A stretch of 64,000 nucleotides of DNA from contig NZ_BLWF01000001.1 of NCBI RefSeq assembly GCF_013167955.1, positions 744,001 through 808,000 of the forward strand, written 5' to 3'. Of the stretch, positions 1 through 64,000 are shown one piece after another; position 1 is the stretch's first letter, and each line of letters opens with the position of its first letter. Under the pieces are notes generated by a model that had not been told where the DNA came from, searched no databases, and saw only the letters and a program-made list of their open reading frames with translations. The translations under genes and the position numbers were made by a program. Source of the stretch: Thermanaeromonas sp. C210. Lineage in GTDB: Bacteria > Bacillota > DSM-521 > Neomoorellales > Neomoorellaceae.

Positions 1-42
1 GAGGAAATGCAAGAACTTTTAGCTGCTCCCGGCTTTGGTTAA
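1..42 (+). CDS. C-terminal tail of an upstream gene (partial)
   Basis: The first 13 codons of frame 1 read EEMQELLAAPGFG and end in TAA at 40-42. An inverted repeat follows within a few bases, as expected for the end of a transcription unit. The gene body lies outside the window, so its function cannot be named. Confidence 0.35.
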   Translation, partial: EEMQELLAAPGFG

Positions 43-43
43 A

Positions 44-81
44 AAGGCCTGCTCGGGGTCGAAGATGTCCGGGCAGGCCTT
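44..81. terminator. Inverted repeat, probable terminator
   Basis: AAGGCCTGC (44-52) pairs perfectly with GCAGGCCTT (73-81). It sits just after the stop codon at 42. The T-run after the stem is poor, so it may be a weak terminator. The remaining bases up to 221 show no gene. Confidence 0.45.
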
Positions 82-221
82 CGCGCGAGACACGGCTTAA
101 TAAGGCAGCTGGCGCAGCCGAGGATGGGAATTCGGGGAACCGGCCTATCGACATTGACGCCGGCTCACGGGGGAATTGCCAGGACCTTTGGGGGTGCAAT
201 AGTTGGGCCGGGTAACGGGGA

Positions 222-1226
222 TTAATTCGTGCGTATCTCCTGGCGCATGAAGAAATAGTAGGCCGCCGCGAAAATGAGCATGGTGGCGGCGATAAGGCCC
301 ACCAAATGCGGCCAGATGAGGAGCAGGCTCTGTCCCAGGGGCAAGAACCCGGGAACGGCTCCTATGAGCTGCTGGATCAGAACGGGGCCCAAAGTGCGTA
401 CATCGGGGTTCAGCAGGGTTATGGTCGCTTCATCGTAAAGGGTGGTCGGCGAAAGACGGCTGAGCCCCTGCTTCCAGGCAGCGTTGCGAAGCACCAGGTC
501 GGCAGGAGAATCCTGGGCCACGGGGAACAGCCCATCGGCAATAATTCCGGCCAGCATAGGTGCAAAGATGGCAAAGAAAAGCCACACGGCTATACCGGCC
601 AGGGCCGAAGTGGCCGTCTGGCGGAAGACCAGGGAAAATAGCAAGGACAGGCTTAGCCAGAAGGCTATATAAATGACGGTTACCAAAAGATAAGCAACCA
701 TCCGCAATAATTCTTCCCCCCGGGGTGGAACGCCGAAGAGGGCGAGGCCCAGCCCGGCCACCAGCAGCCCCAAGACGGCAACCATAAGGGTCAGCACCGC
801 AATGCCGGCAAGAAATTTGCCGTTTATCACGTCGTCGCGGTAAATAGGCTGGGCCAGCAGGCGGCTCAGGGTACGCTTATGGTATTCGCCGTTTATGGCG
901 TCGAAGCCCATGGCCAGCCCCAAAAGGGGCCCCAGAAAGGACATGAAGGCGATGAAAGGGGGCAAAGAGCCGCCGCTCGTGGTGAAAAGACGCAGAAACA
1001 CGAAGGCCGAGGTTTCGTCGCTCACCGCCTGGCGGATGTTTTGACCCGCGACGTAAAGGGACGAGAGGCAGGCCACGGCGACCAGGGAAAAGATAATGGT
1101 CATCCTCGTACTGCTTAGGTGGTCGCCGAGCTCTTTGAGGAAGATAACCTTCAAGCCACCGCTACTGCGGAAGGCCTCACGCCACCAACGGACAAAGTCC
1201 CGGAGTGCTTGGCGCCAATCCCTCAT
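222..1226 (-). CDS. ABC-2 type transporter permease
   Basis: A 334-residue integral membrane protein with about six hydrophobic segments (near residues 40-60, 100-115, 145-170, 185-230, 305-330) and a hydrophilic loop at about 235-285. This is the layout of ABC-2 permeases of the NosY/ABC2_membrane_2 type. Its ATG overlaps the stop of the upstream ATPase gene by four bases (ATGA), so the two are translationally coupled. With the ATPase it should form a transporter at the cytoplasmic membrane. The substrate is unknown; the NEW3-domain surface protein upstream suggests an envelope role. Confidence 0.85.
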
Positions 1227-2179
1227 GGTCTTCCCTCTCCTTGGAAGTATTGCAGGTAGATATCATCCAAGTCGTAACCCCGGGCCCGCATGTGGAGCAG
1301 GGTTATTCCCCTCCCCGCCAGAAGCCCGGCCAGTGGGGGACGGACGTCCTGGCCCTTGGCACAGCGTACACGGATGTAGGGTCCCTGGCTCGACACTTCC
1401 TCGACGCCCTCCAGGGAGGCCAGGAGAGACAGGACTTCGTCGTTCTGCGGCTGGACCTGCAGCTCAATTTCCAGGGGCTTTCCGGACATCACTTGGCGGC
1501 CAAGAGTCTCCAGGGGGCCCATCGCGAGGAGCCGGCCGCCCACAAAAATGCCGACCCTGTCGCAGATCTGTTGAATCTGGTGGAGGAGGTGGGAGGAGAT
1601 AAGGATGGTTTTCCCCTTTTCGCGGGAAAGGCGGACGATCAAGTCCAGTAATTCCCGGACGCCCTCCGGGTCGATACCCAGGGTGGGTTCGTCCAGGATG
1701 ATGATGCGCGGATCTTTTATGAGAACATCGGCAATGCCCAGGCGCTGCCTCATGCCACGGGAAAACTCCCTTACCCTGCGGTCGCCGTGCTCGGTTAGGC
1801 CGACCTGCTCCAGGGCGGAATCAATGCGCCTCCCGCTCTCCTCCGGGGGAATGTGGTTCAGGCGGGCCGTGTAGAGGAGGTTTTCCCTGGCCGTCATATC
1901 GTCGTAGAACCCTACGTTATCGGGAAGGTACCCTACTATCCTTTTAACGGCCAGGGGTTGACGGATGGCATCCAGGCCCGCCACCAGGGCCCGCCCGGAC
2001 GTAGGCTCGGTTAGGCCCAGCAGCATCAGGATAGTGGTAGTCTTGCCCGCACCGTTGGGTCCCAAAAGGCCGAAAATCTCGCCCTCATAGATTTCCAGGT
2101 TCAGTCCTTCGACGGCCGTTACCGGTCCATAACGCTTAGTTAAATTCTCCGTAACGATTATAGCCGTACCGGTACCCAT
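1223..2179 (-). CDS. ABC transporter ATP-binding protein
   Basis: A 318-residue ABC ATPase with Walker [10 protein letters not shown] near residue 40, signature SRGMRQRLG near 140, and Walker [13 protein letters not shown] near 160, followed by the switch histidine (SSHLLHQ). The roughly 85 residues after the ATPase core match the C-terminal extension of CcmA/NatA-type export ATPases. It lies between a NEW3-domain gene that ends two bases upstream and the permease it overlaps, so all three are probably one operon. It energises the ABC-2 permease. Confidence 0.9.
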
Positions 2180-2181
2180 GG

Positions 2182-3345
2182 CTATCGCCGCCCGTATTTA
2201 TGGAAAATCCACGCCACCCCGCCGATAACACCCACAACAAGCAGGATGGCCACGATGCCCCATAAAGTGGAGGTCTTAACGGTCACCCGGAAGGTAGCCG
2301 TAGTGCTGGCCGCAGGCGACTCGGCCGTAATGTTGACCACATAATCCCCGGCAATGGCCTCTTTAGGCGGCTTAAGATAAGCCACCACCTGCCGGGCTTC
2401 TCCGGCCGGCAGGACGTCGATGGTGTCCGGTTCAAAGGTCACGGACCACTGGGAAGGGGGGGAAGCGGTGAAGGTAATGTTCTGGATGTCGGAGCTGCCC
2501 GTGTTCTTAACCAGCAGAGTAACCGGGCTTTCTCCCCCTGCGGTGGCCTCGGCGTTAAGCCTTTCCGTAGGCGTGGTAATTTCCAGGGTATAGGTACCCG
2601 TGATTACCACTTTGAGCACTACCCCGGCCTTGCTGTTGCTGGAAACGGCCTCAATGGGGATTTCATAGGTGCCGGCCTTAACCCCTTGGGGCGGCTTAAC
2701 GGTCACATCCAGTCCCTGGCTTTCTCCCGGCTTCAAGCTTAAGCTGGCGATTTGCTTGCTGTCGTAGGCCGGGCTAAAGGTTACCTGCCAGCCGGGGGGA
2801 GCCTGGGCGTTCAAGCTGTACGAGCGCTCCCGGGCTCCATTGTTGGTGAGGTCGACCCGGAACTGGAAGGTAGTGGTGCTCGTACCGCTCAGCACTGGAT
2901 ACTGGGTGGCCATTTTATCGCTGCCGCTGGGGGCGTCTTTAATAACCATCTGTAGGGAAAGGGTTGCACTGCTCCCTCCACCGGTAGCCCTGACCACGCA
3001 ATTGTAAGTGCCGGGTTTCACGTCCTGAGGGATTTCCACCTGCAGATCTACTTTAGCCGGCTCCTGGGGGGCGACCAGGATCTGATTAATGATCATGCCT
3101 CCGCCTTTAAAGCTGGACGACCAGCCTTTAGGAGCGGAAACTACCTGTAGCTCGACGGTTTTAGATACCCCTGTGGTGCGCAATTCCAGGGGGAAGGTTA
3201 CGGTTTCTCCGGGGCGAACTTCGATCCCGGGAAAGGCGGTGGAGAGGGATAGCCCGTTACTGGCCAGAACGGGCGGGAGTATGACGAAAAAGTTAAGCCA
3301 GAAAAGGGAACAAAGGAGAATAAGCAATCCTAATCTTCTGGCCAT
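2182..3345 (-). CDS. NEW3-domain surface protein, membrane anchored
   Basis: 387 residues. I start at ATG 3345 because GGAGGTG sits seven bases upstream; an ORF reaching 3390 is open but has no such site. A signal peptide (MARRLG, then a hydrophobic stretch ending near ASNG) leads into repeated beta-sandwich segments with the NPG/GEKKSVT-like patterns of the NPCBM-associated NEW3 family (for example [26 protein letters not shown]). A single TM helix and YGRR tail close the protein. It is probably exposed outside the membrane and works with the adjacent ABC transporter. The ligand is unknown. Confidence 0.75.
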
Positions 3346-3452
3346 TATCCTGCACCTCCGAATAAATTTTTGTTCGACAACATGCTTCAAAATCCTCCCG
3401 TACGGTATGAAATAATGCCTTCCTGGAGCAAACTAAAAGCTGGTGATGCAGG

Positions 3453-4814
3453 ATGCGTCTACTTCACCTTTCCTGGGAATACCCTCCCCACAGCGTAGGC
3501 GGCCTGGCCCGGCATGTTGAAGACCTGACCCACGCCCTGGCCGCTCAAGGTCAGGACGTACACGTCATAACTATAGGCCGGCCGGAGGCCAGCGGTATGC
3601 AACGGCAGGAAAAAGGTGTATTTGTACACAGGGTGGAAGCCTACCCCGTCCATGCCCCGGACTTCGTTACCTGGGTCCTGCAGCTCAACATACGGTTCCT
3701 GGAGGAGGCCATATTCTTGTGGCGGCACTACGGTCCCTTTCACTTGATTCACGCCCACGACTGGCTCGTGGCCTTTGCCGGCCGTGCCCTTAAGCATGCC
3801 TATCGCCTCCCCCTGGTCGCCACCATCCATGCTACCGAGGCCGGGCGCAATCGCGGGATACATAACGACCTGCAGCGCTACATCCACAGCGTAGAGTGGT
3901 GGCTTACTTACGAGGCCTGGCGCGTAGTAGTTTGCAGCCAGCACATGCGGGAAGAGGTTCAGGGGCTGTTCCAGGTCCCCCTGGATAAAATTACCGTCAT
4001 CCCCAACGGCGTCATGCCCTCCAAGTTCCGTGAGGCCGATCCCCCTCCTGAAGTGCGCCGGCGGTATGCCCTGCCCCAGGAAAGGATAATTTTCTTCGTC
4101 GGCCGCCTGGTGGTGGAAAAAGGAGTTCAGGTGCTATTGGAAGCCATGCCCCAGGTGCTGGCCAGGTGCCCGGAGGCCAAACTGGTAGTGGCCGGACAGG
4201 GCCCCATGGAAGGGGAACTGAAGAGCCGGGCCTGGGAGCTGGGAATCGCCCACAAGGTATGCTTCACGGGATACGTCGACGACAGCACCCGCAACCAGCT
4301 TTACCGCCTCGCGGAAGTGGCGGTGTTTCCCAGCCTTTATGAGCCCTTCGGCATAGTAGCCCTGGAAGCCATGGCCGCCGGAGTACCGGTGGTGGTCAGC
4401 GAAACCGGGGGCTTGAAAGAGATCGTTACCCACGGGATTAACGGCATGCGGGCCTTTCCCGGAAATACCCATTCCCTGGCCGACAACATTGTTGCCCTTC
4501 TGCAAGATCCTGCCCTGGCGGCCCGGGTGAAGGAGGGGGGCAGGCGCCTGGTGAAGGAGGTCTATGATTGGCGGCAGATAGCCCGGCGCACCTGGGAACT
4601 TTACACCTCGGTCTACGAGGAATACCGCCGCACCCCCTGGCCGGAAAGGCCATCCCTCAGGGAGAAGATCCGGCGCTACGCCCTGGCCCTGGGCAGCAAT
4701 AGGGAGCAAAAGGAGCCACAGAGACATATGCCCCCCTTCAGCGGACGCTACGACCTGGTGGGCCACCGGGCGGCCCTGGTCAATCAAGACCGGGGAAGGG
4801 ATCGCCTGCTCTAG
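3453..4814 (+). CDS. GT4-family glycosyltransferase (glycogen-synthase-like)
   Basis: 453 residues with a GT-B fold. The N-terminal domain begins MRLLHLSWEYPPHSVGGLARH, with the glycine loop that binds the nucleotide sugar. The C-terminal domain has the GT4 hallmark EPFGIVALEAMAAGVPVV near residue 297, with the two conserved glutamates seven residues apart, and the RLVVEKG motif near 215. Family members include ADP-glucose-using glycogen synthases and other retaining glucosyltransferases. GH57, GH15 and sugar-nucleotide genes further along the window favour an alpha-glucan role, but the donor is not proven. Confidence 0.85.
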   Translation: MRLLHLSWEYPPHSVGGLARHVEDLTHALAAQGQDVHVITIGRPEASGMQRQEKGVFVHRVEAYPVHAPDFVTWVLQLNIRFLEEAIFLWRHYGPFHLIHAHDWLVAFAGRALKHAYRLPLVATIHATEAGRNRGIHNDLQRYIHSVEWWLTYEAWRVVVCSQHMREEVQGLFQVPLDKITVIPNGVMPSKFREADPPPEVRRRYALPQERIIFFVGRLVVEKGVQVLLEAMPQVLARCPEAKLVVAGQGPMEGELKSRAWELGIAHKVCFTGYVDDSTRNQLYRLAEVAVFPSLYEPFGIVALEAMAAGVPVVVSETGGLKEIVTHGINGMRAFPGNTHSLADNIVALLQDPALAARVKEGGRRLVKEVYDWRQIARRTWELYTSVYEEYRRTPWPERPSLREKIRRYALALGSNREQKEPQRHMPPFSGRYDLVGHRAALVNQDRGRDRLL

Positions 4815-5021
4815 GCCGTATCCGGCCGCGCGGGCCCATTAGTAAAGGCTAAGGGTGGCCGCCCCGCAGAATTTTCCCGGAACCGCGCCGTAAAGAGGCT
4901 GGGGACCAACTCCTGCGGCAGTGCAAGACTTTGCCTCGTGTTTGCTCCATGAATCATCGGTCTTTGGAGCCTTCACCAAGGATGTGAGGTGGGGGTTGTT
5001 TTGGCCCTGTTTGGCGGGCGT
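4815..5021. other. Intergenic stretch without a gene
   Basis: No open frame with coding character, tRNA or clear promoter is seen. Both neighbouring genes converge here, but I found no strong stem followed by a T-run. Confidence 0.4.
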
Positions 5022-5443
5022 TTAGTGCTTCCATAGAGTTTCCAAAAACTCACGTGGAGTAATAATGGGAATTCCCTCATATTCACCCAGGGCGAGTAAA
5101 TGGCTGTCACCCGATATGAGACAATCGGGTTTTCCTGCTTTAATGCATTCTAAAAAGCGATTATCACTTGGGTCAGCTTTAATAACATTAATTTCTACAT
5201 GGGGCAGAATCAAAATAGTGTTACTAAGAGTGATTAAATCTTGCAACAATTGCTGCCTTTCTTCTAAGGTGCCGACTTTGGCAAATTGTGGTCTAAGGAA
5301 GACCCCTATATATTCCGCTATAATCGCTGGGCTAACCACAACTTCGATTTCCCGTCTACCCAGAGATCTACTATACGGCCAGGTGGGCCTGCCGTCGCCA
5401 ACAGACCTGATATAACTACATTTGTATCCAAAACTACTTTCAT
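5022..5443 (-). pseudogene. PIN-domain toxin, frameshifted
   Basis: The true start is ATG 5443, which overlaps the antitoxin stop as ATGA. It opens MKVVLDTNVVISGLLATAG, the PIN N-terminus with its first catalytic Asp. The frame is then lost at about 5348-5350 in a run of three A residues (on the gene strand). Inserting one A restores DGK-IEVVVSPAIIAEY and joins the remaining 105 residues, which carry later PIN motifs (DPSDNRFLECIKAG and LISGDSHLL). Either this is a disabled RNase toxin or a single-base error in the read. Confidence 0.8.
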
Positions 5444-5718
5444 TTACCTTCTCTGTACTCCTTAATCTCTTTTTCTATATCTGCCGGAGTTAAATTATTC
5501 ATAGCAGCTCTGGCTCTAACGTCAGCCAGGGCTGCTTTTAAGGCCAGCCTTTTATTTTCTTCGGCGGATTTCTGCAATAACCGGTATTTTTCGTAATCCA
5601 TGAGCACAGCTTTAGGTTCACTATTGATCGTAATGATTACGGGCGAGCCATCCTTTAGAGATTCGATGTAGGAAGTAAGTTTAGGCCGAACCTCGTTTAT
5701 GCCGGCTATGCGTTCCAT
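5440..5718 (-). CDS. Phd/YefM-family antitoxin
   Basis: 92 residues with the Phd/YefM N-terminal DNA-binding fold: ERIAGINEVRPKLTSYIE, then SPVIITINSEPKAVLMDYEKY. A charged C-terminal tail would wrap the toxin. A strong AGGGGGTG ribosome site precedes the ATG. The stop overlaps the start of the PIN toxin, the usual antitoxin-first order. It probably represses its own promoter and neutralises the PIN protein. The partner toxin is frameshifted, so the antitoxin may be an orphan. Confidence 0.85.
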   Translation of the reverse strand: MERIAGINEVRPKLTSYIESLKDGSPVIITINSEPKAVLMDYEKYRLLQKSAEENKRLALKAALADVRARAAMNNLTPADIEKEIKEYREGK

Positions 5719-5849
5719 CTTTACACCCCCTTAATCTTAACATTGACCTTTTCCTTAAGTGTAATATGCATTCTTGAGGTGATCAAGTATGACCAAGGGC
5801 CTGCAAAATTTCAGTAGGCAGTGAAAGGAAAAAGGCTAGAGGTAGCGGC

Positions 5850-5935
5850 CACCTGCCCCTGTGTGGTATAACAGGGGTGGAAAAACCTCAAGAGGTGGAA
5901 GAACGGCGAGCAGACACTTCGCCGGCACTTTTTAT
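5850..5935 (+). promoter_or_regulatory. Three-hairpin leader ending in a T-run
   Basis: Consecutive stems are CCCCTGT/ACAGGGG (5856-5862 with 5871-5877), CCTC/GAGG (5886-5889 with 5892-5895) and CGGCGA/TCGCCG (5904-5909 with 5919-5924). TTTTT follows at 5929-5933. The last stem with its T-run looks like an intrinsic terminator about 30 bases before the start at 5964. This could be an attenuator or an unrecognised riboregulator. I do not match it to a known riboswitch. Confidence 0.4.
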
Positions 5936-5963
5936 GCTTCCTTAAGGAAAGGAAGGAATCAAT

Positions 5964-7160
5964 ATGTCTACTCGACAACGAAAACTTCTTTTTTTGATGG
6001 GGTCATTCTTGCTCCTTAGTATTTTAGTCTTCGGATTAACTCGAGTTAGTGCTAGCAACCCGTATATGAAAATTTTAGTTCATCGCTTGCGGGGTATGGC
6101 TGGGGAAGTTCTGATAAAGGAGGGCGGCGGAATTGGGGAGAGAACCATTACAGGGGCTTATGTCCTGGTAGATAATAAGCTTAAAGAAACGCCAACCGAA
6201 ACGGTTTCCATTACTATTAACAAAGGTAAACCAAACGAATATAGCTTTCAATTAGTGAAAATAATGAAAAACGGCCAGGTTGTCTCGGTTCGCCCGGCCA
6301 GAGAAGGCGGCCCTCTTTATCTTACGGTTGGTAAAAAGAGAGTAGTTTTTACGGATCTGGCTCACAAAAGTCTATGGGTAGCTGATCTTGCTACGCTTGA
6401 TCAACCGAAGAATATTCAGCCCGAAGTCGTAGGCAATATATCCCAGCAAGATTTATATAAAAAGAAAGAGGAGTTGGCCAAGCGGGGAATAGATCCGGAC
6501 GAACGCATTCTTTACTGGGTGAGCCAACCGATACTTTCGCCTGACGAGAATAACATAGCATTTTCTTCTAACCGGCTTGGCTATCCCGGAAACTGCAACT
6601 CGTCTTTATGGCTAACGGACCTGCAGGGCAATACCAGGTTGCTGGTAGACGAAAGGGATAGAGGCTCGATAGTACCGGTGTGCTGGGCAAATTATGAAGT
6701 GGTTATATACCAGGGAGCCGCCGGCGAACTGAAAAGTGTGAATGTGAATACAGGGAAAACCGAGGTCTTAGTTAATCATGAAATAATGATTACAGGTGCT
6801 TCTCCAGACGGTAAATATATCATTTACAATCCTTCAAAAGACGGGCTAGTTCAACCTGATCATTATGTGTTCAATTTTGAGGAGAGGAAGTCCTATTATA
6901 TCGCTGTACCGGAAGGATTTAGGACGCAAGGCTTCTACGGATGGGATGAGGATAACAAAAAAGTGGCGTTTTACGTTCAAGATGCCCAGGCCAAGACTAA
7001 ACTCCTCATTCTTGATTGTGCTTCCATGGCCGTAACTTCGCTGGACGCACCGGAAGGTAAGACTTTTGAGCAAGGTGGGAGCCCCGAGTGGGTAGATGGG
7101 AGAGTAATTTTTGCCGCCGGTGGCAAACTATACGCTTACCAAGAGATGGTAAAGGTGTGA
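5964..7160 (+). CDS. Secreted beta-propeller (TolB/WD40-like) protein
   Basis: 398 residues. The start is set by AAGGAAGG just upstream of ATG. A signal peptide or N-terminal anchor (hydrophobic residues about 8-30) is followed by repeated blade-like segments such as LSPDENNIAFSSNRLGYPG, SLWLTDLQGNTRLL and ASPDGKYIIYNP. These resemble the S-P-D-G and W-L patterns of TolB/PD40 propellers. No catalytic motif is seen. Codon use and base composition are clearly AT-richer than the flanks, suggesting acquisition. It is probably extracytoplasmic and binds protein or polymer, but the role is unknown. Confidence 0.6.
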   Translation: MSTRQRKLLFLMGSFLLLSILVFGLTRVSASNPYMKILVHRLRGMAGEVLIKEGGGIGERTITGAYVLVDNKLKETPTETVSITINKGKPNEYSFQLVKIMKNGQVVSVRPAREGGPLYLTVGKKRVVFTDLAHKSLWVADLATLDQPKNIQPEVVGNISQQDLYKKKEELAKRGIDPDERILYWVSQPILSPDENNIAFSSNRLGYPGNCNSSLWLTDLQGNTRLLVDERDRGSIVPVCWANYEVVIYQGAAGELKSVNVNTGKTEVLVNHEIMITGASPDGKYIIYNPSKDGLVQPDHYVFNFEERKSYYIAVPEGFRTQGFYGWDEDNKKVAFYVQDAQAKTKLLILDCASMAVTSLDAPEGKTFEQGGSPEWVDGRVIFAAGGKLYAYQEMVKV

Positions 7161-7336
7161 CTAAGAGGGTTCTTACCGCTTTATGCCTGGTGGAAATTTA
7201 GGGTTCTTGGGGTTTGCTACCGGATTACGTAATATTTCAGCCCGGTGATATTTTTACGCCTCAAGGAGGAGTTGTTCTAGGGCCCTCCCATGGACAGCAA
7301 AATATAAGGCAATAACGAAGGAAGGAGGTGGATATC

Positions 7337-7552
7337 TTGCAACCTTGGTATTTAACAGCTTTTATTCAACTCTTAGTCAAACTTTATCCAGTGATTATTG
7401 TCGCTGCACTGTTTTTCTGGTCAATAGGAATACTCTTTCCTCCAGAGCAGAAACAAACAACTGCTAGAATGGTCGTATTTAAAGTACTAATTTCCTTGTT
7501 ACTGGCAATATGGTTCTCAAATTCATTGAACCTTTACCTGGGCCTAAGATAA
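7337..7552 (+). CDS. Small two-TM membrane protein
   Basis: I start at TTG 7337, because AGGAGGT lies seven bases upstream; a GTG at 7328 would overlap that ribosome site. The 71-residue product starts MQPWYLTAFIQLL and has two hydrophobic helices (about 8-35 and 45-63) with a short polar loop PPEQKQTTARM. I recognise no family. It follows the propeller gene and shares its AT-rich composition, so it may belong to the same acquired unit. Confidence 0.5.
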   Translation: MQPWYLTAFIQLLVKLYPVIIVAALFFWSIGILFPPEQKQTTARMVVFKVLISLLLAIWFSNSLNLYLGLR

Positions 7553-7611
7553 AGATGTAATCGCATACTAACTTCCACCGCATGTCCAAAGCCAGGAGGT
7601 TCCCGGGGTGA

Positions 7612-7731
7612 CTCACGCCATTCCGGGAAGCCGCTCGCCGCCATGAGTATACCGTAGCGGATTTGATGCGGCTTTACCACCGGTATCTTGAGAATGAGGA
7701 CCATCTTTGGCGTATTCCCGGCTTTCTCTAG
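7612..7731 (+). other. Possible coding remnant in a gene-poor stretch
   Basis: Between 7553 and 7831 the only coding-like run is a 39-codon frame ending in TAG at 7731. It contains the segment ADLMRLYHRYLENEDHLWRI, which reads like the tail of a protein. It has no plausible start. A ribosome-site-like AGGAGGTT precedes a GTG at 7608 in another frame, but that frame closes after 12 codons. The fragment is not assigned to a family. Confidence 0.2.
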
Positions 7732-7831
7732 GGAAGCCTAATTGGATTTAAAAGCAAGCGAACAAGGGTAAGGGTAGTCAAATAGGCGTCTGATGGTAAA
7801 AAGAGGGAACCGCTTTCTAGTAGGAGGCCCG

Positions 7832-7859
7832 AAAAGACCCGCCGGCAAGACCGCGGGTC
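7832..7859 (-). terminator. Rho-independent terminator of the molbindin gene
   Basis: On the minus strand GACCCGC pairs with GCGGGTC across a ten-base loop and is followed by TTTT (plus-strand AAAA at 7832-7835). It lies 20 bases past the stop of the minus-strand gene ending at 7879. Confidence 0.7.
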
Positions 7860-7878
7860 GCAAGTTCGACCGGCTTTT

Positions 7879-8085
7879 CTATTTTACGATCATCACCGAA
7901 GTCGCCTTAATCAGGGCAGTAACTCGGTCGCCTACGGCCAGGCCCAAGTCGTTGGCCGCCTCTCCGGTGATGAGCGCGGTTATGCTTTGTCTACCGCCGA
8001 TGTCGACGACGACCTTCGCCATCAAACCATCGGTTGCGATGTGACGGACAGTCCCTCTCAACTGGTTGCGGCCGCTGATCTTCAC
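7879..8085 (-). CDS. Molbindin (Mop/TOBE molybdate-binding protein)
   Basis: 68 residues from GTG 8085, chosen because GGGAGGT sits just upstream and because family members start at this VKISGRNQLRGTV segment. The rest (VVVDIGGRQSITALITGEAANDLGLAVGDRVTALIKA) is a complete TOBE/Mop domain. Mop proteins form hexamers that store molybdate or tungstate in the cytoplasm. A dedicated terminator follows. No molybdate transporter is adjacent, so it is a stand-alone oxyanion buffer, fitting an organism with Mo/W enzymes. Confidence 0.85.
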   Translation of the reverse strand: MKISGRNQLRGTVRHIATDGLMAKVVVDIGGRQSITALITGEAANDLGLAVGDRVTALIKATSVMIVK

Positions 8086-8282
8086 CTTTACCACCTCCCT
8101 ATTCAACAGGTTGCCCGCCTACTCCTTATAGTGTCCTCCTAAAGGCCCCGCTGCATAAGTGCTACGCCCCAGGGCGGGTTGTCGCAGGCCGGAGGTTAGG
8201 GTAAAGCATTTAGGGAATTTTTTTAGGTCAGAAGGGGCAAAATGCTAAACGGTGGTAATCCGGACTAAGCGGGAGGTAGGAT

Positions 8283-10754
8283 ATGAAGGCGATAATCATG
8301 GCCGGGGGCGAAGGCTCCCGGCTTCGTCCCCTGACCTGCCGGCGACCCAAACCTTTGGTTCCGGTAGCCAACCGGCCGGTCATGGAATACTGTGTGGATC
8401 TTTTACGCCGGCAGGGCTTTGCCGAAATCGGTGTCACCTTGCAATACCTGCCGGGCCTCATCCAGGAATACTTCGGTGACGGGTCGGACTTCGGCGTTCA
8501 CCTGCACTATTTCGTGGAGACTACCCCCCTGGGCACCGCCGGGAGTGTAAGAAATGCTGCCCCTTTCCTGGACCAGACCTTTGTGGTGGTGAGCGGAGAC
8601 GCCCTTACGGATTTTGACCTGCGAGAGGCCGTGGCCTTTCACCGGGAACGGGGGGCCCTGGCCACCCTAGTCCTCACCCAGGTGGAGAATCCCCTGGAAT
8701 ACGGGGTAGTCATTACCGATCCCGACGGTAAAATTAGAGCCTTTCTGGAGAAGCCGAGCTGGGGTGAGGTCTTCAGCGACCGGGTGAATACGGGCATTTA
8801 TATCCTGGAGCCGGAAGTCCTGGACCTGATACCCCCGGACAGGCCCTTTGATTTCAGCAAGGACCTTTTCCCCCTGTTATTGAAAGAAGCTAAGCCCCTT
8901 TATGGCATTACCCTGGAAGGATACTGGTGCGATATTGGCAACATTACCCAGTATTGGCAGGCCCACCAGGACATCCTTTCCGGTAAGGCCAGGGTAAGGA
9001 TAGTGGGGGAGGACCGGGGCAACGGCCTGGTAGCCGGAGAAGGGGTGGAAATACATCCCATGGCCGAAATCCGGGGGCCGGTCCTTATAGGGGGATTCTG
9101 CCGCATCGGGCCGGGAGCCAGGGTGGGTCCTTATACGGTGCTGGGATCATATTGCCGGCTGGGGGAGGGCGCTAGGGCGGAGCGGGCCATACTCTGGGAC
9201 GGAGTGACCCTGGGCGCCGGAAGCCGGGTAGAGGGTGGCATTCTCCTCAGCCGCGTTTCGGTGGAAGAGGGGGCGCGGGTGCTGGAGGGAGCCGTGGTGG
9301 GGGACGCCGGCCGTATCCTGGCCCGGGCCGAGGTACGCCCTCAAGTGAAGGTCTGGCCGGAAAAATGCGTGGGCCAGGACTCCGTCCTGCGGGAATCCCT
9401 CGTCTGGGGCCAGGGTACCGGACGCCCCCTGTTCACCGGGAGCGCCGCCCCCGGGTTCTTAGGTGGGGACTTTACCCCCTCCCAGGCGGCCAGGCTGGGG
9501 GCCGCCTTCGGCGCCACCTTTAAGCCCGGCGCCACCGTAGGCGTTAGCGCCTTCGCGGGGCCCGCCGGCGATATGCTGGCCAAAGCCGTGGCCGCCGGCC
9601 TCATGAGTACGGGAGTCAAAGTAGTAGAAATGGGCCGCCTCCTTATGCCGGTATTCCGCTTTGCCGTGCGCTCCCTGGAGCTTAACGGGGCCTGCCACCT
9701 GAAGGAAGACGCCGGAGTGCGGGGTAAGGTGTGGCTGCACCTGGTGAACGGAAGGGGAGCCGACCTTCCCCCGGCAGACGTGCGCAAGGTGGAAAACATC
9801 TTCTGGCGGGAAGACGTCCGGCAGGTAGAGGGAGAGGAAATTGCCGAAGCTGCTTACCAGCCGGGCCTGGTGGAGGCCTACCTTGATTATCTGCTGGGCA
9901 CCCTAGATACGGATAAGATAACCCGCCGCCGGGTGCGAGTGGCCCTGGGCTGCCAGGAAGGGAGCGCCGAAACGGCGTCACGTCTCCTTTCCCGGGCCGG
10001 GTGTGAAGTGATACGCCTGGACTTCGCTCCCCGCCGCACTTGGGGCGAGATCCAGCGGGAGCTCCCCTTTTTTGCCCGGGAAATAGGCCGCTACGGCGCC
10101 GAGCTGGGCGCCGTCATCGACAAGAATGCTGAAAGGCTTTTGCTCCTGGATGCGGGCGGTTTCCTGGTGGATGAGGCGCGGCGGACTGCCCTCCTGACCC
10201 GCATTTACCTGGAGGAAACCGAAAGCAAAACCCTGGCCCTGCCCATGGTGGCTCCCCGGGCGGCGGAGATCGTGGCTGCTGACCTGGGCGGGCGCATCCG
10301 GCGAGTCAAGAATCATCCCGGCCTGGTGCACCAGGCCGTACTGGAGGAAGACGGCCCCGGCCGCTACTCCCAGTTCAACCTGCAGTTCGATGCCCTGGCG
10401 GCCTTGGCCTACCTGATAGACTGGCTGGCAAGGCATGATCTGTCCTTGGCCGAGGCTGTAGACGGCTTGCCGGCCGTTTATCGAAGTACCAGGCTGGTCC
10501 CCTGTCCTTGGCAGGCCAAAGGAAGGGTCATGCGGTCCCTGGTAGGGGAAGAAGATGGGCGCCGGGTGGAGCTGCTGGACGGCATCCAAGTAAGCTATCC
10601 CCAGGGATGGGCCCTGGTACTGCCCGACCAAGAAGAACCCTTGTACCGCGTGTACAGTGAGGCCTTCAGCCAGGAGGCCGCCGAGGAACTGGCCGCCTTC
10701 TACGAGAAGAGACTGCAGGAGATTATCCGCAGGGGTGAGTCCCCCGGGCTTTAA
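8283..10754 (+). CDS. NDP-sugar pyrophosphorylase fused to a degenerate phosphohexomutase domain
   Basis: 823 residues. Residues 1-235 are a nucleotidyltransferase (KAIIMAGGEGSRLRPLT, then KPLVPVANRPVMEY; VVSGDALTDFD holds the metal-binding Asp). Residues about 250-375 are a left-handed beta-helix of hexapeptide repeats. Residues about 390-800 have a phosphomannomutase/phosphoglucomutase fold. Family annotation is usually mannose-1-phosphate guanylyltransferase. In the mutase part, the catalytic serine loop (T-A-S-H-N-P) is replaced by NGACHLKEDAG near residue 463, so mutase activity is probably lost. GDP-mannose or glucose nucleotide synthesis is plausible; the nucleotide is not certain. Confidence 0.8.
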   Translation: MKAIIMAGGEGSRLRPLTCRRPKPLVPVANRPVMEYCVDLLRRQGFAEIGVTLQYLPGLIQEYFGDGSDFGVHLHYFVETTPLGTAGSVRNAAPFLDQTFVVVSGDALTDFDLREAVAFHRERGALATLVLTQVENPLEYGVVITDPDGKIRAFLEKPSWGEVFSDRVNTGIYILEPEVLDLIPPDRPFDFSKDLFPLLLKEAKPLYGITLEGYWCDIGNITQYWQAHQDILSGKARVRIVGEDRGNGLVAGEGVEIHPMAEIRGPVLIGGFCRIGPGARVGPYTVLGSYCRLGEGARAERAILWDGVTLGAGSRVEGGILLSRVSVEEGARVLEGAVVGDAGRILARAEVRPQVKVWPEKCVGQDSVLRESLVWGQGTGRPLFTGSAAPGFLGGDFTPSQAARLGAAFGATFKPGATVGVSAFAGPAGDMLAKAVAAGLMSTGVKVVEMGRLLMPVFRFAVRSLELNGACHLKEDAGVRGKVWLHLVNGRGADLPPADVRKVENIFWREDVRQVEGEEIAEAAYQPGLVEAYLDYLLGTLDTDKITRRRVRVALGCQEGSAETASRLLSRAGCEVIRLDFAPRRTWGEIQRELPFFAREIGRYGAELGAVIDKNAERLLLLDAGGFLVDEARRTALLTRIYLEETESKTLALPMVAPRAAEIVAADLGGRIRRVKNHPGLVHQAVLEEDGPGRYSQFNLQFDALAALAYLIDWLARHDLSLAEAVDGLPAVYRSTRLVPCPWQAKGRVMRSLVGEEDGRRVELLDGIQVSYPQGWALVLPDQEEPLYRVYSEAFSQEAAEELAAFYEKRLQEIIRRGESPGL

Positions 10755-10813
10755 ACCTTAGGTTTCTGGCTTAGCCGGCAACCCGCAACCCGCAACCCCT
10801 TCCCCCGGAAACC

Positions 10814-10840
10814 GGCCGGCCTCTCCCCGGGCTGCCGGCC
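10814..10840 (+). terminator. GC-rich stem, possible terminator
   Basis: GGCCGGC (10814-10820) pairs with GCCGGCC (10834-10840), followed by the T-containing stretch TCTTTCT. It lies between the sugar-nucleotide gene and the por operon. Just upstream is a short CAACCCG triplicate at about 10784-10800 with no evident role. Confidence 0.35.
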
Positions 10841-10976
10841 GCTAGTCTTTCTACCGGCCCGGGTCGGCCCAGAGCCCTTTTCCCGCCCCTCCCGGCTGGA
10901 GTATAATAAAGTGAGTGCTGATGAAGGCAAAGTGTGGATGGCACGGGAGAGAAATCGAAGACAAAGGAGGGCGCCT

Positions 10977-11540
10977 GTGTTGCAGATTCGGTGGCACGGC
11001 CGGGGAGGCCAGGGAGTGGTCACCGCCGCGCGCCTGTTGGGGCGGGCGGCGGCGGTTTACGGGGGCAAGTTTGCCCAGTCCTTTCCTTCCTTCGGCACCG
11101 AGCGCCGGGGAGCCCCCGTCACGGCCTTTACGCGGCTGGCCGACGGACCCCTCAGGGATCGGAGTCAAATTTACCGGCCCGATTGGGTAGTAGTGCTGGA
11201 TGCTTCTCTCTTGGGGGGTGGGGATATATGGCAGGGCCTGGGGCCGGGAGGGTGCGCCCTGGTCAACGTTCCTCCCCCTTTAAAGGTTTCTCCTCCCTCC
11301 GACGTAAACCTCTACCGGCTGGACGCCGCTGGTATGGCCCGGGAGATCTTGGGGACCTTGCTGGTCAACACGGCCATGGTGGGCGCCCTGGCCGGCCTTA
11401 CCGGTTGGGTTAATCTAGAGGCGGTCAAGAGAGCTACGGCCGACCTCCTGCCTGCTGCGGCAGTGGAGGAAAACTGGCGCCTGGTGGAAGCCAGCTTCAG
11501 GTGGGGAGAGGAAGTAAGGAAAGGCAGGCGGGAGAAATGA
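10977..11540 (+). CDS. porG: 2-oxoacid:ferredoxin oxidoreductase, gamma subunit
   Basis: 187 residues from GTG 10977, six bases after AAAGGAGG; an ORF reaching 10911 has no such site. It starts VLQIRWHGRGGQGVVTAARLL, the gamma-subunit signature, and continues FAQSFPSFGTERRGAPV, also diagnostic. It is the structural gamma chain of the CoA-dependent, TPP- and Fe-S-containing oxidoreductase that converts a 2-oxoacid and CoA to acyl-CoA, CO2 and reduced ferredoxin. It overlaps the delta gene by four bases. Whether the substrate is pyruvate or a branched-chain acid cannot be decided from sequence alone. Confidence 0.88.
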   Translation: MLQIRWHGRGGQGVVTAARLLGRAAAVYGGKFAQSFPSFGTERRGAPVTAFTRLADGPLRDRSQIYRPDWVVVLDASLLGGGDIWQGLGPGGCALVNVPPPLKVSPPSDVNLYRLDAAGMAREILGTLLVNTAMVGALAGLTGWVNLEAVKRATADLLPAAAVEENWRLVEASFRWGEEVRKGRREK

Positions 11541-11809
11541 TTCCGAATTTACCCACACCACATCTTAAGTTTCGTACCGGATCATGGCGGACGGCCCGGC
11601 CGGTGCTGCAGGCCGGCAGGTGCAACAACTGTTTAATATGCTGGCTTTTTTGCCCTGAGGGGTGCATTCAGAGAGAAAAAGGGTACATAACTATTGATCT
11701 CGATTACTGCAAGGGGTGCGGTATCTGCGCCCACGAGTGTCCGCGCCAGGCCTTGAAGTTGGTAGAAGAAGTTGTACCCGGCGGGGAAGAAGGTGAAACA
11801 AGTGCGTGA
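11537..11809 (+). CDS. porD: 2-oxoacid:ferredoxin oxidoreductase, delta (ferredoxin) subunit
   Basis: 90 residues from ATG 11537 (ATGA overlap with the gamma stop). Two [4Fe-4S] motifs are complete: CNNCLICWLFCP near residue 35 and CKGCGICAHECP near residue 62. This chain relays electrons from the TPP site to external ferredoxin. Its stop overlaps the GTG of the alpha subunit. Order gamma-delta-alpha-beta is the classic four-subunit arrangement of anaerobes. Confidence 0.9.
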   Translation: MIPNLPTPHLKFRTGSWRTARPVLQAGRCNNCLICWLFCPEGCIQREKGYITIDLDYCKGCGICAHECPRQALKLVEEVVPGGEEGETSA

Positions 11810-12962
11810 ATACATAAACGGCAACGAAGCGGTGGCGCAGGCCGTACGCCTCGCCCGAGTGGAAGTGGTGGCTGCTTACCCCATCACGCCCCAGTCGCCG
11901 GTGGTAGAAGAAATAGCGGCTCAAATTGCCCGGGGGGAATTGGACGCCGAATATATTCGCGTAGAATCGGAACACGCCGCCCTGACGGCCTGTTACGGGG
12001 CGGCGGTGACGGGCATGCGGGTCTTCACGGCCACTTCTTCCCAGGGCCTGGCCTATATGTTTGAAATGTTGCACTATGTCAGCGGCAGCAGGGTGCCGGT
12101 GGTTATGGCCGTGGCCAACCGCGGCCTGGCCGCCCCATGGACCATCTGGGCCGACCACCAGGACAGTATTGCCTGCCGCGACACAGGGTGGATACAGCTT
12201 TATGTGGAAACCGCCCAGGAGGCTCTGGACACCTGCCTCCAGGCCTATAGGATAGCCGAATGCCCGGAAGTCCTGACCCCGGTCATGGTCTGCCTGGACG
12301 GCTATGTTCTTTCCCATACCGAGGAAATCGTGGAAATTCCCGCCCAGGAAGTCGTAGATGCATTCCTCCCGCCCTATAAGCCCCGGGAAGTAGTGGAACC
12401 CGAACGGCCATTGGTCTTCGGAGTAGGTGCCGGTCCTGATATATATCCCGCCTTCAAGCAGGCCCAGCAGGCGGCCATGGACCGAGCCCGGGACGTCATC
12501 TGCCGGGTGGATGAGGAGTTTTATAGAATTTTCGGCCGACGGTACGGCGGGCTGGTGGTTCCCTACCGCTGTCAGGGTGCCGAAGTTGTCCTGGTCACCC
12601 TTGGAGCTACCATGGGTACCGTCAGGGAGGTGGTGGACCGGCTGCGGCAGGAGGGCAGGAGGGTAGGTGCCTTGCGCCTGCGGGCCCTGCGCCCCTTCCC
12701 GGCGGAAGAGCTGCGGCGGGTTCTGGCCGGGACCCGGGTGGTGGCCGTCCTGGACCGCAACTGCTCTTTTGGCTACGAAGGTGCGGTCTGCACGGAGGTA
12801 AAGGCGGCCCTGCTGGGCCTGGAGAAGCCGCCGGCGGTAGCCGGGTTTATACTAGGCTTGGGCGGGCAGGACATCCGGCAGGCCGACATTGAGGATATTT
12901 TCCGGCGGTGCCTGGCTGCTAGCTCCGGGGCCGTGCACCAGGTAGCTGCGGCTCAATCCTGA
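11802..12962 (+). CDS. porA: 2-oxoacid:ferredoxin oxidoreductase, alpha subunit
   Basis: 386 residues from GTG 11802 (AAGGTG six bases upstream); GTG 11793 is an alternative. It starts VREYINGNEAVAQAVRLARV, then AAYPITPQSPVVEEIA, a standard alpha-subunit N-terminus, and later ESEHAALTACYGAAVTG and TATSSQGLAYMFE. The C-terminal third (VVLVTLGATMGTVREVVDRL) is the transketolase C-terminal-like domain. It pairs with beta to form the active site and binds the 2-oxoacid substrate. It is an operon member, 22 bases before beta. Confidence 0.9.
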   Translation: MREYINGNEAVAQAVRLARVEVVAAYPITPQSPVVEEIAAQIARGELDAEYIRVESEHAALTACYGAAVTGMRVFTATSSQGLAYMFEMLHYVSGSRVPVVMAVANRGLAAPWTIWADHQDSIACRDTGWIQLYVETAQEALDTCLQAYRIAECPEVLTPVMVCLDGYVLSHTEEIVEIPAQEVVDAFLPPYKPREVVEPERPLVFGVGAGPDIYPAFKQAQQAAMDRARDVICRVDEEFYRIFGRRYGGLVVPYRCQGAEVVLVTLGATMGTVREVVDRLRQEGRRVGALRLRALRPFPAEELRRVLAGTRVVAVLDRNCSFGYEGAVCTEVKAALLGLEKPPAVAGFILGLGGQDIRQADIEDIFRRCLAASSGAVHQVAAAQS

Positions 12963-12984
12963 GAGGCTGGGAGGGAAGACGGCG

Positions 12985-13797
12985 GTGAAAATTACAGAGC
13001 TACCGGAAGAAGAGTTGGTCTATGGATCCTTCGCCTGTGCCGGGTGCGGAGGCATCCTGGCCGTCAGGCTGGCCCTGAAAGTCTTGGGGCCCCGGACGGT
13101 CATCGTGACCACGCCCAGTTGTCTCCTGGGGGTTACCACCTTTTATCCCCAACTAGCCTTTAAAGTGCCCTGCGTCAACGTGACCTTCCCTAGTACGGCC
13201 GCGGCGGTGAGCGGGGTAGCCACAGGTCTCAAACGCCGCGGCAGGGAAGACGTCCACGTCCTGGGCGTGGCCGGAGACGGCGGTACGGTGGATATAGGGC
13301 TGCAAGCCCTTTCCGGCGCCATTGAGCGCGGGCATAATTTCATCTTTCTGTGCTATGATAACGAAGCTTATATGAACACCGGCGTACAGCGGAGCAGCTC
13401 GACTCCCCAGGGCGCTCGTACCACCACTACCCCTGTAGGGCTTAGAGGAAAGGGCGAGGACCGCGCCAAAAAGGACATGATGCGCATCGTAGCCGCCCAC
13501 GACATACCCTATGCGGCCACAGCCAGCATAGGTTACCCCCAGGATTACCTGCGAAAAGTACATAAGGCCAAAGAAACAAAGGGGCCCGCTTATATCCACG
13601 TCTTGGCTCCCTGCCCGCCGGGGTGGGGCTACCCCAGCCACTTGACCGTGCACCTGGCCCGCCTGGCCGTCCAGACGGGGCAGTGGCCCCTGGCGGAGTA
13701 TGAAAAGGGGCGTCTGACCCAGAAGAAGATCGATAACCCCCGGCCGATAGAGGAGTACTGGTCCCTCCAGGCCAGATTTGCCCATTTACTTTCTTAA
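12985..13797 (+). CDS. porB: 2-oxoacid:ferredoxin oxidoreductase, beta (TPP) subunit
   Basis: 270 residues from GTG 12985. CAGCGG near residue 17 supplies two of the cluster cysteines. GDGGTVDIGLQALSGAIERG is the TPP/Mg-binding GDG motif, and YDNEAYMNTGVQRSSSTP is the second half of the TPP site. CPPGWGYP is typical of POR/VOR beta chains. It is the last gene of porGDAB. Its end overlaps the convergent thioesterase gene by 12 bases, so transcription from both sides meets here. Confidence 0.9.
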   Translation: MKITELPEEELVYGSFACAGCGGILAVRLALKVLGPRTVIVTTPSCLLGVTTFYPQLAFKVPCVNVTFPSTAAAVSGVATGLKRRGREDVHVLGVAGDGGTVDIGLQALSGAIERGHNFIFLCYDNEAYMNTGVQRSSSTPQGARTTTTPVGLRGKGEDRAKKDMMRIVAAHDIPYAATASIGYPQDYLRKVHKAKETKGPAYIHVLAPCPPGWGYPSHLTVHLARLAVQTGQWPLAEYEKGRLTQKKIDNPRPIEEYWSLQARFAHLLS

Positions 13798-14193
13798 CAT
13801 CATTTCCGCCCGGGCTTCGGCCGCCACCTCGCCGGTGGGCAGTTCGGCCCAGGCTTCCAGTTGGAAAAGGGGCGGTCGTTTCTTAACAAGCCGGCTGAAG
13901 AAGGTGAGCTCCTGCCCTATGGGTAGGGGCTTGCGGAAGCGCACCTCCATTCGGGCGGTAACCGCCCAGTAGCCCATCCGGGCCAGGTGGTTGGCCATTA
14001 ATTCGTCCAGGATGGTGGTGATCAGCCCTCCATGGAGCATGCCGGGATAGCCCTGGTGGAATACGCCCGGGGTGAAACGGGTGCCAACGCAACCGTCTTC
14101 CCGGGCGAAAAATTCTAAATGCAGCCCCAGGGGATTATCGGGGCTGCAGCCAAAACAAAGATGCCGCTGGGCAGCCCTTTCGGGAGCACCCAT
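13786..14193 (-). CDS. PaaI/hotdog-fold thioesterase
   Basis: 135 residues with a single hotdog domain. HGGLITTILDELMANHL near residues 48-65 is the PaaI-type active-site helix, with the catalytic Asp/Glu in the ILDE segment. The N-terminal CFGCSPDNPLGLHLEF is typical of the YbgC/PaaI-like UPF0152 group. It probably hydrolyses an acyl-CoA; the substrate is unknown. It sits head-to-tail with the flavin reductase gene 23 bases upstream, so the two may be cotranscribed. Confidence 0.8.
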   Translation of the reverse strand: MGAPERAAQRHLCFGCSPDNPLGLHLEFFAREDGCVGTRFTPGVFHQGYPGMLHGGLITTILDELMANHLARMGYWAVTARMEVRFRKPLPIGQELTFFSRLVKKRPPLFQLEAWAELPTGEVAAEARAEMMLRK

Positions 14194-14216
14194 AGGAATT
14201 AACCCTTCTTTCCAAG

Positions 14217-14702
14217 TTATCTCCAGGGAGTGACCTGGTGGCGGTAGAACAGGAGGGGCTTCGGGTCGGGATCCATGTCCGCGGCAACGACCCGGCCTAC
14301 CACGATGACGTGATCCCCGCTGGTATATTGCCCTGCAACCTTACACTCCAGGTTGGCCAGGGCCCTCTTCAAACGCGGAGTATGTACCTTCCTGGACGGC
14401 TCCAGTTCCAGCCCCAGGGCTTTGATCTTGTCCGTATCCCTTCCGGAGCGGGAGCCGCAGAAGCTGGCTATTTCTTCCTGATCATGAGCCAGCAGGGAAA
14501 GAACGAATTCTCCCGCCTGCCGGATGAGCTCCAGCACATATCGCTGGGGATGGAGGGCTACGGTGATTTGGGGCGGGTCCATGGATTCCTGCGTAACCCA
14601 GGCCACGGTGGTGAGGTCGTGGACCTCCCCTTTTTTGGCCCCTATAACCGCGCAGGGGCACACAAGCAGTCCCAACGCTTCTTCAACACGCGCCTCGCGC
14701 AT
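14217..14702 (-). CDS. Flavin reductase-like FMN-binding protein
   Basis: 161 residues matching the split-barrel flavin reductase/DIM6-NTAB domain: CPCAVIGAKKGEVHDLTTVAWVTQ, DPPQITVALHP, and EFVLSLLAHDQEEIASFCG. AAGGGGGT lies ahead of the ATG, and an extended -10 promoter lies about 45 bases upstream. In anaerobes these proteins often act in redox shuttling or with flavodiiron proteins. The partner here is unknown. Confidence 0.8.
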   Translation of the reverse strand: MREARVEEALGLLVCPCAVIGAKKGEVHDLTTVAWVTQESMDPPQITVALHPQRYVLELIRQAGEFVLSLLAHDQEEIASFCGSRSGRDTDKIKALGLELEPSRKVHTPRLKRALANLECKVAGQYTSGDHVIVVGRVVAADMDPDPKPLLFYRHQVTPWR

Positions 14703-14746
14703 GGTTAGATACCCCCTTGGTAAGTTTTCCTCTACCTTCCTGTATT

Positions 14747-14755
14747 ATTATACCA
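14747..14755 (-). promoter_or_regulatory. Extended -10 promoter for the flavin reductase gene
   Basis: On the minus strand TGGTATAAT is an exact TGn-TATAAT extended -10. It lies 45 bases before the ATG at 14702. No good -35 is seen, as is common with extended -10 promoters. Confidence 0.55.
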
Positions 14756-14914
14756 TATGGTCCGACGGCGGGCTGACATTTGCCGACGGGCTGAACCTTT
14801 GCGGCCTTATCCCCGTTCCTCGCGCGGAAAGGGCAGACCGCCGCCGAAAAAGCTCTAACCTTGGCAGCAGCCGGACGGGATCAGACCGAAACCGGGACTG
14901 CACCCCCCACTTTC

Positions 14915-16504
14915 TCAGGCCTCGCTGGCGAAGACCCGGTAGTTTAGGTCCGGGAAAATGTTGTCCCTTTCCTCTATTTCCCGCAGCCTTTCTTCGTTTA
15001 TTTCCTTCCTCTCCATACCGGCCTTTAACTCCCAGAAGTGGAGGAGGTGTTTTTTAGTCCTTTCCACTGCGTACTCCACCATGGTGCCCGTTTTCATGAT
15101 AAAGGCCCAATCGCTGCTCTGGGCAAGCAAGAGCTCGCGGGCCGCTTGGTTCAAGGCCCGCTCTTCCAGGGGGCTGGGGCGGACATAACGGTTGGCTAAG
15201 GTGATCATGGCCTCGGCGGCGTTGTGGAGGTGGCGGTAGATCCAGTCGTTGGAACCGTCCAGCCATACTTCGTTGTAGCCGTGGTTCCCCCAGCTGGACA
15301 TGCACGGGGTGGCCGGCTGATTCTTGGGGAAGCGCTCCAGGTAGTCGCTGGGGGTAAGAAACCCAAAGGGCCGGTGGCTTAAGCCCGCCACCTGGCGGAA
15401 AAGGGATTCCAGCCACTGGGGACCCTCAAACCACCAGTGGCCGAAGAGCTCGGCATCGTAAGGGCAGACTATGAGGGGCGGCCGGTCCATATGGGCGGCC
15501 AGGTACCGTATCTGGTGTTCCCGGTTAAAAAGAAAATTGCCGGCATGGATTTGGGCTTTCCGGCTGGCCCACTCGGGAACGTAGGGCTCCTTCAAATTGG
15601 TCTTACCTGTGATGCGGTAATACTTCAATCCCGTATCCACCCTCAGACCTGAGGGGTGGATGTAGGGCCTTATATATTCGAAGTCCAGATCATAGCCTAT
15701 GTCCCGGTAAAACTCGCGATAATCGAAGTCCCCGGGATAACCTTCTTGGGCGCTCCACACCTGTTCGGAAGATTCCAGGTCTCGCCCGAAGGCCGCGACA
15801 CCGGAAGGGGTCATAACCGGGGCGAAGATGCTGTACCGGGGACGGGGAGTGGCGTAAAGGAGGCCATGGGCATCCACGAAAAAGTATTTCAAGTTGTACC
15901 GGCGCAAGATGGCATCGTCTCCCGGGTTGTAGCCGCACTCAGGCAGCCACAATCCCTCCGGGGGCTGTCCGAAAAGGCGGATGTGATTTTGAACGGCCGT
16001 TTGGACCTGGGCCCTTACCACTTCCCGCTGCAGCCCGATGAGGGGAAGATAACCGTGGGTGGCAGCACAGGTTATCATCTCCACGGCCCCCGCTTCCTGG
16101 AGCTCGCGCCAGGCGGCCACCAGGTTGCCCTTATAGAAGGTGTAAGTACGGTAGGTATCCTCAAACAGTCTTTGATACATGCGGGCCACAACATGGAAGC
16201 GGGCATCATTGCGGGTGCGCCAAACCTCCCTGGCGGCCAGCTCCCGCAGGCGTTCCAGATAGGCCAGGTAGCGCCTCTGGATAAAATCGTCGGCCATCAT
16301 GCTGGCCAGGGGAGGGCTCAAGGAAACCGTCAGCCGGACGGGAACGCGGTCTTCCAGCAGCCGCTGCAGCACCCGGATAAGGGGTACATAAGTTTCTGTA
16401 ACCGCTTCATGGTACCATTTCTCGGCCAGGGAATATTCTTCTTCGGGATGACGCACATAGGGCAAGTGGGCGTGGAGTACCAGAGCCACGTAGCCTAAGG
16501 GCAT
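14915..16504 (-). CDS. GH57 1,4-alpha-glucan branching enzyme
   Basis: 529 residues with the GH57/DUF1957 layout of Thermus/Thermotoga branching enzymes. The start YVALVLHAHLPYVRHPEEEY carries the conserved HAHLPY. LWLPECGYNPGDD near residue 190 holds the nucleophile Glu, and YDAELFGHWWFEGP near 355 holds the acid/base Asp. The C-terminal helical region (ERALNQAARELLLAQSSDWAF) is also conserved. It should create alpha-1,6 branches in a glycogen-like polymer in the cytoplasm. A DUF4912 gene lies 21 bases upstream on the same strand, and GH15 is divergent. Confidence 0.88.
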   Translation of the reverse strand: MPLGYVALVLHAHLPYVRHPEEEYSLAEKWYHEAVTETYVPLIRVLQRLLEDRVPVRLTVSLSPPLASMMADDFIQRRYLAYLERLRELAAREVWRTRNDARFHVVARMYQRLFEDTYRTYTFYKGNLVAAWRELQEAGAVEMITCAATHGYLPLIGLQREVVRAQVQTAVQNHIRLFGQPPEGLWLPECGYNPGDDAILRRYNLKYFFVDAHGLLYATPRPRYSIFAPVMTPSGVAAFGRDLESSEQVWSAQEGYPGDFDYREFYRDIGYDLDFEYIRPYIHPSGLRVDTGLKYYRITGKTNLKEPYVPEWASRKAQIHAGNFLFNREHQIRYLAAHMDRPPLIVCPYDAELFGHWWFEGPQWLESLFRQVAGLSHRPFGFLTPSDYLERFPKNQPATPCMSSWGNHGYNEVWLDGSNDWIYRHLHNAAEAMITLANRYVRPSPLEERALNQAARELLLAQSSDWAFIMKTGTMVEYAVERTKKHLLHFWELKAGMERKEINEERLREIEERDNIFPDLNYRVFASEA

Positions 16505-16525
16505 AACATCACCTTTCTAGGGTAC

Positions 16526-17113
16526 TTAAGACCGGCGGTTAACCAGGGCCGGAGAGCTCAAACCGGCCCCGCCCCTACCCACCGCCTGCCAGCAAGCCTC
16601 TATAGGAGGCCAGAGGGGATCGATTACCTGGCTAGGCCGGTCGGCCGGAGTGGTCACGATATTGGACCGAACCAGGACGATAAAGCCGTGCTGTGGGTGG
16701 AGGCGACCTAAGTCCACGCAAAAGGTGCTGTTGGGTTTGCCCACCGGGATGTACCAGTTATCGGCGAAATCGGTAATGGCGATTTCAAAATAGGGGGCAT
16801 GAAGGAAATCGTGAGGATTGCGAGTCAGATCATAAACCCGTAAAACGGGCCTGGATTCCTGCCAAGATCCGGCCCCGTAGAGCCGCTCGAACTCTTCCAT
16901 TTTATCCCCCGTTATCTCCCAGTAGGCGTAGAGCCAATAGGGATCCTTGACCAGCAGCACGATCTGATCCTTACCGTATTTGCCGGGCAGATCGGCCGGG
17001 CGTTCAGGAAGGGAGGGCATGGCCTTGCGGGCTACCGGGCGGCTCCTCATAGCTAAATACCAGAAGGTTCCTGTCAGGGCAATGAGAAGGATTAAGATTA
17101 AAGCCACCAGCAT
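16526..17113 (-). CDS. DUF4912 membrane-anchored protein
   Basis: 195 residues from ATG 17113 (GGGGAAGG five bases upstream). An N-terminal TM helix (LVALILILLIALTGTFWYLAM) is followed by a DUF4912 domain of about 130 residues, with signature segments DQIVLLVKDPYWLYAYWEIT and RVYDLT. DUF4912 genes are often linked to GH57 branching enzymes, suggesting a role in binding or organising glucan, but no activity is known. It probably forms an operon with the downstream GH57 gene. Confidence 0.8.
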   Translation of the reverse strand: MLVALILILLIALTGTFWYLAMRSRPVARKAMPSLPERPADLPGKYGKDQIVLLVKDPYWLYAYWEITGDKMEEFERLYGAGSWQESRPVLRVYDLTRNPHDFLHAPYFEIAITDFADNWYIPVGKPNSTFCVDLGRLHPQHGFIVLVRSNIVTTPADRPSQVIDPLWPPIEACWQAVGRGGAGLSSPALVNRRS

Positions 17114-17222
17114 ATGTTCCTTCCCCTTTACTCCGAGTTGAACTTGCGTCCAGCTCTTCCGCCGTTCAGGCGGCAAATAATCTGCTACCCTTGGTGGAAT
17201 AATGGCTTAAGGAGTTTAATTC

Positions 17223-19307
17223 ATGCTTATTATGTCCAGAAGGACGAAGTTTATTTTACAGGGGCTGCAAGCATTTTTTGAGACTTTAACCCGGTGGAGG
17301 AAAGCAGCATTGCCGCGGGAATTATCCTTGGGAAACGGGCGCTTGTTAATCAATTTCGATGGAAGATTTAATATGCGCGATCTCTACTATCCCTATGTGG
17401 GCTGGCCTAACCACATAAGCCATTTGGGCGGGGAAAAAAGCAGGATCGGCCTCTGGATCAATGGCGAGTTTACGTGGCTGGAAGAATCCGGTTGGGAGCT
17501 ACAGGTGGGCTACAAGCCGGGAACTTTGAACGGACGGGTCCAAGGGGTAAACAAGGCCCTGCAGGTGGCCCTGGAGATAGAGAACGGCGTCCACTACCGC
17601 TGGGACGTCTTTCTGGAGAAGGTAACGGTGCACAATCTGGCCCCCATTTACCGCGAAATCAGGTTATTTTTTTACCACGATTTCACCTTGAACGAATCTC
17701 CCCTGGGTGATACGGCTGCCTACCTCCCGGACCGGGGGGTAATCCTCCATTACAAACGCGGCCTCCATTTCCTCATTAACGGGCGGGCGGGCAGCGAGGG
17801 CTTCTTCCAGTACGCCACCGGCAACAAGCGGTTTCGCGGCGCAGAGGGCACCTGGAGGGACGCGGAAGACGGGCACCTGGAGGGCAACCCCATTCACCAC
17901 GGCTCCGTGGACAGCACGGCGAGTTTCCGCCTGTACCTGGCTCCGGGGGAAAAGGGAGAAGTGCGCTACTGGATCGCGGCAGGCCGGGATTGGCCCGAAG
18001 TAGCGCGTGCCAACGGGGTGGTGCTCTCCGCCGGCCTGGATCGCCTGCTGGCCGAGAACGGGGCCTACTGGCAGGCGTGGGCCCGCAAATACGACCGCGA
18101 TTTCGGCGACTTACCGCCACCGGTGGTGGATCTGTACTACCAGAGCCTTCTGGTGATCCGCACCCAGAGCGACAGCGGCGGCGCCATCTTGGCTGCCAGC
18201 GACAGCGACATTCTGTACGAGGCGCGGGACCACTACGGGTACTGCTGGCCGCGGGACGGCGCCCTGGTGGCGGCGGCCATGGACCAGGCAGGCTACCCCG
18301 AAGTCTCTTTTCCCTTTTATTATTATTGCTCCCGGGTCCTGGATCCCAGGGGATTTTTTTATCAAAAATACAATTCCGACGGCACCCTGGGTTCCAGCTG
18401 GCTACCGCCGGTACACGGTAAGAAGAGCATTATCCCCTTCCAGGAAGACGAAACCGCTCTGGTCCTCTGGGCCCTAGGTGAAGCCTGGAAAAAGTACCGG
18501 GACTGGCGCCTGATTAACGATCTCTACCATACCCTGGTCCGGCCGGCCGCAGAATTTCTCCTGTCCTACCGGGATGCCCGCACCGGCCTTCCCCTGCCCA
18601 GCTACGACCTGTGGGAGGAGCGCCGGGGCGTTTTCACCTTTACCGCCGCTTCGGTTTATGCCGGCCTTAAGGCCGCCGGTCTGCTGGCCCATTATGCCGG
18701 AAGGCCCGAGGAAAGGGATAAGTACCGGAGGGCGGCGGAACAAGTAAAGAGGGGAATAGGAGAACACCTGTATTCTCCCACCCTGGGACGCTTCGTGCGC
18801 GGTATCTATGGAGACGACGAAGGCCGGGCAAAAGTAGATCACGTCTTGGATGCCAGCCTGTTAATCTTGGGAGTCCTGGAGGTCTGGCCCGCGACGGATC
18901 CCCGCCTGCGGCGAACCGTCGAGGCTGTGAAACAGGGCCTCAGAGTCAACACCCAGGTGGGCGGTATCGCCCGCTATACAGGTGACTACTATTTCCGCCG
19001 CAGCGAAGATCTCCAGACCGTCCCCGGAAACCCGTGGTTCATCTGTACCCTGTGGCTGGCCATCTGCCTGGCCAAGGCGGCCCGGGGATTGGAAGAGCTA
19101 GAAGGGGCGCGCGGGATCTTAGAATGGGCGGCCGCCCGGGCCACCCCGGCCGGCATGCTGCCGGAACAGCTCCACCCTTACACCGGCGAACCCCTTTCCG
19201 TCTCGCCCCTTACCTGGTCCCACGCCACCTTTGTCAGCGCCGTAGAAACCTACCTGCGCTGCCGGCGGCAGCTCCAGGAAAGCGGCAGCCCCGGCGGTCA
19301 GCCCTGA
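17223..19307 (+). CDS. GH15-family glucoamylase-like hydrolase
   Basis: 694 residues, no signal peptide, so cytoplasmic. The N-terminal beta-sandwich (about 40-290) and C-terminal (alpha/alpha)6 barrel follow the bacterial GH15 plan. YDLWEERRG near residue 460 provides one catalytic Glu; MLPEQLHPYTGEP and TWSHATFV near 655-675 provide the second. GWPNHISHLGG near the start is also typical. TAAGGAG is eight bases before the ATG. It would release glucose from alpha-glucans or trehalose-like substrates, turning over what GH57 and GT4 make. Confidence 0.85.
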   Translation: MLIMSRRTKFILQGLQAFFETLTRWRKAALPRELSLGNGRLLINFDGRFNMRDLYYPYVGWPNHISHLGGEKSRIGLWINGEFTWLEESGWELQVGYKPGTLNGRVQGVNKALQVALEIENGVHYRWDVFLEKVTVHNLAPIYREIRLFFYHDFTLNESPLGDTAAYLPDRGVILHYKRGLHFLINGRAGSEGFFQYATGNKRFRGAEGTWRDAEDGHLEGNPIHHGSVDSTASFRLYLAPGEKGEVRYWIAAGRDWPEVARANGVVLSAGLDRLLAENGAYWQAWARKYDRDFGDLPPPVVDLYYQSLLVIRTQSDSGGAILAASDSDILYEARDHYGYCWPRDGALVAAAMDQAGYPEVSFPFYYYCSRVLDPRGFFYQKYNSDGTLGSSWLPPVHGKKSIIPFQEDETALVLWALGEAWKKYRDWRLINDLYHTLVRPAAEFLLSYRDARTGLPLPSYDLWEERRGVFTFTAASVYAGLKAAGLLAHYAGRPEERDKYRRAAEQVKRGIGEHLYSPTLGRFVRGIYGDDEGRAKVDHVLDASLLILGVLEVWPATDPRLRRTVEAVKQGLRVNTQVGGIARYTGDYYFRRSEDLQTVPGNPWFICTLWLAICLAKAARGLEELEGARGILEWAAARATPAGMLPEQLHPYTGEPLSVSPLTWSHATFVSAVETYLRCRRQLQESGSPGGQP

Positions 19308-19332
19308 TGTATCTCCACTTTTTAGCCGGGCA

Positions 19333-19533
19333 GATTTAGCTCCCGCTCGCTCCGTGAGCCTCGCGGACCAAACTTGCGCTCAATTTTCGGCCTCCGGCGG
19401 GGTTCCCGGCTCATTCGGCTTCCGTGCCTCAGGAGCCAGCCTCGGCCGTCCATGGCCTCGGCCCCGCCTTCGGCCTCAGTTTCGCTAAGTTTGGTCTTCC
19501 GCTCGGCTCAAGTCGCTCGCTTAGAGCTAAATC
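19333..19533. repeat. 201-bp imperfect inverted repeat element
   Basis: The ends GATTTAGCTC (19333-19342) and GAGCTAAATC (19524-19533) are exact inverses. Inside, TGAGCC and ACCAAACTT (19367-19375) pair with GGCTCA and AAGTTTGGT (19487-19495). A nested GC-rich core pairs GGCGGGG with CCCCGCC. No ORF with coding character is present. It could be a MITE-like element or a structured RNA. The rest of the 19308-19648 gap has no gene. Confidence 0.6.
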
Positions 19534-19648
19534 ACCCTCATCAAAACGGGGGGACATATAGGGGCCCGCCCGGGTGATTTTACGGTCCCGGTGTGATAGA
19601 ATACAACTGTATTCATTTCAGCAGCCGAGAACCCGGGAAGGTGAAGAA

Positions 19649-20344
19649 ATGCTGGCCAACCGTAAGCCCCCCTGGAAGTTAAAGGATGCCCTTTTAGTCC
19701 TGATCCTCCTGGTCGCCGCCGGGTACGGCTTTAGCCTGTTTTTGAGGTGGGCCCGTCCGTCCCTGTCCCTATCGCGGCAGTTCCTGCTGGCCGGCCTGGT
19801 CCAGGCCGTGGCGGTCCTGGGGGGCCTCCATTATGTAGTGCGCGTAAAGTACGGCGGCAGCCTGGCCCAGCTGGGCCTCAAGAGGCACCGGTTTGGACGA
19901 GCTTTCTTCCTGGGGGTGGTCGGGGGAACCGTCCTTTTTATCCTAGTGATCCTGGCCGGTGCCCTGCTGCAAAACCTCCTGCCCGACCCGGCTCCCCAGC
20001 CCTTTGCCGAACTCGTCCGCCGTGCCCGGAGCTTCAGGGATTTACTGGTACCCCTGTTTCTGGGCGCTTTCCTGGCTCCCCTGACGGAGGAGCTTTACTT
20101 CCGCGGCTTCCTTTATCCTATATTAAAGGCGCGGTACGGTCTCCTGGCCGGGCAGATCTTAAGCAGCCTGGTATTCGCCCTCCTGCACTTCGACTGGCTA
20201 CGGTTTTTGCCCCTGGCCATGGGAGGCCTGGGACTGGTCTACCTCTACGAGCGCAGCGGCTCCCTTATTACCCCGGTGGTGGCCCACGGGACCTGGAACA
20301 CCATCATGATCTTGATCATTTACGTCTCCCTGCACCTGGCCTGA
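19649..20344 (+). CDS. CPBP-family intramembrane metalloprotease
   Basis: 231 residues from ATG 19649 (GGAAGGTG upstream); the open frame reaches 19574 but has no ribosome site there. About six TM helices. Motif 1 EELYFRGFLYP near residue 150 has the two catalytic Glu and the Arg. Motif 2 is LHFDWL, and motif 3 is AHGTWNTI with His and Asn. The family includes CAAX-type proteases and Abi/bacteriocin-immunity proteins. Substrate unknown. A strong hairpin lies just after the stop. Confidence 0.82.
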   Translation: MLANRKPPWKLKDALLVLILLVAAGYGFSLFLRWARPSLSLSRQFLLAGLVQAVAVLGGLHYVVRVKYGGSLAQLGLKRHRFGRAFFLGVVGGTVLFILVILAGALLQNLLPDPAPQPFAELVRRARSFRDLLVPLFLGAFLAPLTEELYFRGFLYPILKARYGLLAGQILSSLVFALLHFDWLRFLPLAMGGLGLVYLYERSGSLITPVVAHGTWNTIMILIIYVSLHLA

Positions 20345-20356
20345 TCCTGTTTCCCC

Positions 20357-20399
20357 TTAAGAATATCTCCACCATATTATATGGGGGAGGTATTCTTAA
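20357..20399 (+). promoter_or_regulatory. Hairpin burying the ribosome site of the next gene
   Basis: TTAAGAATA (20357-20365) pairs exactly with TATTCTTAA, which runs into the first base of the ATG at 20399. TCTCC then pairs with GGAGG of the Shine-Dalgarno. The stem is about 14-16 pairs with an AT-rich loop. It could serve as a terminator for the CPBP gene, or as a temperature- or factor-dependent translation switch. Confidence 0.55.
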
Positions 20400-21379
20400 T
20401 GAAGAGGATGCTACAAGAGGAAGCCGGGTGGATCCTGGGGACCCACCAACTTCTTTCCGGAGCTATCGTTACTCGCTATCCGGGGAGGCCGCGGATCGTT
20501 CCCTATTTCGCCCACCTCGCTTTATACGGCGTCCTGGCGGCAGGAAATTACGGAGATAGGGTCCGGGCCTACCTTGAATGGTATGTAGCCCACCTGGAGC
20601 GCCCGGACCGTTTCGGCCTTTACGGAACGGTTTACGATTACCTTGTCGCGGCCGACGGCCGGGAAATACCCGAGGAAGGGTACGACTCCTCGGATTCCTA
20701 CGCGGCTACTTTTTTGAGCCTGGTACGGCGTTATTACGAGGCCACCGGGGACCGGGCCTGGGTGCAGGCCCACCGGGAAGAGTTAGAAACGGTGGCGGGA
20801 GCCATGCTGGCCACCGAGCAGAAGGACGGCCTCACCCTGGCCCGGCCGGACTGGCCGGTAAAGTACCTAATGGACAACTGCGAAGTATACCAGGGCCTTA
20901 TGGATTACGCCGCCCTGCAGGAAGAAGTGTGGGGGGATGCAGACCGGGCCGGCTTTTACCGCCGGAAAGCCTCGAGGGTAGCCGAAAGCATCCAGCGTAA
21001 AATGTGGGTCGGAGAAGGCTTCAGCCCGGCCCTTTATGCCGCCGGGCTGCGCTTGCGGCCCAACTGGAAGAATTGGTATCCCGATGCCCTGGCCCAGCTG
21101 TTCCCCATCACCTGCGGCCTTCTGGAGCCGGGTAGCTCCCAGGCCCGGCAAATTTACCGCTCCTTTTTGCGCAACTACCCTTCCTGGCACCTCGTCCCTT
21201 CCTCCACGGCCTTCACCTCTCCCCTGGTGGCCTGGGCGGCAGCCCTGGTGGGCGATGAGGAACGGCTTTCGACATACTTCCGGGAGGTACGAGAAAAAGT
21301 TATTGGCGCCGGGCGCCCGTGGCCGTGGCATGCTGCCGAATCCGGCGTTCTTGCCGTGGCCCTCCGCCTGTGCTTGTAA
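20399..21379 (+). CDS. Six-hairpin glycosidase-like protein
   Basis: 326 residues from ATG 20399 (GGGGGAGGT ribosome site); an in-frame ATG at 20381 lies in the hairpin loop. Repeated helical segments with aromatic/acidic motifs (EGYDSSDSYAATFLSLV, WPVKYLMDNCEVYQGLMDYA, WPWHAAESGVLAVA) resemble (alpha/alpha)6-barrel glycosidases. I cannot place it in a CAZy family. No signal peptide, so cytoplasmic. Its neighbours suggest a carbohydrate substrate. Confidence 0.55.
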   Translation: MKRMLQEEAGWILGTHQLLSGAIVTRYPGRPRIVPYFAHLALYGVLAAGNYGDRVRAYLEWYVAHLERPDRFGLYGTVYDYLVAADGREIPEEGYDSSDSYAATFLSLVRRYYEATGDRAWVQAHREELETVAGAMLATEQKDGLTLARPDWPVKYLMDNCEVYQGLMDYAALQEEVWGDADRAGFYRRKASRVAESIQRKMWVGEGFSPALYAAGLRLRPNWKNWYPDALAQLFPITCGLLEPGSSQARQIYRSFLRNYPSWHLVPSSTAFTSPLVAWAAALVGDEERLSTYFREVREKVIGAGRPWPWHAAESGVLAVALRLCL

Positions 21380-21411
21380 GAGCAGCATACAGTATACATG
21401 CGCCCCCTCCG

Positions 21412-21441
21412 TTGACGGGTTTTGTAGGTTTGTGGTATATT
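21412..21441 (+). promoter_or_regulatory. Sigma-A promoter of pckA
   Basis: TTGACG (21412-21417), an 18-base spacer, then TATATT (21436-21441). The pckA ATG follows 40 bases later. The six-hairpin gene upstream ends at 21379, so pckA is separately promoted. Confidence 0.65.
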
Positions 21442-21481
21442 GCTTTCGGCTTGGGAGAGTTCAAGGGGGAAGGGAAGAGCA

Positions 21482-23035
21482 ATGGAGCTATACAATGCAG
21501 GCAAAATTTATCGCAATCTTTCGGTAGCCAGATTGGTCGAAGCAGCCCTGGCGAGGGGAGAGGGCATTTTAGCCAGCAACGGCGCGCTGGTTGTCAACAC
21601 CGGCAAGTACACCGGGCGTTCCCCCAACGACAGGTTCATCGTCGACCTGCCTTCGGTGCACGATAAGATCAACTGGAACAACATAAACCGTCCCTTCGAG
21701 GTCGAAAAATACCGCCGCCTCTACCGGCGGCTGACAGCCTACCTCCAGAAGAGGGACCTTTTCATTTTTGACGGGTTTGTTGGCGCCGATCCCCGTTTCC
21801 GCCTGCCGGTGAGGGTGATCAACGAACTGGCGTGGCAGAATCTCTTCGTCCACCAGCTCTTTATCCGGCCCACCCCGGAAGAACTGGCCGCCCACCGGCC
21901 CCAGTTTACGGTAATCTGCGCCCCGGGCTTTAACGCCGAACCGGAACTGGACGGCACGCGCTCGGAGGCTTTCATTATTTTAAACCTCGAAGAGAAGCTG
22001 ATAATCATCGGCGGCACGAGCTATGCCGGAGAAATGAAAAAGTCGGTATTCACGGTAATGAACTACCTCCTGCCCCAGCAGGGGGTGTTTCCCATGCACT
22101 GTTCCGCCAATGTAGGCGCTGACGGCGACACCGCCCTGTTTTTCGGCCTTTCCGGCACGGGCAAGACTACCCTGTCGGCCGATCCCCAGCGGCGGCTCAT
22201 CGGCGATGACGAGCACGGGTGGTCGGAGGACGGGATCTTCAATTTTGAGGGCGGCTGCTACGCCAAGTGCATTTGCCTTTCAGCGGAAAACGAGCCCCAG
22301 ATCTGGAACGCCATCCGCTTCGGTGCGGTTTTGGAGAACGTTGTGGTAGATGAAGAAACCCGGGTGCCCGCTTACGATTGTGCCGACTTCACGGAAAATA
22401 CCAGAGCCGCGTACCCGGTGGACTTCATCCCCGGAGCCGTGATCCCCGGCATGGGCGGCCATCCCCGGACCATCGTATTTTTGGCGGCTGATGCCTTCGG
22501 CGTCCTGCCCCCCATTGCTAAACTTACTAAGGAGCAGGCCATGTACCACTTCCTCTCCGGCTACACCAGCAAGCTGGCGGGGACGGAGAGGGGAGTAACT
22601 TCCCCCGAAGCGACCTTTTCCACCTGCTTCGGCGCTCCCTTCTTGCCCCTGGCCCCGGCGGTGTATGCCCGGATGCTGGGGGAAAAGTTGGAGGAGCATA
22701 AGACCAATGTGTACTTGGTTAACACCGGCTGGTCCGGTGGGCCCTACGGGGTGGGCCGGCGCATGAGCATAAATTATACCCGCGCCATGGTGACGGCCGC
22801 CTTAAAGGGAGAGCTGGAGAAGGTGGAGTTGGAGCCGGACCCCATCTTTAGGGTCCTGGTCCCCGTAAGCTGCCCCGGGGTGCCGCCGGAAATCTTAAAG
22901 CCGCGCAATACCTGGCAGGATCCCCAGGCTTACGATGACATGGCCCGCAAGCTGGCCCGGCTTTTTGCCGAGAATTTTGCCCAGTTTGAGGGGGTGGCCC
23001 CGGAAGTAGCTGCCGCCGGTCCCCAAGTTTCTTAG
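21482..23035 (+). CDS. pckA: ATP-dependent phosphoenolpyruvate carboxykinase
   Basis: 517 residues from ATG 21482 with GGGGAAGGGA upstream; the frame is open from 21440. The kinase P-loop [14 protein letters not shown] lies near residue 225, followed by LIGDDEHGW, which binds metal. [14 protein letters not shown] and [14 protein letters not shown] are further signatures of the ATP-type enzyme. It interconverts oxaloacetate + ATP with PEP + CO2 + ADP. A promoter is directly upstream and a strong terminator follows, so it is monocistronic. Confidence 0.95.
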
Positions 23036-23135
23036 AAGAAAGGTATCCCGGTTTTTAGTGGGAGGGCCTGCTGGGCCCTGAGAGCGTGCGCCGGGCAAGC
23101 AGGCGAGCTTTAAGACTTTGGATACGCAGTTAGAA

Positions 23136-23163
23136 AACCCCCTAACCCCCGGGGTAGGGGGTT
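23136..23163. terminator. Bidirectional terminator after pckA
   Basis: AACCCCCTA (23136-23144) pairs perfectly with TAGGGGGTT (23155-23163). It is followed by AATTTCTTT on the plus strand and bounded by AAAA on the other side. It lies between two convergent genes. Confidence 0.75.
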
Positions 23164-23216
23164 AATTTCTTTATCCCTGAACATAGAGGAGCGCGGGCCC
23201 GGGGGAGGCCTCAACC

Positions 23217-23453
23217 TCAATGCACCGCATTGGATATGGTAACCACCATGCTTACTTCTCCCGACCTGCTGGCCTCCTCAAACATTTTGCGCAGCCCCTT
23301 CCACACTTCCTCCTCAGAACCGTGGAGGTGGGTGCTTAGGGAACCCACGGAGTAATCGATGTTTTCCCGGGCCAGCATCTCAATGGAGGCGTTGATTATT
23401 TCGCTGGCCCTGGTAGTCTTTTGGGGGTAGAGACTTACTTCTGCGCAGATCAA
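23217..23453 (-). CDS. MTH1187/YkoF-type thiamine-binding-like protein (DUF77)
   Basis: 78 residues. I start at TTG 23453, eight bases after AAGGAGG, giving LICAEVSLYPQKTTRASEII. The open frame continues to 23807 only as antisense of nth. The pattern, with a repeated half-ferredoxin fold and the conserved STHLHGSEEEVWKGL and SMVVTISN, matches the DUF77/MTH1187 family, some of which bind thiamine or hydroxymethylpyrimidine. Role here unknown. It is divergent from nth with overlapping upstream regions. Confidence 0.75.
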   Translation of the reverse strand: MICAEVSLYPQKTTRASEIINASIEMLARENIDYSVGSLSTHLHGSEEEVWKGLRKMFEEASRSGEVSMVVTISNAVH

Positions 23454-23510
23454 CCGCGAACCCTCCTTGGCGGATTTTTCTATATAGTTTCTTACGGAGT
23501 GGAAAGGTTT

Positions 23511-24152
23511 ATGCAACCGGTAGAGGTGCAGGCTGTTTTGCAGGCCCTGGAACGGGCCTATCCCCATGCGGGACCTCAGCTGAAATTTGAGAACCCCTTT
23601 CAACTGCTGGTGGCCGCCATCCTGTCGGCCCAGACCACGGACAAACAGGTTAATAAAGTCACCGCAAGGCTTTTCGCTAAATATCCCACTCCCCGGGATC
23701 TGGCCCAGGTTTCCCCGGACGAGCTGGAAGAAGACATCAAGTCCCTGGGCCTTTTCCGCTCCAAGAGCCGCAACCTGGTGGCGGCGGCCAAAATGCTGCT
23801 GGCCCAATACGGCGGAGAAGTGCCCCAGAGCCGGGAGGAACTCATGGCCCTGCCGGGAGTGGGGCGCAAGGTGGCCAATGTGGTCTTAAGCCAGGCCTTC
23901 GGCAGGGATGTCATCGCCGTGGACACCCACGTTTTCCGGGTGACCAATAGAATAGGGCTGGTCCGGGCCAGGACCCCGGAAGAGGCCGAGGAGCAGCTCA
24001 CCGCCATCCTGCCCCCCGGTTCCCGGGGACGAGCCCACCACCTTTTCATCTTTCACGGCCGCTACTGCTGCCTGGCCCGCAGTCCCCGGTGCGGGGAATG
24101 CCCCGTCCGCGGCTACTGCCGTTACTGCGACGGGCATCACGGGAAAAGTTGA
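23511..24152 (+). CDS. nth: Endonuclease III
   Basis: 213 residues from ATG 23511. LSAQTTDKQVNKVT and the helix-hairpin-helix LMALPGVGRKVANVVL contain the catalytic Lys; IAVDTHVFRVTNR holds the catalytic Asp. The C-terminal Cys-x6-Cys-x2-Cys-x5-Cys (in CLARSPRCGECPVRGYC) binds the [4Fe-4S] cluster. It is a DNA glycosylase/AP lyase for oxidised pyrimidines, base excision repair. Length is standard. Confidence 0.95.
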   Translation: MQPVEVQAVLQALERAYPHAGPQLKFENPFQLLVAAILSAQTTDKQVNKVTARLFAKYPTPRDLAQVSPDELEEDIKSLGLFRSKSRNLVAAAKMLLAQYGGEVPQSREELMALPGVGRKVANVVLSQAFGRDVIAVDTHVFRVTNRIGLVRARTPEEAEEQLTAILPPGSRGRAHHLFIFHGRYCCLARSPRCGECPVRGYCRYCDGHHGKS

Positions 24153-24189
24153 TGCAGATCACTTACAGGGAGGCGGAAGGGCGGGTAGA

Positions 24190-24603
24190 ATGGGGGGCGA
24201 AAAGCAGCAGAAGGGAGCGGATTTGGCTGTGAAACGTAAGATAGTACGTATCGACGAGGAACTCTGCACCGGGTGCGGCCTCTGCGTTACGCCTTGTGCG
24301 GAAGGGGCCATAGAAATAGTCGACGGCAAGGCCAAGGTGCTGCGGGAGGAACTCTGCGACGGCGCCGGCGTCTGCCTTCCCATCTGTCCCGTAGGCGCCC
24401 TATCCATTGAAGAGCGGGAGGCGCCTGCCTTTGACCCGGAGGCTGCCGCCGCCAACCTGGCGGCCAAGAGGGCCAGGGGAGAAAGGGTAGCGTGTTTCCG
24501 CTGCGGCGCCGGCGAGGAGGAAGCAGTGCTCCTTTTCGCCCGTCACCGCGGGGAGAGCACCTGGGTGTGCACCCGCTGCCTGCCCGTCCTCATCCACGGT
24601 TAG
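24190..24603 (+). CDS. Ferredoxin with C-terminal CxxC motifs
   Basis: 137 residues; start may be ATG 24190 or TTG 24223 (AAGGGAG upstream). The N-terminal half has one complete [4Fe-4S] motif CTGCGLCVTPC and a second, CDGAGVCLPICP, missing one cysteine, a pattern common in a class of clostridial ferredoxins. The last 40 residues add CFRC and CTRC pairs, which could bind zinc or iron. It is probably a cytoplasmic electron carrier. A terminator follows directly. Confidence 0.75.
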   Translation: MGGEKQQKGADLAVKRKIVRIDEELCTGCGLCVTPCAEGAIEIVDGKAKVLREELCDGAGVCLPICPVGALSIEEREAPAFDPEAAAANLAAKRARGERVACFRCGAGEEEAVLLFARHRGESTWVCTRCLPVLIHG

Positions 24604-24619
24604 GCAGGAGGTGTTGGCT

Positions 24620-24646
24620 AAAAGGCCGGGGATTTCCCGGCCTTTT
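24620..24646 (+). terminator. Rho-independent terminator after the ferredoxin gene
   Basis: AAAAGGCCGGG (24620-24630) pairs with CCCGGCCTTTT (24636-24646) over a five-base loop. It is flanked by A and T runs, so it works in either direction. Confidence 0.85.
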
Positions 24647-24727
24647 GGCGTCTTGGGGGGGCCCTTACCTCACGCCTCCCCGCCCACAGCGAGAATGTGC
24701 TGAAAGACGACTTGATCCATCACGCGG

Positions 24728-24748
24728 GTAAGTGATACACTTGCTTAC
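24728..24748. promoter_or_regulatory. Dyad operator before the RHH antitoxin gene
   Basis: GTAAG (24728-24732) and CTTAC (24744-24748) flank an inner AAGTG-ATA-CACTT palindrome. The dyad ends 15 bases before the antitoxin ATG. Toxin-antitoxin operons of this type are usually autorepressed at such sites. Confidence 0.5.
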
Positions 24749-24763
24749 GTGGAGGTGGAGCAT

Positions 24764-25003
24764 ATGGAGTACCAGAATGTTACTCTTTCTCTGCCTAAGG
24801 AGGTGCTACGCCGGGCAAAACATATCGCTATCGAGCGGGGAACCTCGCTCTCGGGGCTTCTCACCCAGCTACTCGAGGACCTTACGCGCAGGGAAGACGA
24901 GTACCGCAAGGCAAAGGAGTGTCACCTGGCCATGCTGGACCAGTTTGACCTGGCAACGAAGGGAAACGTTACATGGACCAGGAGCGATCTCTATGAGCGG
25001 TGA
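24764..25003 (+). CDS. Ribbon-helix-helix antitoxin
   Basis: 79 residues from ATG 24764 (GGAGGTGG five bases upstream). YQNVTLSLPKEVLRRAKHIAIERGTS is a ribbon-helix-helix DNA-binding fold, followed by a charged C-terminus (RREDEYRKAKECHL) suited to binding the toxin. It overlaps the PIN gene by 11 bases, the antitoxin-first order. A dyad upstream fits autorepression. Confidence 0.82.
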   Translation: MEYQNVTLSLPKEVLRRAKHIAIERGTSLSGLLTQLLEDLTRREDEYRKAKECHLAMLDQFDLATKGNVTWTRSDLYER

Positions 25004-25445
25004 AAATGCCGAACGGCAATTTGTGGATACCAACGTGTGGGTTTATGCCCACGATACTTCAGCAGGAGAAAGGCATGCCCGGGCTAAAGCATTGATTACC
25101 GAATTATGGCAATCGGGCAACGGCTGCCTCAGCGTACAGGTATTGCAGGATTTCTACGTGACGGTAACCCAAAAAGTCCGGAAGCCGCTTTCGCCGGAAA
25201 CGGCAGCACGGATCATTGAGTATCTATCGAACTGGCGCGTGCACACGCCGGATGCCCGTGACGTGCTTGCGGCCATCAATATTCAACAGAGGTACGGGAT
25301 ATCCTTTTGGGACGCCATGATTATTCGGAGCGCTGAGGCACTGGATTGCAGAGTGATTTGGTCTGAAGACTTGAATCCTGGACAGTATTATGGCGAAGTG
25401 AAGGTTGTAAATCCCTTTTCTTGTGGAAACACCAAGGGCTCATGA
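24993..25445 (+). CDS. PIN-domain toxin
   Basis: 150 residues from ATG 24993 (GGAG eight bases upstream). QFVDTNVWVYAHD holds the first PIN acidic residue, and YGISFWDAMIIRSAEALDCRVIWSEDLNPGQ the later acidic triad (D in WDAM, E/D in SEDL). It is predicted to be a metal-dependent RNase, and it appears intact. A group II intron 3' fragment begins right after the stop. Confidence 0.85.
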   Translation: MSGENAERQFVDTNVWVYAHDTSAGERHARAKALITELWQSGNGCLSVQVLQDFYVTVTQKVRKPLSPETAARIIEYLSNWRVHTPDARDVLAAINIQQRYGISFWDAMIIRSAEALDCRVIWSEDLNPGQYYGEVKVVNPFSCGNTKGS

Positions 25446-25465
25446 GCCTAGCCGAGCGGTACTTG

Positions 25466-25554
25466 GAACTTCGTAGCGCCTTATGAACCGCCGTATACGG
25501 AACGGTACATATGGTGGGGTGGGGGACGGGGTTAGCCGCCCCCTCCCACCCGAT
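25466..25554 (+). mobile_element. Group II intron 3' end (domains V and VI), orphan
   Basis: CCGCCGTAT (25488-25496 region) pairs with ATATGGTGG (25509-25517) to give the domain V stem with a CGC catalytic triad. GGGGACGGGG/CCCCCTCCC forms a domain VI stem ending CCCGAT at 25554. This matches class C introns. No reverse transcriptase gene is present, so it is a remnant. It sits between a PIN gene and the stop of aconitase. Confidence 0.65.
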
Positions 25555-27476
25555 TATAAGTTTTGTTTGGTATAGTTTAAAAGGCCGCCGGCCAGGAGGA
25601 TTTTCCGCTGGCGCGGTGACAGGCCGTGGCGCACCTGGAAGGAGGTGCCGCGGGTTACATTCCGGACGGTGAGGACCTCGGCTTCCAGCCCGCCGCGGAG
25701 GTCGAGGGTCAGCCGGTCGCCCGGAGCTATGCCGTCATAATCCTCTTCGCGGACAAAGGTGAGGGGCAGGATGCCGAAGTTGATCAAATTACTGCGGTGG
25801 ATGCGGGCAAAGGACTTGGCAATGACGGCCTTGATGCCCAGGTACATGGGGCACAGGGCGGCATGTTCCCTGCTCGAACCCTGGCCGTAGTTTTGCCCGC
25901 CTACGATAATTCCCTGGCCTGCTTCCTGGGCCCGCCTGGCGAAGGTGGGATCGATGCCCTCAAAGGCGTGCTGCGCCAGGGCCGGTATATTAGAGCGCAA
26001 AGGCAGGTATTTGGCCCCGGCGGGGGAAATATCGTCGGTGGTGATGTTATCGCCCAGCTTCAGCAGCACGGGTGCCGTGACCACTTCCGGCAGGGGATGC
26101 GCCGCAGGCAGGGGTTTGATATTGGGGCCACGCTTGATCTCCACCTCCGTCCCGGCGGCCGGAGGGAAGATGAGGAGCGAATCGTCCACGGGAAAGCGCT
26201 CCGGCATAGAGATGGAAATCGGAGGCATGCCCAGGTCCCGCGGGTCGGTAAGGACGCCCGTGAGGGCAGTGGCCGCCGCCACTTCGGGGCTGGTCAGGTA
26301 AACGGAAGCATCGGCCGTGCCGCTGCGCCCGCGGAAGTTGCGGTTGAAGGTACGTACCGACACACCGCCCGAAGGCGGGGCCTGTCCCATTCCTATGCAG
26401 GGACCACAGGTACACTCTAGGATCCTGGCCCCGGCGGCGATGAGGTCGGCCAGGGCACCGTTCTGGGCCAGCAGGTAAAAGACCTGGCGGGAACCGGGAG
26501 AAATAACCAGGCTCACCTCAGGGTGCACGCGTCGCCCCTTCAGAATGGCGGCCACCCGCATCAGGTCGGCATAGGAGGAATTGGTGCAGCTGCCGATGGC
26601 CACCTGGTCCACCTTGATCGGTCCCACCTCCCGCACCCTGGCCACCCTGTCGGGCATATGGGGCCGGGCCACCAGGGGCTCCAGGCTCCCCAGATCGATA
26701 TCCAGCACCTGGCTGTAGACGGCATCCGGATCGGGCAGGAGCTCCACCCAGTCCTCCTCCCGTCCCTGGGCCCGCAGGAAGGCCCGGGTCACCTCGTCGC
26801 TGGGGAAGATGGAGGTAGTGGCGCCCAGTTCGGCCCCCATATTGGTGATGGTGGCCCGTTCGGGAACCCATAGGGTCTTCACCCCGTCGCCTCCGTATTC
26901 GATGATCTTGCCCACGCCGCCCTTAACGCTCAAGAGCCGCAGGACCTCCAGGATCACGTCCTTGGCGCTGACCCAGGGCGACAGGCGGCCGTGGAGGTTG
27001 ATGCGGATCACTTCCGGCATGGTAAAATAGAAGGGGCCGCCGGCCATGGCTACCGCCACCTCCAGGCCCCCGGCGCCTACGGCCAGGGCGCCTATGCCCC
27101 CCGCGGTAGGCGTGTGGCTGTCGGAACCCAGAAGGGTGCTGCCCGGTACGGCAAAGCGCTCCAGGTGAACCTGGTGGCAGATGCCGTTCCCCGGCCGCGA
27201 AAAAACAATGCCGTACTTGGCGGCCACACTTTGCAGGAAACGGTGATCGTCGGCATTTTCAAAACCGGTCTGCAGGGTATTGTGGTCCACATAGCTTACG
27301 GAGAGCTTGGTGCGTACCCGGTCTATCCCCATGGCCTCGAATTGGAGGTAAGCCATGGTGCCGGTGGCGTCCTGGGTGAGGGTCTGATCGATGCGGATGG
27401 CTATTTCCTCACCCGGCACCACCTTTCCTTCCACTAGATGACGGGCGATGATTTTTTCCGCTAGGTTCTGGCCCAT
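25554..27476 (-). CDS. Aconitate hydratase
   Basis: 640 residues from ATG 27476 (GGAGAGGAG upstream); an in-frame TTG at 27503 is less likely. The Fe-S cluster ligands are in GSCTNSSYAD near residue 300 and CTCGPCIG near 365. LLGSDSHTPTAGGIGALAVGAGG near 120 and the swivelling-domain GQNYGQGSSREHAALCP near 540 complete the active site. It isomerises citrate to isocitrate. The compact length is typical of the clostridial AcnA/mitochondrial-like type. Homoaconitase is less likely but not excluded. Confidence 0.9.
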   Translation of the reverse strand: MGQNLAEKIIARHLVEGKVVPGEEIAIRIDQTLTQDATGTMAYLQFEAMGIDRVRTKLSVSYVDHNTLQTGFENADDHRFLQSVAAKYGIVFSRPGNGICHQVHLERFAVPGSTLLGSDSHTPTAGGIGALAVGAGGLEVAVAMAGGPFYFTMPEVIRINLHGRLSPWVSAKDVILEVLRLLSVKGGVGKIIEYGGDGVKTLWVPERATITNMGAELGATTSIFPSDEVTRAFLRAQGREEDWVELLPDPDAVYSQVLDIDLGSLEPLVARPHMPDRVARVREVGPIKVDQVAIGSCTNSSYADLMRVAAILKGRRVHPEVSLVISPGSRQVFYLLAQNGALADLIAAGARILECTCGPCIGMGQAPPSGGVSVRTFNRNFRGRSGTADASVYLTSPEVAAATALTGVLTDPRDLGMPPISISMPERFPVDDSLLIFPPAAGTEVEIKRGPNIKPLPAAHPLPEVVTAPVLLKLGDNITTDDISPAGAKYLPLRSNIPALAQHAFEGIDPTFARRAQEAGQGIIVGGQNYGQGSSREHAALCPMYLGIKAVIAKSFARIHRSNLINFGILPLTFVREEDYDGIAPGDRLTLDLRGGLEAEVLTVRNVTRGTSFQVRHGLSPRQRKILLAGGLLNYTKQNL

Positions 27477-27574
27477 GGGCTGCTTCTCCTCTCCTTTCGT
27501 CAATAGGATAGCCTAATCCGGAGAGAATGGCAACCCTGGGCCCTGTGCTATCATGACTGGGGAGGAGGGCCGCC

Positions 27575-27856
27575 ATGGTCGTGGGCATCTGCACAATAGA
27601 ACTCCGGCTTCCCGGGGCCTTGACCTTGAAAGACAAGCGGCGGGTCATAAAAGGGTTGCTGGAACGGGTGCGCCACCGCTATCAGGTGGCCGCCGCGGAA
27701 GTAGACCACCAGGGGCACCGCAGCCGCGCCACCTTAGGGATCGCCTGCGTAAGCAATGCCGGGGCCCACGCCGACGAGATCTTGGCCGCCGTGGTGCGCT
27801 TTATCGAGACCCAGGCGGACTTGGAACTCCTCGATTACCATACAGAGATATTATAG
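27575..27856 (+). CDS. DUF503 family protein (YlxP-like)
   Basis: 93 residues starting VVGICTIELRLPGALTLKDKRRVIKGLLERV, which is the DUF503 signature (ferredoxin-like fold). GGAGGAGGGC precedes the ATG. In many Firmicutes YlxP is near translation factor genes; here it precedes trmL by 20 bases. The function is unknown, but the link with RNA modification genes recurs. Confidence 0.85.
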   Translation: MVVGICTIELRLPGALTLKDKRRVIKGLLERVRHRYQVAAAEVDHQGHRSRATLGIACVSNAGAHADEILAAVVRFIETQADLELLDYHTEIL

Positions 27857-27876
27857 GAAGGAGCGGCTGTTAAAGG

Positions 27877-28341
27877 ATGCCCTTTCATGTAGTCCTGGTG
27901 GAGCCGGAGATACCCCAAAATACGGGCAACATAGCCCGGACCTGCGCGGCTACCGGGAGCGTCCTGCACCTGGTCTATCCCCTGGGCTTCACCTTAAGTG
28001 AAAAGCACGTAAAACGGGCCGGGCTGGACTATTGGGGCCAGGTGGTCATCGAGGAACACGCCAGCTGGTCCGCCTTCTGCCGGGCTCATCCCCGGGCCAA
28101 CTGCTATTACTTTTCCACTAAAGGCAAGCGCCTTTATACGGAGCCCCGCTACCGGGAGGGGGATTTTCTTATTTTTGGCCCCGAGACCCGGGGCCTGCCG
28201 GCGGCAATTTTGGAGGGAGCGGGGGACAGGGTGCTGCGCATCCCCATGCGGCCGGGGCTGCGCTCCCTCAACCTGGCCAACAGCGTGGCCCTCGTTCTTT
28301 ACGAGGCCCTGCGCCAGGTAGGGTTTCCCAGCCTGGTGTAG
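27877..28341 (+). CDS. trmL: tRNA (cytidine/uridine-34 2'-O)-methyltransferase
   Basis: 154 residues of the SPOUT trefoil-knot family. HVVLVEPEIPQNTGNIARTCAATG is the N-terminal signature, and LIFGPETRGLP, IPMRPGLRSLNLANSVALVLYEALRQ form the knot that binds S-adenosylmethionine. It methylates the wobble ribose of tRNA-Leu isoacceptors; two tRNA genes lie elsewhere in this window, including tRNA-Leu(CAA). Standard length. Confidence 0.92.
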   Translation: MPFHVVLVEPEIPQNTGNIARTCAATGSVLHLVYPLGFTLSEKHVKRAGLDYWGQVVIEEHASWSAFCRAHPRANCYYFSTKGKRLYTEPRYREGDFLIFGPETRGLPAAILEGAGDRVLRIPMRPGLRSLNLANSVALVLYEALRQVGFPSLV

Positions 28342-28380
28342 GTAGATGACCCGGGGCACTTCTTCCTGAACTCTAAATCA

Positions 28381-28416
28381 CACCTGGTTCAAAGTAGGCC
28401 GGCTCAGGTGCTTTTT
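28381..28416 (+). terminator. Probable terminator of trmL
   Basis: CACCTG pairs with CAGGTG over an 18-base loop, followed by CTTTTT at 28411-28416. Its T-run overlaps the upstream TTG at 28415 that would otherwise open folP, arguing for a later folP start. Confidence 0.5.
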
Positions 28417-28522
28417 GCGCATTGACAGTCTTCTCCTGTTTAACTACCATAGGTTCAGACCCCCCGGAAAGGAGGAAGCCCGGGCCGGGACGAAGCGCTG
28501 TGCTCTTGGCCTGGGAACTGCT

Positions 28523-29374
28523 TTGCTGCAAGGGTTCAGTTACAACGGTTACGAATTTACTTTCGGCCAGCGAACTTACGTCATGGGCATCCTCAACGTC
28601 ACCCCGGATTCTTTTTCCGACGGCGGCCTCTATTTTGACTTGGAGAAGGCGGTGGCCAGGGCCCGGGAGATGGCGGCCGCCGGCGCCGACATCATTGATA
28701 TAGGCGGCGAGTCCACCCGGCCGGGGGCCGACCCCCTTCCCCTGGATGAGGAGCTCCGCCGGGTCATCCCGGTGGTGGACAGGCTGTCCCGGGAGCTCTC
28801 CGTTCCCCTTTCGGTGGACACCTACAAGGCCGAGGTGGCCCGCGCGGCCCTGGAACACGGGGCCACCATCATTAACGATATAAGCGGCCTGCGGGCCGAT
28901 CCGGAAATGGCCCGGGTGGTGGCAGACTTCGGCTGCCCGGTGGTGGTAATGCATATCAAGGGCACGCCTAAAAACATGCAGGACAACCCCACCTATGAGG
29001 ACGTCATCGGCGAGGTAAAGGACTACCTGCGCCAAGGTGTGGAAATGGCCGTAGAAGCCGGCCTGGCCAGGGAGAAGGTTATTGTGGATCCGGGCATAGG
29101 CTTCGGCAAGAACCTGGAGCACAACCTCGAGATCCTCCGGCGGCTGGAGGAATTCAAAGACCTGGGCCAGCCCCTTCTGGTGGGCACCTCCCGCAAGACC
29201 TTTATCGGCCGGATCCTCGATTTGGAGCCCAGGGAAAGGGTGTGGGGGACGGCGGCCACGGTGGCCTTGAGCATTGCCCGCGGCGCCGACATCGTTAGAG
29301 TCCACGATGTCCGTGAGATGAAACAAGTGGTCCGGATGACCGACGCCATAGTGAGGGGAAAATATGACGGATAA
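28523..29374 (+). CDS. folP: Dihydropteroate synthase
   Basis: About 283 residues from TTG 28523. The frame is open from TTG 28415, but that codon lies in a terminator T-run, and family members start about 20 residues before the VMGILNVTPDSFSDGG motif seen here; the start is uncertain. GGESTRPGA, SVDTYKAEVA, INDISGLRADPEMA and DPGIGFGKN complete the pterin and pABA site, with GTSRKTFIG near the end. It condenses pABA with dihydropterin pyrophosphate. It overlaps folBK by 11 bases. Confidence 0.9.
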   Translation: MLQGFSYNGYEFTFGQRTYVMGILNVTPDSFSDGGLYFDLEKAVARAREMAAAGADIIDIGGESTRPGADPLPLDEELRRVIPVVDRLSRELSVPLSVDTYKAEVARAALEHGATIINDISGLRADPEMARVVADFGCPVVVMHIKGTPKNMQDNPTYEDVIGEVKDYLRQGVEMAVEAGLAREKVIVDPGIGFGKNLEHNLEILRRLEEFKDLGQPLLVGTSRKTFIGRILDLEPRERVWGTAATVALSIARGADIVRVHDVREMKQVVRMTDAIVRGKYDG

Positions 29375-30215
29375 GATCACCTTAAGGGGAATGTCCTTTT
29401 ACGGGTACCACGGGGTGCTCCCGGAAGAAAAAGCCCTGGGCCAGCGCTTTCTGGTAGACGTGACGGTCCACCTGGACTTGTACGCGGCCGGCCAGAGGGA
29501 CAGCATCCGGGAAAGCATCGATTACACCAAAATATACGGTCTGGTCAAGGAGATAGTCGAAGGGGAAAAGTTCAACCTCATAGAAGCCCTGGCCGAGAGG
29601 ATTGCCGGAACGGTACTGGCCAGTTTTAAGAGCGTCCAGCAGGTGGAAGTGACCGTTACCAAGCCGGAAGTGCCCATTGCCGGCATCCTGGCGGGAGTCC
29701 AGGTGCAGATTACCAGGCGCCAGCTTACCCGGGTTTACCTGGGCCTGGGCTCCAACATCGAGCCCAAGGAAGAGTATATCCGCCAGGCCGTGCGCCTGCT
29801 CAACGGCCATCCCCGGATTACAGTCCGCCAGACTTCTTCCCTCTACTACACGGAACCGGTGGGCTACAAGGACCAGGACTGGTTCCTCAATGCGGTGGTC
29901 GCCTGCGATACCGACCTGAGCCCCGTGGAGCTCCTGCAGGAAACCCAGCGTATAGAGGTCCTTCTCCAGCGGGAGCGCAAGATCCACTGGGGGCCGCGGA
30001 CCATGGACATCGATATTATCCTCTACGGCCAGGAGCGCATCAATTTGCCCGAGCTCATCGTTCCCCATCCCCGGGCCTTTGAGAGGTCCTTTGTTCTGGT
30101 GCCCCTGGCCGAACTGACCGACGGCGAGATCTATGCCGGCAAGACGGCCAAGGACTTCCTGGCTCAGCTGAAGGAGCCCAGTAAGGTGGAGTACTATGGG
30201 CCATTAAAATATTAA
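29364..30215 (+). CDS. Dihydroneopterin aldolase / HPPK fusion
   Basis: 283 residues that fuse two folate steps. Residues 1-118 are FolB (ITLRGMSFYGYHGVLPEEKALGQ, ending with a ferredoxin-like strand, ITRRQ). Residues about 122-275 are FolK (VYLGLGSNIEPKEEYI, then HWGPRTMDIDIILYG and VPHPRAFERSFVLVPLAEL). The product makes 6-hydroxymethyl-dihydropterin and pyrophosphorylates it, handing it to FolP. It overlaps folP by 11 bases and precedes folE by 18 bases, so one operon. Confidence 0.92.
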   Translation: MTDKITLRGMSFYGYHGVLPEEKALGQRFLVDVTVHLDLYAAGQRDSIRESIDYTKIYGLVKEIVEGEKFNLIEALAERIAGTVLASFKSVQQVEVTVTKPEVPIAGILAGVQVQITRRQLTRVYLGLGSNIEPKEEYIRQAVRLLNGHPRITVRQTSSLYYTEPVGYKDQDWFLNAVVACDTDLSPVELLQETQRIEVLLQRERKIHWGPRTMDIDIILYGQERINLPELIVPHPRAFERSFVLVPLAELTDGEIYAGKTAKDFLAQLKEPSKVEYYGPLKY

Positions 30216-30233
30216 AGTGAGGTCGGTTGGACC

Positions 30234-30794
30234 ATGTTCGACGTACCCAAAATCGAGCAGGCGGTGAGGATGCTCCTGGAAGCCATCGGCGAGGACCCGC
30301 AAAGGGAGGGGTTGAGGGATACCCCCCGCCGGGTAGCCCGCATGTACCAGGAGATTTTTGCCGGACTCGAACAGGACCCGGCGGATGCCTTCAGCGTGCT
30401 TTATACCGAAAAGCACGAGGAACTGGTCCTGGTGAAGGATATACCCTTTTACTCCATGTGCGAGCACCACCTGCTGCCCTTTTTCGGCAAAGTGCACCTG
30501 GGCTACATCCCCCGCCGGGGCCGGGTGGTGGGCCTGAGCAAGCTGGTGCGGGGCGTTGAGACCTTCGCCAGGCGCCCCCAGCTCCAGGAGCGCATGACCA
30601 AGCAGATAGCCGATGCCGTCATGGAGCACGTCGGCGCCCTGGGCGTCATTGTGGTCATCGAGGCCGAGCACATGTGCATGACCATGCGGGGGGTGAAGAA
30701 GCCCGGCTCCCGGACCATCACCTCCGCCGTGCGGGGAGTCCTCCATGACGACGAGGCTCTGCGGTCGGAAGCCCTGTCCCTCCTTAAGGGTTAA
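30234..30794 (+). CDS. folE: GTP cyclohydrolase I
   Basis: 186 residues. Zinc ligands are in [22 protein letters not shown] (two His and one Cys) and [14 protein letters not shown] (Cys). [19 protein letters not shown] and [14 protein letters not shown] are the N-terminal and active-site signatures. It makes 7,8-dihydroneopterin triphosphate, the first step in folate synthesis. It ends the folP-folBK-folE block. Confidence 0.94.
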
Positions 30795-30991
30795 GGCGGC
30801 TTTCCCCGCGGTCAGAGAGCCTAGGAACATCACCAAAGAAAAACGGGAGTATCAAGCAAGACCCTCATCGTTCGAAGGTCTTCAGAACATTTTCAGGAAG
30901 GGGCGCATCGAAGTCGAGTGCTACTACGATCTTCTCTTTAGCACTGCCCGGAACCGGACTAAGTCAAGGATCGGTATGGATGCCCCAAGGT
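30795..30991. other. Intergenic stretch, decayed sequence
   Basis: No confident gene. Both strands contain short runs of coding-like sequence (plus: RIEVECYYDLLFSTARNRT; minus: VVALDFDAPLPENVLKTFER) closed by stops, consistent with an old insertion next to the transposase remnant. Confidence 0.3.
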
Positions 30992-31665
30992 TTAAGCGGC
31001 CCATTCGTTAAGGATAGCCTTCAGCTCGCGAAAGACGGCGGCCTGGCTGCGGCCAAGGATGGCTCTGCGGGACTGTAACCCGTCACCACGTCGACGACGG
31101 TGATGGTGTAGGCGAAATGGCCCAGGGAAGAACCGCCATGATGCTCCACCAGGTCGACTTCCAGGGCACCGGGGCGGTTTTCATTCCAAGCATAACATTC
31201 AATTGGCACCTTGCTACGAAGCCTGGAGCCGGGTTTTGGGTGGGGCAGGGTACGTTTAGGCTTAGGAGAGCGCCATTTAGCTATTCTTCTAGCCAAAGTA
31301 GGGCGGCTAATTCGAGCCAGCTGTTCCCGTATCTGAGGAGTGAGGAGGAGCTCTCCGTGGCTGGCCAGGAGCTCAGCCGTAGAAAGGAGTACTGGATGGA
31401 GGCGTTCGGCACAAGGATAATCCAGGGCCTCCCAAACGAGCTGGATGGCCGGGAGTGCCTCCAAATACTTTAATGGTTTAGAACGCTTTTTAGCTGGCTT
31501 TTTGGCAGGAATAGGATTATTTAAGACATAGATAGCATACTTACGGTTATAGCCGAGCATCTTGACTACCTCGTCGATAATCTGGGATTTTTCGGTTCGG
31601 GAAGCGGCCTGAGAGTAACGCTGGTGCATGTTGTTTAAATACTCACGGCGACTATTTAATGACAT
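30992..31665 (-). pseudogene. Truncated transposase (integrase-core type)
   Basis: From ATG 31665 the frame gives about 200 residues: an N-terminal DNA-binding region (VVKMLGYNRKYAIYVLNN) and the start of an rve/DDE core (PGALEVDLVEHHGGSSLGHFAYTITVVDVVTGY, with a first Asp). The frame is lost at about 31071-31076; one added base restores SRRAILGRSQAAVFRELKAILNEWAA, then TAA at 30992. The rest of the DDE core is missing, so it is a dead IS remnant beside the RM cluster. Confidence 0.72.
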
Positions 31666-31751
31666 CCTCAATACACATCCCCTCGGTAAGATTTCGCCGT
31701 GAGTGAGTCGTTCCCCCTTCGGTTATATTTTAAGTGAGTGATCGCGCGTTC

Positions 31752-31781
31752 TTGACTCCGACCTATTGAGGGCTGTATAAT
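31752..31781 (+). promoter_or_regulatory. Promoter of tRNA-Pro
   Basis: TTGACT (31752-31757), an 18-base spacer, and TATAAT (31776-31781), ending 19 bases before the tRNA. Confidence 0.7.
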
Positions 31782-31800
31782 AAAGCTAGCTTCAGGTCGT

Positions 31801-31878
31801 CGGGGTGTAGCTCAGTTTGGTTAGAGCGCATGGTTCGGGACCATGAGGCCGGGAGTTCAAGTCTCCCCACTCCGACCA
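31801..31878 (+). tRNA. tRNA-Pro (CGG)
   Basis: Full cloverleaf: acceptor CGGGGTG/CACTCCG (with one G-T pair), D-arm GCTC/GAGC, anticodon stem CATGG/CCATG with loop TTCGGGA giving anticodon CGG, T-arm GGGAG/CTCCC with TTCAAGT. CCA is encoded. Upstream promoter and downstream terminator are both clear. Confidence 0.93.
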
Positions 31879-31893
31879 CTATTCACTAAAGGC

Positions 31894-31925
31894 AGAAGGC
31901 GCAAGTGAAGCGCCTTCTTTCTTTT
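31894..31925 (+). terminator. Terminator after tRNA-Pro
   Basis: AGAAGGCGC (31894-31902) pairs with GCGCCTTCT (31910-31918), followed by TTCTTTT. Confidence 0.85.
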
Positions 31926-31927
31926 GG

Positions 31928-31967
31928 GCATGAAGAAAACCGGGCGCGAGCCCGGTTTTCTTCATGC
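31928..31967. terminator. Bidirectional terminator between tRNA-Pro and res
   Basis: A 17-bp perfect stem: GCATGAAGAAAACCGGG (31928-31944) and its inverse at 31951-31967, with a six-base loop. The A and T tracts within the stem serve both strands. It ends the minus-strand res gene. Confidence 0.85.
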
Positions 31968-32031
31968 GCCCGGCAGGCCGTTGCAGACAAAATGCTGCCT
32001 TATTGTACCATATTTTACACAAACATTACCT

Positions 32032-35000
32032 TTAAGCACTAGTCTCGGTAAAGAGAAGATCCAAATAGTCGACCTCACCAAGGTTACCGAAAAATAGAAT
32101 ATGCTTTCTGGCAAACTCTTCGCGCGTCCAATTGCCGTCACCATAGTACTCGCGCAGTGTATCGTAGGGAGTAGCGGATATGATGAACGCATCAAGGGTT
32201 ACATTCTTTAACTCGCCCCTTGCGGCCCAATCCTGGGAGAGCTTTCGTAGGCGCTCATGCAGCCGGGTTTTGTCGCTGGTCCAGTAAGCCTTTTCATATA
32301 CCATACCATGTGGCTCAACAAATACGATGCGCTGGGACCCGCCTTCCTTGATCCAAAGGATGAGATCCGGGAAAAACCCCTCGTTCTCGAAAAAACCGAT
32401 ACCCTTACCCCGGGTCAGGTTGCGGAGAAGGAATATCTCTTTTGAGGCCAGCTTTCCGGCCGCTTCCCGCCGTACATACTCGCGCAGGTCTTGAACGAAC
32501 CGCCGCTCGCTCTCCTTTAGGCCCGGTGGTGTAGTTTTTATTCGAACATCGCGGTCGAGCAGCAACGGCTGATAGAGATGCCGGTCAAAATGTATATTCG
32601 GCAACTCGCTGGTTTCTTGCTCGTAAATGCGTTGGCCTTCGTCGATGAGTTGTTTCACAGCAGCAATAAGCTGTCTTTCAGACCTGGGTATCTTGACCGT
32701 ATAGTCCTGGAAGTTGGGGTGATTTTCCCGGAGCAAGCCGTAGACCATATTCCGGGATTCCCATCGCTCCTGGCAGACACGGTAATACTTCTCAAGGTAT
32801 TTGCGCAGGATGGAGAGCACAGTTTCCTGAAGCAGTGCCACCTGCTCACAGGACCGCGGCCTAACGACCGTCTCGTCGGCTATGAGCCTATAAAGACGGG
32901 GCTCGTCAGCTTCCAGTAACCGCCGGGGGGTCTCCGGTCGCAAAACAAGGTTGGAGAATCTTTTTTGCTCCTTGAACTTCAGCAGCTCTAGATAAACCGT
33001 CTGCCAGTCCACCAGATCCAGGCTCTCGCGAGGGATAACTCGCTCCTGCCCGGCCCGTATGGAGGCCGTGACCACTCCGTCCGCCTGGCTACGAATGGCT
33101 TCTACTTTCAACGACATATCCACCGTGACGCGGGCGGCAGGATCGGGGGCCAACAGGATCTGGCACTCATTGGTGAAGCTGCGACCCGCCGGGAGCTCCG
33201 GCACCACCAGCCCCTTAGCCAGGAAGTCCCGGTTAGGCCGGATCGCTAGTGGTATTTCCACATGCCCCTCAGTTTCCACGCCCTCGCGTTCCAGGTACTC
33301 GCGGAACTGGGCCATGTAGTTGGCCCTTACGGCGAAGATGTTCAAGGTCTCCAGTAGTCGGAGATGCTGCGGGTGCTCACCGTCCAGGGCCGAACTGCGT
33401 TTAAGGCTGAAATCTCGCCCGCGCAACCGCACTCCCCGGCCAAAGAGCTGAATGATCTGGGAGCCTTCGCTACGGCCAATATTCAAGAGGCCCATGTTGG
33501 AAACCCGCCAGCTATTCCAGCCCTCTATGAATTTCTTGGCGCCTATTAGAATGTTGATAGTCGTATTAGAGTCATTGATAGAAGCAAACAGCGAATCGGA
33601 TATTGCATCGTCTTCCACGACAATTCCGCTGTCGTCTTGTCGCACCAGTTTCTTAAATTCGCTGGTATCGCCGATATAAATTAAACCAAAGTAATCTCCT
33701 GACCCGCCTACCTTTAAGCCCAACTCGCCTTCCTGGCCCCGGAGGTCGCAGATGTGCAACGCGCCGCCGGCCGGGGCAAAAAACACTTTTGCCAGCACAT
33801 CCTGGTAAATGGCCTGCGGGTCAGTGACCAAACCGCGTAGGTAGGCAAACCTCCCGGCAAATAAATCCTTCCCGTCCTGGTCAATGAGACCACTTTGGCC
33901 CTGGACAATCTTTTCGATAGTTCTTACCGCCCATCCATCTCGGTTGGTTAGGAAGCGGTGCAGGAAACGCGCCACCGTGAGCACGTCGGAGCGCTTTTGT
34001 TTGTTCTCGCTGTAAACCGCGTTCACGCTGCTCCCGACAAAGACCCACAAGGGTTTTTCCAGGTTGTAGGGCCGCAGGGCTTCCTCCTGCTCTAAGAAGC
34101 ACCGCTGCTGTTCGTAAAAGCATAGCAGGTTGCCTAGTAGCAAGGTGTCGGTGTCTTCTTCGCTGATCTCCTCACGGAGGTTAAGGATCTGGAAGTCCTT
34201 GCCGTAGCCGTCGCCGTAAAAATAGCGGTAGGAATAGTCGAAGACGATACTCTTGCCATATTCGGCCGTCAACTCGTCGTCGCGCGCGGCCGTAAGGGCC
34301 TGGCCAAAGGTGGCACTGTACTCGAACGTGAAGCCTGTTTCCCCCAGGGCATCACGAAATTTGCGCCAGGCCTGGCCACCAGTGCCCTTGTGGCCCTCGT
34401 CTACAAAGATAAGGTTGTTGCCCTGGAAGCACTCTATCGGTACTCTTACCCCCACACCCCGCTTTTCCTCTACCAGCTTGGTAATCTCGATAACGCGGAC
34501 CGTATGGCGGTCGGTCAAGGACAGCCCGCTCTCCTCCAGACTGAACCGTTTACACGGGATGTTGGAGGCAGCCATCTCCTCCATATGCTGCTCGGTCAAC
34601 CCTTCGTTGGGCGTGATTAGTAAAATGTTGTCTAGCGGCTCGCGGTTGTAGTGCAGGAATTGGTGATAATTGAGCTGCATAATTAGCGTCTTGCCGCTGC
34701 CCGTGGCCATCCAGAAGGCCACTTTGTTCAGGTCGTCCCTGGTGAAAGGCACGTCCGGTGGTTCGCCGGGGGCCTTGCTGGTATTACGGGCCAAGACAAA
34801 TGCATTTAACCGGCGGAGCAGTTCGCCTGGACGGTTAAAACGCCAATCCAGGAATATCTCGGTGTAAAGCAAGGCCAGGTACTGAAAATACTTCAATGTG
34901 ACCGGCCTGGACCGCCCCTGGTTGATGGCGGCAAGATGCCGGCGGATGTTATCGTCGTAGCGCTTTAGCTCATCTAACGGGATCTGGAGTTTGTCACCGC

Positions 35001-35160
35001 GACCCGCTAAGCGGTGGTAAATAAAGCTCCGCCCGTCGGAATCAAAACCTTCACCGGCGTCCTTTAAGTCCGATAACAGTTCCTTATTACTCCGATAGCC
35101 AAAAAGGCTGTTCAGCCAAGCCAGCAGGACCAGACGTTCGCGGTAAGAGGACAGTATCAA
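32032..35160 (-). CDS. Type III-like restriction subunit (Res), SF2 helicase
   Basis: 1042 residues. Helicase motif I is ATGSGKT near residue 148, motif II is DEGHKG near 253, and later QLFGRGVRLRGRD is motif VI-like. The C-terminal region (GFFPDLILWIKEGG, then RIVFVEPHG) looks like a PD-(D/E)xK-type nuclease core. It should translocate DNA and cleave in complex with Mod. The start TTG 35160 lacks a clear ribosome site and lies inside the Mod gene, overlapping it by 74 bases. This may be the product of a deletion. Confidence 0.8.
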   Translation of the reverse strand: MILSSYRERLVLLAWLNSLFGYRSNKELLSDLKDAGEGFDSDGRSFIYHRLAGRGDKLQIPLDELKRYDDNIRRHLAAINQGRSRPVTLKYFQYLALLYTEIFLDWRFNRPGELLRRLNAFVLARNTSKAPGEPPDVPFTRDDLNKVAFWMATGSGKTLIMQLNYHQFLHYNREPLDNILLITPNEGLTEQHMEEMAASNIPCKRFSLEESGLSLTDRHTVRVIEITKLVEEKRGVGVRVPIECFQGNNLIFVDEGHKGTGGQAWRKFRDALGETGFTFEYSATFGQALTAARDDELTAEYGKSIVFDYSYRYFYGDGYGKDFQILNLREEISEEDTDTLLLGNLLCFYEQQRCFLEQEEALRPYNLEKPLWVFVGSSVNAVYSENKQKRSDVLTVARFLHRFLTNRDGWAVRTIEKIVQGQSGLIDQDGKDLFAGRFAYLRGLVTDPQAIYQDVLAKVFFAPAGGALHICDLRGQEGELGLKVGGSGDYFGLIYIGDTSEFKKLVRQDDSGIVVEDDAISDSLFASINDSNTTINILIGAKKFIEGWNSWRVSNMGLLNIGRSEGSQIIQLFGRGVRLRGRDFSLKRSSALDGEHPQHLRLLETLNIFAVRANYMAQFREYLEREGVETEGHVEIPLAIRPNRDFLAKGLVVPELPAGRSFTNECQILLAPDPAARVTVDMSLKVEAIRSQADGVVTASIRAGQERVIPRESLDLVDWQTVYLELLKFKEQKRFSNLVLRPETPRRLLEADEPRLYRLIADETVVRPRSCEQVALLQETVLSILRKYLEKYYRVCQERWESRNMVYGLLRENHPNFQDYTVKIPRSERQLIAAVKQLIDEGQRIYEQETSELPNIHFDRHLYQPLLLDRDVRIKTTPPGLKESERRFVQDLREYVRREAAGKLASKEIFLLRNLTRGKGIGFFENEGFFPDLILWIKEGGSQRIVFVEPHGMVYEKAYWTSDKTRLHERLRKLSQDWAARGELKNVTLDAFIISATPYDTLREYYGDGNWTREEFARKHILFFGNLGEVDYLDLLFTETSA

Positions 35161-37648
35161 AGTAGTTGTCCATTTCCACTAAAATGAATTTGCGGTGGCC
35201 ACCATCTTCCCGGTTTAAATTGATGACTGCATGTCCCGTAGTGCCGGAGCCGGCAAAGTAGTCGAGCACTAAGGATTTCTCCCCGCAGTTTGAGGCCCGT
35301 AGGCAGTCTTCCACAAGGTAGATGCTTTTTGGGTAGGAAAAGATTTCTCGCTCTCCGAGCAAGTCTTTGAGCACTTTTGTCCCACTTTCGGTGGCCGAAT
35401 ACTTGGCATCCTCCCACCATGTTCCCGGGAGTGCCCCCTCCTGGTTTGGACGATATTTTCTGTAGACCTGCCATATACCATCAACAAGCTTGGCGGTCAG
35501 ATTAGTAGAAGCTTCTTCTTGCGCGCGCTCCCACCCCAAGTTCCAAACCCGCTCATTTTCTTCCGAATCAAGCGGGAGTACAACCTCCTCATCTAGCCTG
35601 GGCTCTTCAACGGGCACCCACTTTTGATCGTTTTCAGACCAAACCATTGATGGCACGCGGACTGAACCATCTTTTGATACAAAAATAGGGTAAAACAGCT
35701 TAGGCCGGTCAATTCTTCTTGAATTAGCGCCTGTTGCTCTAAAGTTAACCCATGTAAAGATTCCGTGCTCGTCCGATTCGGGGTAGCGCGCTTGCTTCTT
35801 CTCGTCTCTAGGCAACCGGCCAACATCTGCTTGCTCGGTCTTACCAAAGAATAAAGCGTACTCGTGATTTGGAGAAAAACCGGAGGCCACTGCCCGGCCG
35901 TGCGGGTTGCTGCGCACAACCACAGTCGCAAGATGGTTCGTCTCACCAAAAGCCTGCCGAAGGTAATTGGTGAGCAAATGGGACTCGTAGTCGTCTATTG
36001 CTATGCAAATAATAGAGTCGTGGCTCATCAGTCTTATGCTATTTTGAATGCGGTCGGACATCATGCTCAACCACGAGGAATGTTTATAATCATTCTTATA
36101 GATAATTTGACTTGCTGCTGTGTTAAATGGCGGGTCAATATAGATGCACTTAACCTTCTCCCGGTACTTCTCGAGCAGCAAATTTAATGCCTGGAAGTTT
36201 TCGCCGTGGATCAGGAGGCCGTCGGTTTGCCCGTCCAGGTCTTCAAAGCTGGCCAGCAGCCGGTCCACAAAGTTCCCGTCGAAGTACCTGGTATCCAGTA
36301 CCAGCGTGGGATGGGCCTTAAGAAAAGCCACCCGCTTTTCCTCCCGTGTCTTCAGGGGCACGGTAAAAAGGTTTTGCTCCTCCTCGTCGATGTGGAAGAG
36401 TTCCTTCCACTCAGCCCACTGGGCATCGTTCGCGGCGATTTCCTTATAAAACTCCTCTTTAATATTACCCACCGTGATACAGTACTGGGTTTCGGTAACG
36501 AATTTTTTCTTTTCGAAGAGCTTTTTCTGGAAGTCTTCGATCTGGGCCAGGAAGGTAATAATTCGCAGCCCGATGGACCGGATTACCCGCATAACCTGGA
36601 ACCATCCCTCGGCCAAGGTTTCGCCGGCCGCCTCGAGATCGTCCAAATTTAACACCTCGTTCTTCAAATAGAAATCCAGCTCCCGCGTCAAGAAACCTTT
36701 CAGGTCCTTGTGGATAAAGAAGTCCGAGGTGTTGCGGCGGGTGTACTGGCGGAGGTGGTGCTCCAGATAAGACACGCTTTTGTCGTCAGGCGTCCGGAGC
36801 CGTTCCGCAGTCAAGGCCACCAGGGCGTCATAGTTTTCTTCAAACTGCCGGGGGATTTCCTTCAGGGCCTCGGCGATAATAGCGTCCTGTACGTGGTTGC
36901 GGGTGCCGTACTTGACCTTCTCCTGTTCTGTCAGCGGCCGGAACTCGAAGGGAATAGTTATCTCCCTGGCCTGCGGGTCAAAGTTGGATTCCCCGGCCCT
37001 GGGGAAGAAGAACCGCTTGTCGCCCTTGTTGTTGTCCTTCTCCAACTGGGCCTCCTTCAGCTTAAAGTGAACGGCCACTCCATTGGGTGCTTGATACCGG
37101 TAATCCCTGAAATACTCGGCCGTCTTGACGTAATATTGGTCGCTGTTAGCCCAATATAAATAGACCTCCTCCCCGTTATAGGGGATGGCATATTTCTCCT
37201 GCTTGGAATAACGGCGTTTCGAGACGAAGTCGCCGTTGTCGTAGTAGCGGCTAAAGAAAGTATAAAGGTGGTTAAAAATCAAGTTCTCTAGGGCGGCCCG
37301 GTCTTTTACACCCACAGCCCGGGCCTGGAGATCAAGGTATTGCCGGCCCAGGGGCGTGCTGTGGAAAGCTTCGGCCAGTCTTCCGTCGCCGTCCAGGGCG
37401 TCCTCGCCGAAGGACTCGCGTATTTGCCGGGCTACCCGTTGGACCTCGGCAGCGACCCGGCTCTGCTGGACCAGTATGCCGCTATTGAGCTCGGCAGAAA
37501 CGGCCTCGACCAAGTCCTTTTCAATAAACCTCTCGATGACTTCCCGCTTGTAATTCATAATGCGGTAAATGCCGAAGTCCAGGTCGGCACAGTCGAACTG
37601 AAACAGCGTACGGAGTAGTCCTTTGAGCTTCTCTACAGCCTGTTCCAT
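35087..37648 (-). CDS. Type III-like DNA methyltransferase subunit (Mod)
   Basis: 853 residues from ATG 37648 (GGAGGTTCC upstream). Catalytic motif IV DPPFN lies near residue 503 and motif I DYFAGSGTT near 794, the beta-class order of N6-adenine methylases. A long N-terminal extension (about 450 residues) distinguishes it from short EcoP-type Mod proteins. The C-terminus ends VEMDNYFDTVLLPRTSG; relatives, as I recall, continue well beyond FDTVLLPR, so the tail may be truncated. It would methylate adenine in the recognition site and guide Res. Confidence 0.85.
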   Translation of the reverse strand: MEQAVEKLKGLLRTLFQFDCADLDFGIYRIMNYKREVIERFIEKDLVEAVSAELNSGILVQQSRVAAEVQRVARQIRESFGEDALDGDGRLAEAFHSTPLGRQYLDLQARAVGVKDRAALENLIFNHLYTFFSRYYDNGDFVSKRRYSKQEKYAIPYNGEEVYLYWANSDQYYVKTAEYFRDYRYQAPNGVAVHFKLKEAQLEKDNNKGDKRFFFPRAGESNFDPQAREITIPFEFRPLTEQEKVKYGTRNHVQDAIIAEALKEIPRQFEENYDALVALTAERLRTPDDKSVSYLEHHLRQYTRRNTSDFFIHKDLKGFLTRELDFYLKNEVLNLDDLEAAGETLAEGWFQVMRVIRSIGLRIITFLAQIEDFQKKLFEKKKFVTETQYCITVGNIKEEFYKEIAANDAQWAEWKELFHIDEEEQNLFTVPLKTREEKRVAFLKAHPTLVLDTRYFDGNFVDRLLASFEDLDGQTDGLLIHGENFQALNLLLEKYREKVKCIYIDPPFNTAASQIIYKNDYKHSSWLSMMSDRIQNSIRLMSHDSIICIAIDDYESHLLTNYLRQAFGETNHLATVVVRSNPHGRAVASGFSPNHEYALFFGKTEQADVGRLPRDEKKQARYPESDEHGIFTWVNFRATGANSRRIDRPKLFYPIFVSKDGSVRVPSMVWSENDQKWVPVEEPRLDEEVVLPLDSEENERVWNLGWERAQEEASTNLTAKLVDGIWQVYRKYRPNQEGALPGTWWEDAKYSATESGTKVLKDLLGEREIFSYPKSIYLVEDCLRASNCGEKSLVLDYFAGSGTTGHAVINLNREDGGHRKFILVEMDNYFDTVLLPRTSGPAGLAEQPFWLSE

Positions 37649-37832
37649 TGTGGGAACCTCCTAGGATTTTGGCTAAACGGTTACACAGGAAAGGGCGGCC
37701 ATACATTCCACCGGCTCCGGTTTCTACACTTCTCTGATATTATTCGCCACGGAAAAGGAAGCTCCTACCTCGAGAGCAAGAATTGCCCTAAGGCTCCTCC
37801 GGTGGAGCACTCCTACAAGCGAAAAAGGAAAA

Positions 37833-37916
37833 TCCTGCCTCAGTAGGTAGGCAGGAACTCCGGTAGGGTGAATGAACAATAAAGCCCTTGGCCTAAAGTT
37901 GTGAGGACCAAGGGCT
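37833..37916. other. Two hairpins in the mod upstream gap
   Basis: TCCTGCCT/AGGCAGGA (37833-37840 with 37849-37856) and AGCCCTTGG/CCAAGGGCT (37883-37891 with 37908-37916). Neither has a strong T-run. The second may be the base of the group II intron remnant that follows. No ORF is seen between 37649 and 38071. Confidence 0.4.
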
Positions 37917-37924
37917 CGTAAGCT

Positions 37925-38027
37925 CAGTTATAAGTTTTTGGAACTTAGGGGCCTTATGAACCGCCGTACACAGGCAGGCACCTGTGAGGTGTGAGGAGAG
38001 GGAGCCCGCAGCTAAGTACTATCCGAT
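37925..38027 (+). mobile_element. Second, more decayed group II intron 3' end
   Basis: TTTTTGGAACTT followed by GCCTTATGAACCGCCGTA (about 37953-37970) is shared with the fragment at 25466-25554. The domain V lower strand is degenerate (CACCTGTGAGGTGTGAGGAG), and the end reads ATCCGAT at 38021-38027. No reverse transcriptase is present. Only relationship to the first copy supports the call. Confidence 0.55.
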
Positions 38028-38071
38028 ACTTTTCCCCGGACCGTGCTAATGCCGGCCGGTTCCGGCAGACC

Positions 38072-38500
38072 TTACTTTCCCTCGAAGTAGCGCTTCAGGA
38101 GGCCCTCCAGGGCGCGGGCGTGCCTGGCCTCGTCCCGGGAAGACTCATCGAAATAGTCGTGGGCGTGGTCCAGGTTGTTCTCCTTGGCCTGGACGGCGGA
38201 TTCCCTCTTCCCGTGGTTGGCCTTCCTTTCTCCGGCCAGCATTTTCTCCAGGTTTTCCTTGGTAGAGGAAGAGATCATGCCGTTGAGTTCGGCAAAATGG
38301 GCGGCATGCCAGGCCTCATCCCAGGCGATCTTCTCCAAAGCCTCGGCTATCTCCGGATATCCTTCCCTTTGGGCCTGCCGGGCCATGGCCAGGTAAAGGC
38401 CGACCTCCATGGTCTCTCCGCGGAAATTGGCCTCCACCGCCTCCTGCAGGGCGGTTCCTTTGGTGACGCCCAGTTGTACTTCATTGATCAGCTCAGACAT
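38072..38500 (-). CDS. Rubrerythrin-like ferritin-fold protein
   Basis: 142 residues. Four-helix bundle with repeated diiron ligands: [18 protein letters not shown] (Glu), [13 protein letters not shown] (E-x2-H), and [16 protein letters not shown] (E-x2-H). The C-terminal rubredoxin domain of full rubrerythrins is absent. It would act in peroxide defence or as an iron sensor in the cytoplasm. A strong promoter and a Fur/PerR-like dyad lie upstream. Confidence 0.88.
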
Positions 38501-38518
38501 GGAAACCCCTCCTAATTG

Positions 38519-38541
38519 TTAATAGTAGTGATTACTAATAA
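38519..38541 (-). promoter_or_regulatory. Dyad operator, PerR/Fur-like
   Basis: TTAATAGTA (38519-38527), five bases, then TACTAATAA (38533-38541) form an imperfect palindrome with seven of nine matches. It lies just downstream of the -10 box, where a repressor would block initiation. The A/T-rich dyad resembles PerR boxes. The regulator is inferred. Confidence 0.5.
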
Positions 38542-38552
38542 GCTCTGGGATT

Positions 38553-38581
38553 ATTATAGACCCTCTCTTTTCCTTTGTCAA
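38553..38581 (-). promoter_or_regulatory. Consensus sigma-A promoter of the rubrerythrin gene
   Basis: On the minus strand TTGACA (38581-38576), 17 bases, and TATAAT (38558-38553). Both boxes are perfect matches. Confidence 0.85.
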
Positions 38582-38663
38582 CACTTAGACCCCAAGAAAA
38601 GAGTTAAATCTTCTAACATGGTTACACTATCTCCGTAGATTATGCATATCGGGAGGGAAAGGC

Positions 38664-38927
38664 ATGGTGAAGGATAATAAAGAATATACACCCTTCGAAG
38701 GTGGGCGGACGTCCCCAGGGCAGGGAAGCCCTGCGCGTCGGACAGGGGGAAAAGAGCTCCGGGAACCGGCAATTGCCATGGAGGGCCCGGAGGGTCGGGA
38801 GCCCCAGGGGGGAGGCGGTCGCCACCGGCAACCGGCCGACCTTCCCCAGGGTAAAATAGGCTCGGGCTTCATGGTCACGCCCGGCGGGCAGCCGCCCCTG
38901 GAGGCAGAGAGCGAAGGGGAAGGATAG
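38664..38927 (+). CDS. Hypothetical low-complexity protein
   Basis: 87 residues rich in Gly, Pro, Glu and Arg, with no predicted hydrophobic core. GGGAGGGAAAGG lies just ahead of the ATG, which is the main support. Repeated GG/EG/PG patterns (PEGREPQGGGGRH) suggest a disordered protein. No family is recognised. A chance frame in GC-rich DNA is possible. Confidence 0.4.
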   Translation: MVKDNKEYTPFEGGRTSPGQGSPARRTGGKELREPAIAMEGPEGREPQGGGGRHRQPADLPQGKIGSGFMVTPGGQPPLEAESEGEG

Positions 38928-38940
38928 GCACAGGGGGGGG

Positions 38941-39426
38941 TTACGGTGAGAGGTTGGCCTGGGGCTGGGCCTGGACGTGGACGACGACGCGTTCGCTGAT
39001 GAGCACCAGGGTGACTTTCAACTTAAAGGAGCGGCCGTTTATTTTTACCACCCGGTCGTCCACTAGCCCCGGAACCAGCACGAGGTTGATCTTGGACACT
39101 TCCTGCCCCACGAGGGGCGCCATTAACCTTTGCACCTCCTTGGCCAGGGCCAGGGAGATGGCCTGGCCTTCCAGAACGGGGGGCTTGCTGTTGGGGGGAA
39201 AAGTTATGATGGGCTCGACGGCGGTAACCACCTGGAGGTGCTGTTGGGCCACCTTCTCCTTTACCTCGGCCAGCTCACATGCGGTGGCGTCCAGCTGCTG
39301 GCGCAATCTTTCGCTGGTCAGGTGGAGCCAGTCCAGCTGCTGGGCCAGCCGCACATTGGCCGCGACGGCTCCGACGAGTACCCCCAGGAGGAAGAAGGCC
39401 AAGTAGCGGCGGCGGGAGCCCGGCAT
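38941..39426 (-). CDS. ytrI: Sporulation membrane protein YtrI-like
   Basis: 161 residues. One N-terminal TM helix (YLAFFLLGVLVGAVAANV), a coiled-coil-like segment (about 30-65), then an extracytoplasmic domain. It lies immediately after ytrH and opposite dnaE, the conserved position of ytrI in Bacillus and many Clostridia. The call rests mainly on that synteny, because the sequence is weakly conserved. ATG adjoins the ytrH stop. Confidence 0.6.
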   Translation of the reverse strand: MPGSRRRYLAFFLLGVLVGAVAANVRLAQQLDWLHLTSERLRQQLDATACELAEVKEKVAQQHLQVVTAVEPIITFPPNSKPPVLEGQAISLALAKEVQRLMAPLVGQEVSKINLVLVPGLVDDRVVKINGRSFKLKVTLVLISERVVVHVQAQPQANLSP

Positions 39427-39750
39427 TTACTTTCCCCCTGCCAGCGAGGTAATTATGAAATATCCCACCTGGGCGCCGGAGAAGGCCCCGATGATCAACA
39501 ACAGCTGCTTCAGCAGGGCCCGGAACTGGCCCTCCAGCAGGCCCAGCTCCAGGACCTCCAGGGCCGTAAAGGTGCCGCCGATGGCCGCTACCATGGCCCA
39601 TATCTTGATATCCAGGGCCAGTTGGGCCATGGTCCTTAGCGGGGGCTGCCCTGCCAGAAGGGCGGCCAGAGACCCGACCAAGGAGGCGCCGAGGATCACG
39701 CCCAGGGCGGTAAAGAATACCAGCAGCAGCTTGGGGAAAAAACCTTCCAT
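39427..39750 (-). CDS. ytrH: Sporulation membrane protein YtrH
   Basis: 107 residues with three TM helices. The segments FFPKLLLVFFTALGVILGASL, GQPPLRTMAQLALDIKIWAMVAAIGGTF and LLEGQFRALLKQLLLIIGAF match YtrH. In B. subtilis YtrH and YtrI are needed for efficient sporulation and are sigma-E controlled. Its presence indicates an endospore former. It is divergent from dnaE. Confidence 0.85.
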   Translation of the reverse strand: MEGFFPKLLLVFFTALGVILGASLVGSLAALLAGQPPLRTMAQLALDIKIWAMVAAIGGTFTALEVLELGLLEGQFRALLKQLLLIIGAFSGAQVGYFIITSLAGGK

Positions 39751-39961
39751 CAGAGCTACTGCACCCTTTCGCGGACTTGGAGGTAAAACGCTACTGACGC
39801 CTTCCGGCAGCAGCCCCCTAAATAATATATGGCGGCCGGGTGGGGAAAATTACCCCTGCCGGCTGTTTTCCGGTACCCTTCACGACTGCGCCTGGTGCCC
39901 GGGAAGTTTTCCGCCTCCGGCGGAGGAGTTTTGGCGACCGATGTAGAAATGATGCACAGCT

Positions 39962-42900
39962 ATGGACTATAGGCCCTTTGTCCACTTACACGTACATAGC
40001 GAATACAGCCTCCTGGACGGCGCCGGCCGCCTTGAAGAGCTGGCGGCGGCCGCGGCCGGGATGGGCATGCCCGCCCTGGCCCTAACTGATCACGGGGTCA
40101 TGTACGGCGCGGTGGAATTCTACAAGGCCGCCAGGGCCAAAGGGATTAAGCCCATCATCGGGTGCGAGGTCTATGTGGCGCCCCGCGGCCGCCGGGACAG
40201 GGAGCCCCACAAGGACGATTTCCAGTACCACCTGGTACTCCTGGTGGAGAACGAAACCGGTTACCGCAATTTGTGCGCCCTGGTGTCGGCCGGCTTTCTG
40301 GAGGGCTTCTATTACAAACCCCGGGTAGACCGTGAACTCCTGGCCCGGCACCGTGAGGGTCTCCTCGCCCTGAGCGGCTGCCTGGCGGGGGAGGTACCCG
40401 AACTGCTCCTCAAGGGACAGGAGGAAAAGGCCAGGGAGACCGCCGCCTGGTACCGGGAGGTTTTCGGGCCGGAAGGCTTCTTCCTGGAAATACAGGACCA
40501 GGGCATTCCCGAGCAGAGGGAGGTCAACCGCCGCCTGGTGGCCCTGGCGGAGGAGCTGGGCATCCCCCTGGTCGCCACCAACGATGTCCACTACGTCCGC
40601 CGAGACCAGGCCCACCTCCACGACGTCCTCCTCTGCATTCAGACGGGCAAGACCCTGCAGGAGGAGGACCGCCTGCGCTTTCCCACCCCGGAGTTCTACC
40701 TTAAAAGTCCCCGGGAAATGGAGGACCTTTTCGGCGAGTTGCCCGCCGCCCTGGACAACACCGTCAAGATAGCCGAGCGGTGCAGCTTCGATTTTACCCT
40801 GGGCCGGCTCCACCTGCCCGAATACCGCCCGCCGGGGGGACAGGATACGGCCGCCTACCTGCGGAGCCTCTGCTTTGAAGGGTTGGAGCGGCGCTATTCC
40901 CCGCCCTCGGAGGAGGCCAGGCGTCGCCTGGAATACGAGCTGGACATAATCGAAAAAATGGGGTACCCCGGGTACTTCCTCATCGTGTGGGACCTGGTCA
41001 ATTTCGCCCGGCGGCGGGGCATACCCGTGGGTCCCGGCAGGGGCTCGGCCGCCGGCAGCCTGGTGGCCTACTGCCTGGGCATAACCAACATCGATCCCCT
41101 GCGCTACAACCTCCTCTTCGAACGCTTTCTCAACCCCGAGCGGGTGAGCATGCCGGACATCGACATCGACTTCTGCTTCGAGCGCCGGGAGGAAGTCATC
41201 CAGTACGCCCGGGAGAAGTACGGCGAGGAACACGTGGCCCAGATCATTACCTTCGGCACCATGGCCGCCCGGGCGGCGGTGCGTGACGTGGGCCGGGCCC
41301 TGGGCTGGCCCGTGGCGGAGGTGGACCGGGTGGCCAAGATGGTCCCGGCCGAACTGGGCATTACCCTGGACCGGGCCCTGGAAACGGCTCCCGACCTCCG
41401 CAGGCTCTACCAGAGCAGTGCCAGGGTGCGGGAGCTCCTGGACACGGCCCGGGCCGTGGAGGGCTTCCCCCGCCACGCCTCCACCCACGCGGCAGGTATC
41501 GTCATCACCCGGGAACCCCTGATACACTACCTGCCCTTGCAAAAGACGGGCGACGCGGTGACCACCCAGTTCTCCATGCAGGCGGTGGAAGAGCTGGGCC
41601 TTTTAAAAATGGACCTTTTGGGCCTGCGGACCCTTACGGTGATCGGCCACACCCTGGATGCCCTCCGCCGGGAGGGGAAAGCCCCGGAGGTGGAGGACTT
41701 CCCCCTGGACGACCGGGCCACCTATGAGCTCCTCTCCAGCGGCGAAAGCACCGGCGTGTTCCAGCTGGAGAGCTCGGGCATGCGGTCGATTTTGCGGAAC
41801 CTCCGGCCGGAGCGCTTTGAGGACATTATAGCCCTGGTGGCCCTCTACCGGCCGGGGCCCCTGGGCAGCGGCATGGTGGAAGACTTTATCCGGCGGAAGC
41901 ACGGCCTTACCCCCGTCACCTACCCCCACGGGGACCTGGAGCCCGTGCTGCGGGAAACCTACGGCGTCATCCTCTACCAGGAACAGGTCATGCAGATAGC
42001 CCACATCATGGCCGGTTACACCCTGGGGCAGGCCGATGAACTCCGCCGGGCCATGGGCAAGAAGAAACCGGAAGAAATGGCCCGCCACCGCAGCCGCTTC
42101 ATCCAGGGAGCCATGGAGAAGGGGTATGACCCGGAGCTGGCCGCCCGGATCTTCGATCTCATGGAGTACTTTGCCGGCTACGGGTTCAACAAATCCCACA
42201 GCGCGGCCTACGCCTTGGTGGCCTACCAGACGGCCTACCTTAAGGCCCACTACCCCGTTGAGTTCATGGCGGCCCTCCTGAGCAGCGTCAGCCAGCACCT
42301 GGAGAAGGTGGCCGTTTACCTGGAGGAATGCCGCTGCCTGGGGATTCCGGTGCTTCCTCCGGATGTCAACGAATCGGGCGTGGACTTCAGCGCCGGCGGC
42401 GGCCGCATCCGCTTCGGGCTGGCGGCGGTGAAAAACGTGGGCCGGGCGGCGGTGGAGGCCATCATCGCGGCCCGGGAGGCCGGAGGGCCCTTCACCTCCC
42501 TCACGGACTTCTGCCGCCGGGTGGACTTGCACACCGTCAACAAGCGGGTCCTGGAAAGCCTCATCCGGTGCGGCGCCTTCGACTCCCTGGGGAAGGGGCG
42601 TCGCCAGCTCCTGTCCATTCTGGACGCCTGCCTGGACGCGGCCGGCCGCAGCCAGGAAGACCGCCGCCGGGGCCAGGTTTCCCTCTTTGACATGGTAGAG
42701 GCGCCGCCGGACGACCCGCCCCTGCCCCCCGTGGAGGACTTCTCCAAGGCGGAGATCCTGGCCATGGAGAAAGAACTCCTGGGATTCTACTTGAGCGGCC
42801 ATCCCCTGGAGCCCTTTGCCGGCCTGCTGGAGCAGAAGGTGTCCCACACGGTGGCCCGGCTGGCCGAGGCGGACGACGGCGCGCCGGTGGTGGTGGGGGG

Positions 42901-43420
42901 GGTGGTGGCGGGCCTGCGCCGAGTAGTCACCCGTAAGGGCGAAACCATGGCCTATCTCCTGCTGGAGGACTTCGGCGGGCAGGTGGAAGTCCTCCTTTTC
43001 CCGCGGGTGTATGCCCGCTGCAGGGAGTGGCTCAAGGACGACCTGGTGGTGCTGGTGGAAGGCCGGGTGGCGGTGGAGGAAGAGGGAGTTAAGGTTCTGG
43101 CCGACCGGGTGGAGCGGCTGGAGCCCGGGCGGGACGCTCGGCCCCCGGAGGCCGTCCCGCTAGCAGGGGATGACCGGGAGGACGGGGACCCGCCTTCTCC
43201 CAAATTGTACCTTAAGGTGGAAAGGGAGGAGGGCCTGGAGGAACTCCGGCGCCTGCTGGCCGCCTACCCCGGACCCCACCCCGTGTACTTTTACTTCCCC
43301 CGCAACCGCCGCTGGATCCTGGCCAACCGCCAGCTCTGGGTAAGCATATGCCCCCCGCTGCTCCGCAACCTCATTGATACTTTGGGGAAGGATAGGGTAA
43401 AAGTAATAGCAGAAAAATAA
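39962..43420 (+). CDS. dnaE: DNA polymerase III alpha subunit
   Basis: 1152 residues. N-terminal PHP domain (PFVHLHVHSEYSLLDGAGRL, then ALTDHGVMYG). Catalytic core with PGRGSAAGSLVAYCLGIT and PDIDIDFCFERREEVIQYA near residue 398 carrying the catalytic Asp residues, and later HhH and an OB fold near 985-1060. No clear ribosome site precedes ATG 39962. Length matches the DnaE1 type of Clostridia. The downstream mtrB and pfkA follow on the same strand. Confidence 0.95.
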   Translation: MDYRPFVHLHVHSEYSLLDGAGRLEELAAAAAGMGMPALALTDHGVMYGAVEFYKAARAKGIKPIIGCEVYVAPRGRRDREPHKDDFQYHLVLLVENETGYRNLCALVSAGFLEGFYYKPRVDRELLARHREGLLALSGCLAGEVPELLLKGQEEKARETAAWYREVFGPEGFFLEIQDQGIPEQREVNRRLVALAEELGIPLVATNDVHYVRRDQAHLHDVLLCIQTGKTLQEEDRLRFPTPEFYLKSPREMEDLFGELPAALDNTVKIAERCSFDFTLGRLHLPEYRPPGGQDTAAYLRSLCFEGLERRYSPPSEEARRRLEYELDIIEKMGYPGYFLIVWDLVNFARRRGIPVGPGRGSAAGSLVAYCLGITNIDPLRYNLLFERFLNPERVSMPDIDIDFCFERREEVIQYAREKYGEEHVAQIITFGTMAARAAVRDVGRALGWPVAEVDRVAKMVPAELGITLDRALETAPDLRRLYQSSARVRELLDTARAVEGFPRHASTHAAGIVITREPLIHYLPLQKTGDAVTTQFSMQAVEELGLLKMDLLGLRTLTVIGHTLDALRREGKAPEVEDFPLDDRATYELLSSGESTGVFQLESSGMRSILRNLRPERFEDIIALVALYRPGPLGSGMVEDFIRRKHGLTPVTYPHGDLEPVLRETYGVILYQEQVMQIAHIMAGYTLGQADELRRAMGKKKPEEMARHRSRFIQGAMEKGYDPELAARIFDLMEYFAGYGFNKSHSAAYALVAYQTAYLKAHYPVEFMAALLSSVSQHLEKVAVYLEECRCLGIPVLPPDVNESGVDFSAGGGRIRFGLAAVKNVGRAAVEAIIAAREAGGPFTSLTDFCRRVDLHTVNKRVLESLIRCGAFDSLGKGRRQLLSILDACLDAAGRSQEDRRRGQVSLFDMVEAPPDDPPLPPVEDFSKAEILAMEKELLGFYLSGHPLEPFAGLLEQKVSHTVARLAEADDGAPVVVGGVVAGLRRVVTRKGETMAYLLLEDFGGQVEVLLFPRVYARCREWLKDDLVVLVEGRVAVEEEGVKVLADRVERLEPGRDARPPEAVPLAGDDREDGDPPSPKLYLKVEREEGLEELRRLLAAYPGPHPVYFYFPRNRRWILANRQLWVSICPPLLRNLIDTLGKDRVKVIAEK

Positions 43421-43513
43421 GAACGGAAGAAGGTGAGGCAGCAGGAATATGCCGGCCGGGGTGGAATAAGCTTAATTGAATAAGGCCAGTTAAGAACAAG
43501 GAGGGGAGGGCGT

Positions 43514-43741
43514 GTGGACAACACAGTCGTTACAGGTGAATATATAGTAGTCAAGGCCCTGGAAAACGGGGTGACGATTATAGGCCTCACCCGGGGCAAG
43601 GACACCAAGTTTCACCATTCAGAAAAGCTGGACAAAGGGGAGGTCATGGTCGCCCAGTTTACAGAACATACTGCGGCCATGAAAATACGCGGAAGGGCTG
43701 TGGTGCTTACCAAGTTGGGTAGCCTGGAAGCGGGGGAGTGA
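43514..43741 (+). CDS. mtrB: trp RNA-binding attenuation protein (TRAP)
   Basis: 75 residues from GTG 43514 (GGAGGGGAGGG upstream). [50 protein letters not shown] is nearly the whole TRAP signature, including tryptophan-binding and RNA-binding Lys residues ([10 protein letters not shown]). It forms an 11-mer that binds GAG/UAG repeats in trp leaders when tryptophan is abundant. No trp operon is in this window, so it acts in trans. It lies between dnaE and pfkA. Confidence 0.93.
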
Positions 43742-43747
43742 TGGGGG

Positions 43748-43948
43748 ATGTGGACCGTAATCTATATTGCGGCCAACCAGAAGCTGGCCCAGCGCCTCAA
43801 GGACATTTTGACCCAGGAAGGGGTGCTGGTGAAGCTGAGACCGGTGGGAACATCCCAAGGAGAGACCCTCGGAGGCTACGAGATTCTCGTCCCCGAATCC
43901 GAAGCTGAAGAAGCCCATGAGATTTTGAGTTCGGCCCTCGCACGCTGA
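43748..43948 (+). CDS. DUF2007-like small protein
   Basis: 66 residues (WTVIYIAANQKLAQRLKDILTQEGVLVKLRP), a ferredoxin-like fold reminiscent of DUF2007 putative signal-transducing proteins. The EILVPESEAEEAHEIL end is typical of the clostridial version located upstream of pfkA. It begins seven bases after mtrB and lies 28 bases before pfkA. Function unknown. Confidence 0.7.
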   Translation: MWTVIYIAANQKLAQRLKDILTQEGVLVKLRPVGTSQGETLGGYEILVPESEAEEAHEILSSALAR

Positions 43949-43976
43949 AGTCCAGAAGGCCATAGGGAGTGAAAGC

Positions 43977-44936
43977 GTGAAGACGATAGGTGTGCTCACC
44001 AGCGGCGGGGATGCGCCCGGAATGAACGCCGCCATCCGCGCCGTAGTGCGCAAGGCCTCCAAAATGGAGATGGAAGTTATCGGCGTCGCCCGCGGCTATG
44101 CCGGCCTGATCCAGGGGGACTTCCGGCGCCTGGACTCCGGCTCCGTGGCGGACACTATCCACCGGGGCGGTACCATCCTTTTGACGGCGCGCTCGGAAGA
44201 ATTCCGCACCGAGGCCGGCCGGGCCCGGGCCCTGGAGAACGCCCGGCGGGAGGGCATGGAGGGCCTCATCGTCATCGGGGGCGGCGGCTCCTTCCGCGGC
44301 GCCCTGCATCTGCACAAAAAAGGCCTGCCCGTAATAGGGATACCGGCCACCATTGACAACGACATTCCGGGCACCGACTACGCCATCGGCTTTGACACGG
44401 CCCTCAACACGGCGGTGGAAGCCATCAACAAGATCCGGGATACGGCCACTTCCCACGAGCGCATCTTCATTATCGAAGTGATGGGCCGCGATTCCGGCCA
44501 GCTGGCCCTGGCCGCGGGCCTGGCGGGCGGGGCCGAGACCATCCTCATTCCCGAGATGCCCATCGACTACGACGAAGTGGTCCGCCGCCTGGAGCAGGGG
44601 CGGCGGCGGGGCAAGCTCCACAGCATTATCGTGGTGGCCGAGGGAGCGGCGAGCGGCCTGGAAGTGGGGCAGGAGATAGCCCGGCGAACCAAACTGGAGA
44701 GCCGAGTCACCATCCTGGGCCACATCCAGCGGGGCGGCATTCCCACCGCCTTTGACCGGATTCTGGCCAGCCGTCTGGGGGCCCGGGCGGTGGAGCTCCT
44801 GGCCCAGGGGGTGAGCGGCCGCATGGTAGGCATGCAGGCCAACCGGATTGTAGATATTCCCCTGGAAGAAGTGCTGCAGGGGGAGAAAGGCATCGAGGAG
44901 GAGGTTTACCAACTGGCCAATGACCTGGCCCTTTAA
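43977..44936 (+). CDS. pfkA: 6-phosphofructokinase
   Basis: 319 residues from GTG 43977 (GGGAGTG upstream). GVLTSGGDAPGMNAAIRAVVR and VIGIPATIDNDIPGTDYAIGFDTA carry the nucleotide and fructose-6-P catalytic sites (TIDND with the catalytic Asp). ATP-type length and residues (GGGGSFRG at the phosphate loop). Overlaps pyk by 17 bases, coupling the two irreversible glycolytic steps. Confidence 0.95.
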   Translation: MKTIGVLTSGGDAPGMNAAIRAVVRKASKMEMEVIGVARGYAGLIQGDFRRLDSGSVADTIHRGGTILLTARSEEFRTEAGRARALENARREGMEGLIVIGGGGSFRGALHLHKKGLPVIGIPATIDNDIPGTDYAIGFDTALNTAVEAINKIRDTATSHERIFIIEVMGRDSGQLALAAGLAGGAETILIPEMPIDYDEVVRRLEQGRRRGKLHSIIVVAEGAASGLEVGQEIARRTKLESRVTILGHIQRGGIPTAFDRILASRLGARAVELLAQGVSGRMVGMQANRIVDIPLEEVLQGEKGIEEEVYQLANDLAL

Positions 44937-46368
44937 ACCCGAAAGACACCGTACCAAGATCGTGTGCACCCTGGGGCCGGCCAGCGAGAAGGCGGAGGTC
45001 CTCAAGAAAATGATCCTGGCCGGCATGAGCGTGGCCCGCTTCAACTTCTCCCACGGCAGTCACGAGGAACACGGCGCCCGCATGGCGGCCGTGCGGCAGG
45101 CCGCGGCCGAGGTGAGGGCCAGGGTGGCACTCCTGCTAGACACCCAGGGGCCGGAGGTCCGCCTTGGAGAGGTGAAGGCGGGGGTAGTCCTACAGGAGGG
45201 GCAGGAGGTTATTCTCACCCCCGCTCCCGTGCTGGGAGATGAAAGGCGCCTGCCCGTCAACCTACCGAGTCTTCCCCGGGAGGTGCGGCCGGGCCAGGCC
45301 GTCCTCATAGACGACGGCCTAATAGAGCTTGAGGTTTTGAACGTCGGCGGGGAGGAAGTACGGTGCCTGGTGCGCAGCGGGGGAAGGGTGTCCAGCCGTA
45401 AGGGCGTAAATCTCCCCGGCGCGGCCGTGGACCTGCCGGCCATGACGGATAAAGACCGGGAAGACATCGAATTCGGCCTGGCCCAGGGCATCGACTTCGT
45501 GGCCGCCTCCTTTGTGCGCTCGGCCAGGGATGTTGAAGAAATACGCCGGTTCCTGAAGGAGCGCGGTGCCGGCGTGGGGATCATCGCCAAGATCGAGACC
45601 CGCGCCGGGGTGGAAAACATCGACGAGATCGTGGCCGCCGCCGACGGGATTATGGTGGCCCGGGGCGACCTGGGCGTGGAAATACCCGTGGAAGAAGTGC
45701 CTCTGGTGCAGAAAATGATCATCCGGAAGTGCAACGAGGCCGGCAAGCCGGTGATAACGGCCACCCAAATGCTGGAGTCCATGATCACCAACCCCCGGCC
45801 CACCCGGGCAGAGACGACGGACGTGGCCAACGCCATCCTCGACGGAACCGACGCCATAATGCTGTCCGGGGAAACCGCCGTCGGGCGCTACCCGGTGGAG
45901 GCGGTGGCCACCATGGCCCGCATTGCCCGCCGGGCCGAGAGGAGCCTGCCCTACGAAGAGATCCTGAAGCGGAAGGGCTTGGCCGATGAGCGGACGGCCA
46001 CCGACGCCATAAGCCACGCCAGCTGTACCATCGCCCTGGAGCTGGGGGCGAGGGCCATCATCACCCCCACGGCCTCCGGCGCCACGGCCCGCCGGGTGGC
46101 CAAGTACCGGCCGCCGGCGCCGATCCTGGCCACCAGCGCCGACGAAAGGGTTTTAAACCAGCTCTGCCTGGTGTGGGGGGTGGAGCCCCTCCTGGTGGAA
46201 AGGGCCCGGGGAACGGATGAGATGGTGCAGGCCGCGGTAAACGCGGCCGTTGCGTCGGGACAGGTCCGGGAGGGCGACCTGGTGGTCATTACCGCCGGCG
46301 TGCCGGCCTTTATACCGGGCCGCACCAACCTCCTCAAAATACATATCGTGGGCGAAGCCTGGTACTAA
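44920..46368 (+). CDS. pyk: Pyruvate kinase
   Basis: 482 residues. RTKIVCTLGPASEK, MSVARFNFSHGSHEEH and IIAKIETRAGVENIDEI, IMVARGDLGVEIP and MLESMITNPRPTRAE are the active-site and metal-binding segments. The extra C-terminal PEP-utiliser domain of Bacillus Pyk is absent. It is cotranscribed with pfkA and ends convergent with minC (four-base overlap). Confidence 0.95.
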   Translation: MTWPFKPERHRTKIVCTLGPASEKAEVLKKMILAGMSVARFNFSHGSHEEHGARMAAVRQAAAEVRARVALLLDTQGPEVRLGEVKAGVVLQEGQEVILTPAPVLGDERRLPVNLPSLPREVRPGQAVLIDDGLIELEVLNVGGEEVRCLVRSGGRVSSRKGVNLPGAAVDLPAMTDKDREDIEFGLAQGIDFVAASFVRSARDVEEIRRFLKERGAGVGIIAKIETRAGVENIDEIVAAADGIMVARGDLGVEIPVEEVPLVQKMIIRKCNEAGKPVITATQMLESMITNPRPTRAETTDVANAILDGTDAIMLSGETAVGRYPVEAVATMARIARRAERSLPYEEILKRKGLADERTATDAISHASCTIALELGARAIITPTASGATARRVAKYRPPAPILATSADERVLNQLCLVWGVEPLLVERARGTDEMVQAAVNAAVASGQVREGDLVVITAGVPAFIPGRTNLLKIHIVGEAWY

Positions 46369-47084
46369 CCCCTCGACCGCGCCTTGCGCCTGAGGCCGTT
46401 CCGCCTGCTCCGGGAGCGCCCCCCTGCCGGTAAGAGGAACGGCACGGCGGCTTCCCCCGGAGGGGCGCCGTAGGGCTCGATGACAATGCGGCCGCCGTTG
46501 AGGCGGGCTATCTCAGGATAGGGCCGTTCCTCGGCCTTCCCGGGCGCCCGGGCCACGGCCCCGGCGATACGGATCTGGGAGGGTTGCATGCGCAAGGCCA
46601 GCACCACGGACCCTTCATCCCCCAGGTACCCCGCGTGGGCTACGCCCCTTAAGGTACCCAGGATAAAAATGCTGCCTCCGGCCTTCACAGTGGCCCCCCG
46701 GTGGACGTTCCCCAGGAGCACCAGGTGCCCCTCCACGGCCAACTCCTGGCCGGACCGCAGGTTGCGCTCCACCAGGGCGGTGGGCAGGTCTTCCTGCACT
46801 GCCTCCGCTGGGGTGCAGGCCGTGGGTGGAGTCCGGCGGGCAAGTTCCTGCTGTTGGGCCGGGATGAGGCCGTGGTGACGGCAGAGCTCTTCCAGCTCGG
46901 CCGCCTGGCTGGTGCTCAAGGGGCGGGAAGGGGAAAGAATAAAGGGCGCGCCCTGGAAAAACCCGCGGGCCGCCGCGAATTTAGCCGCCAGGGCTCCCTT
47001 GAGCTCTGCAAAGTCGCGGTTGCCATCCAGAAGGATAACCAAGCCCTTGCGCGTACCTTTAATGGTGATGATGTCCTGGGACAC
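46365..47084 (-). CDS. minC: Septum site-determining protein MinC
   Basis: 239 residues from GTG 47084 (GGGG upstream). The C-terminal beta-helix (GQELAVEGHLVLLGNVHRGATVKAGGSIFILGTLRG) is the MinC signature, and the N-terminal 100 residues match the FtsZ-inhibitory domain. No minD or minE is adjacent, unlike the usual cluster, so MinD must be elsewhere. It should block polar FtsZ rings. Confidence 0.85.
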   Translation of the reverse strand: MSQDIITIKGTRKGLVILLDGNRDFAELKGALAAKFAAARGFFQGAPFILSPSRPLSTSQAAELEELCRHHGLIPAQQQELARRTPPTACTPAEAVQEDLPTALVERNLRSGQELAVEGHLVLLGNVHRGATVKAGGSIFILGTLRGVAHAGYLGDEGSVVLALRMQPSQIRIAGAVARAPGKAEERPYPEIARLNGGRIVIEPYGAPPGEAAVPFLLPAGGRSRSRRNGLRRKARSRG

Positions 47085-47213
47085 CTAGGATAACCCCTTT
47101 ATCGTCAAAATTTGCCAGCAAAAAAAGAGATTCGCCTTTACACCCCAATTTCCTGCCGGCCTGCAAAAAAATCTTGCTCCTTGTCGTATACCGGCGAAGA
47201 AAGAGGTAGAAGG

Positions 47214-47990
47214 ATGAAGCTACGTTTGGGTTCGCAAATCATCCCTTGTCGCGGCATCATTTTCGACAAAGACGGCACGCTCCTTGATTCCTTTGTCATC
47301 TGGCCCCGGCTTATCCGCCGCCGGGTGGAGTACCTGGTACGCTACTTTACCCTGCGGCAGGAGGTCAAGGAACTCATCATGCGGGCCATGGGCCTGGGGG
47401 AGGACAATACCGTGGTCCGCCGCAGCCCCATTGTCGTGGGCACCCGCTACCAGACCGCCGCAGCCGTGGCCACCGTCCTTTTCCTTTACGAGGGCATCCC
47501 CTGGGATGAGGGCCTGCAAAAGACCCTGGCGGCCTTTGCCTCCTGTGATGAGCAGGGCGGGCTGGACTGGCAGGCGGTCCTCATACCGGGGGTTGAGGAG
47601 GCTGTAAGGCGTCTCCACGGGGCGGGCTTCCGCCTGGCTGTGGCCACCAACGACGACCGGAAAAGAACCGAGGCGCTCATGGATCTGTGCGGTCTTAAAC
47701 CCTACGTCTCCGCCTACGCCTGCCAGGACGAGGTGGGCAACAGCAAGCCGGACCCCGAAATGATCTACCTGGCCGCCCGGCGCATGGGCCTGTCGCCTTC
47801 CGAGTGCGCCATGGTGGGGGATTCCCTCCTGGACATGGAAATGGGCAAGCGGGCCGGGGTGAAGGTGACGGTGGGCGTCACCAGCGGGGCCTGCAGCGCC
47901 TCCGAACTGGAGGGTCTGGCCGATGTCATCCTGCCCGGCGTGGCCGCCATGCTCCCGGCGGGGGAAGCCGCGAGGGAGGGTGGCCGCTGA
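47214..47990 (+). CDS. HAD-family phosphatase
   Basis: 258 residues from ATG 47214 (AAAGAGGTAGAAGG upstream; the frame is open from 47112). Motif I FDKDGTLLD, motif II-III region ATNDDRKRTEALMDLCGL and GNSKPDPEMI, motif IV MVGDSLLDM. Haloacid dehalogenase superfamily, probably a phosphoglycolate or related sugar phosphatase. Its TGA shares a base with the ATG of the MscS gene, so they are coupled. Confidence 0.85.
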   Translation: MKLRLGSQIIPCRGIIFDKDGTLLDSFVIWPRLIRRRVEYLVRYFTLRQEVKELIMRAMGLGEDNTVVRRSPIVVGTRYQTAAAVATVLFLYEGIPWDEGLQKTLAAFASCDEQGGLDWQAVLIPGVEEAVRRLHGAGFRLAVATNDDRKRTEALMDLCGLKPYVSAYACQDEVGNSKPDPEMIYLAARRMGLSPSECAMVGDSLLDMEMGKRAGVKVTVGVTSGACSASELEGLADVILPGVAAMLPAGEAAREGGR

Positions 47991-48880
47991 TGTTCGACTT
48001 GGACCGCCTCTGGCAGTTGATGGAGGGGCCCACGGCCGTTGTGCTCCAGCGCGCCTCCGGGGTGGCGGCCATCGTCCTGGCCGCCGTGATACTCCTCAAG
48101 GTAGCCGACCGCCTGATCACGCGCTTCTTCGACCTGGCCCGGATCGAGGACCACAAAAAGAAAACCCTGGAAACCCTGTTCCGGTCGGGGGCCCGGTATT
48201 CCATTTACCTCCTGGCCTTCCTCACCGTCCTCCCCGTTTTGGGGGTAAACGTGACCGCGCTCCTGGCCAGCGCGGGGATCGTCGGCCTGGCCGTGGGCTT
48301 CGGCGCCCAGAGTCTGGTCAAGGACCTCATTACCGGCTTCTTCATCATCTTTGAAGACCAGTTCCGAGTGGGAGATTTCGTGCAGATAAACGAAAAGGTG
48401 AGCGGCACGGTAGAAGAGCTGGGCCTGCGCATGACCACCATACGGGAATGGTCGGGGGCCAAATATTACATTGCCAACAGCGAGATAAAAACCGTGCGCA
48501 ATTACAACCGGGAACAGCTCCGGGCCATTGTGACCGCGACCTTCCCCTTCGAGGAGAATCCCCGGCTCATCCGGGAAGTACTGGAACAGGTCTGCCGGGA
48601 GGTGGAGAGGGAGTACTACGACGATTTTCTTCCGGGGGAGAACGGCCTGGCCGAGCCCCCGCAAATCTACGGCGTGACCGACATTGATAAATCGGAGAGG
48701 GGTGCCCAGTTTACCATCATTGCCAAGACCAAACCAGCCTCTCTGTGGAAAATTGAGAGGATATTGCGGGAAAGGATATGGCTCGCCTGCCAGGAGCGGG
48801 GCATCAAGCTGGCCTACCCCAGGAGGATATATGAGGGGTGGAGCGAGGCCGAGGCCGGGAGGCCCTTGCCAGGAGACTGA
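47990..48880 (+). CDS. Small-conductance mechanosensitive channel (MscS/YkuT type)
   Basis: 296 residues from ATG 47990, overlapping the HAD stop by one base. Three TM helices; the pore-lining TM3 is LLASAGIVGLAVGFGAQSLVKDLITGF, with Gly/Ala packing as in MscS. The following beta domain IFEDQFRVGDFVQI and the C-terminal cytoplasmic cage are conserved. It protects against hypo-osmotic shock. Short, YkuT-like form. Confidence 0.9.
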   Translation: MFDLDRLWQLMEGPTAVVLQRASGVAAIVLAAVILLKVADRLITRFFDLARIEDHKKKTLETLFRSGARYSIYLLAFLTVLPVLGVNVTALLASAGIVGLAVGFGAQSLVKDLITGFFIIFEDQFRVGDFVQINEKVSGTVEELGLRMTTIREWSGAKYYIANSEIKTVRNYNREQLRAIVTATFPFEENPRLIREVLEQVCREVEREYYDDFLPGENGLAEPPQIYGVTDIDKSERGAQFTIIAKTKPASLWKIERILRERIWLACQERGIKLAYPRRIYEGWSEAEAGRPLPGD

Positions 48881-48911
48881 CCTTGTGGTAGAATAATCTC
48901 GTCAAAAACGT

Positions 48912-49000
48912 GCCGAAGTGGTGGAACTGGCAGACGCGCCGGACTCAAAATCCGGTGGGGCTCACACCCCGTGCGGGTTCGACTCCCGCCTTCGGCACCA
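48912..49000 (+). tRNA. tRNA-Leu (CAA)
   Basis: Acceptor GCCGAAG/CTTCGGC; anticodon stem CCGGA/TCCGG with loop CTCAAAA (anticodon CAA); long variable arm GTGGGGCTCACACCCCGT; T-arm GCGGG/CCCGC with TTCGACT. CCA is encoded. Its 3' half is repeated at 52101-52160, marking it as an integration site. Confidence 0.95.
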
Positions 49001-49153
49001 GTAGGAAAATCAAGGGTTCACGGGTTTGGCGAAAGTTTCCAGAGACACTTTAAAACCGTGAATCCGTTCCCGATGAAAAAGCCTCCTACCGGCCAGAAAC
49101 GGAAGGGAGGCTTAAACTTTTCTATGCAGGTCGTAAGGCTTAACCCAGCACCC
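48941..49153 (+). repeat. Left direct repeat, att region at tRNA-Leu
   Basis: From the anticodon loop (48941) through the tRNA 3' end, an adjacent hairpin AAGCCTCC/GGGAGGCTT, and the first codons of an integrase (49124). It is repeated with few differences at 52101-52310. The tRNA reads through intact here. This looks like an attL-type junction. Confidence 0.8.
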
Positions 49154-49400
49154 ACCACATGGCGGGAGGTACTAGAAGAGTTTATCTTGAGGAAACAGGC
49201 CGAAGGTGCCTCCAAGAGGACTCTCGACGATTACCGTGAGCATGTTACCCCCTTCTTCGCCGAACATCCCACATGCTGTGCCTCATTTACCTGCGGGCCT
49301 TCTTCCAGTACTGCCTTGAGGAAGGCTACATAAGCACCAACACATTAGCGGGCTTCAAGCGGAAGAAGGTGAGCGACAGGTTTGTCAACCTCGAAGTAGG
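49124..49400 (+). pseudogene. Tyrosine recombinase (integrase), truncated
   Basis: From ATG 49124: VVRLNPAPTTWREVLEEFILRKQAEG, KRTLDDYREHVTPFFAEHP, an N-terminal SAM-like domain. The frame then shifts; the next frame resumes LIYLRAFFQYCLEEGYISTNTLAGFKRKK. About 40 residues are missing and the catalytic domain is absent after FVNLE at about 49393. The remaining sequence is antisense to a second truncated gene. Inactive. Confidence 0.75.
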
Positions 49401-49557
49401 GATTATAAAGCCTCCAGGAAGTTACCGTACACCGATGAACACCAACGGCCTCCGCAACCTCCTTGTCCGTCTTGCCTAGAACGAGCAGATCTATAGCGTT
49501 AAGCTGCTCTATTGAAAGGGCCTCTTTGTGTTGGGTTTTGTTGGACTTTGTAGCCAT
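49345..49557 (-). pseudogene. Phage-type HTH protein, 3' truncated
   Basis: 70 codons starting MATKSNKTQHKEALS. AIDLLVLGKTDKEVAEAVGVHRCTVTSWRL is a helix-turn-helix of the phBC6A51/terminase-small-subunit-like family. From about codon 55 (after YNPYFE) it reads through the antisense of the integrase fossil, so the tail is not native. The join at about 49393 marks a deletion fusing the two genes. Confidence 0.65.
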
Positions 49558-49747
49558 ATTTCACGCCTCCCCGTGAAAATCCGTTTTTTTTACCCCATTT
49601 TGTGTGCAAAGCACCGGACCGGCGGTCTAAAGGCCAGGGGTATAAGAGGATTGAAGCCCCTATCCCCCCTTGCCAAAACCTGCGGTCATGCAAAGAAGCC
49701 CAGGCCGGCGGTCTACATGCTGGCGGTTCCAGGGATTTTTGCCTCCC

Positions 49748-49981
49748 CTACCCTCCGGTGACGAAAGACGAAATGATTTCGCTTTTCGCCATGTCAAGGT
49801 TGTCAAGGTAAAACCGGCCAGTGTCAAGGTTGACAAGGTTCGCTTGTTGCACTTCCACAGGGTTTTGTTTCTCTTGTTGCACTTCACCCAAAGCCTTCCG
49901 GCACTGCCATTTATACCGCCGGTTAGAAGCCACTTTTTTCTCGGTAGCGTAGGGAAGTATCCCTGCAAAGATAGAGGCCAC
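49748..49981 (-). CDS. Hypothetical small protein in the island
   Basis: 77 codons from GTG 49981. Sequence VASNRRYKWQCRKALGEVQQEKQNPVE and LVNLDTGRFYLDNLDMAKSE looks coding, but the start lacks a ribosome site. It may be the N-terminal part of a decayed island gene. No family is recognised. Between 49557 and 49748 nothing else is seen. Confidence 0.3.
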   Translation of the reverse strand: MASIFAGILPYATEKKVASNRRYKWQCRKALGEVQQEKQNPVEVQQANLVNLDTGRFYLDNLDMAKSEIISSFVTGG

Positions 49982-50013
49982 TTGTAGGCTATTTCTAGGC
50001 CGTTCTAGAAGGC

Positions 50014-50130
50014 CTACAGCCCCAACCTATGGGCCAGCAGGACAAGGACTTCCTTCTCGTAGCGGTAGAAGTTGCTTTCGCTTATGCCTAACTCCTGGGC
50101 CACCCTCCAGGGTGGTAAACCGTCGAAGAA
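50014..50130 (-). pseudogene. HTH gene fragment
   Basis: On the minus strand, FDGLPPWRVAQELGISES followed by NFYRYEKEVLVLLAHRLGL then TAG at 50014. It has phage-type helix-turn-helix character but no start. It overlaps the 3' end of the XRE gene in another frame, suggesting a deletion or frameshift fusing them. Confidence 0.35.
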
Positions 50131-50351
50131 GTGCAGTTATCCACCAGCACCGGCCGGCCGGTGGCTTCGTCACAGATTTCGGAGACGGGAACACCAAAAA
50201 ACTCAGCAGTTTTTTTGCGGTAGTGTGGCGGAATATAGTTCTGGCCTCTTTCCATGCGGCAGTACCAGGTTTCGTTAAGGCCGATTTGAGCGGCCATATA
50301 TTTGAGGGTCAACCCTTTCCGCACCCGTAGGAGCCTAAGGTTAGTGACCAT
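50088..50351 (-). CDS. XRE-family transcriptional regulator
   Basis: 87 residues from ATG 50351 (AAAGGAGGGC seven bases upstream). The HTH LRLLRVRKGLTLKYMAAQIGL, followed by NETWYCRMERGQNYIPP, is a Cro/CI-type domain. The last 25 codons overlap an HTH fragment in another frame, so the natural C-terminus may be lost. Probable repressor of the island; divergent from the gene at 50478. Confidence 0.7.
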   Translation of the reverse strand: MVTNLRLLRVRKGLTLKYMAAQIGLNETWYCRMERGQNYIPPHYRKKTAEFFGVPVSEICDEATGRPVLVDNCTSSTVYHPGGWPRS

Positions 50352-50477
50352 AGAAGCCCTCCTTTCGTTTTGCTCAATGCTATGATAAACTTGGTGCAGA
50401 GAAAATCTTCGTGCGACATTTCGTGCGACAGGGAGGTATCGGATTGCCCACGCCAGCGGGTTCAGGTTTGGCTTCCC

Positions 50478-50927
50478 ATGTTCGAGCTAAGCCCCCTTAA
50501 TGCCGCTTATGCCCGTGATTTACAGCGAGCACAAAAAGAGTGGCGAGGCGAGCCTGTTATTTGGCTGCTCCCTGATATGAAGGAGGTCAAGCGTTGGTAC
50601 TGGGATTTTCGGAGGTTTAGACTTTGGGAATGCGCAGTGCCCAGCGAAACGATAAACCGGATTCTTGTCCTCCATGTAACCGAAGAGGGGTTTTGCTACC
50701 CTCCTGTTGAGATAGGGCTGTCCCAGTCCTGGGAAGGGAAAATACCTGAGGATCTTTTCCGAAAGTGGCTGAATGTGGGCCGGGTGTCTCTAGTGCCTGG
50801 CTGCAGAGAAATCAAGATAACGAGGCCGGTTTTTGAAGGCGACAGGGTGAGTTATGAAGAAAGGCTTTTGGAGGTAGAGCCAGGGCAGGTTATGCCTATT
50901 GTGTCGCTAGTTGAAAATACGAGGTAG
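50478..50927 (+). CDS. Hypothetical island protein
   Basis: 149 residues from ATG 50478 (weak AGGTTTGG upstream); an earlier in-frame ATG at 50370 overlaps a likely promoter region. Sequence features include WLLPDMKEVKRWYWDFRRFR and ILVLHVTEEGFCYPPVEIGLSQSW. No family is recognised. It is divergent from the XRE regulator, which may control it. AT-richer than the core genes. Confidence 0.45.
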   Translation: MFELSPLNAAYARDLQRAQKEWRGEPVIWLLPDMKEVKRWYWDFRRFRLWECAVPSETINRILVLHVTEEGFCYPPVEIGLSQSWEGKIPEDLFRKWLNVGRVSLVPGCREIKITRPVFEGDRVSYEERLLEVEPGQVMPIVSLVENTR

Positions 50928-51275
50928 ATTACTTTCGCCTGGCCGCCACCTGGAAGCCATCTTCCGCCGCCGGTTAGCCCGGAAACCGAGAGCCAAGAAA
51001 TATGCGGGCCAGTTGTTTGGGAAGAAAACCCGTTGTCGCCTGAGCTTCCTACCGCTTTAGACCGCTCGGGCAATAGAAGCCTGAATGTTTTGCTGCAGTG
51101 GCCGGAACCGAAGCAGGAGGGCAGAGGACAAGCGGAAGGAGAGGGAGAGGCAGAAGCTGAAAGTCTTTTTAAAAAACTCTCCCACTTGAGCAGGATTTTG
51201 CCCACAGAAAAGCTAAAACTTACTTAACCAAGGCATACTATGTAAGGGCTGGAATGCGTCTTAGGAGGGAAGAAC
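50928..51275. other. Gene-poor stretch in the island
   Basis: No gene with coding support. It contains the 17-mer CTTGAGCAGGATTTTGC at 51185-51201, repeated exactly at 51958-51974 after hicA. An ORF at 51033-51227 is compositionally odd (EGRGQAEGEGEAEAE) and has no ribosome site. Confidence 0.4.
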
Positions 51276-51485
51276 ATGGCCCGCTTCATTGTCTACCTCG
51301 AACCCGCCGAGGAAGGAGGCTATATCGCTTCTGTACCGGCACTACCGGGTTGCGTCACCCAAGGGGAAACTAAGGAAGAAGCTTTGGCAATGGCCGAGGA
51401 CGCCATAAGAGGGTACATCGAGAGCTTAAAAAACATGGGGAGCCGCTACCCTTTGGCTTTTGGAAGAGCAGAAAAGAACGTCTAG
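51276..51485 (+). CDS. HicB-like antitoxin, partnerless
   Basis: 69 residues from ATG 51276 (GGAGGGAAG upstream). FIVYLEPAEEGGYIASVPALPGCVTQGETKEEALAMAEDAI is a HicB N-terminal RNase-H-like fold. No HTH/RHH tail follows, and no hicA is directly adjacent; the next gene is a second HicB. Probably an orphan from the HicAB family. Confidence 0.7.
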   Translation: MARFIVYLEPAEEGGYIASVPALPGCVTQGETKEEALAMAEDAIRGYIESLKNMGSRYPLAFGRAEKNV

Positions 51486-51504
51486 TCTAGGGAGGTATAG
51501 CAAT

Positions 51505-51735
51505 ATGCTTTACCGCTACAAAGTTATCCTAGAGTGGGACGAGGAAGGTAAGGGGTATGTTGTTTCCGTGCCCGCCTTGCCCGGATGTTTCACCCAAGGA
51601 GACACCGTTGAAGAAGCCCTGGAGAGGGTAAAAGAGGCTATAGCGGGCCACCTTGCGGCTTTAGCTCAAGAAGGTTTACCCCTGCCTACTAAAGACGTTG
51701 AAATAGCTGAAGTGCAGGTAGAGATAGCCTCATGA
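51505..51735 (+). CDS. hicB: HicB antitoxin
   Basis: 76 residues from ATG 51505 (GGGAGGT upstream). YKVILEWDEEGKGYVVSVPALPGCFTQGDTVEEALERVKEAI is the HicB core. It overlaps hicA by four bases (ATGA). Functions as the antitoxin and probably as transcriptional repressor via another domain or partner. Confidence 0.82.
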   Translation: MLYRYKVILEWDEEGKGYVVSVPALPGCFTQGDTVEEALERVKEAIAGHLAALAQEGLPLPTKDVEIAEVQVEIAS

Positions 51736-51962
51736 GCAGGCTGCCCAGGGTTACAGGTAAAGAAGTAGTCAGTGCGTTGAAGAAGGCTGGCTTTGTGGTG
51801 GTAAGAATACAGGGTAGCCACCACCATTTGCGGAAGCCGGGTGCTAAAAGTCTGGTTACTGTTCCTGTACATTCTGGTGAAATCCTAAAGCCGAAGCTTT
51901 TGAAGAGCATACTGGAGCAGGCCGGACTAACCGTTGAGGAGTTCAAAAACCTTCTTGCTTGA
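51732..51962 (+). CDS. hicA: HicA mRNA interferase toxin
   Basis: 76 residues from ATG 51732. LPRVTGKEVVSALKKAGFVVVRIQGSHHHLRKPG is the dsRBD-like HicA fold with the catalytic His in GSHHHL. It appears intact. It matches the minus-strand copy at 52396-52626 closely at the N-terminus, so the two are paralogues. Confidence 0.85.
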   Translation: MSRLPRVTGKEVVSALKKAGFVVVRIQGSHHHLRKPGAKSLVTVPVHSGEILKPKLLKSILEQAGLTVEEFKNLLA

Positions 51963-52100
51963 GCAGGATTTTGCGAAAATGTAGCGAGAATCTGATGGAG
52001 AGAGGCTAATCCGGTGGTGCCGGCAGGAGGGCCGAAACCGGAGGTTGGAGGCAAGGAAACGCAAGGCCTCCAGCGGTGGGCTTCAGTGGCCTGCAATGCT

Positions 52101-52310
52101 GGACGCAAAATCCGGTGGGGCTCACACCCCGTGCGGGTTCGACTCCCGCCTTCGGCACCAGTTGGAAAATCAAGGGTTCACGGGTTCGGGCAAATCTTCC
52201 AGAGGCACTTTAAAACCGTGAATCCGTTCCCGATGAAAAGCCTCCTACCGGCCAAAACGGGAAGGAGGTTTTAAGTTTTTATGCGGGTTGTAAGGCTTAA
52301 CCCAGTACCA
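52101..52310 (+). repeat. Right direct repeat: tRNA-Leu 3' half plus integrase start
   Basis: GGACGCAAAATCC through CGGCACCA (52101-52160) repeats tRNA-Leu from the anticodon loop on, with one change, and continues to 52310 into integrase codons (VVRLNPVP). The 5' half of the tRNA is absent, so it is an att remnant, not a gene. The following 80 bases show no gene. Confidence 0.8.
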
Positions 52311-52395
52311 AAGGTCTGGCAGCACACTAACCCTCCCGTCCGTTTTTCGCCACTTGTACAGGTTTCTAGAAAGCGTTTCTCCCCTCGTGGCATTG

Positions 52396-52626
52396 CTATA
52401 ACAGCTCCCTTAGCTCTTCTGGCGATAGCCTGGTACTTTTCAAAATGGCGCTGACCACCTTAGGCGATAGCGTCTCCTTACCGTGTACCGGCACTGTGGC
52501 CCAGCGGCTTGGATCTTGTAGGTGGCTCAGGAAGTGGTGGCTTCCCTGAATACGTATCACAACGAATCCGGCTCGCTGTAAGGCCCGTAGCATCTCTTTT
52601 CCTGTGACCCGCGGAAGCCTGCTCAA
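52396..52626 (-). CDS. hicA: HicA mRNA interferase toxin, second copy
   Basis: 76 residues. LPRVTGKEMLRALQRAGFVVIRIQGSHHFL parallels the first HicA and keeps the catalytic His. Its ATG overlaps the stop of the adjacent hicB (ATGA). It lies just outside the right att repeat in opposite orientation to the first pair. Confidence 0.85.
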   Translation of the reverse strand: MSRLPRVTGKEMLRALQRAGFVVIRIQGSHHFLSHLQDPSRWATVPVHGKETLSPKVVSAILKSTRLSPEELRELL

Positions 52627-52847
52627 GCCGGTATCACCACTTCGGCTATCGAAATATCTACATCACCCGAAGGAACCGGCTGGCCCGTGACCTTGAGGCC
52701 TTCTACGGTCACGGCAATAGCTTCTTTTACTCGTTCTAGGGCCTCCTCCCGTGTCCTTCCCTGGGTGGCACATCCCGGCAGGGCCGGAACAGTAGCCACG
52801 TAAACACCTGTTTCCTCATCCCATTCCAATATTACCTTAAAGCGCAT
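52623..52847 (-). CDS. hicB: HicB antitoxin, second copy
   Basis: 74 residues from ATG 52847 (GGGAGG about nine bases upstream; ATG 52856 is too close to that site). FKVILEWDEETGVYVATVPALPGCATQGRTREEALERVKEAI matches the first HicB. It partners the overlapping HicA. Confidence 0.85.
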   Translation of the reverse strand: MRFKVILEWDEETGVYVATVPALPGCATQGRTREEALERVKEAIAVTVEGLKVTGQPVPSGDVDISIAEVVIPA

Positions 52848-52996
52848 TGGTCTCATTCCTCCCTGCTCTTAGCATTCCAATTATCATCCGGCAACATATA
52901 GCCTTTGGCAGTTAACAAGCTTGCAATGGTCACTTACTCCTTGGGTACAATTTTACCACAACCAGTGGGCAACATAGGGGGTTTCGCGCGAAATAG

Positions 52997-53248
52997 TTAC
53001 CCGGACGCGTGGCTGTAGGCGAAATCTATTAGCCTGCCGCGGTAAAACCTGCCGGCCTTGTCAAGGAAGAAGTGATACCCGATGCCTGTCCATCGGGTGC
53101 CGTCGGGCTCTACGCTGTCTAAATGCCACTGGTGGACATCGTATACCGTACACCGGCTGGCGGCCGCGTGGTGCAGGACGATGTATTCGGTACTGCTCCG
53201 GCGGGCCGGTTTGTCACGGAAGGCCAGGTGGGTCTCGATGATACGCAT
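52997..53248 (-). pseudogene. N-acetylmuramoyl-L-alanine amidase, truncated
   Basis: From ATG 53248, about 83 residues: YIVLHHAAASRCTVYDVHQWHL and WTGIGYHFFLDKAGRFYRGR, the amidase_2/PGRP fold with zinc His residues. It stops at AYSHASG, where the family continues through the last His/Cys ligand. It is a phage- or sporulation-type amidase fragment, probably inactive. Confidence 0.65.
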
Positions 53249-53276
53249 AGAGCCCACAATCCTTTGCGGGAGGGAC

Positions 53277-53303
53277 TAAAGTCCGCGGGACCGCTGTCGA
53301 TAT
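53277..53303 (+). promoter_or_regulatory. Sigma-28 (SigD/FliA) promoter of csrA-flagellin
   Basis: TAAA (53277-53280), exactly 15 bases, then GTCGATAT (53296-53303), matching consensus TAAA-N15-GCCGATAA with one or two changes. GGACT-AA-AGTCC overlaps the -35 as a palindrome. csrA starts 60 bases downstream. Confidence 0.75.
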
Positions 53304-53362
53304 GTTGAAGTGAAGGCACAGCAGGGAGGCGGAATCACTACCAGGGAGGGAGGTGGGAGGAG

Positions 53363-53551
53363 GTGCTTATAATAACCCGTAAGGAGGGCCAGTCCATCAT
53401 GATAGACGGCCGCATACGGGTGAAGATAGTCGAGGTAATCGGCAATTATGTCCGGGTCGGCATCGAGGCGCCGGAGGAGGTGCCCGTGAAGCGGGCTGAA
53501 CTTCTGGAGGGCGCGTGGCCGGCCTCACAGGGCGGGAATGAAGCGGCCTGA
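53363..53551 (+). CDS. csrA: Carbon storage regulator CsrA
   Basis: 62 residues from GTG 53363 (GGGAGGAGG upstream). LIITRKEGQSIMID and VRVGIEAPEEVPVKRAELLE match CsrA, including the RNA-contacting Leu4 and the VPVxR Arg. In Firmicutes CsrA represses flagellin translation and is antagonised by FliW; no fliW is seen beside it. It precedes flagellin by 137 bases on the same strand. Confidence 0.9.
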   Translation: MLIITRKEGQSIMIDGRIRVKIVEVIGNYVRVGIEAPEEVPVKRAELLEGAWPASQGGNEAA

Positions 53552-53613
53552 TACCCGCTCGCAGCAGCTCTAATGAAGTTAACTAATCACAAGGAGGTGG
53601 ATTTCGGCTTCCC

Positions 53614-53688
53614 GGCAGGTTACCACCTGCCCTCCGCTGGAAGCGGCAAGGGAAATAGACAGGGCTTCCCAGGGAAGCCGGAGAAGGT
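53614..53688 (+). promoter_or_regulatory. Flagellin leader with hairpins and GGA motifs
   Basis: GGCAGGT/ACCTGCC (53614-53620 with 53625-53631) and GGCTTC/GAAGCC (53663-53668 with 53674-53679, loop CCAGG) precede the ribosome site GGAGAAGG (53680-53687). GGA-containing loops next to a start are the usual CsrA targets. The CsrA site is inferred. Confidence 0.5.
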
Positions 53689-54954
53689 ATGAGGATTAAC
53701 CACAATATCTCGGCGTTAAACACCTATCGTCAGTTGTCAATTAACAACATGATGGCGGCTAAGTCGTTGGAGAAATTGTCGTCAGGCCTCCGTATCAACC
53801 GGGCTGGGGATGATGCTGCAGGCTTGGCCATCAGCGAGAAGATGCGGGCCCAGATTCGCGGACTGGAGATGGCGTCTAAGAATGCGCAGGATGCTATCTC
53901 GCTGATTCAAACGGCTGAGGGCGCACTAAACGAAACCCACTCCATCCTGCAGCGGATGCGGGAGCTGGCCGTCCAATCCGCCAGCGATACGAATACCGCC
54001 GTTGACCGGTCGGAAATACAGAAAGAAATAGATCAGCTTGCACAAGAACTTGCCCGGATTGGCAATACTACCGAATTCAACACCCAAAAACTCTTGAATG
54101 GCACTTTCAAGGGAACCTTCCACATCGGCGCCAACGAGAACCAGAACCTTTCACTGGAGATAAAGGATATGAGAGGATTCGCCCTGGGTGTAGTAGGTGA
54201 TGTGACCTATACTGCTACTGGAACGGTTACTAATACAAACAGCAGCTTTAGCGATGGCACCTACACGGTGAAATACGATTCAGCAAGTGGTAAATATCAG
54301 CTTGTTGACAGCAACGGTTTAGTAATCGCCACAAGTGCGGATGGTAAGACGTATACTGCCACAGCTGACGCCACCAGTACCGATAAGATTGTCTTCAGCG
54401 ATAAAGTCATCAGCGGCACTATTACCATTGACACGACCAGCAATGAAGCCACTGGTACCGCCACGGTGGACAACAAGCGTCTGGAAGCTGGAACGTACAC
54501 TTTGGATGCAGCAAACAAGAAACTGATAGATTCTACTGGCCAGGTTATAGGCACATCTACGGACGGGACGAAATATGTGGATGCGGCTGGAAACGAGCTA
54601 TTCACTTTGGGTGCGGCTCCTACTGAGAATATCACGCTTGAAGTAAAGGGTATCGATGTGTCCAGTGCGTCCTCGGCCAACAACGCAATTACTACCATTA
54701 ACAAGGCCATTGAAACCGTTTCGGCAGAACGGTCCAAACTCGGTGCCTACCAGAACCGTCTCGAGCACACTATCAACAACCTCGGCACCGCTGCTGAAAA
54801 CCTAACCGCAGCCGAATCCCGCATCCGCGACGTGGACATGGCCAAGGAAATGATGGAGTTCACCAAGCTGAACATTCTCCAGCAGGCCGCTACGGCTATG
54901 CTTGCCCAGGCCAACATGCAGCCGCAGATGGTGCTGCAGCTCCTGGGCAGGTAA
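53689..54954 (+). CDS. Flagellin
   Basis: 421 residues. The conserved N-terminus (RINHNISALNTYRQLSINN) and C-terminus (ITTINKAIETVSAERSKLGAY, AESRIRDVDMAKEMMEFTKLN, NMQPQMVLQLLGR) form the D0/D1 core. Residues about 175-330 are a variable surface domain, with two related beta units (GTYTVKYDS, GTYTLDAA) and abundant Ser/Thr. Secreted by the flagellar export system without a cleaved signal. It lies downstream of csrA under a sigma-28 promoter. Confidence 0.95.
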   Translation: MRINHNISALNTYRQLSINNMMAAKSLEKLSSGLRINRAGDDAAGLAISEKMRAQIRGLEMASKNAQDAISLIQTAEGALNETHSILQRMRELAVQSASDTNTAVDRSEIQKEIDQLAQELARIGNTTEFNTQKLLNGTFKGTFHIGANENQNLSLEIKDMRGFALGVVGDVTYTATGTVTNTNSSFSDGTYTVKYDSASGKYQLVDSNGLVIATSADGKTYTATADATSTDKIVFSDKVISGTITIDTTSNEATGTATVDNKRLEAGTYTLDAANKKLIDSTGQVIGTSTDGTKYVDAAGNELFTLGAAPTENITLEVKGIDVSSASSANNAITTINKAIETVSAERSKLGAYQNRLEHTINNLGTAAENLTAAESRIRDVDMAKEMMEFTKLNILQQAATAMLAQANMQPQMVLQLLGR

Positions 54955-54971
54955 ACTGGAGCAGTCACGGC

Positions 54972-55005
54972 AGGCCTCCCGCAAGCCGGGAGGCCTTTGC
55001 ATTTT
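54972..55005 (+). terminator. Terminator after flagellin
   Basis: AGGCCTCCC (54972-54980) pairs with GGGAGGCCT (54988-54996), followed by TTGCATTTT. Confidence 0.85.
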
Positions 55006-55012
55006 CCGGCAC

Positions 55013-55310
55013 CTACAGCCTCCCTTCCACCTGCTCCCTGATTACCTTGCTCAGCAGCACCCGGCCGCCAGGGAAGTGCACCTCCACTTCCATCAGCAGG
55101 CCCGGCGCGGCAGGGTCCTCGGCCGTGGCCACGTACCTCACCACTCGTCCTTCGGCAAAGGTGCATAACCTTTACACCCTTTGCCCGCTGAGGGGATCAC
55201 CAGCCTGGCCTCAGCGACGGCCGTTAGGTCCACTAGCCGGCCTTCTTCGTCCGTAAGCGTAAACACCTGTTCGACTCCTGGGCTGGCCTCCTTCGCTGCT
55301 CTTGCCGCCT
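55013..55310 (-). pseudogene. Frameshifted unknown gene after flagellin
   Basis: On the minus strand the upstream part reads EQVFTLTDEEGRLVDLTAVAEARLVIPS, and after a single-base shift near GKGCK (about 55175) it reads FAEGRVVRYVATAEDPAAPGLLMEVEVHFPGGRVLLSKVIREQVEGRL then TAG at 55013. Codon character is clear in both parts, but no family is recognised. It may be a pseudogene or contain a read error. No start codon was fixed. Confidence 0.45.
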
Positions 55311-55319
55311 GCCTTTAAG

Positions 55320-55646
55320 CGGGAGTTCAAATACTCCCCACAGTTATCGGAGCGACTTCGCAGAAGAACCACATCCCTGTCTCTGACTATGAGCTAATGG
55401 CCTGGCGGAAGGGTTAAATCCTACTCACATGTGAAATAGGGTACAACGACGGAGTGGGAACGGAGGAAAATAAAGGAATCGCGGACTAGGTCTCGTTAAG
55501 TGGAATTTAAATCCGGTCCCGCGATGTACATTTCCCAGGGGGGACTTGCCGGTCAGCGCATGGGGAAAGCAGCCGGTCCCCAAGCGTTTTGCTGTGGATT
55601 TAGGTGATGAAATTTACGTGGCCCCTCTTCCTTTACCAAGTGGGAC
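55320..55646. other. Gene-poor stretch upstream of the flagellin fossil
   Basis: No gene with good support. A coding-like tail (AVDLGDEIYVAPLPLPSGT, ending TAA at about 55650) has no start. An inverted repeat ATCGCGG/CCGCGAT occurs at about 55477-55524. GGGAGTTCAAATACTCCC at about 55320 resembles a tRNA T-arm but has an eight-base loop. Confidence 0.3.
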
Positions 55647-55673
55647 TTAAGTCCGTAGGACCTTGGTCGATAA
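55647..55673 (+). promoter_or_regulatory. Sigma-28 promoter of the decayed flagellin
   Basis: TTAA (55647-55650), exactly 15 bases, then GTCGATAA (55666-55673). The flanking GGACTTAAGTCC and GGACC parallel the csrA promoter at 53277. It precedes the flagellin fossil by about 60 bases. Confidence 0.65.
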
Positions 55674-55732
55674 TAGCAAATGAAGGCCTTATCGGAAAGC
55701 TAAAACATTGCCAGGGAGGAAAGGCGAGGAGC

Positions 55733-55953
55733 ATCCGGTGTACTAAACTGCGCCCTTAACCGAACGGGGAACTCGCCATAAATGACCTCGGTACCGCCTT
55801 CGAAAACTTCTGCAGCACCGCGTATCGCATAGGGAAGTTTATAGGCGGTGGAGACGAAGGAGTTCACCAAGCGAATATTTGCGGCAGGCCGCCACAACCG
55901 TGTTAGCCCGGACCAACCTGCAGCTGCAGGTGATGCTAGGGCTCCTAGGCCGA
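55733..55953 (+). pseudogene. Flagellin fossil (C-terminal part)
   Basis: Aligning by eye to the intact flagellin: INDLGTAFENF matches INNLGTAAENL; then, after frame changes, FTK and LRQAATTVLARTNLQLQVMLGLLGR match LQQAATAMLAQANMQPQMVLQLLGR. The N-terminal and central parts are deleted, and several stops break the rest. Together with the promoter it shows a former second flagellin gene. Confidence 0.75.
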
Positions 55954-56051
55954 AAAGCTGAAAAGACCGTGAGAGCCCTGGAACCGATGACGTTTTTTCT
56001 ATTCCTTTGGGCAGCATTGAGTGTCCCTAATGAACCTTTTCAGAAAAAGGG

Positions 56052-57473
56052 GTGGCGCTGTTACCTGAAGAGTGTATTGTATGCGAGTTTTGTTTTCATG
56101 GAGTAGGGCACGGGCTTTTCTACACCGGCAAAATCGGCGACTTCAGTTTTGTCTACGACTGCGGAAGCAGTTCACAGCGTAAGATTTTTGCGAAGGCTAA
56201 AAAGTTTGTGCGAAAGCATCTTCCTGAAGTAGCGGAACAGGACAGAAGAGTAAAGGTGCTACCTTTTCTTTTCATTTCTCATCTCCATTATGACCATGTT
56301 TCAGGCTTGGAAGGGCTTCTTAAGGCAGGAGTGAGGGTGGATTATGCTTTCCTACCGTACCTATCTCCGTGGGAGAGATTACTACTTGCCTTGGTATTAC
56401 CTCAAGGCATTTACCAGTCCTCACGTTGGTACTTGGACTTGTTATATGACCCCGTAGGTTTTCTAATGGAGCAGGGTGTCAAGAAAGTGATTCTATTAAC
56501 TAGTAGAGGTTCCGGTCGGACGGGACGTCCTCTTCAATATGACCCCGTAAACATTGAGGGTTTGCCCGGATACCATGTTTACTTAAAGGGCTTAGAGCCA
56601 TTGGACGAGACCATGGAAAGGAGTATTCTTTCCGAAGAGGATAGTTCCTGGAAAGATTATCGTACGGACGGACGGCTGTGGATTGGTGTACCTACTCCGA
56701 ACTCCAATGAAGTCAGAGGACCGGTGCTGTGGGAGTTTGTCCTTTACTGCGTTCCTATGTCTGAGAATGAGATTGCCTGCTTTAGGGAGTGGGTAGCAAA
56801 GCAGCCTAGTGTTAGGTTAGTTCTCGGGCAACGTGGAGATACTGCCTTGGCACTTCTTTCTGATCCATTTCTTTTGCAGAAGCTGAGGAAGCGCTACAGC
56901 AAGTTATTACCAAAAGGAGAAAATTTAAATTTCACCTCATTGCTCCTTTGGCACGCCCCACTGATGGAAAATATATCAGCGATGGAAGCAGGGCACTGCT
57001 TGGACTATGGTGGTATCCATGGAAGTTTATACAAAACGCTTGTAGAATGTTGCCCGCAGGACACCTGGTGCGCTTTCCTAAAGCTACTTGGTTGGGAAAA
57101 TAAGTTAGGGCAGTTTCTCCTTGGGGACTTGAACTATCGGCAGTTGGTTAAAGATGGGGGAATGTACAACCAATTCCGCCAGCACTTTGGCGACAGGCTG
57201 AATGCTACCATGGTCTGCCTTTTGCCTCATCACGGTTCAAGAAGGAATTGGGATAGACAGATTCTGGAGGACATGGGGTCGGCAAAGTTTTGGGTGGCGT
57301 CGGCCGAGAGAAGAAGGGGCGGCTACCCTCCTCATTGGGAGGTCATTGCTGATATCACTTCTGCAGGAAGGAGTTTCGTATGGGTTGGCGGTACCACTTC
57401 CGGCAACGTTAGCTGTGACACGTGTACTAACACTCCGCAGGACACGGACTACGTTGTTGTGTTCACCTTTTAG
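56052..57473 (+). CDS. MBL-fold metallo-hydrolase (ComEC-like domain)
   Basis: 473 residues from GTG 56052 (the only start after an in-frame stop; AAAAGGGG is directly adjacent, so the start is unsure). HLHYDH near residue 77 is the H-x-H-x-D-H metal motif; LPHHGSRRNWD and LLGDL near 395 and 350 complete the second half, as in ComEC C-terminal domains. AT-richer than flanks. No DNA-uptake channel is fused, so it is a stand-alone hydrolase of unknown substrate. It lies between the flagellin fossil and the glycosyltransferase. Confidence 0.7.
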   Translation: MALLPEECIVCEFCFHGVGHGLFYTGKIGDFSFVYDCGSSSQRKIFAKAKKFVRKHLPEVAEQDRRVKVLPFLFISHLHYDHVSGLEGLLKAGVRVDYAFLPYLSPWERLLLALVLPQGIYQSSRWYLDLLYDPVGFLMEQGVKKVILLTSRGSGRTGRPLQYDPVNIEGLPGYHVYLKGLEPLDETMERSILSEEDSSWKDYRTDGRLWIGVPTPNSNEVRGPVLWEFVLYCVPMSENEIACFREWVAKQPSVRLVLGQRGDTALALLSDPFLLQKLRKRYSKLLPKGENLNFTSLLLWHAPLMENISAMEAGHCLDYGGIHGSLYKTLVECCPQDTWCAFLKLLGWENKLGQFLLGDLNYRQLVKDGGMYNQFRQHFGDRLNATMVCLLPHHGSRRNWDRQILEDMGSAKFWVASAERRRGGYPPHWEVIADITSAGRSFVWVGGTTSGNVSCDTCTNTPQDTDYVVVFTF

Positions 57474-57665
57474 AAGACATAGGCCCCAGCAAACTCGCCT
57501 CTAACTCGAATTTTAATAGGTGGGTCTGGAGTGGAAATGGTTGGTTCATTTGAGAAATAACTTTGTTCTGATGTGCAGTGATATTTCGCAAGCCTGCCGG
57601 TTAGTTGCGAGTTAAAAAGTTTGGGTTTGCGTATGGCAAACCGGGCCGGGCAGGAGGTGAGATAA

Positions 57666-60206
57666 GTGCGGGTGAAAAACGTTAGAGGCCGTTTCCTTCT
57701 TCTTGACGGTACTGAGAAAGAAGGAAGAAAAATTATCCGGGAGGCGGGCCTGGGGGAAAGTGAGATTATATTTCCGTTATTTCCTGACGGTACCGGTTCG
57801 GGGCGCACTGTATGGTGGGCTAACGCGGCGTTCCATTTCAATCAACTTGTCTCTGCAGTCGCTAATGAGGACAAGGTTTTTTACTGGGGGCCGCGCCGCT
57901 TCCTGCGCCTTTTCTTACGGGAGGCCGCCGAGTGGGACGGGCATCAACCGCTCTTCTGGTCACACTGGGAGCGAGTCCGGGAAGAGGGTATGGTGAAGTT
58001 TTACGGGGCCCTCGGGGCCTGCCTTCCCGGAGAAGTACCTGTGGGGGTTCTCCCCACTCACCTCGGTAACAGGTTTTTCGAAGAGAGTCTTACAAGGGCC
58101 CTTGCTGAGGTGAACTGTAGTTTAGTGCGCTGCGGGAGGCCCTGGCCTACACCGGAGGAGGAACTCCGCACCCCCAAAGGAGCACAGAAGATCACACTGG
58201 CGATGATCGTCAAAGATGAGGAGGCGTTCCTTGCCGGGTGCCTGGAGCAGGCCCTTCCCTTTGTCGACGACATTGTGCTGGTCGACACCGGCTCCCAGGA
58301 CCGTACGGCCGAGGTTGCCGCAAGCTATGGGGCACGCCTCCTGCGCCACGAGTGGAACGTAGACTTCGCCGCGGCGCGCAACGCGTACCTTGAGGAGATA
58401 CGGGAGGGTTGGGTCCTCACCCTGGACGCCGATGAGTATCTGACCCCCGCGGCAGGAGCCTGCCTGCGGCGTTTGGCCGAGCGTGGGGAGCCGAAGGTAT
58501 ACTACCTCCGTACTTATAATTACCACAATGAGTTCCTGGCGCACTTTACCGACCAGGCGAACATAAGGCTTTTCTGGCGAGCTCCCGACGCCCGGTATGT
58601 GGGGGAGATTCACGAGCAACTGGTCACTTCGCTCCCGCGCGAGCTCGTGGGCGGCCCTTACGTTGTGCACTACGGTTATCTGCCGGGTGTAATGGGAAAG
58701 AAGCAGAAACGTTCTCGTAACCTTGAAATCCTGAGGCAAGTCACGGCAGAAAGGGAGTCTCCCTTTGACTGGTACAACTACGGTCTATCCCTTCTTGGCA
58801 GCGGGCAGGCGGCGGAGGCGTTAGAGGCCCTCGAGCATTACCTAAAGCTCGAGACGCCGGGGGCCGTCGAGAAGCGTCCTTCTGCCTTCTGGCATGCGGC
58901 GCGGGCGGCCCTGGCCTGCGGGAAGAGGGAACTCGCCCTCGAGTATGCCGAGAAGGCCTGCGAAGCCCCTCTGCCCGAGTGCCACTTTACCAGAGGGCAG
59001 GTCCTTGAAGCCTTGGGCCGTGTTGAGGAAGCCATTGGGGCTTACCGCACGGCTGCTTCCCTGCCCGATCCTCCGGCCAGCCTGTATCAGATATTTAACC
59101 AGACGGATACTTCCATCAAACTGTGGCGCGCTCGCCTAGCCGCAGCGTCCCTCCTGGAAAAGGGTAAGAGGTATGCAGAGGCCGAGCAGGAGTACAAGCA
59201 AGTCCTTGAAGGAGACTTCGCGAATGTCTTTGCCCTTATGGGTCTTGCTCGGGTAAAGCGCTTGCAGGGAAAGCTCCGCGAGGCCCTTAAGTGGGCCCGC
59301 CGGGGCGTTGACTATCTCCCGGATGCCCTCGAACCCCATCTCGAGTACCTGGAAGTGCTCTTGGCCCAGGGAGAGTTAGAAGCGGCACGGGAGCATGTTG
59401 CGGGGACGCGGCTTGCGCCTGCCCTGGAGGGCCGATTGTGGCTGCGCCTGGCGGGCAAAGCCGCGGAGGCCGGGGAGTGGACGGTCGCCTTGGAGGCGTC
59501 GCAGAAAGTCCTTGAGAACGAGCCAGATAGCACGGCTGCCCTTGTCCTCAAAGCGCGGGCTTTGAGGGGCTTGGGACGGCTGAAGGAGGCTGAAGAAGCA
59601 CTTCGGAATGTATCAGACCTGCCGGACGTCAGGAACGAGCGCGGCTGCATTGCTCTGGCCCAAACTAGACTTGATGAAGCGGAAGAGATTTTCCGCACAG
59701 TGCTGGCCGAAGACCCTGCGCATGCGGCGGCAGCCACCAACCTCGCCCAGGTTCTAGTTCTTCGCGGAAAGGTGGAAGAGGCCCTCGAAGTGTTGAGGCC
59801 TTTTGTTGATGGCGGCTCCCTGGACCAGAACCCGCGTTCTGCTCTCCTTGCGGCACGCTGCCTCAACGCCCTCGGGCAGTTTGAGGAGGCGCTTGCTCTT
59901 TTGAGTTTCTTGGAACCGGGGTCTCTCCCAAAGTCACTTCAGAGCGAGTTTTACTTAGTGAAAGGAAACTCTCTTTTTGGCCTGGAGGATTGGGAGAGAG
60001 CCGGGGAATGTTACTTTGAGGGATTCCGCATGAATCCCGAAGACCATGAACTCTTGATGCGAGTGGGTCTGCTGATGATCAAAGTAGAGCGGTGGGAAGA
60101 TGCAAAGAACGCCTTTACCCGGGTGCTCATGTTAGATCCCGGCAACAAAGAGGCTGCACAGTTCTTAGAGTTGGCTCAAGCAGCCGCTTGCATAGCGAAG
60201 AGGTGA
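57666..60206 (+). CDS. GT2 glycosyltransferase with TPR repeats
   Basis: 846 residues from GTG 57666 (GGAGGTGAG upstream). Residues 1-165 are an unrecognised N-terminal domain. Residues about 176-350 are GT2: TLAMIVKDEEAFLAGCLEQ, DDIVLVDTGSQDRTAEVA and LTLDADEYL near residue 255 with the DxD. From about 370 on there are tandem TPR units (for example AEQEYKQVLEGDFANVFALMGLARV). Such GT2-TPR proteins near flagellin often glycosylate the filament. The sugar is unknown. Confidence 0.8.
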   Translation: MRVKNVRGRFLLLDGTEKEGRKIIREAGLGESEIIFPLFPDGTGSGRTVWWANAAFHFNQLVSAVANEDKVFYWGPRRFLRLFLREAAEWDGHQPLFWSHWERVREEGMVKFYGALGACLPGEVPVGVLPTHLGNRFFEESLTRALAEVNCSLVRCGRPWPTPEEELRTPKGAQKITLAMIVKDEEAFLAGCLEQALPFVDDIVLVDTGSQDRTAEVAASYGARLLRHEWNVDFAAARNAYLEEIREGWVLTLDADEYLTPAAGACLRRLAERGEPKVYYLRTYNYHNEFLAHFTDQANIRLFWRAPDARYVGEIHEQLVTSLPRELVGGPYVVHYGYLPGVMGKKQKRSRNLEILRQVTAERESPFDWYNYGLSLLGSGQAAEALEALEHYLKLETPGAVEKRPSAFWHAARAALACGKRELALEYAEKACEAPLPECHFTRGQVLEALGRVEEAIGAYRTAASLPDPPASLYQIFNQTDTSIKLWRARLAAASLLEKGKRYAEAEQEYKQVLEGDFANVFALMGLARVKRLQGKLREALKWARRGVDYLPDALEPHLEYLEVLLAQGELEAAREHVAGTRLAPALEGRLWLRLAGKAAEAGEWTVALEASQKVLENEPDSTAALVLKARALRGLGRLKEAEEALRNVSDLPDVRNERGCIALAQTRLDEAEEIFRTVLAEDPAHAAAATNLAQVLVLRGKVEEALEVLRPFVDGGSLDQNPRSALLAARCLNALGQFEEALALLSFLEPGSLPKSLQSEFYLVKGNSLFGLEDWERAGECYFEGFRMNPEDHELLMRVGLLMIKVERWEDAKNAFTRVLMLDPGNKEAAQFLELAQAAACIAKR

Positions 60207-60360
60207 ATGCGGTTTGGGGTTCGGCCTGGTAGGTGGGCCCCCCTGAAGGCTGGCCTAACGAAAACGATGCCAGGAAAGCCTTGCGTATTGCTAAACGGGT
60301 GCACGCCTATGGAATTATGGAAAGGGAATAAGTGACTGGGAGTGATATAAGTTATGTCCG

Positions 60361-60390
60361 TTGCCGCTTTAGCCGGCAGCTTTTTATTTA
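60361..60390 (+). terminator. Probable terminator of the glycosyltransferase gene
   Basis: TGCCG pairs with CGGCA over a short loop, followed by GCTTTTTATTTA. Upstream, from 60207 to 60350, there is a short coding-like frame (NENDARKALRIAKRVHAYG) without a convincing start. Confidence 0.5.
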
Positions 60391-60420
60391 GTGCCCGGGA
60401 TTCAAGGGCCCCGGTCAAAA

Positions 60421-60467
60421 TTTTCGGGTACCGGGTACTAACCCCGGCGTTGCCCGGTACCCGAAAA
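60421..60467. terminator. Long perfect hairpin, bidirectional terminator
   Basis: TTTTCGGGTACCGGG (60421-60435) pairs perfectly with CCCGGTACCCGAAAA (60453-60467), 15 bp. The terminal T/A tracts make it suitable for both strands; it would end the minus-strand DUF1540 gene. Confidence 0.7.
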
Positions 60468-60528
60468 CCGGAAGGTCTTAAAGTTTTTGTCCGAAAAAGC
60501 TCTGCCGCCGGTAAAAAAGCCGGCGCCG

Positions 60529-60690
60529 CTAGGAGGCATTATGTTTGGGTACGAACGTTGCGCAGGCGGTGTCGTCGGCGTCGGCCGTCATGTAGTCCGG
60601 GTCTTTGGGGCGCACGAAGATGCTGGAAGCCCTGCATTCATCGTCCTGGTGGTAGAGGCACTGGGTTACGGAGCACTTAATGCGGGGCAA
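60529..60690 (-). CDS. DUF1540 small cysteine-rich protein
   Basis: 53 residues from TTG 60690 (GAGGAGGTGA eight bases upstream). The sequence PRIKCSVTQCLYHQDDECRA, then DADDTACATFVPK carries four conserved Cys (6, 11, 19, 43) in the DUF1540 pattern. Such proteins are common in Clostridia, including spore-associated ones; metal binding is likely. It is too short for a standard ORF cut-off. Terminator at 60421-60467. Confidence 0.8.
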   Translation of the reverse strand: MPRIKCSVTQCLYHQDDECRASSIFVRPKDPDYMTADADDTACATFVPKHNAS

Positions 60691-60769
60691 GGGCTTTCAC
60701 CTCCTCTGCTGGAGGATAGGGTGCCCCTTGGAAGGCAAATTATGCAAAAAGATGGGCTTTCTGCCAGGT

Positions 60770-62206
60770 TTAAGCCTCGTCGCCTTCTCCCTTGATGACG
60801 GCCAGGGGTTTAAGCCGGACCACAGGGCGGGTAAGGCCGGCGTCCACCAGGGTCCCCACCACTTCGTCGATGTCCTTGTAGGCCAGGGGTGCCTCGTCCA
60901 GGAGGGAGCGGAGTTTCTTTGCCCTGAGGAGCACCCCTTCCATGGAGGCGCGCAACTCCTCGACGGACAGGGAGGTCCGTGCTTTTTTGCGGGACATGAC
61001 CCGGCCGGCGCCGTGGTTTACGGAGTGGAAGGTTTCGGCTATGCGGTCGGTCCCCACCACCACGTAGGAGGCGGTGCCCATGCTGCCGGGGATGATGGCC
61101 GGCTGGCCTATCCCGCGGTAGCGGGCCGGGACCTCCGGGTGGCCGACGGGCAGGGCCCTGGTGGCCCCTTTGCGGTGCACCAGGAGCTCCCGGCCCCCGT
61201 GCTCTTCGAACTTGGCAATGTTGTGGGCCACGTCGTAAACCAGTTCCAGGCCCATCTCTTCCAGGGGGAGCTTTAATACCTCCTCAAAGGCCTCCCGCAC
61301 CAGGAAGGTGATGAGCTGGCGGTTGGCAAAGGCGAAGTTGGCGGCGCAGGCCATGGCCGCCAGGTAATCCCGGCCCTCGGTGGAACTGATGGGCGCGGCC
61401 GCCAGCCCCTTGCTGGGCAGGCGCAGGCTGTATTTGGCCGCCGCCCGGGCCATCCGGTCCGAATAGTCGGTGCAGATCTGGTGGCCGAAGCCCCGGCTGC
61501 CGGTGTGGATGAGGACGGTCACCTTACCCTCCTCAAGGCCCATGATGCCCGCCCCTTCGGGCCAGAAGACTTTCTCTACCCTGCCTATCTCGATAAAATG
61601 ATTGCCGCCCCCTATGGTGGCCAGCTGGTCGGAGCGCTCCCTGGCCTCGCGGCTGACGGCCTTCAGGCTCGCGCCCGGCAGGGCGCCTCCGGCCTCTATG
61701 GCCCCTTCATCTCCCGGCAGGCCGTATCCCTTGCGGATGAAGTAGGCGGCACCCCCGGTGCAGACGGCCTCCAGGTCGGCCTCCCTGAATTCGCGGAACA
61801 GGCTGGCCCGGCCCACGCCCGCGGGCACGCGTTTCTCTATGGCGGCCAGCAGCTTTTCCAGGCGGCTCTCACTCAAGGCCGCGGCTTCCAGGCGGGTTCT
61901 CAAGAGGCGCACGCCGCAGTTGATGTCCATGCCCACCGCGCCGGCGGACACCACCCCGGACCCGGCGTCGGTGGCCATGACTCCGCCGATGGGTAGCCCG
62001 AAGCCGGTGTGGATGTCCGGCATGCCGATGACCGGGGAAACCACCCCTTCTAGGGTGGCGGCATCGGCCAGCTGTTTTAGGGCCTCTGTTTCGTCGAACT
62101 GCTGCCGGAGGCTGGGACTTAAGAAAACCAGCACTTCCGCCCGCATGTCCCCCGAGGGCCGCAGGCGGTAGCGGTTCTTGCCGCAGGGTTCGAGGTTCAG
62201 TTCCAT
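60770..62206 (-). CDS. rtcB: RNA-splicing ligase RtcB
   Basis: 478 residues. MPDIHTGFGLPIGGVMAT, GMDINCGVRLLRT (metal Cys), GGGNHFIEIG and HSVNHGAGRVMSRKKA near residue 393, where the His after the Asn is guanylated, are all present. It joins RNA 2',3'-cyclic phosphate (or 3'-P) ends to 5'-OH, in tRNA repair. No archease is adjacent. It is divergent from polA. Confidence 0.93.
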   Translation of the reverse strand: MELNLEPCGKNRYRLRPSGDMRAEVLVFLSPSLRQQFDETEALKQLADAATLEGVVSPVIGMPDIHTGFGLPIGGVMATDAGSGVVSAGAVGMDINCGVRLLRTRLEAAALSESRLEKLLAAIEKRVPAGVGRASLFREFREADLEAVCTGGAAYFIRKGYGLPGDEGAIEAGGALPGASLKAVSREARERSDQLATIGGGNHFIEIGRVEKVFWPEGAGIMGLEEGKVTVLIHTGSRGFGHQICTDYSDRMARAAAKYSLRLPSKGLAAAPISSTEGRDYLAAMACAANFAFANRQLITFLVREAFEEVLKLPLEEMGLELVYDVAHNIAKFEEHGGRELLVHRKGATRALPVGHPEVPARYRGIGQPAIIPGSMGTASYVVVGTDRIAETFHSVNHGAGRVMSRKKARTSLSVEELRASMEGVLLRAKKLRSLLDEAPLAYKDIDEVVGTLVDAGLTRPVVRLKPLAVIKGEGDEA

Positions 62207-62291
62207 AAGAAGTTACCCTCCCGGAAACATTGCTGGAAGTGGGCGGAATAGGGTACAATGGATAAAGCCAGAACGCTGAAGGAGCAGTCAT

Positions 62292-64000
62292 ATGCGGGGA
62301 AAACTGCTTTTGGTGGACGGTAATAGCGTAGCCCACCGCGCCTTTCACGCCCTCCCCCTTTTGAGCAACAGCGCAGGGGCGTTTACCAACGCCGTATACG
62401 GCTTCACCCTTATGCTGCAGAAGGCCCTGGAAGAAGCCGGGCCGGATTACGTGGCCGTGGCCTTTGACCACGGCAGGGTGACCTTCCGGACGGAGCTCCT
62501 GGCCACCTATAAGGGTCACCGGCCGGAAACGGCGGTGGAACTGCGGCCCCAGTTTGCGCTGATTAAGAAACTCCTCCAGGCCTGGCGGATCGCTACTTAT
62601 GAGTGCGAGGGATTTGAGGCCGACGACCTCATTGGCACCCTGGCCCGCCAGGCGGAGAACAAGGGTCTGGCCTGTCTAATTTTAACAGGAGATCGGGATG
62701 CCCTGCAACTCGTTAGTGAAAAAACCAAGGTCATGCTCATGCGCCGGGGCATATCCCAGGTGGAGGTTTATGATCTGCTGGCGGTGAGGGCCCAGTACGG
62801 GCTGGAGCCCCCCCAGCTCATCGATGTTAAAGCCCTGATGGGGGACGCCTCGGACAACATTCCGGGCGTCCCAGGGATCGGCGAAAAGACGGCCGTGCAG
62901 CTTGTGCAGCAGTTCGGAGACCTGGAAACCGTGCTGGCCCGGGCGGGCGAGATAAAACGGCGGAAGATGGCGGAAAACCTGCAGGCCCACGCCGACCAGG
63001 CCCGCCTGGCCAAAAGGCTCGCCGCCATCGACTGCCGTGCGCCGGTAGAGCTGGACCTGGAGTACTGCCGGAGGAGGAGGCCGGACTACGAGGCTCTGCT
63101 CGCCTTGTTCAAGGAGCTCCAGTTCAACAGCCTCTTGAGGGGCGTGCTCAAGGAAATGGAGGAGCTCAAGAAAGAGGAGGGGCGGGTGGAGGTGAGGGGC
63201 CTGGAGGCGCCCCGCCCCCTGGTGCTGGAAGGGATCGGGCAGCTTGAGGGGCTGGTGCGGGACCTGGCCGGCCGGGGCGAAGTGGCCCTGGAACTGGAAT
63301 ATACTTCCCCCAACTACATGGAGGCCGACCTGGCGGCCCTGGCCCTGGCCTGGGAGGGGCAGACGGCCGTGCTGCCAGGCGGGTGGCCCCGTCGCGCCGT
63401 GGCGGCGGCCCTGGAGCCCCTGGCGGCGGGCAGGGAAGGACTGCTGTTTCACGATGCCAAGGCGGCCATGCTGTGGCTGGCCGAGTCCGGGGCGCGGGTG
63501 GCCGACCCGGCGGGCGATACCATGATAGCGGGTTATCTTCTGGATCCCACGGCCTCCCGCCACGACCTGCCCGCCCTCTGCCTGGAACACCTGGACGTGG
63601 CCCTGGTGGAGGACCGGGACGAGCCCTTACTTAGTGTTGCGGGCCGCGCCTATGGGGTGCTAAGGCTCCACCGGGTGCTAGCGGAAAAGGTGCGCCTGGC
63701 CGCCATGGAAAAGCTCTACAGAGAGGTGGAGCTCCCCTTAAGCCGGGTTCTGGCCGCCATGGAGAGGAGCGGGGTGGCGGTGGACCGCCTTACCCTGGAC
63801 GTTATGGGAGAAGAGTTCGATAGGGCCCTGCAGGAGCTTACGGAGGAGATATACCGCCTGGCCGGGGAGGAGTTCAACATCAATTCCCCGCGGCAGCTGG
63901 CCGCCATCCTGTTTGAGAAGCTTGGCCTGCCGCCGGTTAAGAAGACCAAGACCGGCTTTTCCACCGACGCGGAGGTGCTGGAAGAGCTGGCCGCCAAGCA
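62292..64000 (+). CDS. polA: DNA polymerase I (partial, runs off the window)
   Basis: The first 569 codons from ATG 62292 (AAGGAG seven bases upstream). Residues 1-290 are the 5'-nuclease: LLLVDGNSVAHRAFHALP, YECEGFEADDLIGTLA, ALMGDASDNIPGVPGIGEKTA. Residues about 300-480 are a 3'-exonuclease-like fold whose metal ligands look lost (ALELEYTSP where DTETT is expected; KAAM where a K-Y-D is expected), so proofreading is probably inactive. The polymerase domain begins near the window end. It acts in Okazaki fragment processing and repair. Confidence 0.92.
   Translation, partial: MRGKLLLVDGNSVAHRAFHALPLLSNSAGAFTNAVYGFTLMLQKALEEAGPDYVAVAFDHGRVTFRTELLATYKGHRPETAVELRPQFALIKKLLQAWRIATYECEGFEADDLIGTLARQAENKGLACLILTGDRDALQLVSEKTKVMLMRRGISQVEVYDLLAVRAQYGLEPPQLIDVKALMGDASDNIPGVPGIGEKTAVQLVQQFGDLETVLARAGEIKRRKMAENLQAHADQARLAKRLAAIDCRAPVELDLEYCRRRRPDYEALLALFKELQFNSLLRGVLKEMEELKKEEGRVEVRGLEAPRPLVLEGIGQLEGLVRDLAGRGEVALELEYTSPNYMEADLAALALAWEGQTAVLPGGWPRRAVAAALEPLAAGREGLLFHDAKAAMLWLAESGARVADPAGDTMIAGYLLDPTASRHDLPALCLEHLDVALVEDRDEPLLSVAGRAYGVLRLHRVLAEKVRLAAMEKLYREVELPLSRVLAAMERSGVAVDRLTLDVMGEEFDRALQELTEEIYRLAGEEFNINSPRQLAAILFEKLGLPPVKKTKTGFSTDAEVLEELAAK

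Follow-up and report, generated by a model that had tools for sequence, protein, structure and literature searches.

Closest described systems are the CsrA-FliW control of flagellin in csrA-hag operons of the Bacillus subtilis type (PMC6529632), the tandem flagellin paralogues fliC1-fliC3 of Stenotrophomonas maltophilia (PMC8998449) and flagellar glycosylation in Clostridium, with glycosyltransferase genes beside flagellin (PMC13317340). The locus described here lies in a window of 64,000 nucleotides, the whole stretch of DNA analysed, from Thermanaeromonas sp. C210. It shares with the Bacillus subtilis type csrA beside flagellin, FliW and FliA/SigD, and a promoter of the sigma-28 type. It differs in carrying a relic, very probably derived from such a unit, in which csrA and most of hag are lost and promoter, leader and tail are left. 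Tandem flagellin copies are common to this locus and fliC1-fliC3; here csrA forms part of the duplicated unit, of which one copy is dead. As in Clostridium, a glycosyltransferase (GT) gene is associated with flagellin, its orthologues in the relatives G010 and G011 following hag with a sigma-28-like promoter; the window GT (putative activity) differs in standing behind an MBL-fold hydrolase (MBL) gene and the relic promoter, with no sigma-28-like promoter of its own. Flagellin duplication and loss are known. Gene death with the promoter retained is a known kind of event. No description of the relic-promoter arrangement was found in the limited part of the literature covered; set against that part, a flagellar promoter joined to accessory genes by operon collapse would be a small, testable twist.

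The csrA-hag unit and its relic

The features, all on the + strand, are as follows.

53277–53303, +, sigma-28-like promoter of the intact csrA-hag operon, TAAAGTCC-N11-GTCGATAT (motif scan)
53363–53551, +, csrA, intact, GTG start (Pfam CsrA, 7.9e-19)
53689–54954, +, hag, the sole full flagellin gene found in the genome (Pfam Flagellin_N and Flagellin_C)
54972–54996, +, intrinsic terminator of intact hag (terminator scan)
55629–55731, +, relic copy of the csrA promoter and 5'UTR (67% to 53260–53362, E=5e-9)
55647–55673, +, intact sigma-28-like promoter, TTAAGTCC-N11-GTCGATAA, predicted start near 55680 (motif scan)
55732–55744, +, probable deletion junction, 13 nt where the intact unit has about 1,373 nt of csrA and hag
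55745–55960, +, remains of the 3' end of a second hag, broken by frameshifts and stops (67% to 54736–54958, E=2.5e-22)
56052–57473, +, MBL gene, the first intact gene 3' of the relic promoter (Pfam Lactamase_B; homologue after hag in the relative G004)
57666–60206, +, GT2-TPR glycosyltransferase gene (orthologues after hag in G010 and G011)

FliA/SigD is encoded in the genome (FliA_WhiG, 252.7 bits against a cut-off of 189.6), as is FliW. Two other genome matches to flagellin, at about 30% identity, resemble FlgL. Judged by its sequence, the strong terminator at 54972–54996 isolates intact hag. The hag leader (53590–53690) has strong predicted hairpin structure and AGGGA motifs, resembling a CsrA target, and is similar in G004 (L117:1998-2098). 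CCAGGGA is also present in the leaders of csrA, the relic and the G010 and G011 GT genes. Upstream, at 50088–53257, is what looks like a mobile region in decay, with several genes of HicA/HicB type and an N-acetylmuramoyl-L-alanine amidase fragment below threshold; in both the window and G004, HicB-like genes lie 5' of csrA.

The scar at 55629–55960 consists of two collinear, same-strand pieces of the csrA-hag operon (local alignment of 54998–56051 to the intact unit). The csrA-leader piece scores 63 against a maximum of 31 in 300 shuffles (55629–55731 to 53260–53362) and ends, at its 3' limit, at the csrA start codon. The hag-tail piece (55745–55960 to 54736–54958) scores 135, where the best of 300 shuffles reached 37.5, and spans the hag C-terminus and stop region. 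Matching residues of the tail are scattered over three frames with stop codons, so no flagellin is expected from the relic; N-terminus and centre are deleted. A csrA coding match is absent from 54998–56051 in the same alignment, which an internal deletion explains, the relic being a remnant and not a working copy. The tail thus combines significant flagellin similarity with disabling changes, as a flagellin pseudogene should; the scar as a whole, with csrA leader and hag sequence in order on one strand, has the make-up of a csrA-hag duplicate.

The preliminary description had proposed a decayed flagellin C-terminus behind a promoter nearly identical in architecture to that of csrA. The decayed C-terminus is borne out by the alignment to hag with its stops and frameshifts, and the likeness of the promoters proves to be homology, more than architecture. 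Similarity to the intact unit holds, both pieces lying above all shuffles. That a second flagellin gene once existed is supported; its scope is wider than proposed, a copy of the whole csrA-hag operon and not of flagellin alone. The relic also exceeds the bounds first given (55647–55953): homology begins about 18 bp earlier, includes the csrA 5'UTR and ends about 7 bp later.

No further copies of the scar were found in a search of the genome except hag itself, and no intact version of the relic in the 18 family genomes searched. Rfam gave for 52500–58000 two sub-threshold names only, taken as chance. Two conserved pieces lie in the gap 5' of the relic, possibly mobile-element remains: 55443–55510 (68 nt, 82% to L117:10624-10691 of G004) and 55518–55557 (40 nt, 95% to C120:896-935, another G004 contig).

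The order in G004 is csrA, hag, MBL, mobile-element-like genes, fliD-like fragments, rtcB (fliD and mobile-element names read from translations). MBL begins there 86 nt past hag and in the window about 92 nt past the end of the relic tail; the relic therefore occupies the slot held by hag in G004, and the intact csrA-hag unit lies upstream of it. Of the two csrA leaders, that of G004 is the nearer to the relic, with 72% identity against 61.5% for the window copy, while for the tail the window's hag is slightly the nearer. Since leader and tail point to different nearest copies and the sequence is short and decayed, a tree would probably not date the duplication.

Genes downstream of the relic

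The MBL gene was found in only 8 of 398 genomes of the phylum, with several copies broken, and lies in the flagellar region in all three family members that have it. Its stretch has a G+C content of about 45–51%, below that of surrounding genes. The five homologues outside the family lie in accessory regions, two of them adjoining an OLD/GajA-like ATPase, which makes a flagellar role doubtful. No match to the window Hag was found around these five by tblastn, a comparison that could miss linkage because a single flagellin was the query and two of the five stretches end at contig ends. In L176 (1890-5070) and L178 (6878-8932) the MBL homologues adjoin AAA/OLD-like ATPases (GajA, Old and AriA profiles), a pair that is possibly a two-gene defence-like module. 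Similarity of the window MBL to the defence-associated LmuA, RT-associated MBL and Avs1a profiles (PADLOC, NCBIfam) is weak and confined to short stretches: for Avs1a, 18.4 against 420 bits, far below the one curated cut-off available. It differs from the L176 and L178 homologues in having no adjoining ATPase partner. No significant match to solved structures and no match in phages was found; plasmids gave distant matches only, about 22–34% identical among the matches listed.

GT orthologues, 59–60% identical, are present after hag in G010 and G011, only these two of 18 family genomes. Each is preceded by its own TTAAGT-N13-GCCGATA, and the upstream regions of the two align well only from this promoter onwards. 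The motif scan found no sigma-28-like promoter in the region upstream of the window GT. The proximity of the orthologues to hag, together with their sigma-28-like promoters, places GT with the flagellar regulon in G010 and G011 and favours, on comparative grounds, its being a flagellin-linked glycosyltransferase, here possibly fed via MBL by the relic promoter.

The relic promoter and the competing explanations

The sigma-28 promoter with 15-base spacing named in the preliminary description is present at 55647–55673 (+). The spacer is 15, counted from TTAA to GTCGATAA, the score is 20, and the -35 and -10 elements are of the sigma-28 type. The score is among the top three in the 64 kb (both strands). 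A match to TAAAGT-N13-GNCGATA with at most one mismatch is expected about 0.001 times in 307 bp of one strand, as derived from 18 one-mismatch matches in the genome. With up to two mismatches allowed, the bare consensus is as common in the genome as its reversed control; the motif alone is therefore weak evidence, and homology carries the case. For the wider core GGACTWAAGTCC-N3-GGACC the genome gives two perfect matches and no more, one at csrA and one at the relic; the closest other site departs from it at two positions. Predicted flagellin promoters of the family keep the 15-nt spacing, and TTAAGT precedes hag in G001 as it does GT in G010 and G011. Overlapping palindromes, GGAC-N4-GTCC and GTCC-N3-GGAC, cover the -35 region at 53270–53292 and 55640–55662; the promoters of csrA in the window, csrA in G004 and the relic all retain them, and they may be a regulator site.

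The preferred reading, held at a probability of about 0.68 and weighted towards its structural part, is as follows. The csrA-hag operon would once have been present twice in tandem in the lineage. The MBL-proximal copy would have lost about 1.37 kb, comprising the csrA coding region, the hag leader and most of hag, in what looks like a single internal deletion; the leftover hag 3' end would then have decayed by frameshifts while the promoter stayed. SigD RNA polymerase would start near 55680 and continue across the dead tail into MBL and, probably, on into GT. MBL and GT would be co-expressed with the filament, and GT would glycosylate flagellin. The structural history of tandem unit, internal deletion and decay can be held with high confidence. 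Physiologically relevant read-through is a tentative proposal, put at somewhat under an even chance. No terminator-like site was found on the + strand at 54997–57665, which covers the relic promoter to MBL and MBL to GT; this and the sigma-28-like promoters of the GT orthologues make membership of MBL and GT in the flagellar regulon via the relic promoter, as put forward in the preliminary description, a plausible proposal. Against read-through stands the long untranslated leader of the relic transcript (predicted length 378 nt), open to Rho-type termination.

The same structural history followed by a promoter without present role is a serious competitor, itself rated a little below one in two. 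The promoter would be inactive, or its transcript would stop before MBL, MBL and GT would use other promoters, and the core would be intact by chance or for want of time. Conservation of the core by selection is suggestive and not significant: among sites identical in G004 and the intact window copy, the relic alone is changed at 1 of 12 in the promoter core and at 74 of 223 in the UTR and tail combined (Fisher P=0.11). The length of the untranslated leader, the accessory character of MBL and the strong terminator that parts hag from MBL in G004 (-41 kcal/mol, z=-4.5), where MBL need not depend on the hag promoter, all agree with loss of function. The lone core change argues the other way, TTAA being a form used by promoters of relatives, and a weak scan of the + strand ahead of MBL and GT gave no other promoter of the sigma-70 type.

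Origin of the relic from a stand-alone second flagellin gene with its own sigma-28 promoter, csrA not being involved, is disfavoured and carries a very small share of the weight. Several relatives do have a close sigma-28-like promoter of hag's own; the relic leader, however, matches csrA sequence from the promoter through the 5'UTR as far as the start codon, the extended core recurs within the genome at csrA alone, and the hag leader is absent.

Slightly less credible still, possible but unlikely, is a decoy for CsrA: a sigma-28-driven leader RNA whose GGA motifs bind CsrA and so loosen its control of flagellin. Four GGA motifs lie within 81 nt of the predicted transcript start; the examined stretch of the csrA leader has six. 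These are, however, the ordinary csrA ribosome-binding region, a shared hairpin array is lacking, and FliW, the usual antagonist of CsrA, is present. Chance similarity with no duplication, to which the commonness of the bare consensus might lend itself, is refuted by how far each of the two pieces, collinear on one strand, stands out in shuffling and by E-value, and by the extended core unique to csrA and relic.

Meaning for the flagellar region

On the preferred reading of tandem duplication, internal deletion and decay, the relic documents the birth and death of a flagellin operon, its promoter being the best-kept survivor. A flagellin N-terminal fossil is present in G004 (L117:10190-10262) between the fliD-like fragments and rtcB, with a score of 61, the best of 500 shuffles reaching 39. 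This is a second lineage with a dead flagellin piece, so flagellin turnover in the region may be recurrent. Promoter capture by operon collapse, whereby a flagellin promoter would now drive accessory hydrolase and glycosyltransferase genes and a possible defence-type MBL would come under flagellar control, is rather unlikely. The relic reminds annotators that a seemingly empty gap can conceal a promoter, and it offers one cheap test of whether gene death rewires a regulon.
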